The notes beneath the pieces are model-generated. The model was given only the letters and a program-made list of their open reading frames with translations, made no database searches and was not told the origin of the DNA. Shown here piece by piece: positions 1-64,000 of a DNA stretch of 64,000 nt (position 1 is the first letter of the stretch; each line of letters opens with the position of its first letter). Both the position numbers and the translations under genes were made by a program. This DNA is from Gammaproteobacteria bacterium (GTDB lineage: Bacteria; Pseudomonadota; Gammaproteobacteria; Pseudomonadales; Azotimanducaceae), in assembly GCA_026707735.1 (NCBI GenBank), contig JAPOWH010000007.1:124001-188000 (forward strand). The letters are read 5' to 3'.

Positions 1-832
1 TCACCCATGATGCTACACCGCCTCGCCAATCCGCGCGATTTTCGTTTTCCACCGACCAGCGATCCAATTCTGTTTGCGCCTTGCCGCTGTCCAAGACATA
101 AACACTAACGCCACGAGGACCCGGCCTCTTGAACGAATCGGCGTGTATGGACACAAAGAGATGGGCGCGCTGACCCAACGCAATATTGCGACGGGTGACC
201 AATGGAACTTCATAGTCCCCGTCGCGCGTCATGATTACTTTGAATCCAGGCGCGCTCTCAAGCGCAGTTTTTGTGTGCCTTGCAATTGCTAGGTTTACGT
301 GCTTCTCGAACATCTTCGTAATGCCGATTGCACCTGGATCCTCACCGCCATGCCCCGCATCCAATACAACTACGACGTCCTCATGAGGCTCTGTGTCAGT
401 CGAACAGTCGTCGAGCACGAATTCGCTGGGCAGATCAATCACAAGACGGTGACCGTAGGGACCATATGGCTCAAGTTTGAAGACCGTGGGATCCACTTGA
501 TTCTTCAGATCTAGGACTACCCGATACTTTCCCTGACCGCTATCGGCATGTCGAACCCGCTTCAATACGCGACTGTCGATGTCGCCGATATCCAATCTTC
601 TCTGTAGCGAGGTGTTTTGCAGGTCTATGTAGATGCGTGGCGGTCCCTCAAGCGTTCCAAATGTGAACTCGGCTTCCTGCTCGAGATCAAGCACCACTCG
701 AGTGTTGTGTGGACCTTCATTCCAACGAACGCCCAAGAGCTCGTTCGCGTGAATCGGAATGGCAACCGCAAGACACAAAGCAGCCATAACGGATGCGCGC
801 GATAGAGTGCTAACACATGGAAGAGTATTCAT
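1..832 (-). CDS. amiB: N-acetylmuramoyl-L-alanine amidase (AmiB/AmiC type), C-terminus outside window
   Basis: Periplasmic zinc amidase that cuts the bond between MurNAc and the stem peptide during daughter-cell separation. Translating the minus strand from the ATG at 832 gives a signal peptide (about residues 1-25, ending near IHANE), an AMIN-like beta domain (about 26-140), and the start of the Amidase_3 domain with the zinc-binding LDAGHGGEDPGAIG motif, the EKHVNLAIA helix and SIHADSF. The reading frame runs off the left edge after about 277 residues, so the rest of the catalytic domain is not visible. The start overlaps the end of tsaE by 23 bases; nnr-tsaE-amiB is the classical gammaproteobacterial order, normally followed by mutL. 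AmiB or AmiC cannot be told apart from this part; synteny favours AmiB. Confidence 0.9.
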   Translation of the reverse strand, partial: MNTLPCVSTLSRASVMAALCLAVAIPIHANELLGVRWNEGPHNTRVVLDLEQEAEFTFGTLEGPPRIYIDLQNTSLQRRLDIGDIDSRVLKRVRHADSGQGKYRVVLDLKNQVDPTVFKLEPYGPYGHRLVIDLPSEFVLDDCSTDTEPHEDVVVVLDAGHGGEDPGAIGITKMFEKHVNLAIARHTKTALESAPGFKVIMTRDGDYEVPLVTRRNIALGQRAHLFVSIHADSFKRPGPRGVSVYVLDSGKAQTELDRWSVENENRADWRGGVASWV

Positions 833-1250
833 TGAAATAGCTTATGATTGCAATGCGTCCCTCTCTCTGGGTCGCCAATGAAATGACGACATTAGCAGGG
901 GGAAGCTGTCCACGTCCCTGTTCTGGCCACTCGACAAGCTGCAAGTGACTCAACTCCAGCTGTTCCAGCAATCCAATATAGTCCAATTCGCGAGAATTAT
1001 CAATACGGTATAGATCGATGTGCAAGACGTCCACGCCCCGCAGGCGATAGGGTTCGACGATCGTATAAGTGGGGCTTTTGACTGGCCCCTCGTGGCCCAA
1101 TGCTCTCAGCCATCCCCTAGCCAGCGTCGTCTTACCGGAGCCCAGTGGCCCTTGCAGATAGACAAGTCCCGTTGAAATCTTGCTCGCAAGAGAGGCCCCG
1201 AGTTGAAGTGTAGCCGCTTCATCGGCCAATTCGATCTGCTGTCGGCTCAT
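810..1250 (-). CDS. tsaE: tRNA threonylcarbamoyladenosine biosynthesis ATPase TsaE
   Basis: Small P-loop ATPase (146 residues, normal length) that works with TsaB and TsaD to put t6A at position 37 of ANN-decoding tRNAs in the cytoplasm. The Walker A motif GPLGSGKTTLARG lies near residues 34-46, followed by the family SPTYTIVEPY segment and a HIDLYRI stretch. It starts 6 bases after the nnr stop and its end overlaps the amidase start, so nnr-tsaE-amiB reads as one transcription unit. This family is easy to recognise and nothing unusual is seen. Confidence 0.95.
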   Translation of the reverse strand: MSRQQIELADEAATLQLGASLASKISTGLVYLQGPLGSGKTTLARGWLRALGHEGPVKSPTYTIVEPYRLRGVDVLHIDLYRIDNSRELDYIGLLEQLELSHLQLVEWPEQGRGQLPPANVVISLATQREGRIAIISYFNEYSSMC

Positions 1251-1256
1251 GCCGCA

Positions 1257-2720
1257 CTACACCAAATGACGAATGTTGTTAATCAAGTCGCCGGCGACTA
1301 CAGAACGATCCGCAAGCAATCTCGCCGCTTCGTTCCCAGCTCGGCAATGCACCGCTACGGCCGTCTTCGCTGCATCGACAGACGAGTCCAGCTGTGCATG
1401 TGCGGTCGCTACTATTCCCGTTAGGACATCGCCGCTTCCTGCGGTAGCAAGCGACGGATTCGAGCAGCGAACGAGCGCAATGAGCTCGCCTTTTTCAGCT
1501 ATGAGGCTACCAGCGCCTTTCAAAATGCCTATGCAACGCAACTCACGGGTTAGCCGTTCAATCGCGGCGGGACGGTTGCTTTGGATTTGGCTGCTCGTCA
1601 TTGACAACAGGTGCCCAGCTTCACCGGGATGGGGCGTCAGAATTGAGTCGGGAGGAAGGGAATGCTCTTTCAGCAACCGTAGTGCTCCAGCATCGACCAC
1701 GAGTCGACCAGGTCCCCTACTCAACACCCCCGCAAGCATGGACTGGCTCCAAGCACTTTCGCGCAATCCGGGTCCGACCGCAACGACGTCTGCACTCTCA
1801 ACCAATCCAGCAATGTCCTTTTCTGAGTCTGCACCCATGACCATGACTTCCGGACAACGTGCTAGAAATGCGCTAACGTGCTGTGGACGAGTTGCCGCGG
1901 TCACTAGACCAGCCCCTGTTCGAAGAGCAGCTTCTGCAGCAAGGATTGCAGCTCCACCGCTTCCCAGATCTCCACCAACAACAAGCACATGCCCGAGTTG
2001 GTTCTTGTGGCTCGAAGGTTTACGTTTCGGAAGACAATAATTCGATTTTTCGGGATCAATCAGTTCCAAGCCTGCTACTTGGTTGAACACGTCTTTGGGA
2101 ATTCCCAGCTCCGACAACTTCACATTTCCTGCGCAATCGACTCCGTCGCCAGTAAACAATCCACGTTTGGCTCCCACGAAAGTACAGGTGAGGTCAGCAA
2201 CAACCGGTTGCTCGCTCATGGCCTTTCCCGTACTTGCGTCAATTCCGCTCGGCAGGTCAAGGGCAAGGATCTTTCCGCCTCCACGGAGCATGCCGTGAAT
2301 GGCTTGCTGGTAGTTTGGTCGTGGCGGGCCAGAAGTCCCCGTGCCCAACAGCGCATCGACGAAGACATCGGCGGCGCAGTCTGTTGTAGCAGTGGGCTCC
2401 ACACCCTGATCCAGCATCCATTGCCACGCCCGTTTGGCATCACCAACCAGTCGGTCGGGATCCCCCACTTGCTGCAGCGCAACTTGGAATCCGCGCACCT
2501 TCGCCGTACCAGCCAGCACGTATCCATCGCCAGCGTTATTGCCAGACCCAGCGATCACCTTGATCGAACGTGCTTGAGGAAAGTGGCATTGCAACTGGTC
2601 CAACGCAAACCTGCCCGCACGATTCATCAGGTCAATGCCAGAAATTCCAAATTCTTCGATCGCCAATCGATCAAGCCGACGACACTCCTCGCCGGTGTAA
2701 ACTCGCTCAATAGCACTCAT
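1257..2720 (-). CDS. nnr: Bifunctional NAD(P)HX epimerase / ADP-dependent NAD(P)HX dehydratase
   Basis: Repairs hydrated NADH and NADPH: the N-terminal YjeF_N domain (about residues 1-215, with GSGNNAGDGYV) epimerises R-NAD(P)HX, and the C-terminal ribokinase-like domain (about 230-487, with LTPHPGEAGHL and ATAGSGDVLTGIVA) dehydrates the S form using ADP. At 487 residues it is a full-length fusion of E. coli Nnr/YjeF type. It is the first gene of the nnr-tsaE-amiB unit and is divergent from queG; only 17 bases separate the two start codons, so at least one promoter must lie inside the opposite gene. A 255-residue open frame on the other strand is its shadow. Confidence 0.95.
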   Translation of the reverse strand: MSAIERVYTGEECRRLDRLAIEEFGISGIDLMNRAGRFALDQLQCHFPQARSIKVIAGSGNNAGDGYVLAGTAKVRGFQVALQQVGDPDRLVGDAKRAWQWMLDQGVEPTATTDCAADVFVDALLGTGTSGPPRPNYQQAIHGMLRGGGKILALDLPSGIDASTGKAMSEQPVVADLTCTFVGAKRGLFTGDGVDCAGNVKLSELGIPKDVFNQVAGLELIDPEKSNYCLPKRKPSSHKNQLGHVLVVGGDLGSGGAAILAAEAALRTGAGLVTAATRPQHVSAFLARCPEVMVMGADSEKDIAGLVESADVVAVGPGLRESAWSQSMLAGVLSRGPGRLVVDAGALRLLKEHSLPPDSILTPHPGEAGHLLSMTSSQIQSNRPAAIERLTRELRCIGILKGAGSLIAEKGELIALVRCSNPSLATAGSGDVLTGIVATAHAQLDSSVDAAKTAVAVHCRAGNEAARLLADRSVVAGDLINNIRHLV

Positions 2721-2737
2721 GCTTCAAATTCTATTTG

Positions 2738-3796
2738 ATGGACTTGCAAGCGGTTTCTAGGGATATTCGCACTTGGGCAACCGAACTTGGGTTCGATGAG
2801 ATCGGCATTGCGGATGTCGACCTCTCAGCCGTTTCCCCTGACTACAGGGAATGGCTAAAACGCAACTTCCACGGGGAGATGCACTACATGGCCCGAAACG
2901 TCGAAAAAAGACTATCGCCCAACCGTTTGCTGCCTGGTACCGTACGTGTAGTCAGTGCAAGAATGAGCTATGCACCGCCAACCGCTCCCATTGCGCAATC
3001 AGACCCGTCACTTGCTTGCATTTCGCGCTATGCGCTGGGTCGGGACTACCACAAGGTATTGCGACGCAAACTAGCCAAATTGGCGAAGAAGATTGCGGAT
3101 GCGGCTGGTGGCAGTCATCGAGCCTTCGTTGATTCCGCCCCGGTACTGGAAAAGCCGCTAGCGGAAAAGGCCGGTTTAGGGTGGGTGGGAAAGAACACGT
3201 TGCTACTGAGTCCGGATGTCGGATCGTATTTCTTTCTAGGAGAGATTTTCACGGACCTGCCGCTGCCAGTGACAAGCAACAAGGTCGAGCCTCTATGTGG
3301 TGCGTGCAAGGCATGCATCAACATTTGCCCAACGGGGGCTCTAGTCGAACCAGGTAAGTTGGACGCTCGAAAATGCATTTCCTACCTTACGATCGAACTA
3401 AAGGGCTCTATTCCCATCGAACTTCGGCCATTTGTTGGCAATCGCGTCTTCGGATGCGACGATTGCCAGCTCATCTGTCCGTGGAATCGTTTTGCACCTG
3501 CTACGCAAGAACGAGACTTTGCAGTCAGACACAACTTAGACAGGATGCCAATTGCCGACCTCCTATCGTGGTCAGAGCATGAGTTTCTCGAGCGTACAGC
3601 CGGCATGGCTTTGCGTCGGGTGAACTATAGCCAATGGACGCGCAATCTTGCGGTTGCTGCAGGCAATGCTCCTTTTGACAAGACATTGGTCGCCAATCTG
3701 CAAACCAAGCGACAAGAAATGAATGATAGAAATGATTCCATGTGCATCGAACACATCGACTGGGCCCTAGAGAGACTGCTCAGCCAAAATCGCTAG
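2738..3796 (+). CDS. queG: Epoxyqueuosine reductase QueG
   Basis: Cobalamin- and Fe-S-dependent enzyme that reduces epoxyqueuosine to queuosine in tRNA, the last step of Q synthesis. Two 4Fe-4S motifs are visible in the order [14 protein letters not shown] and [11 protein letters not shown] (about residues 188-250), followed by the family's C-terminal HEAT-like part. The conserved QueG segment [16 protein letters not shown] precedes them. An in-frame TTG at 2735 directly precedes the ATG at 2738; I take the ATG. The gene overlaps the end of orn by 17 bases (convergent) and is divergent from nnr, an arrangement seen in many gammaproteobacteria. Confidence 0.95.
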
Positions 3797-4325
3797 CAAC
3801 GAACTTCTGTCGATACAGCCGAAGTTCGGCTATTGACTCCTTGATGTCCTCCAAGGCCCGATGCTTTTGAGCTTTGTGCAGCTCCTTGTAGATGGGCGGA
3901 GCCCATCGACGAACCAGCTCCTTTAGTGAACTGACATCAATGATTCGATAGTGGAGATAGTCCTCCAAGGTAGGCATGTAGTGCTTTAGAAACCGCCGGT
4001 CCTGCCAAACCGAATTGCCGCACAGCGGAGACTCCCCTTTTTTTGAGTGTCGCGAAACCAGATCCAGTGTGACAGCTTCCGCTTCCTCCAGCGAACTCTC
4101 AGAGGAACGCACTCGATCCAGCAATCCAGATGCAGTGTGGTGCTCAAGATTCCAGTCGTCCATTCGCGCCAAGCATTCCTCGGATTGAGCAACCACGACT
4201 GACATGCCCTCGTCGAGGACGTTCAAGTTCGAGTCCGTGACTATGGTGGCGATCTCAAGGATGACATCCTGGTCTGGATCCAGCCCCGTCATTTCCAAGT
4301 CGATCCAAGTCAAGTTCGAATGCAT
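3780..4325 (-). CDS. orn: Oligoribonuclease
   Basis: DEDDh 3'-5' exonuclease that degrades di- to pentanucleotides left by other RNases. The Exo I motif [11 protein letters not shown] is at the N-terminus, the Exo II region [10 protein letters not shown] follows, and the C-terminal [11 protein letters not shown] carries the DEDDh His and last Asp. The ATG at 4325 has GGAGAG a few bases upstream and leaves a protein of 181 residues, the usual size. A TTG four codons further upstream is also open but less likely. Convergent with queG. Confidence 0.95.
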
Positions 4326-4432
4326 GTCTCTCTCCAAACGGCTCCGTTCCCTTGAACGCAGCGATTCGCATATCCATTATGGACGCCGAATCCTCCAAAG
4401 ACCAAGAGCATAGGGGTAGGCGGCCAACAAGA

Positions 4433-5359
4433 CTAGGCTAGGCCATCGGGAAACGTCATTACCTCCCGGATGTTGTCCCGTCCCAACGCCAATGCAATCA
4501 ATCGATCGAGCCCAACGGCCACCCCCGCACAACTGGGTAGTCCATGCTTCATTGCAGCAAGCAATCGGGGATCGGGTTCTATGGGCGGCCGCGCCAACTC
4601 AACACGTTTCCTATTGTCCATTTCGATGCGTCGGGCCAGTTCACCCCCGTCCAAGAGTTCGTAATACCCGTTAGCAATTTCGACCCCCGTAACAATCAGC
4701 TCGAATCGATCAGCTACTTCGAGACCGTCCACCGACACAGTACGCGACAAAGCAGCGGACTCCTGCGGAAAGTTAACCACAAATACGCGTTCGGCATCGC
4801 ATTGGCGAATGGCTTCGGAGTAGAGAAAATCCAGAATCTCCTGTTCACCGAAACCGCCCTGATAGCCGTGTTCGGTGGCTATATCACTCAGACTATCGTT
4901 AGATTCATGGAACACATCGACATGAAATCGTTCGCGCATGAGAGATTGAAAGCTGATTGTCTGGTAGGAGCACTCGCCGAGTACAAGATTGACTAATTCA
5001 GACGTCTCACACCGTAATTGTTCAGCATCGTAGCCTAAGCGATACCACTCTAGCATCGCGAACTCAGGATTGTGCCGCTTTCCAATCTCGCCCTTGCGAA
5101 ACACCGGACCGATTTGATAACACGAAGGAGCACCGGCGGCCAACAAGCGCTTCATGAAGTATTCGGGCGAAGTCTGAAGAAAACCTCCATTTGCCCGAAT
5201 CGATTCCACATGTACATCCGAAACGGTGTGCGAACCAAGAATTGGAGTGTGGACTTCAATGACTTGGCGGTTGTGAAAAAACTCGCGAATCTGCCAAACT
5301 AGAGCGGCCCGTTCACGTAGCGTCTGCGGATCGATAGCAGGACGCCATTCTGCTGTCAT
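4433..5359 (-). CDS. epmA: Elongation factor P--(R)-beta-lysine ligase EpmA
   Basis: Truncated lysyl-tRNA-synthetase paralogue that joins (R)-beta-lysine to the conserved lysine of EF-P instead of charging tRNA. At 308 residues it has only the class II catalytic core, with no anticodon-binding domain. Class II motifs are visible: [20 protein letters not shown] (motif 2) and [16 protein letters not shown] (motif 3). The start codon overlaps the efp stop by four bases (ATGA), which ties its translation to that of its own substrate. epmB, which makes the beta-lysine, is divergent on the other side of efp. Confidence 0.95.
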
Positions 5360-5931
5360 GGATCCTTGCTTCGACTCACATACTCACCAGTACGCGTGTC
5401 AACACGAACAACTTCGCCAACGTTAATGAACAATGGCACTCTAATGGTCACTCCTGTAGACAGGGTAGCGGGCTTTGCGCCTCCGGCGACTGTGTCGCCT
5501 CTTATGTTGGGTTCGGTATCTTTGACTTCAAGATCTACGAAATTGGGCGGAACAACAGAAATTGGCTTGTCTTCCCAAAGAGTCACCGTGCATTTGTTCT
5601 GTTCCATTAGCCACCGCTTAGCGTCTCCTACTACTGCCGCATTTGCGCTTACTTGGTCGTAGGTGTCGTCCATGCGCATGAAATGCCACTCTGTCCCGTC
5701 CGTGTAGAGATACTCCATCTCTAGTTCGACTACGTCTGCAGACTGCAACGATTCGCCACTGCGAAGCGTCCGGTCCCATACTCTTCCGGTTAGCAGATTG
5801 CGGAATTTGGCCCGTGTGAATGCCTGACCCTTACCGGGCTTGACAAATTCCGCTTCGAGAATCGCGCAAGGCTCACCCTCAAGCATGACCTTGAGTCCGC
5901 TGCGAAACTCGTTTGTAGAATAGCTCGGCAT
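5356..5931 (-). CDS. efp: Translation elongation factor P
   Basis: EF-P binds between the P and E sites and helps ribosomes through polyproline stretches. It has the normal three-domain structure (191 residues). The modified lysine is present at residue 34 inside VKPGKGQAF, which fits the EpmA/EpmB beta-lysylation pathway; it is not the Arg of rhamnosylated EF-P. The gene is followed by overlapping epmA and is divergent from epmB. The region between the two start codons is only 24 bases, so promoter elements must overlap coding sequence. Confidence 0.96.
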
Positions 5932-5955
5932 TTGAGGCGTCCTCGGTGTTGGCTA

Positions 5956-6951
5956 ATGATACTTTCCGCTCCGTTGCCTTGGCGGGATGACGAATGGAAA
6001 GTTATTCTTCGCAAGGCAATCCGGGATGCAGACTCTCTTAGAGAAGCGCTGCAATTGAAGAGCGAGGAAGTCAATTGGATTGACGACACACATTTCCCCG
6101 TTCTCGTACCACAGCCTTACCTCTCACGCATTGAACGAGGAAATCCATCAGATCCGCTTCTCCTCCAAGTTGCTCCCTCTGTTCAAGAGCAGGTTTCCCT
6201 AGGGGACTACACCAGGGATCCATTGAATGAACAAGATTGCGAGATTGAACCTGGCACTCTCCAAAAATACCGTGGCAGAGTTCTGCACATAGCAACGTCT
6301 GCATGCCCGATCCATTGCCGATACTGTTTTCGCCGGCACTATCCCTACCACAATGCTCGAAATGGAGCACTTAACTCCCTGCTTGATTACATTCGAACGG
6401 ACGAGTCAATCGTTGAGGTAATTCTTTCGGGTGGTGACCCCCTGACACTTGCTGATTCGGCCATCAAGGCGCTAATCTCGAAAATTGAAGGCGTCCACCA
6501 TGTGAAGATCTTGCGCATTCACTCTCGGTTTAGCGTTGTGATTCCACAGCGCATCACCGAAGGTCTTTTACGTTTGCTACGCGATACGCGGCTTAGGACC
6601 GTCCTAGTTACCCATATCAACCACCCCAATGAAATCGACGAAACGGTTCGCATCGCGACCCATGCGCTTCGCGACTCAAACGTGATGCTCTTGAACCAAA
6701 GCGTTCTCTTGAAAAACGTCAACGATTCCAGTAGTGTGCTTGCCCGTCTGTCCCAAAAACTGTTCGACATTGGTGTGAGCCCCTACTATCTTCATATGTT
6801 GGACAAAGTAGAAGGTTCTGCACACTTCGACACTCCAGAAGTAGAGGCTCGGGAACTCCATCGTGAGTTACAGATGGAACTACCGGGATATCTAGTCCCG
6901 CGCTTGGTGCGAGAAGTTCCTGGCAGCGGCGGAAAGACGATTATTGGCTAG
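5956..6951 (+). CDS. epmB: EF-P lysine 2,3-aminomutase EpmB (radical SAM)
   Basis: Converts (S)-lysine to (R)-beta-lysine for EF-P modification, using PLP and a radical-SAM 4Fe-4S cluster. The cluster motif CPIHCRYCFRRHYPY (CxxxCxxC) lies near residue 107 and the SAM-binding ILSGGDPL follows. I choose the ATG at 5956 (MILSAPLPWRDDEW); the frame also stays open to a TTG at 5932, immediately next to the efp start. The length of about 331 residues matches E. coli EpmB. With efp and epmA this makes a complete beta-lysylation locus; EpmC (hydroxylation) is not seen here. Confidence 0.94.
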   Translation: MILSAPLPWRDDEWKVILRKAIRDADSLREALQLKSEEVNWIDDTHFPVLVPQPYLSRIERGNPSDPLLLQVAPSVQEQVSLGDYTRDPLNEQDCEIEPGTLQKYRGRVLHIATSACPIHCRYCFRRHYPYHNARNGALNSLLDYIRTDESIVEVILSGGDPLTLADSAIKALISKIEGVHHVKILRIHSRFSVVIPQRITEGLLRLLRDTRLRTVLVTHINHPNEIDETVRIATHALRDSNVMLLNQSVLLKNVNDSSSVLARLSQKLFDIGVSPYYLHMLDKVEGSAHFDTPEVEARELHRELQMELPGYLVPRLVREVPGSGGKTIIG

Positions 6952-7004
6952 ACAGCTAGCTAGGGAATGGATACAGAATCAGCTGAGGCGGCGGACGGAG
7001 ACAG

Positions 7005-9008
7005 TCAAACCATCTCTGGCAGAGGGTTGAGCACCTTCTTTACCCGGAACTTGAACCGTTTGTTGGGACGCAACTTGGGAAAGGGGTCAATCTTGAGCTT
7101 GTAGTTCTTTGGAACCATTTCCAATTCCAAGTGATGAACAAACAAGAGCACGTCCAGGCTCAACTGAAGCTCAACAAATCGCTGACCCAGACAAGTGTGT
7201 GTGCCCACACCAAATGGCCGGTACGCTCCTGGCTTCTTGTGTTCGTTTCTTGGGGGCAAGTACCGGTCTATGTCAAACTTCAACGGATCCTTGAAGTTCT
7301 CGTCTAGATAGTGAGAGGCCGTGTAAGCCAGAAGGCAGTCCGTTCCAGCTGGCACTTCGTAACCCTCTATGATCTCGGCGTTCATGACATGTCGATTGTG
7401 CACTGGAATCACGCAATACATGCGCATGACCTCCATGACGAAGCGGAGAGCCACATCTATATTGACATCTCGAAGCATGTCATGCGTCGGATAGCCATCC
7501 TTGAATACACGAGCCGCTTCCTCCCGCAATTGCTCGACAATTTCGGGTTCCGTTAGAAGCGAATAGACACCGAAGCTAAGAGCCGCACCACAATAGTGTC
7601 CAGCAATCAGGGCAGCGATGAAGCTAAACCCAATGTCCGTTTCCGGCAAGTATTGGGGATCATCGGCATGCAGGTCTAGTATGTCGTCGACAAAGTCTCG
7701 GCGTTTGCCTTCACGAAGCGCGGGCGAGTGAGTGCTGTGTATGGTTGCATACAACTCTAGCAGCCGTTGCCGTTTCTTATTCATTCTTGGAGTACGAGTC
7801 ATGAATTTTGGCAGGATCTTGTAGATGTTTACAAGCAGTGCTCGAGTCTCCAACTCGTAAAGATCGTCGAAATATCCAGTAATGTCGCTGCTGGTCGAGA
7901 GTCTGCTGATTTGTTCGCCCACCATGGTTTGACACACGTACTCTCCAGCCAATACGTCGCCCTTAGCCCACTCGGTTGCGTGCTTTCCAAAAACTTGAAA
8001 TAGCTCTTCAACTCGATCCTCTACCACGACCCTGGCAGTGCCGTCACGCATGACTTTGCGCATTCGGTAGTGCTCGGCGCCATCCATGCTTGCAACCGAA
8101 CGACTTACACCCCAGTCCTTCTGAAAATCCTCCAAATACTCCTTGCAACGGAGAAACAGTCGGCCGCGACGATGCACCATCGCGTTCAACTCGGCTCCGC
8201 TAAGCACATATGCATTTCTGCCAGGAGCATCTAAGCGTGCTATCGGCCCCAATTTCTCGTGTTGCTCCGCGAAGAAAAGCGTCAAGTTCCCTGACCAAAC
8301 GGCACGTGAGGTTAAAAAGTCCCAAAGCTTTATCCGGGGAGGATTCCGTCGAGGAGCAACCTTAGCTGTAACTGGAGATTTGAAGGTCGCTTGCACTGCC
8401 ACCGCAAGAGATTGGCCTATGAGATCCATACGGGCCAACAGCTCAATGCGCTCTTGTACTTGCTCGTACTCTTCGTTTTCCAATAGCGACGAAAAAATTT
8501 CGCAGGAATTGAGCAGAGATATGATGGAAATTTCCCGAGGATCCGGTATTTCATCACTGTGAATGATGTTGTAGATGTGTCGCTTCACATCGTGAAAAGT
8601 ATCTTCCGAGCCTGCCTCTTTGGATTTCTTCTTTCGCGACAGGACCCAGAACCCGGCTTCATCGACCTCCAAAATACCGCGATTGCTTAGGCGGTCCAAC
8701 GAGTTCTGCATCAGCTCTTCGGCGCCTAGAGCTATCTTTTCCACCCAGAACTGAACTGACCGTCCGGTATCCTTGGAAGCGGCAATTTCAGACAATGCCG
8801 GGTCAAGCAAATCGTCGCCCAAGGGCGTTGAATCCAAAAGCACGAGCGACTTAAGATCAGTGTCGATTCGATTTGCCAGCGCCAAGTCCATGAGCACCGC
8901 GCCCGCCGCGACGCACGACATGCGCCAATGGGAGAGGGGCTCAAAATACCCGGTGTCCTCATTGAGCAACATCAACGTCACTTCTTCAAGGAATGTAATC
9001 TGAGACAT
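7005..9008 (-). CDS. GPP34 (GOLPH3/Vps74-like) domain - cytochrome P450 fusion
   Basis: A 667-residue protein made of two recognisable parts. Residues about 3-210 match the GPP34 fold of eukaryotic GOLPH3/Vps74: ITFLEEVTLMLLNEDTGYF, then AGAVLMDLALANRI, then DDLLDPALSEI, and at the end ALLARMDL with a final hydrophobic helix. Residues about 225-655 are a P450: ExxR in the K helix (MEVMRMY), the heme loop FGVGTHTCLGQ with its Cys near residue 606, and an I helix reading IAGHYCGAAL. GPP34 proteins bind acidic phosphoinositides or membranes in eukaryotes, so I infer that this domain places the P450 on the membrane. The I helix lacks the usual acid-Thr pair. The substrate is unknown; the I helix is nearest in pattern to CYP51 (AGxxxS). 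The gene is divergent from the small ORF and Rieske pair. GGGG lies just upstream of the ATG. Confidence 0.88.
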   Translation of the reverse strand: MSQITFLEEVTLMLLNEDTGYFEPLSHWRMSCVAAGAVLMDLALANRIDTDLKSLVLLDSTPLGDDLLDPALSEIAASKDTGRSVQFWVEKIALGAEELMQNSLDRLSNRGILEVDEAGFWVLSRKKKSKEAGSEDTFHDVKRHIYNIIHSDEIPDPREISIISLLNSCEIFSSLLENEEYEQVQERIELLARMDLIGQSLAVAVQATFKSPVTAKVAPRRNPPRIKLWDFLTSRAVWSGNLTLFFAEQHEKLGPIARLDAPGRNAYVLSGAELNAMVHRRGRLFLRCKEYLEDFQKDWGVSRSVASMDGAEHYRMRKVMRDGTARVVVEDRVEELFQVFGKHATEWAKGDVLAGEYVCQTMVGEQISRLSTSSDITGYFDDLYELETRALLVNIYKILPKFMTRTPRMNKKRQRLLELYATIHSTHSPALREGKRRDFVDDILDLHADDPQYLPETDIGFSFIAALIAGHYCGAALSFGVYSLLTEPEIVEQLREEAARVFKDGYPTHDMLRDVNIDVALRFVMEVMRMYCVIPVHNRHVMNAEIIEGYEVPAGTDCLLAYTASHYLDENFKDPLKFDIDRYLPPRNEHKKPGAYRPFGVGTHTCLGQRFVELQLSLDVLLFVHHLELEMVPKNYKLKIDPFPKLRPNKRFKFRVKKVLNPLPEMV

Positions 9009-9322
9009 ATCGTTGCCCCGTAGCGGGCGATGCTAGCTGTTGAACCTCAAGAGCACGAATCGTCTCTCATTTGACAAGTACTCGGACATCGAAGAATCCT
9101 TAAGCGCCACCTTCAGCTTGTCTGCTGCGGGACTTTTGTATGGCAATTTCTGGCATAGATAGCAAACTAACATAAGCTAGTGTACTAGCAAATGCATTGA
9201 ATCGACATGCAGTCCAATCCGTATGAGTTGCGAGTGCTTCAATATCAGAGGACTAGATTCTGGTAGCCCAGTCCATTCCAATCAGATAATTTTTGATCGT
9301 GCAATGGATGTCAATTTGACAA
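9009..9322. promoter_or_regulatory. Divergent intergenic region between the P450 fusion and the Rieske operon
   Basis: These 314 bases separate two divergent units and must carry promoters for both. No RNA gene or extra ORF is recognised. The only clear structure is a 14-base inverted repeat at 9176-9189, listed separately. The stretch is visibly richer in A and T than its flanking genes. Confidence 0.5.
9176..9189. promoter_or_regulatory. Candidate operator: GCTAGT-GT-ACTAGC inverted repeat
   Basis: A perfect 6-2-6 inverted repeat in the middle of the divergent promoter region. Its size and place would suit a dimeric repressor such as a TetR-family protein. No regulator gene is adjacent, so the assignment is only from symmetry and position. 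Confidence 0.35.
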
Positions 9323-9592
9323 ATGCATTCAATTAAGTTTACGAAACTCACTCAGAACTTATGCAACCTCGCTGACTGGTCGCAATTCGAGAGACACCTC
9401 GCAGCAACTGAAAACCAAGAGTTGCTCTTAAAATATGAACTAGCATATGGGGATTCTTTGAGCTGTGAGGTAGCTAGACTCTCAAGCGAGGATTGTCCTT
9501 TCTTACAAGAGGTTTTTCTCCAATTCAATAGCTCTCTGGCCTCCTGTGTGCTTCGTTTGTTCCCATCCAGTGGATCTGAATTGTTGGAATGA
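9323..9592 (+). CDS. Small protein of unknown function, translationally coupled to the Rieske oxygenase
   Basis: An 89-residue ORF that I do not recognise. It is rich in Leu, Ser and Glu, has scattered cysteines (NLC, SCEV, DCPF, SCVL) without the spacing of a ferredoxin, and shows no signal peptide or membrane segment. Its TGA overlaps the ATG of the Rieske oxygenase as ATGA, the pattern of coupled translation, which is the main reason to believe it is a gene. It could be an accessory or leader protein for the oxygenase. No strong ribosome binding site is visible before its ATG. Confidence 0.5.
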   Translation: MHSIKFTKLTQNLCNLADWSQFERHLAATENQELLLKYELAYGDSLSCEVARLSSEDCPFLQEVFLQFNSSLASCVLRLFPSSGSELLE

Positions 9593-10605
9593 AAGAGCCT
9601 GATCAACGCCGGTTTCCATTTTCGCCCTTTCCAATCGGGTGGTATTGGGTTGAATTCAGCGAGAACGTCAAAAAAGGCCAACTGCAGAGCAAGACTTGGC
9701 TGGGACAGCGAACGGTGTATTGGCGTGACGACCATGGAAAGGTTTGCCTTGCGAACGCGATGTGTCCCCATCTGGGCGCGAATTTGTCACCATCATTCGG
9801 TGGCAAGCTCGAAGAGGGTCTGCTAGTCTGTCCTTTTCATGGGCTCAGATACAACACAACGGGCCAATGCGTGCACTCCCCTGTTGGTGAACTCAGTCGC
9901 CCGGTATCTTTGAAAACCTTTCCGGTCTGTGAAACGGGAGGGGTAATCTTCGCCTACTGGCATCCCGAAGGACTCGAACCCGAGTGGTCTGTGCCGGATC
10001 TCGACGATGGAGATTGGTCGCGATTTGTCTATTCTGCTCGAGAGATTCGTACGCATCCTCAGGAAACGTCGGAAAATGGAGTAGACATCACCCACCTTCC
10101 CTATGTGCATGGCTACTCAAATGTCGAAAGCCTTGAGCCACTGCACATAGACGGACATTACCTGCGAAATCGATTCAGGTTGACGCGTCTTGTAGGCCCT
10201 TCCAAGCACTTATGCATGAAGCTTGACGTTCATGCGACCGTGAGCATGTGGGGCGTCGGGTACTCGATGATCGAGCCTGTCATGCAAGATGCTGGCCTCT
10301 ACATCCGTCAATTGGCTCTGTGCACGCCCATCGATGGAGAGAAAGTGAATTTTGTCATGGCCATGCAGATGAAGGACGTTGAGAGGCCGAATGTGCTCAT
10401 GCCAGGTCTTGGATTGATGCCAAAGCGACTGCTCAATGCACTCCTTCTGAAGATTTTCTTCAAAGTCTATGTGCAGGACATTTCACAGGACTTTGACATT
10501 TGGGAGAACAAGCAATATCTAATCTATCCCAGACTTGATGCCAGCGAGAGCTCCATCATCCACTTTAGACGTTATTGCGAACAGTTCTACACTTCCGTCG
10601 AATAG
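9589..10605 (+). CDS. Rieske non-heme iron oxygenase, KshA / DAF-36 (Neverland)-like
   Basis: Single-polypeptide Rieske oxygenase (338 residues). The Rieske 2Fe-2S ligands are C59, H61, C81 and H84 in CPHLGAN and CPFHGLRY. The mononuclear iron site is the helix ENGVDITHLPYVHG (N163, D166, H169, H174). The opening FPIGWYWVEF and the spacing of motifs resemble bacterial 3-ketosteroid 9-alpha-hydroxylase oxygenase (KshA) and the animal cholesterol 7-desaturases DAF-36/Neverland, all of which act on sterols. The actual substrate is unknown. The enzyme needs a ferredoxin or flavin reductase, and none is encoded next to it. It overlaps the small ORF upstream by four bases and converges on the RND pump gene. 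Confidence 0.88.
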   Translation: MKEPDQRRFPFSPFPIGWYWVEFSENVKKGQLQSKTWLGQRTVYWRDDHGKVCLANAMCPHLGANLSPSFGGKLEEGLLVCPFHGLRYNTTGQCVHSPVGELSRPVSLKTFPVCETGGVIFAYWHPEGLEPEWSVPDLDDGDWSRFVYSAREIRTHPQETSENGVDITHLPYVHGYSNVESLEPLHIDGHYLRNRFRLTRLVGPSKHLCMKLDVHATVSMWGVGYSMIEPVMQDAGLYIRQLALCTPIDGEKVNFVMAMQMKDVERPNVLMPGLGLMPKRLLNALLLKIFFKVYVQDISQDFDIWENKQYLIYPRLDASESSIIHFRRYCEQFYTSVE

Positions 10606-10655
10606 ATTCGAGCCCAACAGCCAAACAACGATAAATTGAACGGCTAAGCTACTCT

Positions 10656-13600
10656 CTATGCCGTGGTCTCTGTAGCAGGCTGCGAACGACGTCTGGGCAA
10701 TCGAACCGCGGGCAAGCGTCCTCCCACCGCACGGATCCAACCTTTGAGTTGCGTCGGTAGCGCAAGCAACGCAGGGGTCACGATAAGAGTAAGAACCGTT
10801 GCAAAGCTCAATCCGAACAGAATCGCTTGAGAAAGGGGTACCCAATACGCTGACACGGGACCGCCGAATATCCATTTGCGATTCACAAAGTCGATTGAGT
10901 TATCTGTGGCAAGCGGCAGGATCCCAATAATCGTCGTTCCTGTCGTGATGAGCACCGGACGAAGTCGCTGTAGACCCGTCAGGACAATGATCTCCCGAAC
11001 GTCGCGATTTGGGTTGTCTCGAACGCCGGCATTAAACGTGTCAATGAGAACAATGTTGTTGTTCACCACTATTCCAGCGAGAGTCAATACCCCAATGCCG
11101 CTCAAGATCACACTGAACGGTGCGCCCGTAATCGCTAGACCAAGAAACACACCCGCAGTCGATAGCACGATTGCCAACATGGTGAGCAGCGGATGGTAGA
11201 AGTTGTTGTAGTGAAGCACCAGCAACACAAACATCAATAGCAACGCAAACGAAAATGCTTTGGAAAGATAGGCTTGCGATTCCTCCTGCTCTTCGTTTGT
11301 GCCTCGGAATCGGATATTCACCCTGCTATCGAAGTTCTGCGCGTCGATCCAGCTCTGAATCTCCCTAACTTTGGTGTCGGAAAGAACTCCTGGAGCCACG
11401 GCAGCACGAATCATGTGCATGTTGGACTGATCGCGTCTCTGTAACGCGTCCGATTTGATATGTGGGGTTCGTTCAACAAACTGAGACATGGGCACAGATC
11501 CCAGGGACGTTGTCACTTCGAGATCGTCAAGCGTGTCCAATCCTCGAGCGTAACTTGGGTAGCGAACTCGTATGTCCAGCGCATCCTCGGCGTCGTCGGG
11601 TCGATACTCGCCCAACTTCACTCCGGTCGTCAGCAATTGGGTTGCCAATCCAACGGTAGTAACGTCCGCACCGAAAAAGGCAGCTTGCGCCCGGTCTACG
11701 GTCAATTGCCATTCGATGGCTCCCAAGGGCAACGTGTCCTCGAGATCGCGAATCCCTTCGACCTGTTCCTTCATGTATTCGCGCACTTGGAAGACAATTG
11801 GCTCGAGAACGTTCCGGTCTTCGCCCGTGAACTGAATGGCTATAGGCTTTCCTGCAGTCAGCGTGCCGTGGAATGGCACAACTTCCACGATGATTCCACT
11901 GACTTGCGACGTCCGCTCCCGAATCTCTTCAAGTATGTCGTCCCCCGATCTCTCTCGCTCATCTGACGGCACCATCTCGATAAAGAACACGCCAACCACA
12001 TCGGAACTTCCTCCTCCGGAAAACTCCGTTCGGGTTCCCTCGGTTTGCCCGAATCCAGCCGTTGACATCATGTTGATGTTTTCCAATCCGACGACCTGTA
12101 TAAGTTGGTGTTCAACCTGCGACACCAAACTATAGGCTTCGTCGGCACTCAGGTTGCCCTGTGCGCGAACAAACATGTTGGCCCATTGTGGTTCGTTTTC
12201 ATTGAAGAAAATCACACCTGTCCCATGAGATGCATGAAATGCAAAAATCCCATAGACCGCTGCCAGTGCAACAACGACCGTTACAGCGGCGTGCTTGACG
12301 GCAAATGACAGAGTCTTCACATACCACCGCTTGAATCCCTTGAGTAGCGAGAGATCCAAGTTCCACATCAATTGAACGGATTGCTTGGAATCCACTCTCC
12401 CGGGTCTGTTTCCCATGAGAAGGTTTCCAAACGCTGGAGCCATGAAAAGCGCGTACAGAAGAGCTCCCACCATGACGAGGAACACCGTCTTGGGAAGGTA
12501 TCCCATGAATGCGCCGGCAGTACCCGGCCAGAAGAGCAGTGGAAAGAAAACTGCCAGAGTTGTAGAGGTGGAAGTTATTACTGGACGGGCCATGCGCGTC
12601 GCAGCAGAGCTGTAGGCCTCCGCGCTGGCCACTCCGTCGGCGAGACGGCGGTCTGCGTCCTCTGTTATGACAATGACGCCATCAATGAGCATCCCAAGTC
12701 CGAGGAGCATTCCAAACATGACCATGAAGTTGAATGATTGGCCTGCAAGCCACAGAAAAATCAAGGCGAACAGGAATGCAACGGGGATGGCTGTTCCAAC
12801 CACTATGCTCGTTCTGAAACCCATGGTTGCCAGGACCACGATCATCACGAGCACCAACGCAGTAATCATGTTGCCTTGAAGTTCAGTGACAAGCCGCTCG
12901 GCAAAGGACGCAAGGTTCGACGAGACAAACACTCGAACGCTGGAAGGCACGTCTTTTTGGAATTCGTCGACCAATTCCTCGACTTCCTTGGAGGTGTCAA
13001 TAAGAAATGCTTCCGGTCGGCGATACACGAACAGAGTGATGGATCGCTCGCCATTCGCATGGGAGTAGCTGACACGGTCCTTGAACGTCCGTCGAATGGT
13101 CGCAACATCACCAAGAGTCACCACCGTGTCCAGATTCGCAAAGATTGGTATGTCAAGCAAGTCCTCGGGGGCTTCAACGATGCTTGGAATGTTGATCGAA
13201 AGACTGCCCCGGCCCGAAAGTAGAGACCCAGCAGGTATCAAGCGGTTGTTTCTGTCGATGGATGCAATCAGTTGCTCGACGGAGAGTTGATACGCGTGCA
13301 TCTTGTTTGGGTCGATCGCAATCTCGAGGAATTCCTCTCGAGCGCCCTGCATGCTCACGCGCTGCACACTTGTCAGAGATTCGATTCGATCCTTGCATTC
13401 AAGGGCAGTGCGATATACGAGCTCTTCGGGTGCACCTTTGCTTACGAGGTTAACTTGAAGCACTCGACTGTTGTGTCCGCCAGTCTCCGTAATGATTGGT
13501 TCGTCTGTTGTGGCCGGAAAGTTTTGGCGAGCACGATTCACCGCTTCGCGAAGGTCGGCTTTCGCAGCGTCAATGGGAACGTGAGACTTGAACTCGATTC

Positions 13601-13877
13601 CAAGCACGGCCATATGCTCCGCGCCGGTGCCGCTAACTTCCTTAATGCCATCGACAGCCTTCAGCTCCACTTCGAGCGGAGCCACCAGCAAACGAAGAGC
13701 GTCGTCTGGAGATATGCCTTCGTGCGGTACGGTTACTGTAAATGTAGGTATATCGACCTTGGGTTCGTTCTCGACCGGTATCGCGAGCCTAGCCACGACC
13801 CCAAATACCAAAATAGTCAGCATGACGAGAAGCGTGGTTCGCGTATGACTAATCGCGAAATCTACGATTTTCTTCAT
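10656..13877 (-). CDS. RND efflux transporter, inner-membrane permease
   Basis: A 1073-residue proton-driven pump of the HAE/AcrB type: N-terminal TM1 (residues about 9-29), a large periplasmic loop, a TM2-6 block near 335-475, a second periplasmic loop, and TM8-12 near 870-1045. TM10 has LAGIVVNNNIVLIDTF as in AcrB. TM4 reads GLGMLIDGVIVITED, so only one of the two adjacent Asp residues of AcrB (D407/D408) is present. It lies 48 bases after its adaptor gene and is co-transcribed with it. No TolC-like outer-membrane partner is adjacent. The setting beside three oxygenases suggests export of a lipophilic product or toxicant; this is inference. Confidence 0.93.
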   Translation of the reverse strand: MKKIVDFAISHTRTTLLVMLTILVFGVVARLAIPVENEPKVDIPTFTVTVPHEGISPDDALRLLVAPLEVELKAVDGIKEVSGTGAEHMAVLGIEFKSHVPIDAAKADLREAVNRARQNFPATTDEPIITETGGHNSRVLQVNLVSKGAPEELVYRTALECKDRIESLTSVQRVSMQGAREEFLEIAIDPNKMHAYQLSVEQLIASIDRNNRLIPAGSLLSGRGSLSINIPSIVEAPEDLLDIPIFANLDTVVTLGDVATIRRTFKDRVSYSHANGERSITLFVYRRPEAFLIDTSKEVEELVDEFQKDVPSSVRVFVSSNLASFAERLVTELQGNMITALVLVMIVVLATMGFRTSIVVGTAIPVAFLFALIFLWLAGQSFNFMVMFGMLLGLGMLIDGVIVITEDADRRLADGVASAEAYSSAATRMARPVITSTSTTLAVFFPLLFWPGTAGAFMGYLPKTVFLVMVGALLYALFMAPAFGNLLMGNRPGRVDSKQSVQLMWNLDLSLLKGFKRWYVKTLSFAVKHAAVTVVVALAAVYGIFAFHASHGTGVIFFNENEPQWANMFVRAQGNLSADEAYSLVSQVEHQLIQVVGLENINMMSTAGFGQTEGTRTEFSGGGSSDVVGVFFIEMVPSDERERSGDDILEEIRERTSQVSGIIVEVVPFHGTLTAGKPIAIQFTGEDRNVLEPIVFQVREYMKEQVEGIRDLEDTLPLGAIEWQLTVDRAQAAFFGADVTTVGLATQLLTTGVKLGEYRPDDAEDALDIRVRYPSYARGLDTLDDLEVTTSLGSVPMSQFVERTPHIKSDALQRRDQSNMHMIRAAVAPGVLSDTKVREIQSWIDAQNFDSRVNIRFRGTNEEQEESQAYLSKAFSFALLLMFVLLVLHYNNFYHPLLTMLAIVLSTAGVFLGLAITGAPFSVILSGIGVLTLAGIVVNNNIVLIDTFNAGVRDNPNRDVREIIVLTGLQRLRPVLITTGTTIIGILPLATDNSIDFVNRKWIFGGPVSAYWVPLSQAILFGLSFATVLTLIVTPALLALPTQLKGWIRAVGGRLPAVRLPRRRSQPATETTA

Positions 13878-13925
13878 CGCTGCTCGTCCAGTTCTTACGG
13901 TTACCTACAGGGCGGCTGAGAATAG

Positions 13926-15011
13926 CTACTCAAAATCCACAGTCACCTGTTCGTCTTCGACGACAAGCCCCTGGCCCACGGTGATTATCGTTGCGATGTT
14001 GGGAAGCCCAGACACCCAAACTCCATCCATATCTTCCCGGACAATGTCGATTGAATGGAATTCGACCCTGTCGTCGCCGCCAACTGTCTTGACCCCCATC
14101 GAGCCCAAAGAATCAAGAACAATTGCTGATGTTGGGACTTTGTGGGCATTTCGGGTTCCTATCGTCAATTCAATCGTCGCGCTCATTCCTGAGCTCAGCG
14201 AATAGTCTTTGTTTTCGAGTGTGACTTCAATGCGAAAGGTTTTGGATTGCTCGTCTGCCTTCTTGCTCACAAAATCCAGTCGACCTGTACGCGATTCGCC
14301 GTTTGGCAAGCTCACCGTTGCGTTTGTGTCGAGAGAGAGCTGACCAATGTGCTCCTCTGCGACAAATCCCTGCGCATATAGTGGGTCCAACACGAGGATC
14401 GTTGCACAAGGAAGCCCTACATCAATGTATTCTCCAACATTGACATGCACTTCATCGATCACTCCAGCTATGGGAGCTCGAACCTTGGTGTTTTCCAATT
14501 CGATTTCCGCTGCTAGGAGACGCTGAGCTGAAGTGCTTTGCTGCAGTTTCTTGCGTCTGCTTTCCAACTCTTGCAAGAGATCCCGTTCCGTCAAGGTGCG
14601 AGAACTCTCGTATTCCTCATCTGCCAAGTCAAGTGCGTCGCGCGCTACGTCAACCCGAGCCTGACGGTCGACGAGGTCCAATTCACACAGAACATCGCCT
14701 TCTTCCACCCAGTCTCCAATTTCCACGTGGCGCGCCACAACCTGACCCCCCGTACGCGCTGGCACAGTTGCCTGATTACGATCTATGATGCGTCCCCTAA
14801 GCATGATGGTCTTTTCCTGTTCGGTAGCAGTGCTTCGCTTGGCACGAATCAACACCGAACTAGCTTCGCTTGCCGCATCGTCTTGAAGCTCGTTGGCTTT
14901 AGCAAGCGAGATCAAGGGGTCCGAGGGAGGCTGAGCGAGTATCCCCGTGAGCAGCCAACCTGCGACAATGAGGACAACTATCGCTAATGAAAGGATTCTG
15001 GTCTTGTTCAA
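13926..15011 (-). CDS. RND periplasmic adaptor (membrane fusion protein)
   Basis: 361 residues: an N-terminal membrane anchor or signal (about 5-27), a lipoyl/barrel-sandwich half (GRIIDRNQATVPARTGGQV), an alpha-hairpin (about 115-165), the second lipoyl half (KVRAPIAGVIDEVHVNVGEY), and beta-barrel and membrane-proximal domains (FVAEEHIGQLS onwards). The adaptor bridges the inner-membrane pump and an outer-membrane channel. The first codon is TTG at 15011, preceded by GGGAG at good spacing. It is the first gene of the adaptor-permease pair and is divergent from the BVMO gene. Confidence 0.93.
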   Translation of the reverse strand: MNKTRILSLAIVVLIVAGWLLTGILAQPPSDPLISLAKANELQDDAASEASSVLIRAKRSTATEQEKTIMLRGRIIDRNQATVPARTGGQVVARHVEIGDWVEEGDVLCELDLVDRQARVDVARDALDLADEEYESSRTLTERDLLQELESRRKKLQQSTSAQRLLAAEIELENTKVRAPIAGVIDEVHVNVGEYIDVGLPCATILVLDPLYAQGFVAEEHIGQLSLDTNATVSLPNGESRTGRLDFVSKKADEQSKTFRIEVTLENKDYSLSSGMSATIELTIGTRNAHKVPTSAIVLDSLGSMGVKTVGGDDRVEFHSIDIVREDMDGVWVSGLPNIATIITVGQGLVVEDEQVTVDFE

Positions 15012-15157
15012 CGAAGGCTCCCGTTAGTTGAGCAGTAAGGGTTCTCAGAGGTAACTGCAACGTGCCTGCTAGGCTATAGCTGACGCACCGCGAAAGTGAA
15101 CTCGAGCCGTCAAAAGTTCGTGTAAATCCTTGATTTCATTATAGCCCGTTTGCCGTC

Positions 15158-15176
15158 CTAGCGTACTGAGTGCTAG
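15158..15176. promoter_or_regulatory. Inverted repeat CTAGC-N9-GCTAG in the adaptor/BVMO divergent region
   Basis: A short interrupted palindrome in the 263-base gap between the RND adaptor and the monooxygenase. Its half-site (GCTAG) is the same pentamer as in the repeat at 9176-9189. It may be an operator; the half-site is short and chance is possible. Confidence 0.25.
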
Positions 15177-15274
15177 TGGCCAGAACAAGATAGGAATGCG
15201 TTGAGTAACATTGGAAATGACGCAGGACAGCGATTGGAAAATGCGTTAATTTCGCCAATTTCCAGTATAGGTGG

Positions 15275-17230
15275 ATGCAACACGGGGCTGACATGAGGCT
15301 AAGCGACGATCTTCTCGGTGCAACGGATGATGAAATCAGAGAGTGTTTGACGCACGCTCACATTCCGGCGCTCATGTGTTCGCTAGTCCACATGACGGGA
15401 GACTTTGAGCTCATACGCGGCGAAATTCGACCACACGCTGTGCCCATGGGCAACCCGAACCAGTCACTATCAGAAGAGGAACGGCAAAGAATTCAGGATG
15501 TGGCGTTCGAAGCGATTCGCAGCTATCGCGATGGATGTCAAAGAGCTCAATCCTTGGATCCTCAACACGTTTCAGAGATGATCGAGTTCATTACCGGAGA
15601 GGAACTTTCACACGAATACACGCAGTTTGCCCTATCCGAGCTTTCGATCGATGGACGAGACACGTACGCGGTCGAAGGATTCGAATCCATTCCAGAAACT
15701 GTGCGAAAAGACTTTCGGGTTGCTGTGGTTGGTGCGGGTATGTCTGGCATCTTGGCCGCAATCAGGCTCAAGAAAGCGGGAATCCCCTACGTCGTGCTGG
15801 AGAAAAATTCTGATGTAGGTGGCACTTGGTTCGAAAACCGCTACCCCGGTTGCCGCGTTGACAGTCCCAACCACGTGTATTCGTACTCGTTCGCGCCCAA
15901 GGACTGGCCGCAGCACTTTTCAGATCAGGAAGTCTTGCTTAGTTACTTCAAGGATGTCGCTGAGCAATACGACGTTCGACCCAACATACGCTTCAACACC
16001 GAAGTAGAAAACATGCGTTGGATCAACGAAAAGGACTGCTGGCAAATCTACCTACGGTCGCCAGAGGGAGACTCGCAACTAGAAGCCAATGCCGTTATCG
16101 TGGCAGTGGGGCAGCTCAATCGACCTAAACTACCCGATTTGCCCGGACGAGACGATTTTCGAGGCAAGAGCTTTCATTCTGCAGAATGGGACAGCTCGGC
16201 AGATCTTTCCGATAAACGAGTGGCGATTATCGGCACTGGGGCATCAGCCTTTCAATTCACTCCCCATGTAGTACGCCAAAGTAAGCAGGTGGATGTCTAT
16301 TTAAGGACGCCGCCGTGGGTGGCAGTAAACCCTCTCTACCAAGCCTATATCACGCAAGAAAAGCATTGGCTGTTGAAATGCATTCCTTTCTACGCCGCTT
16401 GGTTCAGGTTCTCGATGTTTTGGACATCAGGAGAAGGTTTGTTGTCGATGGCGAGGTGCGACGCAACTTGGGACGGGAATTCCACCTCCGTCAGCGAAGC
16501 CAACGACAATTTACGGAAAGTGCTTACGCGAGGCATCGAGACCCAACTTGCTGATCGACCCGATTTAATTGCCAAGCTTACGCCAAACTATCCCCCTGCA
16601 TCGAAGCGCATGCTCATCGACGACGGCGAGTGGTACCGATCCTTGAAAGAGGAAAAAGTGTCGGTGATCGATGCCAAGATTGAACGAATTACAGAAACGG
16701 GTTTGGCGCTTTCCGACGGTTCAAAGAAAGACTACGACGTAATAGTTTTTGGAACTGGCTTCCAGGCTAGTCGCTTCTTCTATCCCATGCGAATCTACGG
16801 GATGGAAGGCACCGAGCTGCGCGAAAAATGGGGAGACGATCCTCGCGCCTATCGCGGGATTACGATCCCCAACTATCCCAATCTGTTCACTCTTTACGGG
16901 CCCAACACCAACATTGTTGTCAACGGAAGCATCATTTTCTTTTCCGAGTGCGAGATGGTCTACGTACTGAGTTGCTTGCGGCATTTGCTGCAATGCGGCC
17001 TCGCCTCGATGGACTGCAGACAGGAAGTTCACGACATCTACAACGTACACATTGATCGCGACAATCGCAATATGGCTTGGGGAGCTTCAACAGTAAATGC
17101 TTGGTACAAGAATCAACAAGGACGTGTCACACAATGTTGGCCGGGCACACTGATTGAATTCTGGAAACAGTGCAAAGACTTCAAGGAAGCCGACTACGAG
17201 TGGAGTCCGGTTAAAGCAGGTAGAGCTTAG
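15275..17230 (+). CDS. Baeyer-Villiger flavin monooxygenase, HAPMO (4-hydroxyacetophenone monooxygenase) type
   Basis: FAD- and NADPH-dependent enzyme that inserts oxygen next to a ketone. The type I BVMO signature FRGKSFHSAEWD (FxGxxxHxxxW) is at about 295-306, flanked by two Rossmann motifs, GAGMSG (about 153) and GTGASA (about 320). The N-terminal 110-residue extension (ECLTHAHIPALMCSLVHMTG) is characteristic of the 640-residue HAPMO subgroup, and KNSDVGGTWFENRYPGCRVD also matches that group. The start is either the ATG at 15275 or the one at 15293. The substrate could be an aryl ketone or a cyclic or steroid ketone. It faces parC convergently. Confidence 0.9.
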   Translation: MQHGADMRLSDDLLGATDDEIRECLTHAHIPALMCSLVHMTGDFELIRGEIRPHAVPMGNPNQSLSEEERQRIQDVAFEAIRSYRDGCQRAQSLDPQHVSEMIEFITGEELSHEYTQFALSELSIDGRDTYAVEGFESIPETVRKDFRVAVVGAGMSGILAAIRLKKAGIPYVVLEKNSDVGGTWFENRYPGCRVDSPNHVYSYSFAPKDWPQHFSDQEVLLSYFKDVAEQYDVRPNIRFNTEVENMRWINEKDCWQIYLRSPEGDSQLEANAVIVAVGQLNRPKLPDLPGRDDFRGKSFHSAEWDSSADLSDKRVAIIGTGASAFQFTPHVVRQSKQVDVYLRTPPWVAVNPLYQAYITQEKHWLLKCIPFYAAWFRFSMFWTSGEGLLSMARCDATWDGNSTSVSEANDNLRKVLTRGIETQLADRPDLIAKLTPNYPPASKRMLIDDGEWYRSLKEEKVSVIDAKIERITETGLALSDGSKKDYDVIVFGTGFQASRFFYPMRIYGMEGTELREKWGDDPRAYRGITIPNYPNLFTLYGPNTNIVVNGSIIFFSECEMVYVLSCLRHLLQCGLASMDCRQEVHDIYNVHIDRDNRNMAWGASTVNAWYKNQQGRVTQCWPGTLIEFWKQCKDFKEADYEWSPVKAGRA

Positions 17231-17284
17231 AGCAATCGAAAGGGAACCGTGGAGGACTCCTTGGGCTGGACTTTGCCTTTCGAG

Positions 17285-19519
17285 CTAGTCCGCTAGCTCC
17301 ACTTTGTCGACCTTGGTGAATCCTCTCGGGAGCTTGCGTCCGCGATTGGAGCGACGTCCCACATAGTCGACAAGACGTTGTGCTGTCAAAGTCATCGTTC
17401 GCTTGCCAGAAGTGATTCGCACCGAATCTTCCGCCCCAATACTAAGTGCGTGCGTGAGTTGATCCGCCTCGGTTGAGCCCTTGCCTCCAAGTCCAATCAA
17501 GCCGACTCCCATGCCGCGAGTGCGGGTGGGTATGGATTCCGATTCTAGGACCAGCATGCGCCCACCATCGGTCACTAGGATGACTCTTCCTTCATGCTGG
17601 ATTGCAGAAGGCGGAAGCAATTCCGCATCTTGGGGCAAAACAACGACAGATTTGCCCGATTTGACCTTAACGGCATCCGAAGGCAGTCCAAGAATGAACC
17701 CCTTCCCCTGGCTGTTAGCAACCAATACGTCCTTGGCTCCGCCAACGGTAAGACCCACAAATCGCGAGTCGGGTGGCGGAGATAAGCTGCTCGTCAACGG
17801 CTCCCCCTGCCCGCGCGCAGAGGGCAAGCTGTGCGCGGGCAATGAGTAGATTCGGCCCGTTGAATCGAAGAACAAGCATTGATCATTGGTCCGGGCACGC
17901 ACACTTGCAAGAAATTCGTCCCCCTCTCGATAGCTGAGCGCGTGCGGATCAACTTCGTGACCTTTTCCCGACCGAACCCAGCCTTTGCGAGATAGAACGA
18001 CCGTAATGGGCTCGTTGGAAATCAAATCCATTTCGGAAAAGGCAATTGACTCATTTGACCCTTGCTCGATCACCGTCCGGCGTTCGTCGCCAAATTCGTC
18101 GATCACGGCCTCGATTTCCTTGCGAATTAGAGTGTTCATGCGGCGAGTGGAATTCAACGTCGAGTCCAAATCTTGGCGTTCATCTGTCAACTTCAGCTTT
18201 TCCGATCGCAAACTTTCGTGCTCGAGTCGAGTAAGTTGGCGGACCCGCAAATCCAAGATCGCGTTAGCCTGCAATTCTGTCAGCGAGAACCGCTCCCTTA
18301 GTGCCGACTTGGGATCATCCTCCTCTCTGACAATGCGAATTACTTCATCGATGTTCAGGTGGGTGACCAATAGCCCGTCGATGATTTCCAATCGTCGATC
18401 AATTTGAGCAATCCGGTAGGTGATGCGTCGGCGCACAACGAGCTTGCGAAAGCGCAACCACTCGCTCAGAATTCCCTTTAGCGATAAGACGCGCGGACGC
18501 TGATCCAATCCAATGACGTTGAAGTTCAACCGGTAGCTGCGTTCAAGATCTGTGGTCGCATACAGATGGCTCATAAGTCTGTCCACATCCACGCGGGAAG
18601 ACCGTGGAATCAACACCAAGCGGGTGGGGTTTTCATGGTCCGATTCGTCTCGCAAATCCACCAGCATCGGCAATCGTTTCGCCGCCATTTGTTGCGCGAT
18701 CTGCTCAAGAATTCTTGAAGGAGAGCTTTGAAACGGAAGCTCTGTGACCACAATTTCGCCGTTTTCTCTTTCATAGTGTGCTCTGCACCGCACGACTCCC
18801 CGCCCAGACTCGTAGGCAGCCTCGATTTCCTCCCTTGAGGAAATCACCGAACCGCCGGTCGGAAAGTCCGGTCCCTGCACTATGTGCATGAGTTCGGCTA
18901 TGGAAGCACGTGGGTTCCTCAATAATTCAATGCATGCATTGCCGATTTCGCACAGATTGTGAGGCAGTACATCCGTTGCCATTCCGACCGCAATTCCCGT
19001 GCTTCCATTAAGCAGCAAGAACGGAACTCGAGCGGGCAGACACACAGGTTCCTGAAGCGTTCCATCGAAATTTGGAATGAAATCAACAGTGCCTTGGCCT
19101 ATCTCTGCATACAGAAGCGAAGCTTCCTTCGTGAGCCGAGCCTCGGTGTAGCGTTGTGCTGCGAAGGACTTTGGTTCATCGGGCGCACCCCAGTTTCCCT
19201 GGCCGTCAACCAAGGGATAGCGAAACGAAAACGGTTGCGACATGAGCACCATGGACTCGTAGCATGCATCTTCGCCATGAGGGTGGAACTTGCCAGTTAC
19301 ATCTCCGATCGTGCGGGCTGACTTAGCGTATTTGGCTTGAAAGGTGAACCCCAGTTGCTGCATGGCATAGATAATGCGTCGTTGAACTGGCTTAAGCCCA
19401 TCACCAATAAACGGCAAGGCGCGGTCATTGATGACATACATCGAATAATCGAGATACGCCTTTTCGGTATATTCGGCGAGCGCTAGCCGCTCGTCAGAAT
19501 CGAACAAATCCAGCGCCAT
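17285..19519 (-). CDS. parC: DNA topoisomerase IV subunit A
   Basis: Breakage-reunion subunit of topoisomerase IV, which decatenates replicated chromosomes. 744 residues: winged-helix and tower domains with the catalytic Tyr in AQRYTEARL (Y124), then a C-terminal beta-pinwheel with degenerate repeats. The quinolone-resistance region reads [15 protein letters not shown], so the position of E. coli Ser80 is Asp and the preceding residue is Glu; E. coli Glu84 is kept (E88). The gene follows parE by two bases. The order (yqiB)-cpdA-parE-parC resembles the E. coli locus without yqiA. Confidence 0.96.
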
Positions 19520-19521
19520 AG

Positions 19522-21480
19522 CTAGGCTCCGTTTGTCAATTCAGCGTCCTGCAGCGAGAGGTGCGAAATGTCAGTGGAAGCCGTGTGGTGGAGCCCAGCC
19601 TGATCTCCCTTCGCTTCGAGCCAATTCCTTCGGTCGGCAGCTCGCTTTTTGGCCAGCATCATGTCCATGACCTTGAAGGTCTCGTCAGCTTGCTCAATGT
19701 AGAGTTGCGCCAGTTTTCTGGTTGCTGGCGCCATGGTAGTCTCGCGTAGCTGCAGAGGATTCATCTCTCCCAATCCCTTGAATCGCTGTACAACAGGAGT
19801 CGAGCGGGATTTTTCTGCTACAAGGCGATCCAACACTCCTTGCTTTTCCGCATCGTCAATTGCGTAATACACCTTTTTCCCAACATCAATCCGATAGAGG
19901 GGTGGTAGTGCAACGTACACGTGCCCCGATTCCACCAAGGCGGGAAAATGCCGCAGAAAGAGTGCACATAGAAGAGTCGCGATGTGAGCTCCGTCGGAGT
20001 CGGCATCCGCCAATATGCAAATCTTGTTGTAGCGCAAGTTGTCTAGGTTATCGCTACCCGGTTCTACAGCAATGGCGTGTGCGATATCTAGCACTGTCTG
20101 CGAAGCCAACACTGAACTCGTATCGACTTCCCACGTATTGAGGATTTTTCCTCGCAGCGGAAGTACCGCCTGAAAATCTCTGTCTCGTGCTTGCTTTGCA
20201 GATCCTCCTGCCGAGTCCCCTTCCACAAGAAAAAGCTCGGACCGCTCTGCTTCCTGCGACGTGCAGTCGGCAAGCTTGCCAGGTAGAGCTGGTCCTGACA
20301 CAAGGGACTTTCGCTTGACCTTCTTGGATGCTTGAAGGCGTTTCTGTGCTGAATCTATTGCAATTTCCGCAATGACTTCGCCGTCGTGCGGATGTTCGTT
20401 TAACCACAAGCTAAACGATGCTTTGGCAACGCCACCTATAAAGGCTGTTGCTTCACGAGAACTCAGTCGCTCCTTGGTCTGTCCGCTAAATTGCGGATCT
20501 TCGAGTTTGGCTGAGAGAACGAAGGAGCAGCGATCCAAAACGTCGTCCGCTGTTATCTTGACGCCGCGAGGCAACATCTTGCGGAAATCACAAAACTCAC
20601 GCATGGCATCCGTGAGGCCAGCTCGCAGGCCGTTTACATGGGCGCCTCCTTGCGGAGTCGGTATTAGATTCACATAGCTCTCGACAACCTGATCCTCGCG
20701 TTCGCTAGTCCAAGTAATCGCCCACTCGACGGCTTCCTTCTCTCCTTCTGCGTGATGTGTGAAAGGTTCCTGGGGTCTACGTTCGCCCTCGATGTTCTCT
20801 GTGAGATAGCCTTCAAGTCCTCGCTCATAAAGCCATGTTTCGGTGTTTTTCTCACCATCGTCGCCGTAAGTCGTTAGATTGACGGTCAATCCGCGGCAAA
20901 GTATTGCTTTTGCCCGCATTACATGCCGCAACTTGGAGAGTGAGATCTGCTCCGACTCAAAGAAGCCCCCGTCAGGAAAAAACGTCACCACAGTACCAGC
21001 AAGCCGCTTGGCAACGCTCGCAACGACTCGTAGTGGACCTTTACTGACGCCGTTCTCGAATCTCTGAAAATAGACGTTTCCGTTCTGTCGAACCTCTACT
21101 TCCAACCAGCGTGAAAGAGCATTGACCACTGACACGCCCACACCATGCAATCCGCCCGCAAAGCGATAGGACTCATTGTCAAATTTTGCTCCGGCGTGAA
21201 GAGTCGACATGATTAGCTCTACGCCGCTCATTTGGTATTCCGGATGCACGTCAACTGGCATGCCGCGACCATCGTCCGCTACGGAAATGGACCCGTCTGG
21301 CCGCAATTCGACGTCGATGAGCGAACCAAAGCCCGCCAACACCTCGTCCACGCTATTGTCGACAACTTCCTGAATCAGGTGATTCGGACGTTGCGTATCC
21401 GTGTACATGCCGGGTCTGCGGCGCACTGGTTCCAGTCCTTCCAGGACCTCTATCGATTCGGCTGTGTATTCCTTACTCAA
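19522..21480 (-). CDS. parE: DNA topoisomerase IV subunit B
   Basis: ATPase subunit of topoisomerase IV, 652 residues. The GHKL ATP-binding site is seen in [26 protein letters not shown] and [15 protein letters not shown]. The transducer domain follows, then the TOPRIM domain with [17 protein letters not shown] and DADSDGAHI, and a final PQLRETTM-like segment that binds ParC. It reads as one unit with cpdA upstream and parC downstream. Confidence 0.96.
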
Positions 21481-21496
21481 TGACCTTATCCTCTGG

Positions 21497-22237
21497 TTAA
21501 GCCGTACCTAATCTGACTACTTCCGTTTGAATCGTTCCATCGTCAAACAACGTGAGCCAACGCCAACCTGGTGGCGCACTATCTAACGCGAACTGCTCAA
21601 CGTCTCGTGCGAACTGCCAGCACGTTGATGGAGTCGCCAAACATCGCACACCCTCAATCGTGCCATCGAATTCCTGGTGGATGTGTCCGCACAGATAGGT
21701 CTTCGACCCTTTAGCATGTTGCTTAAGAATAGAAATGACCTGCCCTCCGTTGTCTACTCGGTGAGCATCCAACCACTTTGCGCCTACGTCGACAATGGGA
21801 TGGTGTCCAATGACCACAACGTGGCGTTCAGCGGCAAGCAAATCTGCCTCCAACTGGTCAATGTTTTGCTGCGTCACATGGCCCGCGACCTCGCCATCTA
21901 TGTGAGTGTCCAGGCAGACAACGGTCCATGATCCCAGCGTGCACGAGCAAACCGGGAAGATCTCCCTCATCAGTTCGCCAGAGTCGTGATTTCCGGGTAT
22001 AACAAGTAGATTACCAGAATATCGTGCATGTACGGCGCCAAGAAAGCGTTCATAGGTTTCGCGCACTGGTTCCTGCGCGATGTCGCCAGTCGCCACAAGA
22101 ATGTCTGGTGTTCTACGAGCCAGCGCCTTGTCAAGAATGGCGTTCAAGTTACTGGCAGGCGAGATGCCATTCTTTGATGCACTTTGATCTACGAACAAGT
22201 GCGTATCAGTAACTTGCAACAGATGCAAACTACCCAT
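21497..22237 (-). CDS. cpdA: 3',5'-cyclic-AMP phosphodiesterase CpdA (calcineurin-like)
   Basis: Metallophosphoesterase that hydrolyses cAMP and so tunes CRP signalling. The 246-residue sequence has the two-metal motifs in order: QVTDTHLF, ATGDIAQ, IPGNHDSGE, VIGHHPIVD and LCGHIHQEFDG. Its place between yqiB (DUF1249) and parE is the same as in E. coli, which supports CpdA over other members of the superfamily. Confidence 0.92.
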   Translation of the reverse strand: MGSLHLLQVTDTHLFVDQSASKNGISPASNLNAILDKALARRTPDILVATGDIAQEPVRETYERFLGAVHARYSGNLLVIPGNHDSGELMREIFPVCSCTLGSWTVVCLDTHIDGEVAGHVTQQNIDQLEADLLAAERHVVVIGHHPIVDVGAKWLDAHRVDNGGQVISILKQHAKGSKTYLCGHIHQEFDGTIEGVRCLATPSTCWQFARDVEQFALDSAPPGWRWLTLFDDGTIQTEVVRLGTA

Positions 22238-22287
22238 ATGTTAGATTGTGCCCCTTCCAGTACAACGGCACTCAGTGTCTCTCAAGA

Positions 22288-22743
22288 TCAGTTCGCGAGA
22301 GACAGCTTGTCGTTGCTTGACTGATCTTTGTCGGTTCGCCCTCTCCTTAGGCAAAGGGTCAATAGCTCTCCCAAGAATCGATTTATTTGCACCTTCTCGT
22401 CTGGCGTACGCATTTTTGTATTTGGATACTCGTAGCGCGCGGCAAATTGTCGTTGACCTTGGAAGCTAACCACTTCGGCACACTGCATGTCGTGATAGGC
22501 ACGCACAACCAGCATCAGGTCGCGAATTCCTGCTGGCATGCGTTGGAATATTGTCACCGTGGTTGTGTAACGGCAGTCTTCCGATATCGCGAACCGAATT
22601 GCCTCTCCCACTGAGTTCACGAGAACCGAAATCTCCCTCAGTTCTCCTGACCCGAGATCCATCATGAGTTTGCACAAACGCGCGTAGTTCGCATCGCATT
22701 CCGCAAGATGCGAAAACAGGTCGAAGCGATAGCGTCTGGACAA
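22288..22743 (-). CDS. yqiB: DUF1249 family protein (YqiB)
   Basis: 151 residues matching E. coli YqiB over its length: an N-terminal FSHLAECDANYARL helix, CRYTTTVTIFQ, MLVVRAYHDMQCAEV, FAARYEYPN and DEKVQINRFLGELL. The function of the family is not established. It is the first gene of the yqiB-cpdA-parE-parC run, as in enterobacteria. The frame begins with TTG at 22743 and has no nearby ATG that would keep the conserved N-terminus. Confidence 0.88.
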   Translation of the reverse strand: MSRRYRFDLFSHLAECDANYARLCKLMMDLGSGELREISVLVNSVGEAIRFAISEDCRYTTTVTIFQRMPAGIRDLMLVVRAYHDMQCAEVVSFQGQRQFAARYEYPNTKMRTPDEKVQINRFLGELLTLCLRRGRTDKDQSSNDKLSLAN

Positions 22744-25453
<2,710 letters not shown>

Positions 25454-25463
25454 ACTAAAGATG

Positions 25464-25497
25464 AAAGGGCGTTCCACCGCTAGACGGAACGCCCTTT
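25464..25497 (+). terminator. Rho-independent-like terminator of katG
   Basis: A perfect 12-base stem (AAAGGGCGTTCC paired with GGAACGCCCTTT, arms 25464-25475 and 25486-25497) with a 10-base loop, 11 bases after the katG stop. The A-run before and T-run after the GC stem let it work in both directions. The MATE gene converges from the other side. Confidence 0.85.
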
Positions 25498-25630
25498 CCC
25501 GCTGGCTTGTGTATGCCGCAATTACCTCTGGCAACCCCCGTTTCGATGAGTTGATTGCGTCAACTCCTCAATCAAGTCCGATTCAGTTCCTGAATTCTCG
25601 CTGACGCGCCTCTCATCTCTCCAAGAACGT

Positions 25631-27064
25631 TCACGAACCAACAATCTGGTCGCTTGGTTCGGTCTCTTCCATACGCAACCGCGATGCTGGTTGAGAATTG
25701 CGGGCGGACACCAGTTGAATGTTCTTGGAAACCCATGCGACGCGGGCAAGCAACAATAGTGCAGCCAATGCAAGGCCAGCTATGAGCCCCCACCAAAATC
25801 CGATCACCCCCAGCCCTTCAAAAGTACCGATTCCAAATGCTAAGGCTATGCCAAGAGGCATTCCAACGATCCAGTACGCCAGCAATACAAGCACCATGGG
25901 CACATTTGCATCCTTAAATCCCCGCAGCGTACCGATGGCAGTAACTTGGCTTGCATCGAACAATTGAAAGAAAGCGCACATTAGAAGAAGCGTCGCCGCG
26001 ACTCCTAGTACGGTCGCATCGTCCGAGTACAACGACACTATGGGAGTCCTGCCAATAAAGAGAACGATGGCAATTCCCAATCCAACGAGTAGGGAAATCA
26101 CTATTGCCACCAACATCGTCCTGCGTGCGACTCGAAAGTTTTGAGCACCTACAACTGCACCAACGCGAATGGTCGTGGCCAGGCTGAGGGCAAGTGGAAT
26201 CATGAATCCTATGCTGGCAACATTCATAGCAATCTGATGTGCGGCAACTGCTTCCACGCCCAATCGACCTATGAGTAACGTGACAGCAGAGAAGAACGAC
26301 ACTTCAATGAAGATTACTCCACCCATGGGCAATCCAAGACGCACTAGACGACCAATTGCTACCCAGTCTGGCCACTCGATGCCATTGAAGAATCCCGATT
26401 TCACTATCCTCGTCACACGCACAGCAACGAGTGCCCCAAGCAGCTGGAACCACATCGTCGCCGCAGTTGCCCAACCGCAGCCAACCCCGCCCAATCCTTC
26501 AAAGTCTCCCATCCCAAAGACTAGAACGTACGTCAGTGGAACCTTGAGAACGAGCGCAGACAGCACAATCACCATGGTGGGAACGGTCATCCCCATTCCT
26601 TCGCACAGGTTTCTTAGCACCAGATAGCCCAGCAGACCAAATATGCCGTAGCTCTGTGCGCGCAAAAACTCCACCGAAATAGGAATGGCACGTGGGTCCA
26701 CTTCAAGCAACCGATACAACGGCTCGACGTTTCTCAATACGAAGAAGACCACAACGCCCAAGAAGGCTCCCAACCAGATTGCTTGTCTTGCCACTGCCCC
26801 CGTTTCGGCAACTCGTCCAGCACCGTAGAGTTGAGCGATTGTCGGTGTGACGGCAAGCAACGTTCCGGTCAACAGAAGCATGATGGGCCAATAGAGTCCC
26901 GTACCCAATCCCACGCCGGCCAAATCCTCGGCACCATAGCGTCCCGCCATGACAACATCCACCACAGACATTCCCATTTGCGACACTTGGGCAACCATGA
27001 GAGGTGCTCCGAGAACCGACAGAAATCTTGCTTCTCGCAAGTAGCTAAGCAAACGTCGATTCAC
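25631..27064 (-). CDS. MATE family multidrug efflux protein (NorM-like)
   Basis: 477-residue membrane protein with 12 predicted hydrophobic segments in two pseudo-symmetric halves, as in NorM/MdtK. The family opening PLMVAQVSQMGMSVVDVVMAGRYG is close to that of NorM, and the second half repeats it (FIEVSFFSAVTLLIGRLG). It uses a Na+ or H+ gradient to export cationic compounds. The start is GTG at 27064, with GGAAAG upstream; no early ATG retains TM1. It converges on katG. The substrate cannot be read from sequence. Confidence 0.92.
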   Translation of the reverse strand: MNRRLLSYLREARFLSVLGAPLMVAQVSQMGMSVVDVVMAGRYGAEDLAGVGLGTGLYWPIMLLLTGTLLAVTPTIAQLYGAGRVAETGAVARQAIWLGAFLGVVVFFVLRNVEPLYRLLEVDPRAIPISVEFLRAQSYGIFGLLGYLVLRNLCEGMGMTVPTMVIVLSALVLKVPLTYVLVFGMGDFEGLGGVGCGWATAATMWFQLLGALVAVRVTRIVKSGFFNGIEWPDWVAIGRLVRLGLPMGGVIFIEVSFFSAVTLLIGRLGVEAVAAHQIAMNVASIGFMIPLALSLATTIRVGAVVGAQNFRVARRTMLVAIVISLLVGLGIAIVLFIGRTPIVSLYSDDATVLGVAATLLLMCAFFQLFDASQVTAIGTLRGFKDANVPMVLVLLAYWIVGMPLGIALAFGIGTFEGLGVIGFWWGLIAGLALAALLLLARVAWVSKNIQLVSARNSQPASRLRMEETEPSDQIVGS

Positions 27065-27378
27065 TAGTCTTTCCGTTTCCGCTTACATACATAGCCATTG
27101 AGAATTCGTCGTTGTCTTGAAGCTGGCCTGTTCCCAACTATGGAATAGAGTTAGGTATCGAGTTGCATGATTGTTGAACAGAACTTTCGATGAGACTCGA
27201 AAGCTCCTGCACCCACTGCTGCGAGATGTATTTTCCAAATGCTGGCGAATCGCAACAGCGACAATGCCGAAGAGAGCTCGCAACGCATAGACACCCATAA
27301 CACCTCCGTAGTTCCACGTGCCGTAATACAGGCGTTAAGATTGTCGGTGAATTCCACTACGACGTTCCTCACATCGAA
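27065..27378. other. Intergenic region between the MATE gene and the M28-like gene
   Basis: 314 bases between two divergent genes. Nothing beyond presumed promoters is recognised. The downstream gene's frame stays open up to 27301 but has no ATG or GTG there, only a TTG at 27379. Confidence 0.35.
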
Positions 27379-28521
27379 TTGACATCTGTCAGTGAACATC
27401 CACGAATCCGCCGGTGGCTTGACCTTTGGGACAGCTCGAACCAGCATCGCACCGGGACAACCGGAGATCGTGAAACATCTAATTGGCTTGCGCAAGAGCT
27501 CTCGAGCCTAGGTGCGACCCCCACAGTCAAAGTATTTCCGTTTCGTCGACGCGTGCCGACAAATGCCCATGTAACCGTGGGTTCCAACGTTATCGAAGGC
27601 ACCCCGCTTTTCGATGGCGGAACAACACATGCAACTGGAGTTACAGGTCGGCTCAGCCAGTCCGAAGAGAGTGGCACCCTAGTTGTAGTGGATGCATCGC
27701 AACGTCAAAATGCGTTGGCAACCTTACGCCGTAGCCGCAATATTTGCGGCATCGTCGTCATTTCTGGACTATCTACCCCCGGGCTTGCCCTGCTAAATGC
27801 AGACTCATACGAAAACCCGTTTGGACCTCCTGTTTTGCAAGTATCGTCGGAGTATGCCAAGACTCTCCTATTGGCTGCGGGGAAAGGCGTCGAAGCAAAT
27901 CTTACGGTTAGTTTTCAGTGTGAGGACACCCATGCAACCAATGTGCAGACCGAATTCTGCGGCAGCAATACCAAACTTGCCCCGCTTGTGGTGATGACAC
28001 CGAAGAGTGCATGGTACACCTGCACTGCGGAGCGAATCGGCGGCATCGTTGCGTGGCTTGAATGCGTCCGTCACTTTGTCTCGCATCCGCCAATTCGAGA
28101 TGTGATCCTCACAGCCAACACTGGCCATGAACTTGGGCACATTGGCCTAAAACGATTTCTTGAGGAGAATGATCGGCTACTAACCGGAGCCAAACTGTGG
28201 ATTCATCTAGGCGCTAACTTTGCCGCTAAGGACTCTCGCATCAGGCTACAAGGCTCAGACGCACAATACATAGCAATTCTTGACTCTCGGTTGACAGAGC
28301 GTGCTATTCGCAAAGCGGACGTTGTTCGACCTGGCACCCGTCCGGGAGGTGAAGCACAGAACATTTTCGACGGTGGCGGAAGCTACGTTTCGATATTGGG
28401 TTCCAATCGACTGTTCCACCACCCAGAAGACAGGATCGAATCAAATGTTGACTACGAACGTATGGTGCAAATCAAAGATGCAATAGTCGAGTCTGCTAAA
28501 ACTTGGGCTAGCAATGTTTGA
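27379..28521 (+). CDS. M28-like peptidase homologue with altered metal site
   Basis: A 380-residue protein resembling the M28 aminopeptidase fold with a PA-like insert (about residues 60-185, VEANLTVSF region). The family GEE segment appears as ANTGHELGHIGLKRFLE and the C-terminal His region as LFHHPEDRIESNVDY. The first metal motif (HxD and the later DDN-like Asp) is replaced by VVMTPKSAWYTCTAERIGG, so the dizinc site looks incomplete. No signal peptide is seen. The start is TTG at 27379. The end overlaps the pseudouridine synthase start by eight bases, so the two are co-expressed. It may be a non-catalytic or differently metallated member; the family call is moderate. Confidence 0.6.
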   Translation: MTSVSEHPRIRRWLDLWDSSNQHRTGTTGDRETSNWLAQELSSLGATPTVKVFPFRRRVPTNAHVTVGSNVIEGTPLFDGGTTHATGVTGRLSQSEESGTLVVVDASQRQNALATLRRSRNICGIVVISGLSTPGLALLNADSYENPFGPPVLQVSSEYAKTLLLAAGKGVEANLTVSFQCEDTHATNVQTEFCGSNTKLAPLVVMTPKSAWYTCTAERIGGIVAWLECVRHFVSHPPIRDVILTANTGHELGHIGLKRFLEENDRLLTGAKLWIHLGANFAAKDSRIRLQGSDAQYIAILDSRLTERAIRKADVVRPGTRPGGEAQNIFDGGGSYVSILGSNRLFHHPEDRIESNVDYERMVQIKDAIVESAKTWASNV

Positions 28522-29185
28522 AGTACTCTGCGAAACCGATGATTTCGTGGCGATCGAAAAGCCAAGCGGCGTGAGCGTACTAAGAGATCGCGCGGGACTT
28601 CCCAATTTGTTCGACGTCATTCGAGAGCAATTTCCTGAAGCAAAACTAGTTCATCGACTGGACAAGGGCACAAGCGGCATTCTGATCGTCGCGAGAACGA
28701 AAGAGTTTCAAGCCTTTGCATCGCGCCAATTTGCTAAGAGAAAAGTCCGCAAGTTCTATGTCGCAGTGGTTGCGGGTCACATCGCCAGCGGGAGATCACT
28801 CACCATCGATCTGCCCTTGAACCCTGGTCGCAAGGGCCGATTCCGCGTCGCTGGTTTGCGCGAAGAGATTCGCTCTCGTCGCGAAGGCTGGTTTATAGAT
28901 TCATCTCTGGGTCACCCCAGCACTACACGCGTTCGAGTCTTGGCAATCGGTCCCCGTAGGAGCTTGGTTCTCATACAGCCACTGTCTGGTCGAACCCATC
29001 AAGTCCGAGTCCATTTGGCATGGATCGGGCATGCGATTGTCGGCGACACTCTCTATGGCGCGCCGAGGTCGAATGAGCAGGCATGGCCACGCATGCTATT
29101 GCATAGTTCACGCATTTGTCTCGCTGATCAGTGCAACCTCAAGAGTGTGCCGCCAGACGAGTTCTGGCAATCGGTTCAATCTTGA
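28514..29185 (+). CDS. RluA-family pseudouridine synthase
   Basis: Isomerises uridine in rRNA or tRNA. 223 residues, so it is the short form without an S4 RNA-binding domain. The catalytic Asp is in LVHRLDKGTSGILIVAR (about residues 51-67), and the closing motif GRTHQVRVHLAWIGHAIVGD is clear. The length is like TruC/RluA or YqcB; the target base cannot be inferred. It overlaps the preceding M28-like gene by eight bases. Confidence 0.92.
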   Translation: MFEVLCETDDFVAIEKPSGVSVLRDRAGLPNLFDVIREQFPEAKLVHRLDKGTSGILIVARTKEFQAFASRQFAKRKVRKFYVAVVAGHIASGRSLTIDLPLNPGRKGRFRVAGLREEIRSRREGWFIDSSLGHPSTTRVRVLAIGPRRSLVLIQPLSGRTHQVRVHLAWIGHAIVGDTLYGAPRSNEQAWPRMLLHSSRICLADQCNLKSVPPDEFWQSVQS

Positions 29186-29233
29186 CTAGGTGTAGCAGCA
29201 CGCTCACTAACCAATCATTCGCTAGTGCCTTGA

Positions 29234-29656
29234 CTAGAGAGGATCCTCCTTGGTGGTCAGGCGACGTGTGAGCACAAATCCAGCCGCCGCCAATCCCCAT
29301 GAGCGTGTCAGCACCAGCGTGGCCGCTGCGACACCGCCGCTAATCAAGTATGAAGCAAGTTGCGGGCTTTTTCCGCGACCCGTTGTCGCTCGCGATATGG
29401 TGTGCTCGCAGTTGTTGGTAAAAAGGTTGTATGGACGGTCGGACCGGTCTCGATAGCTACGCAAAGCCTCGTCCCGCTCAAACTCGTTCGTCGCGTGTAC
29501 TGACATGCGCCGGTTCTTTTGGAATTCGTGCATCGTGGAAACATGCTCGCCCTTGAATGGTGTGTTGTGATAGACACGACCGTCCTCAAGAACGAGTCCC
29601 CTGTGCATCAATACGCCCTTGCGTCGCGAGACTATGTCGCCAGGCTGGTAGTCCAT
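29234..29656 (-). CDS. LRAT-domain (NlpC/P60 superfamily) protein with C-terminal membrane segment
   Basis: 140 residues. The LRAT/H-rev107 fold is shown by the opening YQPGDIVSRRKG, by MHRGLVLEDGRVYHN (H18 and H30) and by the catalytic cysteine box TNNCEHTISRA (C83). These are the circularly permuted papain-like His-His-Cys residues. A hydrophobic stretch (about 100-130) could anchor it in the membrane. In animals the family transfers or removes acyl chains on retinol and phospholipids. A bacterial member could be an acyltransferase, phospholipase or amidase. It stands alone, downstream of a cytochrome c gene on the same strand. Confidence 0.75.
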   Translation of the reverse strand: MDYQPGDIVSRRKGVLMHRGLVLEDGRVYHNTPFKGEHVSTMHEFQKNRRMSVHATNEFERDEALRSYRDRSDRPYNLFTNNCEHTISRATTGRGKSPQLASYLISGGVAAATLVLTRSWGLAAAGFVLTRRLTTKEDPL

Positions 29657-29729
29657 TTGCTCGTTCTCAAAACAACTCGTTCGGATGACAAGGCAACGAT
29701 AGCACAGGTTCGAGTGATTTCGGCATTTG

Positions 29730-30155
29730 TTAATCCTGTGACTCCGCTGGTTGTTCGGAGTTCAACTCACTTGATTGCTCGACATCCAAAGCTTGGATCA
29801 TGTAGTCGATGGCGTCTTCCAACTCCTCATCGGTACACCCAGTGCACAACCCTTTCTTGGGCATGCCGGGAGGCATTCCCTTGATGGTGTTCTCCAACAA
29901 AACATCCCTGCCTTTGGCGATACGCGGCTCCCAGTCCTCTGCATTTCCGAAAATTGGCGAATTCGCCAAACCCCCTTGATGACAGCTTCGACAGTACTTG
30001 CGATAGACTGCATATCCTGGGTGCTTGCGGTCTATAGTAGAGTCAGATCCCGATTTTGAGCACCCTGCGATAGTCACGAAGCTACTCGTCGCGAAGACCC
30101 CAAGCACCATTGCTAACAACCAAGATTTCGCTAGATTTCTGCGAAATTCACGCAT
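29730..30155 (-). CDS. Cytochrome c5-like lipoprotein
   Basis: 141 residues. The N-terminus has a membrane segment ending in the lipobox VTIAGC (C32), so it is probably a lipid-anchored periplasmic protein. One heme site CRSCH (C55, C58, H59) and a likely axial Met in GMPPGMPKKG identify a class I monoheme cytochrome. A second Cys pair (LCTGC) near the C-terminus is typical of the c5 group, where it forms a disulfide. It probably carries electrons in respiration. The C-terminal tail is acidic and low in complexity. Confidence 0.88.
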   Translation of the reverse strand: MREFRRNLAKSWLLAMVLGVFATSSFVTIAGCSKSGSDSTIDRKHPGYAVYRKYCRSCHQGGLANSPIFGNAEDWEPRIAKGRDVLLENTIKGMPPGMPKKGLCTGCTDEELEDAIDYMIQALDVEQSSELNSEQPAESQD

Positions 30156-30376
30156 GTCGTTTCTTTAGTTTTCCCAATCGAGGGGCATTGAGCAAATTTT
30201 AGCGACGGCCAATACTGACGGGTAAACGGTGCGCCACTATTCGAGACTTGAATATGTCGATTTCGTCAGGATTGCTAGCATATACGAGCGTGAACTCCAC
30301 CGCGTGACGAATCTATGAGGCGAATCTCACCGTGATTCAGTCCCATTCCTAACTCAATTAAGCACAAGGACGCTCA

Positions 30377-31738
30377 ATGCCTGATTATCGAGTTGCAGAC
30401 ATTTCATTGGCCGACTTCGGCAACAAGGAAATCGATCTCGCCGAAGCGGAAATGCCGGCCTTGATGGCATTGCGCGCAAAGTATGCCGAGCAGCAGCCCC
30501 TTAGAGGCGCGAGGATCATTGGGTGCATCCATATGACCATTCAGACGGCAGTGCTCATCCGCACATTGAAAGCGCTAGGGGCAGATGTTCGTTGGTCGTC
30601 CTGCAATATCTTCTCGACTCAAGACCATGCCGCAGCGGCCATGGCGGCAGATGGCGTGCCCGTTTATGCCTGGAAAGGTGAAACGGAAGAGGAATACGAG
30701 TGGTGTATCGAGCAAACCATATTGAGCGACGGAGAACCGTGGGACGCCAACGTGCTACTGGACGATGGGGGCGATTTGACCCAAATCGTCCACGAACGTT
30801 ACCCGAATATGTTGGAACGCATTCACGGCATAAGTGAAGAGACGACGACTGGAGTTCAGCGATTGCGGGAGATGCTCAAGGAGGGATCTCTAAAGGTTCC
30901 AGCAATCGATGTGAACGCATCGATCACCAAGAGCAAGAACGACAACCGCTATGGGTGCCGGCACAGTCTCAACGATGCAGTCAAGAGAGCAACGGACGTG
31001 CTGCTAGCTGGCAAAAAGGCCATGGTCATTGGCTACGGAGACGTGGGCAAGGGCTCGGCTGCCAGCTTGCGATCGGAATCCATGATTGTGCGCATCGTCG
31101 AAGTTGACCCAATCTGTGGCATGCAAGCATGCATGGACGGATTCGAAGTTGTCTCTCCCTACAAGAACGGCACCAACACTGGCAGCGTAGAGGACATCGA
31201 CGATCCCGTGCTCGCGCAAACCGACCTTGTGGTGACCTGCACGGGCAACACGAACGTATGCGACAGTGCAATGCTGCAAAAACTAAAGCCGGGCTGCATT
31301 GTGTGCAACATCGGTCACTTCGACAACGAGATTGACACCTCATTCATGCGGAAGAATTGGCGCTGGGTGGAGGTTAAGAGCCAAGTTCATCAAATCTTTC
31401 GAAGTGACGATTCCAGTGACTACCTACTTTTGCTTTCCGAAGGAAGACTGGTCAATCTTGGGAATGCCATGGGACACCCGTCACGCGTCATGGACGGTTC
31501 GTTTGCGAATCAGGTACTCGCTCAAATGTACTTGTACGAGCAACGCTGGGCCGATCAGCCACCGAACCAACGCGCACCCGTAGGAATCGAAGTGATGCCA
31601 CGCAAGCAAGACGAGGAAGTCGCTCAACTTATGGTAGAAGGTTTCGGCGGTACGCTCACTCGATTGACCGAAGACCAGGCGGACTACATTTCCGTGAGCG
31701 TGGACGGGCCATTCAAGCCACCTGATTATCGGTTCTAG
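30377..31738 (+). CDS. ahcY: S-adenosyl-L-homocysteine hydrolase
   Basis: Hydrolyses S-adenosylhomocysteine to adenosine and homocysteine, removing the inhibitor of methyltransferases. 453 residues with NAD-binding [14 protein letters not shown] and substrate segments [28 protein letters not shown] and the C-terminal PFKPPDYRF, whose Lys and Tyr close over the partner subunit's NAD. AAGGA lies upstream of the ATG. There is no metK or metF next to it. I looked for a SAH riboswitch in the 221-base leader and did not find its consensus. Confidence 0.97.
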
Positions 31739-31853
31739 CTAGACCGATTTGCCCTTGCGATCACCGCGCTCGGCCTAACTCTCCGCGCACGGCAGGATTG
31801 ACTTCAACTGCTCGAAACGTGCTTTCGCAGAAACGAAGTCGCTTACGAACACT

Positions 31854-33407
31854 CTAGACGATTCTGGAATCCCCTTTACCCCAATACTCGTCCTTTAGTA
31901 GCCTCTTATAGAGCTTGCCTGTCGGATGACGAGGAAGTTCGTCTCTGAAATCCAAGCTTTTGGGACATTTGTAGTGCGAAAGACGATCCCGCGTCCAATT
32001 GAGTATTTCGTGAGCAAGTTCATCGCTAGGTTCAACGCCATCCAACAGCTGCACAACCGCTTTTACTTCCTCGCCCATCTCCGGATTGGGAACGCCAATG
32101 ACTGCAACATCAGCGACTTCGTCGTGCAGCACGATGAGATCTTCAATTTCTTGCGGGTAGATATTTACCCCGCCCGAGATAATCATGAATGTCGCTCTAT
32201 CCGTCAAATACAGATAGCCCTCGTCATCCAAGTAGCCAACATCGCCGAGGGTGCTCCAATTGGAATGGTCACGATGTTGAACTTCCTTAGTCTTAGCCGG
32301 GTCCTTTAAATACTCGAAAGGCATTTCAGGCGCTTCGAAGTAGACGATTCCTGGTTCGCCCGTCGGCATCTCCTTGCCTTCTTCGTCGCAGATGTGAATC
32401 ACGCCCATAATCGACTTTCCCACCGTTCCCGGATGGGCCAGCCACTCTGAAGGAGTCGCATGGGTGAGTCCGCTTAGCTCTGTTCCCGCGTAGTATTCGT
32501 ACAGAATCTCTCCCCACCACTCGAGCATTCTCTTTTTTATTTCTTGCGGACATGGCGCAGCTGCGTGAATCGCGACGCGATGAGAGCTCAGGTCATACCT
32601 GTTTCTTTCCTCAACTGGCATCTTCAACATACGCGTGAACATGGTTGGAACCCATTGGCTGTGGGTCACTCGGTACTTCTCAATGGCTTCTAACGCCTGA
32701 TGGTCGTCGAATCTCCGCATCATGACAACCGTGCCTCCGACAGCTTGTACACCTGTGCTGAATCCAATGGGTGCGGAGTGATACAACGGAGCTGGAGACA
32801 GATAAATGGTGTCTTCGTTAATCTGCCACAAGCCACGCAACAGCATACTGACCGGCGAATCCATATCAGCAATCCCACCATCAGGCAACGGTCGCATGAT
32901 TCCCTTGGGTTTGCCGGTGGTGCCTGAACTGTAGAGCAGGAAACCGCCCGCAGGCTCTTCGTCCAAGGGGTCGGTGGTGAACTCGCCGATCGTAGAATCA
33001 AAGTCGTCATATCCCGGAAGGGATCCGTCGACGGCCAACCAGCGCTCGCAATTTGTACACAAGTCTGGCAATTCTTTTGCTACCTCGCCCAGAGCAACCG
33101 AAGCAATCGCGACTCGCGATTCGGAATTGTCGATGATGTAAGCAGCTTCGTCTGTTGTGAGGTAACGATTCACTGTGGTCAAGAACAATCCGGAACGCAA
33201 CACAGCCCAAGCAACCACAAAGTAGGCGAGATTGTTTTCCATGAAAATCGAAACTCGGTCGCCGCGACGCAGTCCGTGAGCGTACCAGCATTGCGCCAGT
33301 TGATTCGATCTGGCGTTCAATTCGCCATAGCTGAGCATCTCTCCCGATGCGGCATCGATAACCGCCGCTTTCTCCGGAAATCTCGTGGCCCACAAGCCTG
33401 GATACAT
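31854..33407 (-). CDS. Acyl-CoA synthetase (AMP-dependent ligase, FadD-like)
   Basis: Activates a carboxylic acid to its CoA thioester through an acyl-adenylate. 517 residues of ANL-superfamily type: P-loop LLYSSGTTGKPKGIM (about 157-171), EYYAGTELSG, LGDVGYLDDEGYLYLTDR and the C-terminal PTGKLYKRLLKDEY with its catalytic Lys. No signal or membrane segment. The acid could be a fatty acid or a steroid or aromatic side chain. It is convergent with ahcY. Its relatives often sit in steroid or aromatic degradation loci, but the specificity here is unknown. Confidence 0.9.
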   Translation of the reverse strand: MYPGLWATRFPEKAAVIDAASGEMLSYGELNARSNQLAQCWYAHGLRRGDRVSIFMENNLAYFVVAWAVLRSGLFLTTVNRYLTTDEAAYIIDNSESRVAIASVALGEVAKELPDLCTNCERWLAVDGSLPGYDDFDSTIGEFTTDPLDEEPAGGFLLYSSGTTGKPKGIMRPLPDGGIADMDSPVSMLLRGLWQINEDTIYLSPAPLYHSAPIGFSTGVQAVGGTVVMMRRFDDHQALEAIEKYRVTHSQWVPTMFTRMLKMPVEERNRYDLSSHRVAIHAAAPCPQEIKKRMLEWWGEILYEYYAGTELSGLTHATPSEWLAHPGTVGKSIMGVIHICDEEGKEMPTGEPGIVYFEAPEMPFEYLKDPAKTKEVQHRDHSNWSTLGDVGYLDDEGYLYLTDRATFMIISGGVNIYPQEIEDLIVLHDEVADVAVIGVPNPEMGEEVKAVVQLLDGVEPSDELAHEILNWTRDRLSHYKCPKSLDFRDELPRHPTGKLYKRLLKDEYWGKGDSRIV

Positions 33408-33514
33408 TGCTTATTCCCCCGTCTCAAGAGTGCGCGCACTGACGACAGTCAATGCTACACTAGCAAAGATCGGCGCCATACGACCAATACTGCGACCAAG
33501 TCGAGAAATCTGAC

Positions 33515-33952
33515 ATGAAGAATGTACAGGACTTGCTCAACAAGAAAGACAACACAACCATTTACTCCGTCTCTCCAGTTTCCTCGGTCTACCAGGCGAT
33601 CGAACTTATGTCCGAGCACCACGTTGGAGCTCTGCCCGTGCTACAAGATCGATCTCTGGTGGGGATCATATCCGAGCGCGACTATGCTCGGAAGGTCATT
33701 CTCAAGAACAAGTCGTCGAAAGCCACACGGGTCTCAGAAATCATGACGCGCCATGTGATTTGTGTTTCACAAGAGCAGCAAGTCAACGAATGTGTGAATC
33801 TAATGCTGAAAAACCACATCCGGCACCTCGTTGTAACGCAAGAAGGAACTGTAGTAGGAATGTTGTCCCTGCGCGACTTGTTCGTTGAGATCATTGATGA
33901 TCAGGCTGAGACGATCAGCCATCTCGAACACTATATCCGAGGGGAAACGTAG
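33515..33952 (+). CDS. Tandem CBS-domain protein
   Basis: 145 residues consisting only of two CBS motifs (about 8-65 and 75-135), with GALPVLQDRSLVGIISERDYARKV in the first and RHLVVTQEGTVVGMLSLRDL in the second. Such stand-alone pairs bind adenine nucleotides and sense energy state or second messengers. The partner is unknown. A likely -10-like sequence TACACT lies about 60 bases upstream. It precedes the EF-hand genes. Confidence 0.9.
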   Translation: MKNVQDLLNKKDNTTIYSVSPVSSVYQAIELMSEHHVGALPVLQDRSLVGIISERDYARKVILKNKSSKATRVSEIMTRHVICVSQEQQVNECVNLMLKNHIRHLVVTQEGTVVGMLSLRDLFVEIIDDQAETISHLEHYIRGET

Positions 33953-34026
33953 CATATGGTGGCCTCGGAAAGACTTGATGTCCCTCTTCCTGCTTGTCTT
34001 TTTCAAATCACATTCCGGTGAGACGA

Positions 34027-34464
34027 ATGCGCGCCTGCGTATTCCTAGCGGTCGCAACTTTGGTCGTTGCGGGTTGTGCAACTACCACATCCCCACAACG
34101 ACCGACACCTCCCACGATTGAAGCCAGACAGGCAATGTTGGCTTTGCAGATGGTCGCGGCGGCCGTCAAGGACGCTTTCGACAAAAGCGACCTTAACGCC
34201 GACAATCCGCTATCCAAAGAAGAAATGGTCGAGTTCGGTCTTCAAATGGCACTCGTCCAGGCGCAACGGTTGGCTCCAGCAAACGTTGTTGTGCCCAATC
34301 TGACCGAGGCGCAAATGAGGCAAGAAATAACGAAGGACATCGAACGAAATTGGGAAAATGTCGACGTTGACAGAAGCGGTGGCCTGTCCATCGGGGAAAT
34401 ACTGAAGTCAATGCTCGGAGACCTCTACATCGAGGACGAGGTCGACACTGACGAGTCCGCGTGA
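34027..34464 (+). CDS. EF-hand lipoprotein (first of three related secreted EF-hand proteins)
   Basis: From the ATG at 34027 (GGTGAG just upstream) the protein starts with a lipoprotein signal ending in LVVAGC (Cys17). Two EF-hand loops follow: DLNADNPLSKEE, which has Asn at the Gly position, and the canonical DVDRSGGLSIGE near the C-terminus. The end is acidic (EDEVDTDES). It should sit in the cell envelope and bind Ca2+ or a similar ion. The segment after the second loop (LKSMLGDLY) resembles the one in the protein at 35859 (FTSMFGREY), so the two are paralogues. A TTG at 33994 opens the same frame but would bury the signal peptide. Confidence 0.78.
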   Translation: MRACVFLAVATLVVAGCATTTSPQRPTPPTIEARQAMLALQMVAAAVKDAFDKSDLNADNPLSKEEMVEFGLQMALVQAQRLAPANVVVPNLTEAQMRQEITKDIERNWENVDVDRSGGLSIGEILKSMLGDLYIEDEVDTDESA

Positions 34465-34639
34465 GCACTCAAATTCAATGCAAACAATAGCGACCTGCAG
34501 CACGCTAGGGTTCGCGTTGTCCACTACGACCAACAAGCTACCTCGATCGCCGCACCTGAACACACAGGGCAGCGGATGTCAGCAATATTGGCAATGCCAG
34601 CCCTAGTTTTCTTTCTCAATAAGTTAGACTCTTCGATAA

Positions 34640-35767
<1,128 letters not shown>

Positions 35768-35858
35768 AACTGATTTACTTGCCAGGTTGAATCTCTGGTT
35801 CACACTCGATGAAATTAAAGCAGTCTATGCGAAAAACTTTCAACGCTCTACCTAAACC

Positions 35859-36398
35859 ATGGTTCAAGCAATGAGGAATTTCACTGTCTTCGCCGTCGCA
35901 TTGACTTTGAGTCTGGTATACGCCAGTCCTCTGTTGGCACAAGCCCCTCCGCTGTCAGAAATGCCCTCAGCTGAGGAAACAGAGGAAGTTCAAAAAACTA
36001 TAAGAAATCGAATGAAATCCATGTTCGAAGAAGCCTTCAAGAAGGGCAACGAAGGCGACGATGAATCGCTCACAGAAGATGAAATGGTGGATGTGGTCTT
36101 CGAATTCACCAAGGCGCAAAATGAAGCAATGGCAGGCGGTGCAAGCGGCACAATTTCCGCGCCATCGGAAGAGCAATTGAATAGGGTCAAAGAGTCTTTG
36201 CGCGCACGGATTAAGAGCCAATTTCCCAATGTCGACACCGACAATGATGGGGAGGTTTCTAAGGCCGAACTCTTCACGTCTATGTTTGGAAGGGAGTACA
36301 CTCCAGTTGAAAATGGAGAAGACGACGCCACGTCCTCAAAAGACGAGGAAACACGCCGGAACGGCGATACCGACCAGAAATCATCGGAAGACGACTGA
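35859..36398 (+). CDS. Secreted EF-hand protein (second of three)
   Basis: 179 residues with a Sec signal peptide ending at PLLAQA (about residue 28), one canonical EF-hand loop DTDNDGEVSKAE (about 128-139) and a degenerate one near NEGDDESLTEDE. The C-terminal 35 residues are charged and disordered-looking. A second ATG at 35871 would give a more typical signal peptide. No lipobox is seen. It is related to the lipoprotein at 34027 by the block after the canonical loop. The function is unknown; periplasmic calcium binding is the simplest reading. Confidence 0.78.
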   Translation: MVQAMRNFTVFAVALTLSLVYASPLLAQAPPLSEMPSAEETEEVQKTIRNRMKSMFEEAFKKGNEGDDESLTEDEMVDVVFEFTKAQNEAMAGGASGTISAPSEEQLNRVKESLRARIKSQFPNVDTDNDGEVSKAELFTSMFGREYTPVENGEDDATSSKDEETRRNGDTDQKSSEDD

Positions 36399-36527
36399 GA
36401 ACGACGTAGCCTCTAGATGGGTACGGAAATTTCAGACCAGATTCGACTCCATGCTTGAGTTGTGCATTGGCATGAAGTTGATTACTCTAGAGCGTCCAAC
36501 CCCAATCCAAAGATCAGGAGATTTGCA

Positions 36528-37097
36528 GTGAAACGATTTTGGGCTAGCTTAGCAGTGATCGGGTCGGTATTTGCTCTCGCAATTCCCCTCTCGGCACAAC
36601 AATCCACAACCACAGGGACCATCACGTTGCGAGGAACTCCAGCTGTGCCGGCAAGAGTCGATGTGAAATCGATGAATGGCGAGGAAATGAAGAAGTCGCT
36701 TGTAGCTCGCTTTGAAAAGCGCTTTGAAGACGCGGACGGTGATGGCGACGGTTCGCTATCCAAGGAGGAATACAAGAAAATGAACTCCTCCGCAATTTCC
36801 GGCTCAATTGCAATGCGAGGTCAAAAGAGCCAACAATCCAATGTAGACAGCCAAAATGACCAACGAGCAAAACTTTCGGAAGAACAGCGCAAGCAACGCG
36901 AGAAGCTTATAGAAACGCAATTTGATGATTTGGACGAGAACGACGATGGGAAGATTACGAAGCAAGAATACGTCGATGCTCGAACAACCGCAATGTCCAA
37001 TGCATTGGGAGATCAGAACATTCGCCAAAAATCAGACGGTGGCAGCAACTCGACAAGCACAACATCCACGAGGGCAATACGTCTACCTGCACCTTAG
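36528..37097 (+). CDS. Secreted EF-hand protein (third of three)
   Basis: The start is GTG at 36528, seven bases after AGGAG, giving a clean Sec signal peptide (VKRFWASLAVIGS to PLSAQQ) and about 189 residues. The open frame extends upstream to 36462, but that part has no signal. Two canonical EF-hand loops are visible, DGDGDGSLSKEE and DENDDGKITKQE, separated by a Gln- and Lys-rich helix. The tail is Ser/Thr-rich. It is more divergent from the first two proteins but has the same secreted two-hand layout. The genes at 35859 and 36528 probably share a transcript. Confidence 0.78.
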   Translation: MKRFWASLAVIGSVFALAIPLSAQQSTTTGTITLRGTPAVPARVDVKSMNGEEMKKSLVARFEKRFEDADGDGDGSLSKEEYKKMNSSAISGSIAMRGQKSQQSNVDSQNDQRAKLSEEQRKQREKLIETQFDDLDENDDGKITKQEYVDARTTAMSNALGDQNIRQKSDGGSNSTSTTSTRAIRLPAP

Positions 37098-37227
37098 AGT
37101 GATTCCGTTCTTGAATCAGGCAAAATTGATAGACGTTTCCTGAAGCGGGCTCACATTTGGCGCCAATTCAAGTGCCATGACAAAGCGCTAGCGAGCATTC
37201 CACTCTAAGCCCAATGAGTCTGTAGCG

Positions 37228-38235
37228 ATGCAAAACAAAACGTGGCTTGCTCAAGTAGTCGAAGAGACGTTGGAGCCTGATCTCCCCATTTGCGACCCGC
37301 ATCACCACCTTTGGGACTACCCGCAAAGTCGCTACTTACTGGACGAACTCATTCAGGACACTGCAAGTGGACACAACGTTGTGTCTACGGTCTTCATGGA
37401 ATGTGGTTCGATGTATCGCGCCTATGGACTTGATTCGCTACGCCCGATAGGGGAGACGGAATTCGTCAACGGCATTGCAGCGATGAGTGCGAGTGGCCAA
37501 TACGGGTCTTCCACTCTATGCGCGGCAATTGTCGGTTACGCGGACCTCACGCTGGGTACGGCCGTTGGAGACGTGCTCGACAAACACATGGCTGCTAGCG
37601 AGAGATTCAAAGGCATACGCCATGCCGCCGGCTGGGATGCCAGCGTGGAAATCCGAAATTCGCACACGAATCCCCCGGAACACCTGTACTTGGACAAATC
37701 CTTTCAAGAAGGATTTTTGGAGCTCGGAAAGCGTGGATTGACCTTCGACGCCTGGTTATATCATCCACAGATTGGCGATGTCACACAGCTAGCTCGAGCC
37801 TTTCCCATCCAAACCATAGTTTTGGACCACTTTGGTGGTCCTCTTGGTATTCACAGGTATGCGGGTAGACGAGGTGAGATTTTCGGCTATTGGAAAGAGG
37901 CTGTGAAGGAGTTGGCCCAATGTCCAAATGTCGTAGCGAAACTTGGCGGGCTTGTTATGCCAATCAACGGGTTTGGATTTCACAAGCGTCCCAAACCACC
38001 GACGTCGATTGAATTGGCAGAGATCACTCGTCCCTACTACATGCACACTATCGAACATTTCGGCGTGAACCGGTGCATGTTCGAGAGCAATTTTCCCGTA
38101 GACAAGTCTAGTTGCTCATACAACGTGCTATGGAACTCGTTCAAGAGAATGACAAAAGACTTTAGCGCTGAGGAGAAATCGAGCCTCTACCGCGACACGG
38201 CAGAGAGGGTGTATTCAATCGCAATGGACTCTTAG
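37228..38235 (+). CDS. TIM-barrel metal-dependent hydrolase (amidohydrolase family 2, COG3618-like)
   Basis: 335 residues. The N-terminal metal motif CDPHHHLWDY (residues 22-31), the strand-4 region VLDHFGGPLG and the C-terminal RCMFESNFPVDKSS, with its conserved Asp, place it in the amidohydrolase_2 group, whose members hydrolyse lactones or decarboxylate acids. The ATG follows TCTGTAGCG with no strong Shine-Dalgarno. No signal peptide. A lactonase acting on a Baeyer-Villiger product would be attractive but is conjecture; the oxygenase block is 20 kb away. Confidence 0.85.
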   Translation: MQNKTWLAQVVEETLEPDLPICDPHHHLWDYPQSRYLLDELIQDTASGHNVVSTVFMECGSMYRAYGLDSLRPIGETEFVNGIAAMSASGQYGSSTLCAAIVGYADLTLGTAVGDVLDKHMAASERFKGIRHAAGWDASVEIRNSHTNPPEHLYLDKSFQEGFLELGKRGLTFDAWLYHPQIGDVTQLARAFPIQTIVLDHFGGPLGIHRYAGRRGEIFGYWKEAVKELAQCPNVVAKLGGLVMPINGFGFHKRPKPPTSIELAEITRPYYMHTIEHFGVNRCMFESNFPVDKSSCSYNVLWNSFKRMTKDFSAEEKSSLYRDTAERVYSIAMDS

Positions 38236-38501
38236 TCGTATCGGCGCTTTGCCAACTACTGTGCTTTGAGTCTGCCTTGTCAAGTCTACGATGTAGGAGC
38301 ACATGGTTTCTGAGTTACTTGGCACCGGAACTCCATAAATTTTACGTAAGTACTCAGTGACCCTACGGGTTTGCCGCTAACGATTGGGCAGTCGCCAAGT
38401 TATCGGTATAGAATTGGGAACTGAGATTGGTTCGTGCCGCCGTGGCAGGTCCACATCTAAGTTCACGATCCAATCAACGGAGAGGCTACAGGAGAATTGC
38501 C

Positions 38502-38966
38502 GTGAAAAAGGTCATGTATTTCTTCGCCATGGTGGCATTAATTGCGTCCATGTCGGTATTTGCAAAGATTGAAGGTACTTACGTCATCGAAGTGAGTTGG
38601 GGTGGCGGTGGCGGCGGCGGCGGTGCTGCCCGAGGAGGCGGAGAACGCGAACGACCAGAGCAGACCTTGACAATCAGCGTCGATGACGAAGGAGAGTACT
38701 CGGCCACATACGCCGGGGGCTGGGGAGGCGAGCAAGAAGCCTCTGATATTGAAGTCGAAGAGAATGAATTTGCAATAACCTTCGTATTTGAGATGCGAGG
38801 CAATGAGTTCGAAATGACCTACGAAGGCCAAGTCGAAGACGGCGAGATGTCTGGCACGCTAACAACTCAAATGGGAGAAATGGAATTCACTGGAAAGCTC
38901 AAGGAAGAAGAAGAAGAGGATACCGAGCCAGAGACGGAAGCTGCCGAACCTGAGGTCGAAGCCTAG
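38502..38966 (+). CDS. Secreted Gly-rich, acidic protein of unknown function
   Basis: The GTG at 38502 has AGGAGA eight bases upstream and begins a clear Sec signal peptide (KKVMYFFAMVALIASMSVFA). The mature part starts KIEGTYVIEVSW, then has eight glycines in a row and an AARGGGERER linker. A beta-rich stretch follows with short repeats of the type EFxxTxxxxMxGNEFEMTYEG. The protein ends in a Glu-rich tail (EEEEEDTEPETE). About 154 residues. I do not recognise the family. The repeated strand pattern suggests a small beta-barrel or lipocalin-like fold, but this is only a visual impression. Confidence 0.7.
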   Translation: MKKVMYFFAMVALIASMSVFAKIEGTYVIEVSWGGGGGGGGAARGGGERERPEQTLTISVDDEGEYSATYAGGWGGEQEASDIEVEENEFAITFVFEMRGNEFEMTYEGQVEDGEMSGTLTTQMGEMEFTGKLKEEEEEDTEPETEAAEPEVEA

Positions 38967-38988
38967 AAAATTCCATATATATTGGATT

Positions 38989-39026
38989 GTGCCGGTCGAA
39001 CACTGCATGAGTTGTTCGACCGGCAC
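38989..39026 (+). terminator. Strong hairpin after the Gly-rich protein gene
   Basis: GTGCCGGTCGAAC (38989-39001) pairs perfectly with GTTCGACCGGCAC (39014-39026), 13 base pairs with a 12-base loop, 22 bases after the stop codon. There is no long T-run, only AATTTCC after GGCT, so it may be a weak terminator or an RNA-stabilising hairpin. Confidence 0.55.
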
Positions 39027-39050
39027 GGCTAATTTCCATACCACTACGCG

Positions 39051-39106
39051 CTTGCCTCCTCTGCACTTCGACGAGTGTCAAAGTGCAGAGGAATTTCGGC
39101 GGCAAG
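39051..39106. repeat. Second long imperfect inverted repeat
   Basis: CTTGCC (39051) and CCTCTGCACTT (39058-39068) pair with AAGTGCAGAGG (39081-39091) and GGCAAG (39101-39106), an 11-base perfect stem inside a 6-base outer stem with an asymmetric bulge. It lies 24 bases after the first hairpin. It has no T-run on either side. Together with the first it fills much of the space between the Gly-rich gene and the convergent sigma-factor gene. Confidence 0.5.
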
Positions 39107-39234
39107 TATTGGAGAGTTCTTCTCCCAGAGTCCAGTACTGGCACGCTAGGAGCGAGGGTTCTGGCTGTTAGTTCTCGGTATTTCGTTTGGTGAACTCATG
39201 CCTGACGTCGAGTACTCTATTGCTCCGACCACGT

Positions 39235-40650
39235 TCAAGCGGATTCTGTAGTTAGCACGTTGGTGTTTAGACAGTCCTGATAGTGGACAAATCGAACCCC
39301 ATCGACCACTAGGGTGCTCGAGTGGGGCAATTCCTCACTCCAAGTGTCCTCCTTGCCAACGAAGTACTTGGACCCTTTAGCCTTTCCCCAACGGTCCCCG
39401 TTGTAGCGCCGTACAAGAATCGTTCGACCCAGACGATTTACAAAAGCCTCAATCAGCACATCCGATTCTGTCGAACCCGGTTCAAATACCCGCATGCATT
39501 CGATGGATTCACGCCCTTCGCCAATGTCCAATCTGAACACCCCGTTACCGAACAAACGGGGCAACGCAGTAGTCGATGCAATAACACCTTCCGACGGCTC
39601 GTTCATATAGTTGACAATCGGCACGTTGCGTTTGCACACTCCGAAGTCGTGTTCCCAGCCCTCATCGAGAAACGTGTACAGAACGCGCTTTCCGTCGTTT
39701 TGTTCGCTTTCGTAGGCAATCCAATGCACATCTGTTTCTGTCAGACTTCCCCAAATCCTAAGACTCTTGTCCCCGATATGGGGCTGCAAGAAGCCTCGTC
39801 GATCGGAGTGTTCTTGTTCCGTTATGTCAATCTCAACGCAACTTCTTCCGTGAACCTCCGCGTTGCGATACGCATTCATCGAATGAAAACTCTTGAGCTT
39901 GAGGGACTTCCCTTCGTTTACGGCTTCAAAGATTGCCCATTGAACCGAATCACCGATTTGTGGGACGACAAACCACCAGGCCAACTCCCGCAAATCTATG
40001 GGAAGAGGTGTTGAATCAACCTTCGAGACTGATATCTGTGGTCGTGTCAACGGAAGGTCGTCGATATTTTCAATTTTAGGTTCCATGATGTTGGTCCTCA
40101 TTGGATTGGCGATGTTTAACTCATTGCGCACCATGTTTCGTCCATACGACAATCTACGCTTAATCGTTCCGGGTGTCGTCTGCTGCCTTTTGGCTATCTC
40201 ATTGATGGAAAACCCCTCGATATAGAAATCCGATAAAGCACTTCGCTCCTGCTCAGGGATGTACCTAAGTACATCGACGAATTCGTCCATGCGTTCACTG
40301 GATTCAGGAGCTCTGGGTCCACGGCGGTCCACAAAACGCTGAGGCGCTAGCACTTCACTCACCTTTCGAATCCTAGTCTTGGCTCGAATCCAATCGATAC
40401 ACCGATTTCGCGCTAATTGGTAAAGCCAAGGTCGAAAATTCCCGGGGGTTTCGCGAACCAGACTCGACCACGCCTGCAGCAGAGTGTCTTGAAGAATGTC
40501 CTCTACGTCGGCTTGTTCAGTAGTCTCAGTACGGTTTCGAATAATCGCTTGCAGGGGCTCCACATAGCGACGAATCAATAACTCGAACGATTCCTGGTGC
40601 CTGCATTCCAACACTCTCTGCAGTAGTTGCTCGTCTGATGGATTGCACAT
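39235..40650 (-). CDS. ECF-type RNA polymerase sigma factor with a ~285-residue C-terminal extension
   Basis: The N-terminal 180 residues are a normal ECF sigma factor: region 2 (ESFELLIRRYVEPLQA, DVEDILQDTLLQAWSSL, NFRPWLYQLARNRCIDWIR) and region 4 (LSDFYIEGFSINEIAKRQQTTPGTIKRRLSYGRNMVR). After a Pro-rich linker comes a 285-residue extension with no membrane segment and no SnoaL, TPR or WD-repeat pattern that I can recognise; it is rich in Trp and beta-like segments. The start is the ATG at 40650 (a TTG lies three codons upstream). No anti-sigma factor gene is adjacent, so the extension may itself be the control domain. Target genes are unknown. Confidence 0.85.
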   Translation of the reverse strand: MCNPSDEQLLQRVLECRHQESFELLIRRYVEPLQAIIRNRTETTEQADVEDILQDTLLQAWSSLVRETPGNFRPWLYQLARNRCIDWIRAKTRIRKVSEVLAPQRFVDRRGPRAPESSERMDEFVDVLRYIPEQERSALSDFYIEGFSINEIAKRQQTTPGTIKRRLSYGRNMVRNELNIANPMRTNIMEPKIENIDDLPLTRPQISVSKVDSTPLPIDLRELAWWFVVPQIGDSVQWAIFEAVNEGKSLKLKSFHSMNAYRNAEVHGRSCVEIDITEQEHSDRRGFLQPHIGDKSLRIWGSLTETDVHWIAYESEQNDGKRVLYTFLDEGWEHDFGVCKRNVPIVNYMNEPSEGVIASTTALPRLFGNGVFRLDIGEGRESIECMRVFEPGSTESDVLIEAFVNRLGRTILVRRYNGDRWGKAKGSKYFVGKEDTWSEELPHSSTLVVDGVRFVHYQDCLNTNVLTTESA

Positions 40651-40807
40651 GGTGAACAATGTTGAGTCGTCCTAGCAAACAGGGCGTGGGTCCACAAGAA
40701 AAGGTTCACAAAACCATGTAAACCTATGGTGCCAATGGCACGAATGTCTACCGGAGTTGCAGCGAAGTGGGAGCCGACACCAATGTTTGCCGGTCGCTAC
40801 GGTGTTT

Positions 40808-42097
40808 TCATCTTTCCTGTTCTACAACAAGATGCACTAGCAGCAAGACAAGTATCGGAAGGTTCTTGAGCAATCCCGCGTAGGGATCGGCCCAAAGAGA
40901 AGGCACCAATAAGCCCAACCCAACAGTGAATGCAAGTACCAGCCCAATCTGTACCCATGCCATGAAGCGCAGAAACAAACCAAACAGCAGCGACGCGCCT
41001 ATGGCCAGATTGATTGAACTAGCCACAATCGAAATTGACGCAACCCAGTTGCCCGGGACTAGCTGTCCAATCACGAGCTGATATAGGTAGGATGTCCCAA
41101 AGAGGCCGGCGATACCGGAAATCAACCAAAGCAAAGCGAGGCACATCCGAATTAACGGACGCAACAGGAAGAGCCTCGCATGCCACAGGTCCTGGCTCTC
41201 AGCTGGACGAGAGGCAAGAATTTCGGCAAGATTGACTGGCTTGACCCCGGTTACTTGCTCGTATTGACTTGCATTGCCAGTCATCGTCGATCGAAACTGG
41301 GCTACCGCCGTGGAGTTTATTGGATCCAAGTGGAACAGATCTCCAATACGGCCAAGAACGGCCGCGATCCAATTCGGAATGCCAAGTACCGGTCTCTTGG
41401 GCAATCCAAACCATCTGCGGTAGGCAGTTACCACCGCGTCCATCGGCAATTCCTCTGCAGCGGACGGTTCCAAGACAGTTTTATCACCGGCCTTTGTCTG
41501 TAAGAGCTCAACAATGCCAGCTGCTAGATCATTCTTGTGGATGATGCCTAGAGGAATCGATCCGTCGCCAATTACGGGAGTGACAATGGGGCTTACGGCA
41601 AGCGCACGAATCATCGAGGTTCCACCGTAAGAGCCATCGCCGACAACCAACACGGGGCGCAATATTGTCCAGTCCAAGTCTTTGCCGATTAGACATTCCT
41701 CTCCCGCGAGCTTCGTGCGCGAGTAGGTAGTCTGCGATTCAGTGACCCCTGTGGCGGAAACGTGAATAACTCGCTGGACTCCACGGTTCTCACACGCCGT
41801 ATAAAGTGCATTTGGGGCATCACGGTGAACATTCCAAGCGACCTGAGATCGTCGGGGTTGCAATACACCGGCAACGTACACGACTGCGTCAATGTCTTCA
41901 AGAAGAGATGACCAGTGATCCGCGTTTCGCGCAGCCTTCGATGTAAGGTCCAGTGACTCAACACCGCAACCTGGAAACCGGCGAGCAAACTTCGTTGAAC
42001 TACGAACAATGCAACGCGTTTCGTGGCCTGCCGCGTGCAGAGCAGTTACCACGGCGGTGCCAATGAATCCATTTGCACCGACTACAAGAACTCGCAT
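40808..42097 (-). CDS. SDR-type NAD(P)-binding protein fused to a DoxX-like membrane domain
   Basis: Residues 1-285 are an atypical short-chain dehydrogenase/epimerase: Rossmann motif VVGANGFIGTAVV at the N-terminus, an RVIHVSATG strand, and TYSRTKLAGEECL with the YxxxK pair replaced by a Ser/Lys arrangement as in NDUFA9-like SDRs. Residues about 305-429 hold four hydrophobic helices of a DoxX-like domain (LFLLRPLIRMCLALLWLISG onward). 429 residues in all. Fusions of this type are known in proteobacteria; the substrate is not. It stands alone upstream of the sigma-factor gene. Confidence 0.85.
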   Translation of the reverse strand: MRVLVVGANGFIGTAVVTALHAAGHETRCIVRSSTKFARRFPGCGVESLDLTSKAARNADHWSSLLEDIDAVVYVAGVLQPRRSQVAWNVHRDAPNALYTACENRGVQRVIHVSATGVTESQTTYSRTKLAGEECLIGKDLDWTILRPVLVVGDGSYGGTSMIRALAVSPIVTPVIGDGSIPLGIIHKNDLAAGIVELLQTKAGDKTVLEPSAAEELPMDAVVTAYRRWFGLPKRPVLGIPNWIAAVLGRIGDLFHLDPINSTAVAQFRSTMTGNASQYEQVTGVKPVNLAEILASRPAESQDLWHARLFLLRPLIRMCLALLWLISGIAGLFGTSYLYQLVIGQLVPGNWVASISIVASSINLAIGASLLFGLFLRFMAWVQIGLVLAFTVGLGLLVPSLWADPYAGLLKNLPILVLLLVHLVVEQER

Positions 42098-42278
42098 ATG
42101 GGTGACTACTTCAGCGGGTGATTAGGACAAGATTACACCAGTTGCGCGACCAGAATAATCAAGGTCCTTGTTTCTTGTATTGACCTAGCGACGACTGGAC
42201 TGTCTAACGCAGAAGCAACTTGATGATGTGGAACAGAATGTACACAGCCAATCAAGCTGGTTCACATTGTCTCTTCAT

Positions 42279-42371
<93 letters not shown>

Positions 42372-42393
42372 AATGGGATGATGCGACGCGCTC

Positions 42394-42470
42394 TGGCGCG
42401 CCTGACAGGATTCGAACCTGTAATCGCCAGTTTCGTAGACTGGTGCCTTATCCAGTTTGGCCACAGGCGC
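42394..42470 (-). tRNA. argV: tRNA-Arg (anticodon ACG)
   Basis: The 77-base minus-strand cloverleaf has acceptor GCGCCTG/CAGGCGC, discriminator G and encoded CCA. The anticodon stem CCAGT-CTACGAA-ACTGG carries ACG, which TadA would convert to ICG to read CGN codons. The T arm is ACAGG-TTCGAAT-CCTGT. It lies 22 bases upstream of tRNA-Ser in transcription order. Confidence 0.97.
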
Positions 42471-42531
42471 ATCGTTTCACGCAACCGCAAGGGAGAAAAC
42501 ATTCTAAGCGACCAACTGCTCGCGAAAAGGT

Positions 42532-42723
42532 TCAGTCGACCTTTGTGCTCTCGTCCTTAGACTGCGCCTTTCTCTCTTGCACGACTTCCTTGCGGTGAAC
42601 GAGAACATCGCGCGGTGCCTGTATGCCAATCCGCACTTGGTTGCCTCGGGTTTGCAGAACCGTTATCTCGATTTTTTCGTCGATTATTAACGTTTCGTTC
42701 ACACGCCGCGTGAGGATAAGCAC
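42532..42723 (-). CDS. csrA: Carbon storage regulator CsrA
   Basis: RNA-binding dimer that controls translation and stability of mRNAs at GGA motifs. 63 residues with the full CsrA core: [20 protein letters not shown] at the start, including the RNA-contacting Leu4 and Arg6, and [15 protein letters not shown] (Arg near 44) at the other edge strand. The last 15 residues are a variable charged tail. It lies between lysC and the tRNA pair, the standard order. The leader between lysC and csrA is about 100 bases. Confidence 0.97.
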
Positions 42724-42823
42724 TGAAACCTCCCTGTCGTGATCGATACTCCGCTTTGTGTTGCTACTCCACTAAGTCCATGAAGTAGCCTAAAAAATCA
42801 TATCACATTGAGGCGTGTTCGAC

Positions 42824-44089
42824 TTAAACTGCCAACGGACTGGGTTCGTCCAATTCAAACGCCGAATGGAGCGCACGAACTGCAAGCTCACAGAAATCTT
42901 CGTGAATTACAACAGATATCTTTATTTCTGAAGTGGAAATCATTTGAATATTGATACCGTAGCGGGCCAATGTTTCGAACATCTTCGTTGCAACGCCCGC
43001 ATGCGACCTCATTCCAACGCCAACAACGGTCACTTTGGCAATGGAATCGTCGCCCACCACGCGCATTTGTTCGATCTGCTCCTCAGCCAAGACATTGGAC
43101 AACTCATCAATGCTCTTGCGAAGGATTTCCATGCATTGCGGAAAGTCTTCGCGAGTCACGGTAAAGGTCATGTCTGTCAAGTCTTCGGCTCCGACATTCT
43201 GAACAATCATGTCCACAGAGATGCCAGCGTTGCCAATTGGCCCCAACAGCTTGTAAGCTAGTCCGGGTTCGTCTGGCACCCTTAGTACCGTTACTTTCGC
43301 TTCGTTTCTATCGTGGGTTACCGCTGAGACTACAGGTCTTTCCATCTCGTCTCCTTCCTCCTCTTCACCAATAAGCGTGCCCGTTCCTCTGTTGAAACTG
43401 GACATCACACGCAGAGGTACCGAGTACCTATGTGCATATTCGACGCACCTGGTGTGCAACACCTTCGCGCCAAGGGCTGCCATTTCAAGCATTTCCTCGC
43501 AGATCACGCGATCCAGTCTACGAGCCTGTTCCACAATTCTCGGATCCGCTGTGTAGACACCGTCGACATCCGTATAGATCCGACACTCGTCCGCATTCAA
43601 GGCAGCAGCTATGGCGACTGCTGTCGTATCCGAACCTCCCCGGCCAATCGTGGTGACGTCGCCATCATTTCCCACGCCCTGAAAACCCGCAACTACCGGA
43701 ATCACATCCGCATTCACACATGCCTGCAAATGCGCCACTTCTACTCGTGAGATCTTCGCCTTTGTGTGAGGTCCGGTCGTGTGCAGTCGTATCTGGCTGG
43801 CTAGAAAGGAACGCGCTGAAAATCCCTGTTTCTGAATTGCCATGGCAACCAAGGCAATGGACACCTGTTCACCCGATGCCAAGAGCACGTCCATTTCTCT
43901 TGGATCGGGACGATCTCCGACACCTGCACCCAACGCCACCAGTCGGTCAGTTTCGCCAGCCATAGCCGATACTACGACGACAACCTTATGCCCCTCTGCT
44001 CGGCAGTCAGCGACATGACCGGCCACAGCCTTGATTCTTTCCAAGTCCGCAACAGACGTGCCGCCGAACTTCGCAACGACAAGAGTCAC
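42824..44089 (-). CDS. lysC: Aspartate kinase
   Basis: First enzyme of the aspartate family pathway (Lys, Thr, Met, Ile), making aspartyl-phosphate with ATP. 421 residues, monofunctional. The kinase motif KFGGTSVADLERI is at the N-terminus, GRGGSDTTAVAIAAAL and YTDVDGVYTADPRI follow, and two ACT domains (about 265-421) provide feedback control; VPDEPGLAYKLLGPIGNAGISV marks the first. The start is GTG overlapping the alaS stop by four bases. Its position between alaS and csrA is Pseudomonas-like. Confidence 0.96.
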   Translation of the reverse strand: MTLVVAKFGGTSVADLERIKAVAGHVADCRAEGHKVVVVVSAMAGETDRLVALGAGVGDRPDPREMDVLLASGEQVSIALVAMAIQKQGFSARSFLASQIRLHTTGPHTKAKISRVEVAHLQACVNADVIPVVAGFQGVGNDGDVTTIGRGGSDTTAVAIAAALNADECRIYTDVDGVYTADPRIVEQARRLDRVICEEMLEMAALGAKVLHTRCVEYAHRYSVPLRVMSSFNRGTGTLIGEEEEGDEMERPVVSAVTHDRNEAKVTVLRVPDEPGLAYKLLGPIGNAGISVDMIVQNVGAEDLTDMTFTVTREDFPQCMEILRKSIDELSNVLAEEQIEQMRVVGDDSIAKVTVVGVGMRSHAGVATKMFETLARYGINIQMISTSEIKISVVIHEDFCELAVRALHSAFELDEPSPLAV

Positions 44090-46716
44090 TTTGCTGGCAA
44101 GGATTGCCGTTCGCGCACCCAGTCCACTACAGAATCCAATGCATTGGGCAACGCTTCTACATCCGTCCCGCCTCCGGCCCGAGCCATTTCTGGTTTGCCG
44201 CCTCCCCTAGCGCCAACCTGCTCTCCGACGAATCGGACCAAATCTCCAGCCTTAAGCTCCTGAGTGAGATCCTTCGAAACTCCGCCCACAAAGTGAACTT
44301 TTTCGTCAACCACAACAGCTAACACTATTACGTACTTCGTCAATCGAGACCTCAGGTCGTCGTAGACTGACATGAGGGATTTCTGGTCTCCCTCAATTCT
44401 CTGAGCCACGACTCGGATGTCGTTAACGCTCACAGATTCAGTGGTAAGAGACTTTCCCAGTCCAAGAGCTTTCTCTTGCTTGGTTTCCTCCAAGCTCCGC
44501 ACTAGCGCTAGACGCTCGTCGATCAAGGACGAAACTCGATCTGCCAGTTCAACTTTGCTCGTCTTGAGCAGGTCGGAGAGATTGCGTAGTGCACGATCAT
44601 CACGGCGTGACTGCAATTGAGCGCCACGGCCGGTCACTGCCTCGACCCTGCGAACGCCGGAAGCTATTCCGGATTGCGAGAAGATTCGAAGCTGACCGAT
44701 CTCACCTGTGGCAGCAACGTGAGTGCCGCCGCAAAACTCAACAGAATATCCGTCGCCAACGTTCAAAACACGGACGATCTCACCATACTTTTCGCCGAAC
44801 AACGCAATCGCGCCCATCGATACAGCTTCATCGTAGGGAACGACATTGGTTCTAACTGTCGTGTTCAGCGCAATCTGTTCGTTTACCGAGTCTTCAATCG
44901 CTTCGATTTGGTCAGCCGTTAGAGGACGATCATGAGAAAAGTCGAATCGCAACCGATCTGGCGCGACCAATGATCCTCGCTGAGTTACGTGTGTGCCTAG
45001 AACTTTTCTGAGCGCGGCATGGAGAAGATGAGTTCCTGTGTGATTACGCGCAATGTCTTGGCGTCTAGTGGAATTCACTTTGGTTTGCAAAACATCGCCC
45101 TTTTGGATGAGTCCCTGGCACACCTTGCCGCGATGCAGGAATTGGCGGTCAGATCGCTGCGTATCCTCAACTTCAAACATGCCCGAGTCTGAACGCAATT
45201 CGCCTGTGTCGCCTACTTGGCCGCCAGCTTCTCCATAGAATCCCGTTCGGTCCAGCGCGATCAAGCCACTCTCACCCTCTTCAAGCACTTCTGCCGCGGT
45301 GGTTGCGTCTTCTGCCACCCTGAGAAGCTCGACAACCACACCACATCCTTCGAGACTTCGGTAGCCCTCAAATTCAACTTCCGAATCGAAACGAAGAGCT
45401 TCGCCTTGCTGAACCTCAAACTGCGCCGAACTGCGAGCACGCTCGCGCTGCTGGTCCATCAAGGTCTCGAATCCAACCGAATCAACAGTGAGGCCCCGCT
45501 CACGTGCAATGTCCTGGGTAAGATCCAGTGGAAACCCGTATGTGTCGTAGAGCTTGAAAACAATGTCACCATCCAGAACCGGCCGCGAAAGCTCCGCGAT
45601 TTCCCTATCGAGAAGCGACATTCCATAACGCAGCGTTGCGGCGAACCGTTCCTCTTCCTGCAATAGCACCTCTTCGACACGTTTCTGGTTTGCTGATAGA
45701 TTTGGATAGGCCTCTCCCATTGCATCGACAAGCGAATCAATCAGACCATGGAAGAACACATCCTCAATTCCAAGTTTGTGTCCATGGCGCAATGCGCGAC
45801 GCACAACCCTTCTCAGCACGTATCCACGACCTTCGTTTGAAGGCAGGACGCCGTCCACGATCAAGAACGCACAAGATCGAATGTGATCTGCGATAACGCG
45901 AACCGATGGATTACTCAATGCCTCGTCAAGGTCTTTTATCTGCGCGACATGCGAGATTGCACGTACTAGCGTTTGAAAAATGTCTATCCCATAGCTACTC
46001 GAAACGCCCTGCAGAAGCGCCACTGTTCGCTCAAGACCCAATCCAGTGTCTACTCCAGGCGCGGCAAGAGGAACAAGTTCGTTGTCGTGTTGACGGTCGA
46101 ACTGCGGAAACACCAAGTTCCAGAACTCGAGGAACCGGTCGCCGTCTTCGTTGGACGATCCTGGAGGGCCACCTTCAATAGAAGGGCCCTGATCATAGAA
46201 GATCTCAGTGTTTGGACCACACGGTCCAGTGGTTCCCATCTCCCAGAAGTTGTCCTCATGAGGTACGACTCGTTCGGGTGCAATGCCGATCTTGTGAACC
46301 CAGATGTCTCTGGCTTCGTCGTCCGTGGTGTGCGTGGTAATCCAAATACGATCAGAATCCAGCGCAAGCACATTCAAGACAAAATCCCATGCCCAGACAA
46401 TGGCTTCCTCTTTGAAATAATTTCCAAAGCTGAAGTTTCCAAGCATTTCGAACCATGTGTGGTGCCGTGCCGTATAGCCGACGTTATCCAAGTCGTTATG
46501 CTTTCCACCAGCTCTCATGCATGGTTGACATGAGACTGCCCGCGGGACTTCTGGAGTTGTAGCACCGATTAATGCTTCCTTGAACTGCACCATGCCTGCT
46601 ACTGTAAACAGCAAGCTTGGGTCATTACCTGGAACTAGTGGCGCTGCAGGATATACCTTGTGATCAAGGTCCTGGAAGTACTCGAGATACGCGCGCCTCA
46701 ATTCGTCTGTGCGCAT
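44086..46716 (-). CDS. alaS: Alanyl-tRNA synthetase
   Basis: Charges tRNA-Ala. I place the start at the ATG at 46716 (MRTDELRRAYLEYF, as in other AlaS), eight codons inside the longest open frame. About 876 residues: class II catalytic core (PLVPGNDPSLLFTVAGMVQFK, RHHTWFEMLGNFSFGNYF), tRNA-recognition domain, the editing domain with zinc ligands NHTGTHLLHAAL and CGGTHVAATGEIG, and a C-Ala domain with GGGKPEMARAGG at the end. It overlaps lysC by four bases and lies in the recA-recX-alaS-lysC-csrA run. Confidence 0.97.
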   Translation of the reverse strand: MRTDELRRAYLEYFQDLDHKVYPAAPLVPGNDPSLLFTVAGMVQFKEALIGATTPEVPRAVSCQPCMRAGGKHNDLDNVGYTARHHTWFEMLGNFSFGNYFKEEAIVWAWDFVLNVLALDSDRIWITTHTTDDEARDIWVHKIGIAPERVVPHEDNFWEMGTTGPCGPNTEIFYDQGPSIEGGPPGSSNEDGDRFLEFWNLVFPQFDRQHDNELVPLAAPGVDTGLGLERTVALLQGVSSSYGIDIFQTLVRAISHVAQIKDLDEALSNPSVRVIADHIRSCAFLIVDGVLPSNEGRGYVLRRVVRRALRHGHKLGIEDVFFHGLIDSLVDAMGEAYPNLSANQKRVEEVLLQEEERFAATLRYGMSLLDREIAELSRPVLDGDIVFKLYDTYGFPLDLTQDIARERGLTVDSVGFETLMDQQRERARSSAQFEVQQGEALRFDSEVEFEGYRSLEGCGVVVELLRVAEDATTAAEVLEEGESGLIALDRTGFYGEAGGQVGDTGELRSDSGMFEVEDTQRSDRQFLHRGKVCQGLIQKGDVLQTKVNSTRRQDIARNHTGTHLLHAALRKVLGTHVTQRGSLVAPDRLRFDFSHDRPLTADQIEAIEDSVNEQIALNTTVRTNVVPYDEAVSMGAIALFGEKYGEIVRVLNVGDGYSVEFCGGTHVAATGEIGQLRIFSQSGIASGVRRVEAVTGRGAQLQSRRDDRALRNLSDLLKTSKVELADRVSSLIDERLALVRSLEETKQEKALGLGKSLTTESVSVNDIRVVAQRIEGDQKSLMSVYDDLRSRLTKYVIVLAVVVDEKVHFVGGVSKDLTQELKAGDLVRFVGEQVGARGGGKPEMARAGGGTDVEALPNALDSVVDWVRERQSLPAK

Positions 46717-46810
46717 GAAGTGCGATCGCTGAGAAGGCAATTTGGCTCCGAATTATAGAAATCGATTTACCCGCATTCGACAGATGTTCGGTTCCTTCGT
46801 TCTATCCACA

Positions 46811-47275
46811 CTATGATTCCAACACACGAGCGATCAGACTCGCTGGATAGCCGCGATTCTTCAGAAACCTAGCTCGAATCGCTTTCGCGCGTTGGCTAGT
46901 TGCATCTTCAGGCGAAAATCGGTGCCTTGTTCTGCACTTTTGGTCTGTAGCTAAAGCGCGCTTTAACCAGAAGTCGTCCTCGCTGGACAAATGGTCGTCT
47001 ATCAGCTCGTTCCCGATGCCATGCGATTGCAGATAAGCTCGAATCTTGAGTGGTCCATCGCCTTTTTGTAGGCGAGATCGCACGCATACTTCCACATAGC
47101 GGGAATCCGACACGTAGTCTTGTTCCACCAACTTGACGAGAGCGTGTTCGACCAAGTCTTCGCGGTGGCCGCGGCGGATTAGCTTATCTCGCAGTTCAAC
47201 GCGCGAGTGTTCGCGTCGTGCCAACAGGCGTACTGCGACTTCGTACGCTTGGACCCATTCCGAGTCCAGAGTCAT
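46811..47275 (-). CDS. recX: Regulatory protein RecX
   Basis: Modulates RecA by capping or destabilising its filaments. 154 residues of tandem three-helix repeats, with the family pieces AVRLLARREHSRVELRDKL and RRGHREDLVEHALVKLVEQDYVSD in the first half and FLKNRGYPASLIARVL at the end. It starts 24 bases after the recA stop and is certainly co-transcribed with recA. Confidence 0.94.
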   Translation of the reverse strand: MTLDSEWVQAYEVAVRLLARREHSRVELRDKLIRRGHREDLVEHALVKLVEQDYVSDSRYVEVCVRSRLQKGDGPLKIRAYLQSHGIGNELIDDHLSSEDDFWLKRALATDQKCRTRHRFSPEDATSQRAKAIRARFLKNRGYPASLIARVLES

Positions 47276-47299
47276 AGGTTCTAGCGCATGCGTCGAGCA

Positions 47300-48346
47300 C
47301 TATGCATCGATAATCGCGCTTCCGTCCTCAACGTGCTCGTCTTCGACGCCGGCAGACTTGGGCAATAGAGAAGCCCGTATCGATCTCTCTAATCCGCTAG
47401 CGGCGTCGGAATTCTCCAGCAACCATGCTTCAGCTTGGCGACGGCCCTGCCCAATTCTCTCATCCTTGATCGAGTACCACGAACCCGACTTGTCGACCAA
47501 TCCTTGTGCGACACCCAAGTCGAGGACTTCACCCATGCGATTGATGCCTGTCGCGTACATGATCTGAAATTCGGCTTGCTTGAACGGTGGTGCCACCTTG
47601 TTCTTCTGCACTCTAACGCGGGTTTGGTTGCCGACTACTTCATCGCCGTCCTTGATCGCGCCAATTCGACGGATGTCCAGACGAACGGATGAATAAAACT
47701 TTAGAGCATTGCCTCCGGTCGTCGTTTCGGGAGAGCCGAACATTACTCCGATCTTCAGTCGAATCTGATTAATGAAGATCACCAACGTGTTCGAGTTCTT
47801 GATGCTCGAAGTCATCTTGCGAAGTGCTTGACTCATCAGTCGAGCCTGGAGTCCTACATGGGAGTCTCCCATTTCACCTTCGATTTCCGCCTTCGGTGTC
47901 AGAGCCGCCACCGAGTCGATCACGACCACGTCAACCGCCCCCGAACGGATCACCATATCGCAAATCTCGAGTGCCTGCTCGCCGGTGTCTGGTTGCGATA
48001 CCAGCAGATCGTCAGTATTGACACCCAAAGTCTTCGCGTACTCGGGATCCATCGCATGCTCGGCATCTATGAATGCACAGGTTCCGCCTTGGCGCTGCGC
48101 TTGCGCGATTACGTGCAATGTAAGCGACGTCTTGCCCGAGGATTCGGGACCGTAGATTTCTACAACTCGACCACGTGGCAGTCCACCGACCCCCAACGCG
48201 ATATCGAGTGTCAAAGAGCCCGTTGAAATAACGGGCACAGCTTGCTGCTCATGGTCGCCAAGGCGCATCATCGATCCCTTGCCGAATTGCTTTTCGATTT
48301 GCGAAAGCGCGACCTTGAGAGCTCTATCTCGATTTTCATTCGACAT
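47300..48346 (-). CDS. recA: Recombinase RecA
   Basis: Strand-exchange protein and co-protease for LexA. 348 residues. Walker [11 protein letters not shown] (about 66-75), the Walker B region [12 protein letters not shown], loop L1 with [20 protein letters not shown] and loop L2 with [27 protein letters not shown] (positions 47678-47773) are all present. An acidic C-terminal tail ([10 protein letters not shown]) is seen as usual. Ribosome binding site AAGGAG is at 48355-48360, and a LexA box lies just upstream. Confidence 0.98.
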
Positions 48347-48373
48347 ACTAACTACTCCTTTTCACGTGGGCAT

Positions 48374-48393
48374 TACTGTATATAAAATCAGTA
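48374..48393 (-). promoter_or_regulatory. LexA (SOS) box in the recA promoter
   Basis: The 20-base sequence TACTGTATATAAAATCAGTA matches the gammaproteobacterial LexA consensus CTG-N10-CAG with the TACTG/CAGTA flanks intact. It overlaps the likely -10 region of recA (TATACA on the minus strand, with TTGCAA as a possible -35). It is therefore expected to repress recA-recX until DNA damage. Confidence 0.88.
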
Positions 48394-48624
48394 CAAATTG
48401 CAAGCGCTTTTCTTGAAAAAAGTGGAATTTTTCGTCTTGTTATGAGTGTTCCAGCGAGAGTCCAACCAAGACCATTGACGTAGTCCCATTCGTTGCATCA
48501 ATGTGTCATGCAGGAACAACTGAGGAAGGTATTAGCCGCAGCCTTCTGCAATCGCTAAACTTGAGTGCATCAGGGAGCTAGAACCACCTTTAGGAGCATT
48601 TCGAGGAACCCTTCCACCTTCACT

Positions 48625-51204
48625 ATGAGTGCAAATTCACATCCGCCAATGATTCGTCAGTACCTGTCGATTAAAGCGGACTATCCAGACGACCTACTCT
48701 TCTATCGCATGGGAGACTTCTACGAGTTGTTCTTCGACGATGCAGTAGTCGCCGCGGAACTGCTGGAGATTACATTGACCTCGCGAGGACGAAATCGAGG
48801 CACACCTGTCCCAATGTGCGGAGTTCCGTTTCATGCGGTGGACAACTACCTGAGCCGATTGGTTGCAATGGGCCGGTCGGTTGCCATATGCGAGCAAGTG
48901 GGAGACCCCGCCACCTCCAAGGGACCCGTCGAACGCAAAGTTCAGCGTATTGTCACTCCAGGAACGCTTACCGAAGAATCCCTTCTGGATACAAGTGACG
49001 AAAGTGTTCTGATGGCGATAAACAACAATTCAACTAATCAACGCCACGCAGGAATTGCCTGGATAAATCTATCCACGGGACTGTTTTCCGTCGCAGAAGC
49101 CAGCTCGCAGAGCGAACTCCGGACGATCGTGGAATCGGTTAAGCCGACGGAAATACTAATTCCAGAGGGTTCAAACGAACAGTGGTCCGGTCATGTCTGT
49201 AGAGAACTCGATTCATTACGATTCGACTGCACATTGGGGACGACAACGCTAACCAATCACTTCGGCATTAAGGAGCTATCGGGATTTGGCATTGCCAAGC
49301 TCGATCTGGCGATTGGGGCCGCAGCAGCGGCTCTGTCGTATGCGCAGGATGCCTGCAGGCAGTCTCTGGACTTCATCGAGTCAATTCGGCTCCATTCAGA
49401 TAGTTCGGTCTTGCACATGGATGCGCAAACACGGCGTAACTTGGAGATTGATCGAAGAATCAACAGTTCGGATCAGCAAGGCACTTTGTTTAGCGTCACG
49501 AACTACGCAACAACGCCGATGGGGGCTAGGCTTGTTCGCCAATGGCTTAACGAACCCTGCCGCGACACCGAAATCGTCTACGCTCGACACGACGTTGTCG
49601 AAGCGCTCATGGAATTGCGATTGACGGACTCCGTTTCGAACGCTCTTCGACCTGTGGGCGACATGCAGAGAATTGTTACGCGGATTGCGCTAGGGACAGC
49701 AACGCCGCGAGATCTGCATCGAACGAAAGTGGCCATTCAGTGCCACGCTCAAGTCAAGGAACTAATCGAGAAACTCGAGATTCCTGCGGAAGTCACCAAC
49801 TTTGCACAACATCCCGATCTGGACGAAGTAGGCGACCTAATCGACAAAGCAATTGTGGAAGAGCCTCCCGCAACTTCACGCGACGGTGGGATGATTGCAC
49901 GGGGCTTTGACAAGACCTTGGATGATCTGCGTGCGATTCGAACCGAAGCTACTAGCTATCTACACGACCTCGAGCAGCGAGAACGCGACCGTACAGGAAT
50001 TTCGACATTACGCGTGGGACACAATCGAGTACACGGTTACTACATCGAGATGACTCGAACGCAGTCGTCGCTTGTGCCCGATGACTACGTTCGGCGTCAG
50101 ACGCTAAAGAACACCGAGAGATTTGTGACTGAGGAGCTGTGGGAGTTTGAAGAGAAATATCTTCGAAGCGAATCGGACGCACTTGAACGCGAAAAAAGAC
50201 TCTATGTAGATCTTCTATCGACAGTTGCCAACTACTCGACGCAATTGCGCCACGCTGCGGACGCACTCTCCAGAATCGACGCATTGAACGGTTTTGCAGT
50301 CGCGGCGCAAGAGCATGGATACGCTCGGCCAGAGTTCACGGACACGCCTTCCCTCTCCATTGTGGAGGGCAAGCATCCGGTATTGAACGCCACACCCGGA
50401 CTGGACTTTGTACCTAATTCCTTGGAAATGGACGAGTTTAGAAGAATGCTCGTCGTAACAGGACCCAATATGGGTGGCAAGTCCACGTACATGCGTCAAA
50501 CGGCGCTCATTGTGATTCTTGCTTATGCGGGGAGCTTCGTTCCCGCGAAGCGTGCAGTCATTGGTCCCATTGATGGGATCTTCACGCGAATTGGAGCGTC
50601 GGATGACCTTTCCGGCGGACAATCTACGTTCATGGTGGAAATGACGGAGACTGCCAACATATTGCACAATGCGACCGCGTCAAGTTTGGTCCTTCTCGAC
50701 GAAATCGGACGGGGCACCAGCACCTACGATGGGCTTGCGCTCGCTTTGGCCATAGCGCACTCGATGGCTCAAACTGTCCGAGCGTTCACTCTGTTTTCCA
50801 CCCACTACTTTGAACTCACCGCATTGGCTCACAAGTTGAGCACCGTACATAATGTCCACCTAAGTGCGGTGGAACACAACCGCAAAGTGGTTTTCCTGCA
50901 TTCCGTCGAGGAAGGTCCCGCGTCGCAAAGCTACGGCATTCATGTTGCGCGTTTGGCCGGCATCCCCGGACGAGTTCTGCAGAATGCTCGCAACCAGCTC
51001 CACAAGCTTGAGCAATTGGCTATTAAGAGCGGCGAAAGCAACTACACCGACTTGTTTGAAGAGCATGTGGAACACGACGACTACGACCATCCCGCGATAG
51101 AGCGACTGCGGCAAACCGACTTGGACGAACTCTCGCCACGAGCTGCGCACGAACTACTCTACGAACTCTTGGAAACCATTGTGCGGGAAGACCGTCACAC
51201 ATAG
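48625..51204 (+). CDS. mutS: DNA mismatch repair protein MutS
   Basis: Mismatch sensor of methyl-directed repair. From the ATG at 48625 it has about 859 residues and begins like E. coli MutS ([17 protein letters not shown]). The mismatch-reading Phe-x-Glu is F32-Y-E34 in GDFYELFF. The ABC-type ATPase has [15 protein letters not shown] near residue 613, the [14 protein letters not shown] signature and [14 protein letters not shown]. The open frame extends 20 codons further upstream without similarity. Divergent from recA and followed by fdxA. Confidence 0.97.
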
Positions 51205-51297
51205 TGCAACCAACCAAATTTCTGAGATCAGATTGTTTTGCCGAACATGGCCAATCCGTAAAATGTGCCAGTATTCCCTTAGGATCGCGCCTCAAGT

Positions 51298-51621
51298 ATG
51301 ACTTTCGTAATTGGCCAAGCCTGCATTAAGTGCAAATTGACCGATTGTGTGGAAGTATGTCCAGTGGATTGCTTCTACGAAGGCCCTAACATGCTAGTCA
51401 TACATCCAGATGAATGCATTGACTGCGCACTTTGCGAGCCGGAATGTCCCATCGATGCAATCTATCCCGAGGACGAGCTTCCCGAAGATCAGTTGGAGTT
51501 CATGGAGATCAACGCCGAACTTGCGCAGGTTTGGCCCAACATCACTGAGGCGAAGGAAGCGTTGCCCGACGAAGACAAATGGCGAGAGGTGCCGGACAAG
51601 CTCAAGTACTTGGAACGATAA
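51298..51621 (+). CDS. fdxA: Seven-iron ferredoxin FdxA (3Fe-4S/4Fe-4S)
   Basis: 107 residues. The first cluster region [19 protein letters not shown] has the spacing of a 3Fe-4S site mixed with the second cluster's last Cys, and [16 protein letters not shown] is the 4Fe-4S site. It matches Azotobacter/Pseudomonas FdxA over its length, including the C-terminal extension ([18 protein letters not shown]). The mutS-fdxA pair is common in pseudomonads, where rpoS usually follows nearby. It is the only ferredoxin gene in the window, but there is no evidence that it serves the oxygenases at 7-17 kb. Confidence 0.95.
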
Positions 51622-51632
51622 CCTCGAACGCT

Positions 51633-52625
51633 TCAATTGCTTCCTATCAGTTTGTCAAGGTCCTGAGGAACCCCCTTGCGCCAAACTGCGAAATAGAGCT
51701 TTCTATACAAGTCTTCGTCGTCGCCCTTCCCCTCGCCTTGGTTCGAGATACGAATAAGCGGCTGACCTTTGGAAACAACATCATTCTCTTCAACGGTCAG
51801 TTCTGTGTTGAAGTCGTACTGAACAACGTACTCGTCGGCGGTTTTAACCAGAATCATGTAGCGGTAATCGCTCAAAGCGACACCAGCATAGCTCACTCTC
51901 CCCGATGCTGCGGCAACTACATGGGTTCCCCGATTGAGGAAGTAGCTCAATCCGTCGCTATCGTCGTCAGATTTCGTCGGGCGCGTATTCACTGGCCATT
52001 CCCATCCACGCGGCAAGCTATCAATCGATTGCAATGCTGGCTGATCGCCACCTGGACTCTGTTCGTTCGAAGGATTTGAAGTCGCGACGACCTGGGGTTG
52101 GTTTGGTGTAGTCGGTGGACTAGACGCGGCTGGAGCCGTTTGCACCGCAGCCTTCTGCGGTTGTGTACTCGTGCTGTTTTGTCTTTTGCTGACTGGTGAG
52201 TCTGCTACAGCTTGCGTCGGAACGCTTTTGGATGGCGGAGCAGCTTGGTTTCGTGGTGGTTCGAACGCTACACGGGATTGTGTCTGATCGCTAGGGGTTC
52301 GCGTCGCCAACTGAGGAGGCTCGAATAGCAAAGACGAGTCGACCACTAGGAACTGCCCCGGTTGTATAACGTAGGGCGGCCTAATTCCATTCATTGCAGC
52401 GACCTGTTCCACAGTCAATCCGTGGAGCTTGGAGATTGCATACAGCGTGTCGCCGGACTTGACCTCGTAGCGATACGTGCGCCCTCGTGCGGAAGGCTGT
52501 TGCTGCGACAGCGAAGCTGATCGGTCGACAACGGGAGCTGGGTGAACGGCGGTACAGCTCGGTAGCAAAACGCCCACCGACGCGCCCGCCACAACGAGGC
52601 TAAGAATCTTTACGAACTTTCGCAT
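51633..52625 (-). CDS. nlpD: NlpD-like lipoprotein: LysM plus degenerate LytM (M23) domain
   Basis: 330 residues: a lipoprotein signal with lipobox LLPSC, a LysM domain (YEVKSGDTLYAISKLHGLTV, about 52-97), a long Pro/Gln/Ser-rich linker, and a C-terminal M23-like domain (GTHVVAAASGRVSYAG and onward). The catalytic HxxxD and HxH residues of LytM enzymes are absent (YVVQYDFN in place of the HxH strand), as in E. coli NlpD. NlpD activates the amidase AmiC rather than cutting the wall itself. The start overlaps the end of the DUF368 gene by 26 bases. Its place after pcm fits nlpD. Confidence 0.88.
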   Translation of the reverse strand: MRKFVKILSLVVAGASVGVLLPSCTAVHPAPVVDRSASLSQQQPSARGRTYRYEVKSGDTLYAISKLHGLTVEQVAAMNGIRPPYVIQPGQFLVVDSSLLFEPPQLATRTPSDQTQSRVAFEPPRNQAAPPSKSVPTQAVADSPVSKRQNSTSTQPQKAAVQTAPAASSPPTTPNQPQVVATSNPSNEQSPGGDQPALQSIDSLPRGWEWPVNTRPTKSDDDSDGLSYFLNRGTHVVAAASGRVSYAGVALSDYRYMILVKTADEYVVQYDFNTELTVEENDVVSKGQPLIRISNQGEGKGDDEDLYRKLYFAVWRKGVPQDLDKLIGSN

Positions 52626-53457
52626 AGGTCAATACGCTCACTACAGAAAAGCCAAGAAGAATTGCCGTCAACGCTGCGGGCAGCGAAGAACTCTGTCCAT
52701 CAGCGTGGTTCCAAGGCCAAAGTTCCCAAAGTGACCCTGCTAACAATCCGCAAAAAACGCCCATGAGCATTGGACGATATTTTTGCAGGACCAGGCGCAC
52801 AGGATGCGAGAACACCAGCCAACCGACCAGCAAACCCGTCAAAAAGACAAGAATCGTTATCATTTGAAACGAAGCAAATGCCTTGACCATGGTGGTCCAC
52901 ACCCCTAGTATCAGGAGTACAAAGGAGCCCGAAATGCCCGGCAAGATCCACGCACCGTAGGCGAGGATCGCTCCCACAAAGACAACCCCATTCCTCGCTT
53001 CCAGTTCGGTTCCGGGAACGAAGCTCAAGGCTAAGGCGAAAGCCAATCCAATTGGAGCGAAGATGATCAAATTGCGGACCGTGGATGACATTGCCGCATA
53101 CAACACAGCGCCAATCACAATGCCAAAAATTGCGCTCCAGACCAACAGCGGCTGAGTGTCAAGCAGATGTACGACGGCTACCACAGCCACACCAAATCCA
53201 ACAACCATTCCAATCGCCAATGGAAGCAATACCTTCCACGGTTGAATGAACGAGGCCAGATCTATCCGTTGCTTAGCTGCCACGTTCTTCAACCAAACAG
53301 CTAAGTCCGCAAGCGAACCGATGAGCCTGTCGTAGACGCCGGTCAGCAATGCGACGGTTCCCCCGGAAATACCCGGAAGGACTTCAGCGATTCCCATAAG
53401 GAACCCACGAGCCGCAAGCCCAATCATTTCACCCAACTTACGTAAGCTCAAACTCAT
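52600..53457 (-). CDS. popT: DUF368 membrane protein (PopT-type polyprenyl-phosphate transporter)
   Basis: About 285 residues from the ATG at 53457, with eight or more hydrophobic helices. The family signature GFLMGIAEVLPGISGGTVALLTG is at the N-terminus and is repeated in the second half as AYGAWILPGISGSFVLLILG. DUF368 proteins were shown to return undecaprenyl phosphate to the inner leaflet of the membrane (PopT); the assignment here is by family only. The longest open frame extends 23 codons into pcm. It sits between pcm and nlpD, a cell-envelope context that suits lipid-carrier recycling. Confidence 0.85.
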   Translation of the reverse strand: MSLSLRKLGEMIGLAARGFLMGIAEVLPGISGGTVALLTGVYDRLIGSLADLAVWLKNVAAKQRIDLASFIQPWKVLLPLAIGMVVGFGVAVVAVVHLLDTQPLLVWSAIFGIVIGAVLYAAMSSTVRNLIIFAPIGLAFALALSFVPGTELEARNGVVFVGAILAYGAWILPGISGSFVLLILGVWTTMVKAFASFQMITILVFLTGLLVGWLVFSHPVRLVLQKYRPMLMGVFCGLLAGSLWELWPWNHADGQSSSLPAALTAILLGFSVVSVLTYAKVRKDS

Positions 53458-53462
53458 TGCTT

Positions 53463-54128
53463 CTACTGAGAGGTTCCTGCCAGCAAGGGTACGAACGTGA
53501 CGGTCTCCAAGAGCGTTTGCTGCCATTCGCTTCCCTTGCGGTCTAGAGACACCAAGTCCTGGTATCCATCGCGCCCCAACGGAATTACGATTCGTCCGCT
53601 ATCACGTAGCTGGCACTTCAACTGGCTAGGCACATCGTGCGCCGCGGCAGTGACGATGATTGCGTCGTAAGGTGCATGTTCCTCCCACCCTAGGTTTCCA
53701 TCGCCAAACCGTAGACGAACATTTTGCAAGCCCAGTTGTCGCATTCGTCTTCGAGCACTTAGGGACAATGATTCAATGCGTTCGATCGAGTAGACGTTGT
53801 CAAAGAGCTGTGCAAGTATTGCCGTCTGGTAGCCGCATCCCGTTCCAATCTCCAAGACCTTGGACACCTCGCCTGCCTGTACCAGGGCTTGAGTCATGAG
53901 AGCCACGATGTAGGGTTGCGAGATCGTTTGTCGCTTGCCGATTGGCAATGCGCGGTCTTCGTAAGCAAGGTGCGCAATGGACTCTTCGACGAAAAAGTGC
54001 CGCGGAACGGATTCCACCGCACTCAACACCTCCTCGTTGTCGATGCCCTGTTCGACGAGTCTATCGACCAATTTGCGCCGAGTTCGATCCGACGTCATCC
54101 CAAGCCCTTGTGACATTGATGCTCTCAT
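53463..54128 (-). CDS. pcm: Protein-L-isoaspartate O-methyltransferase
   Basis: Uses SAM to methylate isoaspartyl residues in aged proteins so that they can revert to aspartate. The ATG at 54128 overlaps the truD stop as ATGA and gives about 221 residues. Motif I VLEIGTGCGYQTAILAQL and the upstream ALPIGKRQTISQPYIVALMT are diagnostic. In E. coli surE lies between truD and pcm; here the two are directly joined. The product S-adenosylhomocysteine would be cleared by AhcY. Confidence 0.95.
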   Translation of the reverse strand: MRASMSQGLGMTSDRTRRKLVDRLVEQGIDNEEVLSAVESVPRHFFVEESIAHLAYEDRALPIGKRQTISQPYIVALMTQALVQAGEVSKVLEIGTGCGYQTAILAQLFDNVYSIERIESLSLSARRRMRQLGLQNVRLRFGDGNLGWEEHAPYDAIIVTAAAHDVPSQLKCQLRDSGRIVIPLGRDGYQDLVSLDRKGSEWQQTLLETVTFVPLLAGTSQ

Positions 54129-55075
54129 GAAAGACGCTCCTCCAATTCGAAACACTCACCAATGGCGACAGTCGCGTAGCACCCGGGTGGCAGCGTGAAG
54201 CCAATCGATACCGTGGAATCAGTTCCATCGATTTCTACATCACTCGCCTGAGCTGATAAAGCTCGCCGCTGATGACGCAATCCAACCCACTCCAATGCGT
54301 CGCACGTTTCCCTGTGTTTTGATCGTATGGACTCCTCGTTCTCTCGTGCTCTGTGTGCTGTCGGTAAACTCCCTCTGCCCCACAGAGGTCCGGTTGGACT
54401 TGATAGAGACTGAACGTCGCCACAAATCAAAGAGTTCCAGGTTCCATCGCAGACTCTCATTGCCAAGACTTCATTGAAAATAAACGATCTCAATGTAGAC
54501 AAGTGCCTCGATCGCGCAGCTCGAGACGTTCTGACTCGAGCGCTCGTCACCCATTCACAGGCGCGCTGCAAATTGCGGAAGTTTCGACCAAACCTCTGCG
54601 ATCCAAAGTAATTTGGGAACGGACGTGCAAATGCCCGTTCGGCAAACGATTTGCCTTGTGAGCTTGTTTCGCGGACCACGATGTTGAACTTGTTCGCGGC
54701 GTGGGCACCGATCCGCAGCTTGTGTGTGTGCCTCCGCTCCTTCAGGACGACGACGTTCGAATGTTTGAGGAACTGCGTCGTCTTTGGGAGACGTACCGAA
54801 AACCACTGTCGTGCAATGGCACGTTTGTCCTTCATGCCAGCATAGGAGACATCGACAAGATCTACGCCATAGTGCCCGGCAAGCAGTTTTTGAACATCTT
54901 GAGTGTTCAAGTTTGTCTTCTCGATTTGAAGGTACAAGTGCTCACCCTCATCTGCAAATTCGAAATCCAGAACTTCGCAGACTTTGAAATCGCTCAAACG
55001 ATCACGCAGAATCCCTTTAGGTACGCTACCAGCCATAGCTCGAGGCCAATTCCTACTTTCGGGGATCGATGACAA
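54125..55075 (-). CDS. truD: tRNA pseudouridine(13) synthase TruD
   Basis: Makes pseudouridine 13 in tRNA-Glu. 316 residues, somewhat shorter than the 349 of E. coli, mostly through the TRUD insertion domain. The catalytic Asp is in SYAGMKDKRAIARQWFSV, and NYFGSQRFGRN is the second conserved block. The start is TTG at 55075 inside the end of ftsB; an ATG at 55036 (MAGSVPKGILR) is a possible alternative but shortens the conserved N-terminus. ispD and ispF, often between ftsB and truD, are missing here. Confidence 0.92.
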   Translation of the reverse strand: MSSIPESRNWPRAMAGSVPKGILRDRLSDFKVCEVLDFEFADEGEHLYLQIEKTNLNTQDVQKLLAGHYGVDLVDVSYAGMKDKRAIARQWFSVRLPKTTQFLKHSNVVVLKERRHTHKLRIGAHAANKFNIVVRETSSQGKSFAERAFARPFPNYFGSQRFGRNFRNLQRACEWVTSARVRTSRAARSRHLSTLRSFIFNEVLAMRVCDGTWNSLICGDVQSLSSPTGPLWGRGSLPTAHRARENEESIRSKHRETCDALEWVGLRHQRRALSAQASDVEIDGTDSTVSIGFTLPPGCYATVAIGECFELEERLS

Positions 55076-55331
55076 GATAAAACGTCTCGCCTTCGGCGAT
55101 CATGCCCAGTTGGGTGCGAGCAATTTCCTCAATGAGGTCGCGGCTAGTACGCAGACGCGCGATTTCCGCTCGCAGATCCCGATTGCGCTCAAGGATCGAG
55201 TGGTTGAACTCTTGCTGGGCCTCTAGTTCGACCCGGAGCTGGCGCATGGCGAAATGTCCGCTGGGCCCTAGCCAATAGGTGCATTGAAATGCGCCAAGAA
55301 TGAGCAACGCGACCAAACATAGGACACGCAC
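55053..55331 (-). CDS. ftsB: Cell division protein FtsB
   Basis: Small bitopic divisome protein that forms a complex with FtsL and FtsQ and helps to trigger septal wall synthesis. 92 residues: one N-terminal membrane helix (VLCLVALLILGAFQCTYWL), a coiled coil (about 28-65, RQLRVELEAQQEFNHSILERN), and the conserved EEIARTQLGMIAEGETFY end. The start is GTG at 55331 with GGAGGTG upstream. It follows eno, the normal gammaproteobacterial order. Confidence 0.93.
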   Translation of the reverse strand: MRVLCLVALLILGAFQCTYWLGPSGHFAMRQLRVELEAQQEFNHSILERNRDLRAEIARLRTSRDLIEEIARTQLGMIAEGETFYLVIDPRK

Positions 55332-55350
55332 TTTTCAACACCTCCATGTG

Positions 55351-56634
55351 TTAGAAGATTTCCCGTAGCCCTCGATAGCCCGAAAGCCCTGCTGCCTCCG
55401 CTTCAATGCGGACAAGACGATTGTACTTCGATGTGCGCTCAGATCGACACAAAGATCCTGTCTTGATTTGGCCTGCTCCCGTCCCAACCGCAAGATCGGC
55501 AATGAATGTATCTTCCGTATCTCCCGATCGATGGGAGATCACAGTGCGATAGCCTGCAGACTTGGCAAGTGCGATCACATCCAATGTCTCTGTAAGGGTT
55601 CCGATTTGATTCACCTTGATCAGGATTGAATTGGCAATGCCGCAATCAATCCCCTTTTGAAGAAATCTCGGATTGGTGACAAATATGTCGTCTCCCACCA
55701 ACTGCATTTTCGAGCCCAGACGATCTGTCAGCGATCGCCACGAATCCCAGTCGTCTTCCGCCAGTCCGTCCTCAATGGACACGATTGGATACATTGCAGC
55801 CAAGTCATCCAGATAGTTGATGAAGGCATCGCCATTCAATGGTTGATCAGACCCTCGCAAGATGTAGCCGTCCTCAGTATGGAATTCCGTAGCCGCGCAA
55901 TCTAAAGCCAGCACGACATCCGAACCCAGCTGATAGCGTGCATCCTCGATCGCGAGAGCAAGAAAATGCAGAGCTTCCCTGTCCGATTCCAAGTTTGGGG
56001 CAAAGCCCCCCTCGTCGCCCACCGCGGTTGAGTGACCCTCTTCCTCCAATCTTCGCTTCAGGCATTGAAATACTTCGGCTCCGCATCGAACAGCGGATGC
56101 CATGTCCGACATGCCTGCTGGAACAATCATGAATTCCTGAAGATCGATGCGATTGTTTGCGTGCGCACCCCCATTGAGCACATTCATCATGGGCACCGGC
56201 ATCCGCATATCCGCGTTTTCACACAGATCAGATATATGCGAGTAAAGAGGAACACGCTTTGAGTTGGCATGAGCTCGAGCAAACGCCAAAGAGACACCTA
56301 GGGTCGCATTCGATCCCAATTTCGACTTGTCCTTGGTTCCGTCGATCTCCAAGAGCAACGTGTCCACGTCTCGTTGGTTCAACGAGTTTTCCCCGACTAC
56401 AGACTGTTGGATTTCGTTATGGACGTGGCGAATGGCCTTTCGCACGCCCTTGCCAAGAAAACGGTCAGCATCGCCGTCCCTCAGTTCAACCGCTTCTGCA
56501 CTCCCCACCGACGCGCCCGATGGAACGATGGCCGATCCAATTGCTCCGTCGGCAAGCTCCACCTCGACCTCCAAAGTGGGTGATCCACGGGAATCGAGAA
56601 CTTCAAAGCCACGAAGCGCGGCAATGGCTGTCAA
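55351..56634 (-). CDS. eno: Enolase
   Basis: Glycolytic enzyme interconverting 2-phosphoglycerate and phosphoenolpyruvate. 427 residues, standard length. The opening [47 protein letters not shown], the metal-binding [11 protein letters not shown] and VGDDIFVTN, and the end motif [18 protein letters not shown] are all present. The start is TTG overlapping the kdsA stop by four bases. It belongs to the pyrG-kdsA-eno-ftsB unit. Confidence 0.97.
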
Positions 56635-57467
56635 CTGACTTCCTGCTCCAAAAAGGGGTGTGACTTGACCACGCGGTCAATCTCGCAAAGCTCGAGCAGT
56701 AGAGGTTCCACAAAGTGTAGAGGCCACGAGTTCGGTCCGTCCGACTTCGCTTCTTCAGGATTGGGATGCGTTTCCATGAACAGTCCATCTACGCCGGCAG
56801 CGACAGCCGCGCGGGCGAGAACAGGAACCATACTGCGTTGTCCTCCAGAGACCGAGCCCAATCCACCTGGCATTTGCACAGAATGGGTTGCATCAAAGAC
56901 CACTGGACATGTGGTTTCACGCAATATGGCCAGAGAACGCATGTCGGATACGAGATTGTTGTAGCCGAAACTTGCGCCTCTCTCGCAAACCATAACTTGC
57001 TCGTTGCCGGTTTCCTTGGCTTTGGCCACTACGTGAACCATGTCGGATGGAGCCAAGAACTGGCCCTTCTTGATGTTTACGGGTAGCCCTTGCTCGCACA
57101 CGTTTTGAATGAAGTCGGTCTGGCGACACAAAAACGCCGGGGTCTGCAACACCGACACGACGTCGCTGACCTCGTCAAGAGGCGTGTACTCGTGAACATC
57201 CGTCAATACGGGAACTTCAATGTCTTCCCTGACCCTCTGCAGTATCTCAAGCCCCCGCTCCATGCCAAGACCGCGGTAGCTCGTATGTGAAGAGCGATTG
57301 GCCTTGTCGAAGGAACTCTTGAAAATGAACGGAACATCCAATGCACCGCAAACATCCTTCAACTTGGACGCGGTGTTCAATGCGAGTTCCTCGCTCTCAA
57401 TCACGCATGGACCGGCAATGAGAAACATCGGGTTCCCATTGCCGACCTCAAAGTCGCAAAGTTTCAT
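56631..57467 (-). CDS. kdsA: 3-deoxy-8-phosphooctulonate (KDO-8-P) synthase
   Basis: Condenses arabinose 5-phosphate with PEP to give KDO-8-phosphate for lipopolysaccharide, so the organism is expected to make LPS. About 279 residues. Active-site blocks [37 protein letters not shown] and [17 protein letters not shown] are seen. The last block lacks the metal-site Cys near the N-terminus; residue use there looks like the metal-independent class. The ATG at 57467 follows the pyrG stop by two bases; a TTG two codons earlier would overlap it. Confidence 0.95.
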
Positions 57468-57469
57468 CG

Positions 57470-59645
<2,176 letters not shown>

Positions 59646-61037
59646 TCAATCGCTCGCCTGTTCCTCCCTCGGAGTCCATTTCGCATGGAAGCCTTCCGGA
59701 TCAAGGGCAAGGAGTGCGTTTTGCTCCCAATCTGACCAGCGATAGCTCGGCGCGGCATCGTAGAGGCCGAGCTGCATGGCGCGCGCCTCGAACGCGGACA
59801 GCTTGTGCCAGAAGCCCTGGTCGGTCTCCGTTCCTGTTTCGTTTAAGTCTGCGATGGCTGCTTGGCAAGCATCGCTTCTATCACTCCATTTGTGTCCGCA
59901 GACGTACTCCACGAGCCTGTCCAGATCGATCCGCAGTCCCGCCTTCTCCAGCTCTTCCCAGGCTTCGAGGGACAGCCGCAAGGCAGTTGCGCGCGCCTCC
60001 GATGCATGCCTCAGATTGCGCATGGTCAAACGCATGGCTCTCAGATGCCGCTTCCAGGGCAGGGCTTGGGCCTCGTGGTCGTCCCATGCGTCGTTCTCCT
60101 TCGGCGAATCATGCACGGAAGCGGCCCACTCATCGCCCAGCCGCGCCGCCAGCGCCGTCAGGACTTCGGAAGCGTCTTCGCTCCCACTGATCCCGTAGTA
60201 GTGCTTTCTTCCAGGATCGCGCAGTCGCTCCCAGATCGCTTCCAGCTTCTCGTATAGCGCGCGGTCGCGATCCACGTCCAAGGCCAAAACCTCGACATCG
60301 TGCCGAACGCACGACCTCTCCAGCACCCAGCGCCCCTCCAGGAAGGTCTCTCCCGCCCATTCACTCTCAGTGAAGTATCCCAGATGCCCTGCGTCCCAGT
60401 CCGCATACATTTGGTACATGGTCGGAGCCTTTAACGTCGTTTGTACTGCCTCCAAGCCATTCGCAGTCATAATCGGGACATAGACTCTCTTTCCTACTTC
60501 GATGCTCCTTCCTGCTTCACCCGCATGCTGGCAGAAGTAAATGAAGGCCGCGTAGCTGGCCAGAGAATCCGCATGGCAGCTCTCCTTCAAGTCCCATCGA
60601 ACCTCTCCATACTCCAGGCGGCATTCGGCCCTGTCGAGAGCCGCGAGCGTCCTCTCCCGATCCAGCGCGGGATCGGCAAAGACGCGCCGGTAGGTGAGGG
60701 GGAGGGGAAGCCAGTCGAAGCCCTTCCACACGAACGGCCTGTCCAGGAAGTACGCGTCGAGCGACTGGAGACATTCCTCGGAAAGCTCTCCGAGCGGCCT
60801 GTCGCAGGCTCGGCGCGGATCGGCTTCGACATTCGCTTCCGCCATTGCAAGCTCGGCTGTTGCCTCCGCGTCCGCAGGGGGGACTGCAGGAGTCGGAGCG
60901 GGAGCGGCGATCTCAGCCTGCGGAGCAGGCTCGACCCTCTCGCCCTGCGCGAGCGAGAGCGCGAGTAGGACCGCCATCGCAATCAGCGCGACAGCGGCTC
61001 CCGCAAGAATGACGCGGACGAAAGGACGGCTCAGCAT
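59646..61037 (-). CDS. Membrane-anchored protein of unknown function in a GC-rich cassette
   Basis: 463 residues that I do not recognise. An N-terminal membrane anchor (about 7-29, VRVILAGAAVALIAMAVLLALS) is followed by an Ala/Pro/Glu-rich linker (to about 75) and a soluble, Trp- and Cys-containing, mainly helical domain (LGYFTESEWAGETFLEGRW, GHKWSDRSDACQAAIADL and others). The soluble part should face the periplasm. Its ATG overlaps by seven bases the stop of the restored frame of the zincin gene upstream, so the two were built as an operon. Codons end in G or C much more often than in neighbouring genes, which suggests recent transfer. Confidence 0.75.
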   Translation of the reverse strand: MLSRPFVRVILAGAAVALIAMAVLLALSLAQGERVEPAPQAEIAAPAPTPAVPPADAEATAELAMAEANVEADPRRACDRPLGELSEECLQSLDAYFLDRPFVWKGFDWLPLPLTYRRVFADPALDRERTLAALDRAECRLEYGEVRWDLKESCHADSLASYAAFIYFCQHAGEAGRSIEVGKRVYVPIMTANGLEAVQTTLKAPTMYQMYADWDAGHLGYFTESEWAGETFLEGRWVLERSCVRHDVEVLALDVDRDRALYEKLEAIWERLRDPGRKHYYGISGSEDASEVLTALAARLGDEWAASVHDSPKENDAWDDHEAQALPWKRHLRAMRLTMRNLRHASEARATALRLSLEAWEELEKAGLRIDLDRLVEYVCGHKWSDRSDACQAAIADLNETGTETDQGFWHKLSAFEARAMQLGLYDAAPSYRWSDWEQNALLALDPEGFHAKWTPREEQASD

Positions 61038-62015
61038 GGATCGATCCTGTCCTGGCTCTTGTCGTAGGCCTTGTTTTCCACGCCCTGCATGAGCTGGTAG
61101 GACAGCGCCGTCAGATCAGCATCAACCTTCTGAAATTCCTCGACGTCCTTGGGATCGGTGGAATTCTTCAATCTCACCCATTTCTTGCTCAGCTCGTTCC
61201 ATCCCGTTTCCTCCATTTCCTGCTCGAGCTCGACTACCGTCTTGAAGGAGAACGGCGGCTCCTTGTTGGGATGCCTTGTACCGCCTGTACGCCAGCTCCT
61301 GGACTTCGCGCTCCTCCCGTACCATGTGCGGAGTGGAAGAGCCTTCACTCGATCTTATGTACTTGCCGCTGAAGAACCGCTCGGCATGGATCGTCTCGTG
61401 GATCAGCGTGTAGACGAAATCGGTGTAGTACCAATGCTTGGGATCTGCCGACGTCGCTCCATAGCCTATGGCTTGGGGATCGATGTGAATTCGCTTGAAT
61501 ATCGGGGGCTCCTCGTTCCAGTCGATTTCCGTATATCCCTGCGCTCCCAGGTTCCAAGTCAGCGTCAGGTTGTATCTCCCCTTGCCGTAGGCCACGTTCC
61601 GGGCGCGCGCCTTGCGCTGCCAGCACGCCTGCGTGTCCCTGATCGCGCTACGCCATTCGCTGTCTCTCCACATCCGCATCTTGACCATGCCCAGGATGGA
61701 GGGCGAGAGATAGTCGGTGTAGATCACCCGGCGCAGCCTCTTGCCGTATACAACCGATCCGTCTTCCACGGGAAGGTTCGTGCAGTCGCTCTCGTCGTCG
61801 GGCGGATGCCACGACCAGTAGAGCACGTTGCCTCTCTGCAGGCGGTTCTTGGACTTGAACCTCTTGCTTTCGCCCGTGCAGTCCGAGTCCTTGTAGCCTA
61901 TCACAGGCCCGCGGTACTCCTCCTCTTCCTTGTCCTTCTCCGCGAGCGCTTGGGGGCACAGTGCGAGCGAAAGGGCGAAGGGGAGCAAAGCGAATTTGAC
62001 GATTGCCTTGCGCAT
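61031..62015 (-). pseudogene. Secreted HExxH metalloprotease-like protein, interrupted by a +1 frameshift
   Basis: Starting at the ATG at 62015: a Sec signal peptide (to about QALAE, residue 26), a beta-rich N-terminal part, and the zinc motif in FVYTLIHETIHAERFF (HETIH, residues 206-210), with EREVQE (about 235-240) as a possible third ligand. After YRRYK (about 247) the frame shifts: the original frame runs on to a stop at 61122 with low-complexity sequence (GSRARAGNGGNGMERAEQEM), while the next frame gives sensible helical sequence (EPPFSFKTVVELEQEMEETG) to a stop at 61031 that overlaps the next gene. Removing one G near 61274-61275 joins them into about 327 residues. The cause could be a real mutation, programmed shift or sequencing error. 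Confidence 0.7.
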
Positions 62016-62635
62016 CGGTGTCTCTGCAAATGAGTAAGCATTGCCCGAATAGTAGCAAAGAGTCTTAGGTGCATTTCACTTGTTGCTGCTGCTAGCCTCT
62101 CGCTTACATCGGCTCTAGGCACGTCTGTGTCAGGTCGCCGATCAAACACCAAATGGATCTGACGTCACGCAACAAACTTGGATGATGTAAACACGGCCAG
62201 GCAACTTGCATGCGATCGACATGTTTGGAACCGTTGGCACTCGTCTAGTGTCAAAGTCGTCAACGCGCGTCTAGAATTTCCGGCGCAAACGCTACCCACA
62301 AGTATTTGAGATTTCGAGATAACGTGACGCTCCTACACAACCTGCATCCACAGAATTTGTGTGAATGGCGCAACCAATACCTAACCGGATCTGCGCATTT
62401 GAAGAAGACGGGATCTTGGGTTCCAGTGCAACACCCAATCCCAATATGGTCTTGCACCTAGTAGTCTCCAAACAGGCAGCTGCAATATGTTTCCCATCGT
62501 AATAGGTGTCGCACCGAGCTTTCTTTTTAGTGAGGACCAAGACGCGCTCCGCGCGCACGGAGCAATGCCCATTTCGAATTTGCGATCAATGCAGAACTCG
62601 CAATCTACCAAACATCGCGAGATTGACGCTTGCCC
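62016..62635. other. Intergenic region before the ABC exporter genes
   Basis: 620 bases between the divergent zincin cassette and ABC transporter. It should contain both promoters. Minus-strand frames of 60-90 codons are present but have no recognisable motif, good start or coding-like composition. I see no RNA gene or long repeat. Confidence 0.35.
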
Positions 62636-63592
62636 ATGGACAATCAGGTGAACCAGGAATACTCCCCAACACTCTCCATAGCAAACCTACACAAACGCTA
62701 TGGATCCCACGATGTATTGAACGGAGTGAACCTCGAAATCAATTCCCATTCCATAGTTGGTCTAGTCGGTCTAAACGGTTCAGGCAAGACTACAACGATA
62801 GAGTGCCTTCTCGGTCTGCAACGATTTCAACAGGGGATCATTGATGTTCTGGGGAAGAGTCCAGATCAGATATTCCAATTGCAAGGCAAGGTTGGCGCGG
62901 TGTTCGATCAACCCTGCCTCTACCCCGGACTGACCGTTCGCCAAAGTTCCAGACATACGAAATCCGTACTGCGCAACGTGAGCTCGGACCCTGAAGAACT
63001 GGAGGACCTGTTCCGACTGACACGCTATAAGGATTTCAAGACGAGAAAGCTGTCGTTCGGAAACAAACGACGAACGGCAATTATGCAAGCCCTTATTGGT
63101 TCACCGGAATTCGTCGTCTTTGACGAACCGTTCATTGGATTGGACGCTGAAGGTGTAGAGGACGTTTTGAACATCATCCAGCAAGTCCATAACGACCACG
63201 GTACTTCCTTCTTGCTGGCGAGCCATCAATTGCCCTATCTCGAGCGTGTCTGTACGCACATCGCCATTCTTCACGAAGGAACCATTGCTCTACACGACGA
63301 TCTCGAAAACCTTCTCACTTCTCAATCCGTAAACGTCAAAATCCATTCGCCACACTGCGCCAAAATCGCAGAAATTGCCAAAGCAAACCACAAAATCGAA
63401 TTGAAGACTCAGCATTCGGTTGACTCCGTAGTGTTAAGCCTCGCTGACATGACCTCTGCCGAACTGAACACTCTTCTCGTGCACAACGGCGTCTCAGTGT
63501 CTGAACTGCAAGTGGTACGCCAATCCCTCAATTCTCTCTTTCGTTCGATTACCCATCAAGACTTGGATGAGGAAGGTGTGTCATGGCAGTGA
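62636..63592 (+). CDS. ABC transporter ATP-binding protein
   Basis: About 318 residues from the ATG at 62636. Walker A GLNGSGKTTTIECLLGL (about 41-57), signature RKLSFGNKRRTAIMQAL (where most have LSGGQ), Walker B EFVVFDEPFIGLDAEG and the switch His in LLASHQLPYLERV are seen. The C-terminal 100 residues are a regulatory or dimerisation tail like that of the CcmA/DrrA/NatA exporters. It overlaps the permease start by ten bases, so the two make one ABC-2 type exporter. The substrate is unknown. Confidence 0.92.
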   Translation: MDNQVNQEYSPTLSIANLHKRYGSHDVLNGVNLEINSHSIVGLVGLNGSGKTTTIECLLGLQRFQQGIIDVLGKSPDQIFQLQGKVGAVFDQPCLYPGLTVRQSSRHTKSVLRNVSSDPEELEDLFRLTRYKDFKTRKLSFGNKRRTAIMQALIGSPEFVVFDEPFIGLDAEGVEDVLNIIQQVHNDHGTSFLLASHQLPYLERVCTHIAILHEGTIALHDDLENLLTSQSVNVKIHSPHCAKIAEIAKANHKIELKTQHSVDSVVLSLADMTSAELNTLLVHNGVSVSELQVVRQSLNSLFRSITHQDLDEEGVSWQ

Positions 63593-64000
63593 CTGTGAAA
63601 GGCTTTGGAGTGTGCATGAAGTCTGAACTGTGGATTGCAGTCCGTAGTTCCTCTACCTATCTCGCAATTCTTCTTCCTTCAACAATTGCCGTGGTTTATT
63701 TGGCGATGAGTCGAATATCGGAATTGGCCATCGAAGCACGCAAGCAGTTCACAAACGTCGAGATTCCAATTGGCGAAGACTATTCAACTGGCTATGGACA
63801 TCTCGTCGACGGCATGCTAGTTACGCTCGCAGCCGTTGTTCTCATCGTCACCACCTATGCGGCCTGGTCGTTCGCAAACGATTGCCGAACGGGAACGGTC
63901 CGACACTTGATCACACGAGTGGCTAGTAGAAACGCAGTGATTCTCGCCAAGGTCGTAACTATTCATGTAATTGCATGCTTGGCTTTTGTCTTGGCTTTCG
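63583..64000 (+). CDS. ABC-2 type permease, truncated by the window end
   Basis: The frame from the ATG at 63583 gives 139 residues before the window stops. It begins MAVTVKGFGVCMKSELWIAVRSS, has a membrane helix at about 26-42 (YLAILLPSTIAVVYLAMS), a polar loop, a second helix (about 80-98, MLVTLAAVVLIVTTYAAW), then FANDCRTGTVRHLITR, typical of the ABC-2 fold's coupling region, and a third helix starting at the edge. It is paired with the ATPase upstream. Confidence 0.85.
   Translation, partial: MAVTVKGFGVCMKSELWIAVRSSSTYLAILLPSTIAVVYLAMSRISELAIEARKQFTNVEIPIGEDYSTGYGHLVDGMLVTLAAVVLIVTTYAAWSFANDCRTGTVRHLITRVASRNAVILAKVVTIHVIACLAFVLAF

Follow-up and report, generated by a model that had tools for sequence, protein, structure and literature searches.

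The GPP34 domain of GOLPH3 is described as binding phosphatidylinositol 4-phosphate (PI4P) via the residues W81, R90, R171 and R174 and as inserting a hairpin (residues 190-201) into the membrane, in the sections available of PMC13408441 and PMC12494035. Among bacteria, a phenotype is in print for SCO4440, a stand-alone GPP34 protein of Streptomyces whose gene adjoins a D-Ala-D-Ala carboxypeptidase and which is linked to peptidoglycan and wall-deficient cells in the available part of PMC12402492. The statement in an initial, sequence-only annotation of the DNA studied here that bacterial GPP34 proteins have no known role is thus superseded. Sterol gene clusters of sponge symbionts have been published (PMC10070321 and PMC9531527, in the portions accessible), and Methylococcus capsulatus possesses sterol genes together with the transporters BstABC (accessible portion of PMC10942540). 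In those portions, none of these sterol papers describes a protein combining a GPP34 domain with a cytochrome P450, and no such description was found among the open-access papers listed. While its parts are of known kinds, the combination and a change in the I helix of the P450 are new as far as the literature search tells.

The window, a stretch of 64,000 nucleotides from a gammaproteobacterial genome of the family Azotimanducaceae, encodes such a protein at the coordinates initially assigned to it. The gene lies on the minus strand, which had been left unstated, and the fusion and its neighbors comprise the following features:

7005..9008, minus strand: GPP34-P450 fusion gene, 667 aa, ATG start
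8388..8987, minus strand: GPP34 domain, residues 8-207 (Pfam PF05719, 5.2e-29; GOLPH3 profile match)
8640..8651, minus strand: F120-W121-x-L123, hydrophobic, aligned with the GOLPH3 membrane hairpin region (L123 in an alignment insertion)
8304..8387, minus strand: linker (the span 207-224 comprises 17 residues in 90/107 fusions)
7050..8303, minus strand: cytochrome P450 domain, residues 236-653 (Pfam PF00067, 7.6e-44)
7593..7595, minus strand: Tyr472 in the I helix, at the expected AGx(E/D)T place, with a one-residue deletion nearby (Y in 100/106, T in 6/106 fusions)
7422..7433, minus strand: ExxR motif, residues 526-529 (E and R in 106/106 fusions)
7191..7193, minus strand: haem-ligand Cys606 (C in 106/106 fusions)
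9589..10605, plus strand: KshA/SdmA-type Rieske oxygenase, divergent neighbor (KshA_C 8.1e-23; PDB KshA 1.7e-22)
10656..13877, minus strand: AcrB-type RND permease (ACR_tran 2.3e-150)
13926..15011, minus strand: RND periplasmic adaptor (TIGR01730 above cut-off)
15275..17230, plus strand: FMO/Baeyer-Villiger-like monooxygenase beside the adaptor, cluster membership uncertain

Both domain assignments of the initial annotation are borne out by profile searches, with PF05719 matching residues 8-207 at 102.2 bits (gathering score 29.1; model positions 3-200 of 201) and PF00067 matching residues 236-653 at 150.7 bits, also above its gathering score, with the ExxR motif and the haem-ligand cysteine in place. 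The sequence blocks that had been equated with human GOLPH3 do align with it in a phmmer comparison (3kn1, E=0.002, single domain), and a profile built from 18 GPP34 domains of bacteria recovers human GOLPH3 with an E-value of 9.3e-19 over positions 2-197 of 209.

The fusion is real. The same genome contains two further GPP34 genes, one stand-alone and one encoding a second GPP34-P450 fusion, and full-length fusions are also present in genus and family relatives, contrary to the misassembly of two separate genes that the initial annotation had raised as a caveat. Of 200 genomes sampled from the family, 61 contain a GPP34 match and 43 a fusion confirmed by translation of the locus, with G233 (GPP34 matched in part, frame of 626 aa), G281 and G366 (both shorter frames) scored as fusion-free. 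In a draw of 398 genomes from the phylum, 14 showed a GPP34 match at E <= 0.001 and nine exceeded the cut-off; among these nine, a long frame was found in none except the window's own genome. A contig scan using residues 1-345 of 18 fusions, all with tyrosine at the position of Tyr472 (Tyr type), returned at least 592 pattern matches and at least 330 relatives. The best 79 loci, from named public MAGs, were kept, all of which (79/79) hold both domains in a single ORF, a figure that demonstrates existence and not the frequency of fusion, as the two-domain, all-Tyr query and the retention of best matches favor Tyr-type fusions. For the same reason, the scan is uninformative on how frequent unfused P450s or those of another type are. 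The kept loci derive from Pseudomonadota (46), Acidobacteriota (19), Chloroflexota (5), Rhodothermota (3), Gemmatimonadota (2) and Latescibacterota (1), with three lacking a phylum, and merging them with the family set yields at least 107 distinct fusions from several phyla. No relative was identified on viral contigs in a scan with a single GPP34 sequence.

Purifying selection acts on each domain, with dN/dS values of 0.02-0.06 in six close pairs with defined dS (seven tried), values which are rough for three of these pairs, where dS exceeds 1 in one or both domains. The probability that an assembly or annotation error joined two genes is negligible, given 107 distinct fusions across many assemblies, a near-constant linker length and purifying selection on both domains, and nothing was found in support of such an error. 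A single fusion family under selection is very likely. Stand-alone bacterial GPP34 genes do exist, as initially noted, but they are not the only form: the window's family contains two types of fusion, one to a P450 and one to a multi-helix membrane domain. The long N-terminal parts of seven ORFs (L105, L106, L107, L109, L112, L114 and L062) resemble read-through upstream of the true start, and a Pfam scan of these parts in L105, L106, L107, L109 and L112 yielded no match.

In the GPP34 domain, the residues at the places of the PI4P-binding arginines, hand-read from the HMMER profile alignment to GOLPH3, differ from those of GOLPH3: arginine occurs at the R90 place in 0/107 fusions and at the R174 place in 6/107, and the R171 place is occupied by Asp or Glu in 106/107 and by Arg in 0/107. 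Because R90 is lost and R171 is acidic in almost every fusion, PI4P binding in the manner of GOLPH3 is not expected. Homology to GOLPH3 and a tryptophan kept in 103/107 fusions, which one alignment equates, with uncertainty, with W81, would fit a protein that binds phosphoinositide as GOLPH3 does and takes the P450 to host-derived PI4P membranes; in view of the missing arginines we consider this highly improbable. By contrast, the region aligned by sequence with the membrane hairpin retains hydrophobic residues (F in 95, W in 96 and L in 97 of the 107 fusions), which suggests that the domain docks on the membrane without PI4P. This reading uses residue conservation, and the placement of the hairpin, like that of the I-helix gap described below, may shift by a few residues. 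The mean net charge is -18 for the GPP34 domain, +5.7 for the linker region and +6.5 for the P450. The earlier proposal of a membrane-docking module for a hydrophobic substrate remains the best reading of the domain, with a genomic setting that points to sterols as the probable substrate.

The ExxR motif and the haem-ligand cysteine are retained in all 106 fusions that reach these columns. The acid-Thr pair of the P450 I helix normally passes protons to the bound oxygen. In 100/106 fusions, including that of the window, the AGx(E/D)T motif is replaced by an invariant tyrosine and a one-residue deletion, whereas six (Thr type) retain a canonical Gx(E/D)T. The deletion itself is firm, with an I-helix segment of 38 residues in the Tyr type versus 39, and a profile alignment to M. 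capsulatus CYP51 also places a one-residue gap, a few residues later; its exact place and the CYP51 residue matching the tyrosine are uncertain. The motifs thus disagree with the ordinary monooxygenase initially assumed. The Tyr-type P450 could instead be peroxide-driven, catalyze an isomerization or rearrangement, or act as a haem protein that binds or senses sterol and passes it to the Rieske oxygenase and the pump. The rewritten I helix next to intact ExxR and cysteine motifs favors such a function, as does the absence of a ferredoxin or reductase partner among the ten neighbor-cluster representatives scanned. Purifying selection and intact haem motifs, however, are compatible with any haem enzyme, some working monooxygenases lack the acid-Thr pair, and P450 redox partner proteins are often encoded elsewhere in the genome. 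We regard a function other than monooxygenation as a serious possibility that falls somewhat short of an even chance.

The nearest solved chain to the fused P450s by profile is the CYP51 of M. capsulatus (PDB 6mi0, 1.4e-37), a bacterial sterol demethylase. This match is a resemblance and not membership, because the true CYP51 of the window's genome groups apart from the fused P450s; the HT of the CYP51 I helix is also replaced in the latter. In a tree of 79 P450s, comprising 52 of the 107 fused and 27 unfused sequences (28 loci supplied), the sampled fused P450s fall on one side of a branch with a support of 92 and the Tyr type forms a single clade (support 100), so that the oxygen-activation motif appears to have been rewritten once and then kept across phyla. 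The tree is rooted on its one CYP51 row (L004), with long branches; unrooted, a 97% branch unites the fusions with eight unfused P450s, without L004. The Tyr type is likewise a single clade in the GPP34 tree (81 rows, support 98), in which a single clade of all fused GPP34 domains is not rejected (AU 0.515), and several rows in both trees have long branches. Within the Tyr clade, phyla are interleaved, with ten label changes for seven labels on 46 rows (labels taken from titles), which points to spread of the Tyr-type fusion by horizontal transfer. The Thr type was found solely in the window's family among the fusions collected, possibly as a consequence of scan bias.

The genes next to the fusion form a recurrent neighborhood, ordered in the window as adaptor, RND permease, Rieske oxygenase and fusion. 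The window's Rieske protein contains a Rieske domain and a KshA-type C-terminal domain, with 3-ketosteroid 9alpha-hydroxylase (KshA) as its best PDB match, and it matches SdmA at 1.7e-11 (43.7 bits, far below the equivalog cut-off of 600). Among the 48 of the 79 kept loci that span at least 19.9 kb, the 31 shorter ones being uncounted, 41 encode an RND permease, 32 a Rieske oxygenase of the window's family, 27 an outer-membrane channel (OEP) and 22 a sterol C24-methyltransferase (SMT), by thresholds fixed before counting, though after the locus maps had been viewed. The Rieske gene lies at a median gap of 205 bp from the fusion and within 600 bp of it in 21 loci. None of the four gene types was found in 20 hand-placed control stretches of 20 kb from seven single-contig genomes of the family. 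As these had been chosen manually and 14 of the 20 came from genomes in which no P450 fusion had been confirmed, 40 random stretches from eight fusion-bearing genomes were added (two pairs overlapping; 487 ORFs of at least 300 aa, no N), and these also contained none, at looser thresholds too. When each 70% identity group is represented by a single locus, RND is present in 17/21, Rieske in 14/21, OEP in 12/21 and SMT in 10/21, an enrichment over the controls with Fisher values from 1e-11 to 4e-6. In the family set, RND, Rieske and SMT genes accompany 31, 12 and 18 of 43 Tyr-type loci, respectively, and 0/6 Thr-type loci each. No SMT was found within the window or the preceding 14 kb. The co-occurrence of an FMO-type gene, an RND pump and a P450 could also signal detoxification.

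Next to its stand-alone GPP34 gene, the window's genome carries a gene of the fatty-acid/sterol hydroxylase type, which was considered as a second link to sterols and dropped, as it was not repeated elsewhere: in a search run with a positive control, it was absent beside 36 other stand-alone GPP34 genes (mostly with 1.5-kb flanks), from 79 fusion, 26 unfused-P450 and 11 membrane-fusion loci, and from 20 controls.

On another contig (L011), the window's genome encodes a sterol gene cluster within one 18-kb stretch, comprising HMGR-mevalonate kinase, an SdmB-like protein (296 bits) and an SdmA-like one (406 bits), each below its cut-off of 600, a reductase of the ERG4/ERG24 family, a CYP51 distinct from the fused P450 (matching that of M. 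capsulatus at 2.5e-106), a squalene epoxidase-oxidosqualene cyclase fusion (724 bits to TIGR03463, cut-off 851; above the cut-off of TIGR01787), squalene synthase and an SMT. In the family sample, a cyclase match is present in 27/200 genomes, 18 of which belong to the weaker, sterol-type class. Seventeen of these 18 carry a confirmed fusion, the exception being G366, whose GPP34 match lies in a shorter frame (18 versus 43 of 200 genomes; Fisher 3.6e-12). Since genomes are not independent, the figure by genus is fairer: all four genera with the cyclase contain the fusion, which occurs in 6/37 genera (p 2e-4). Conversely, 17/43 fusion genomes of the family have a sterol-type cyclase and 26/43 do not. 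Across phyla, a sterol-type cyclase (at least 675 bits) was identified in 13 of the 45 fusion-bearing MAGs searched (46 of the 79 loci entered), and any cyclase match in 28/45, those beyond the 13 being weaker. As the sterol-type cyclase is found in a minority of fusion genomes, de novo sterol synthesis in the same cell is not required.

The substrate need not be a sterol: a P450, a Rieske oxygenase, an RND pump and a channel could together detoxify and export hydrophobic xenobiotics or a host metabolite. This would agree with the AcrB-type annotation of the pump and with the absence of a sterol-type cyclase from 26/43 fusion genomes of the family and 32/45 MAGs. Against it stand the SMT genes in 22/48 loci versus 0/60 control stretches, with a Sterol_MT_C domain (4e-14) in the SMT beside the fusion of L103, the steroid-type Rieske oxygenase of the window, and the confirmed fusion in 17 of the 18 genomes with a sterol-type cyclase. 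We judge a non-sterol substrate to be unlikely, albeit with an appreciable residual chance, and a sterol-linked role of the fusion to be likely. Steroid catabolism, in which the Rieske oxygenase would be a KshA and the P450 would open the side chain, as happens in actinobacteria that degrade sterols, fits KshA being the closest solved structure to the Rieske protein, but a ring-cleavage gene is absent among the ten neighbor-cluster representatives scanned, and the SMT and export genes suit modification better, making this alternative improbable.

In our preferred reading, the fusion is a haem enzyme that docks on the membrane, modifies sterols and is coupled to export. This reading draws on the gene neighborhood, the SMT with its Sterol_MT_C domain, the KshA-like Rieske oxygenase, the sterol cluster, the co-occurrence with cyclases and the resemblance to CYP51. 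We lean slightly towards its complete mechanism, in which membrane docking, sterol substrate, reaction and export are all inferred. The fusion would be a cytoplasmic enzyme whose GPP34 domain sits on the inner membrane via the conserved hydrophobic hairpin region, its strongly acidic face possibly binding a basic partner, and would thereby keep the P450 at the site where sterols partition. The P450 would oxidize the sterol by a non-standard route, with the tyrosine replacing the acid-Thr pair, and would form one step of a series with the neighboring Rieske oxygenase of KshA/SdmA type, joined at many loci by an SMT. The product might then leave the cell through the RND pump encoded alongside, with its adaptor and an outer-membrane channel. 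The bacteria could synthesize the sterols themselves, for which the window's genome has the genes, or obtain them from the surrounding community or the animal host.

As a lead, the fusion-bearing bacteria look like sponge symbionts, judging from isolate labels that resemble those of sponge studies, such as the species list in the available part of PMC8163846; three isolate labels that were sought had no match among the papers listed. The accessible text of PMC10070321 does not mention 'P450' or 'Rieske', and in that of PMC9531527 'Golgi' is absent and 'P450' appears once, in a reference title. A broader and more tentative proposal, which we think rather unlikely as a whole, is that a sterol-membrane adaptor is what GPP34 originally was, or what it is in bacteria. 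In this proposal, a tailoring and export module of GPP34-P450, Rieske oxygenase, SMT, RND pump and channel, shared horizontally among sponge symbionts, would use the domain to dock a haem enzyme with a new, tyrosine-based I-helix chemistry and would make unusual sterols credited to the sponge.

With the fusion, the GPP34 domain of bacteria gains a concrete role beside sterol enzymes that can be tested. The fusion also defines a group of P450s with a rewritten oxygen-activation motif and possibly adds a step of tailoring and export to the sterol clusters of bacteria, clusters that matter for the origin of sponge sterols and sterane fossils. For the question of how GOLPH3 acquired its role in sorting membrane-bound enzymes, it provides a comparison from prokaryotes.

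Compared with GOLPH3/Vps74 (PF05719), the bacterial domain shares the profile match over almost its whole length, the hydrophobic residues in the hairpin region and a cysteine (103/107 fusions) near the S-acylated Cys84 of GOLPH3, the equivalence of which is uncertain. It differs in the loss of the PI4P arginines, in its fusion to an enzyme, in its bacterial origin and in that the protein begins at the GPP34 domain, without the N-terminal coat-binding extension of GOLPH3/Vps74. The CYP51 of M. capsulatus is itself a fusion P450, joined to a ferredoxin. It is the nearest solved chain to the fused P450s, which share its fused state and are distinguished from it by the replaced I-helix HT, the N-terminal GPP34 domain and the presence of a separate, true CYP51 in the same genome. 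The published clusters of sponge symbionts resemble the one in the window's genome in encoding ERG24, CYP51, a cyclase and an SMT and in spanning many phyla (PMC10070321 and PMC9531527, available sections), and those of PMC10070321 also contain sdmAB. As with BstABC, an RND transporter is located among sterol genes, but the window's permease belongs to the ACR_tran (AcrB) type, accompanied by an adaptor and in other loci by an OEP, and by this annotation would differ from the HpnN/BstA type described for sterols, BstA being described as near HpnN in the part of PMC10942540 available. SCO4440, finally, is likewise a bacterial GPP34 protein and, as described in the available part of PMC12402492, stands alone rather than being fused to a P450.

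The genome that carries the window encodes a second GPP34-P450 fusion at a separate locus (L009), a stand-alone GPP34 gene at another (L010) and fused genes on its sterol gene cluster contig (L011).

L009:8177-10210, plus strand: second GPP34-P450 fusion
L010:7658-8533, minus strand: gene of the fatty-acid/sterol hydroxylase type, in divergent orientation to stand-alone GPP34
L011:2431-4821, plus strand: HMG-CoA reductase fused to mevalonate kinase
L011:9184-12972, plus strand: squalene epoxidase and oxidosqualene cyclase, single ORF

The I helix of the L009 fusion is canonical (AGLET), and no Rieske oxygenase, RND permease or sterol methyltransferase genes neighbor it. The hydroxylase-type gene of L010 was not found in any other locus searched. 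On L011, squalene epoxidase and oxidosqualene cyclase share one ORF and the epoxidation and cyclization steps are thus fused, an arrangement that long reading frames suggest is also present in many relatives.

Two further genes were identified within the window itself.

39238-40659, minus strand: 474-aa protein with ECF-type sigma factor regions
40811-42097, minus strand: epimerase-like NAD(P)-binding protein with a C-terminal DoxX_3 domain

The long C-terminal part of the sigma factor-type protein had no Pfam match at an E-value of 1e-5.

A second kind of GPP34 fusion, in which a multi-helix membrane domain lies C-terminal to GPP34, was observed in genera g3, g125 and g129 of the window's family (loci L107, L109, L110, L111, L113, L115, L116, L117, L118, L119 and L120). 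GPP34 was the sole Pfam match over a cut-off in the seven scanned (L107, L109, L110, L111, L116, L117 and L120). The membrane domain contains two H-x13-H pairs in all 10 aligned fusions (L119 excluded), a spacing known from di-heme cytochromes b.
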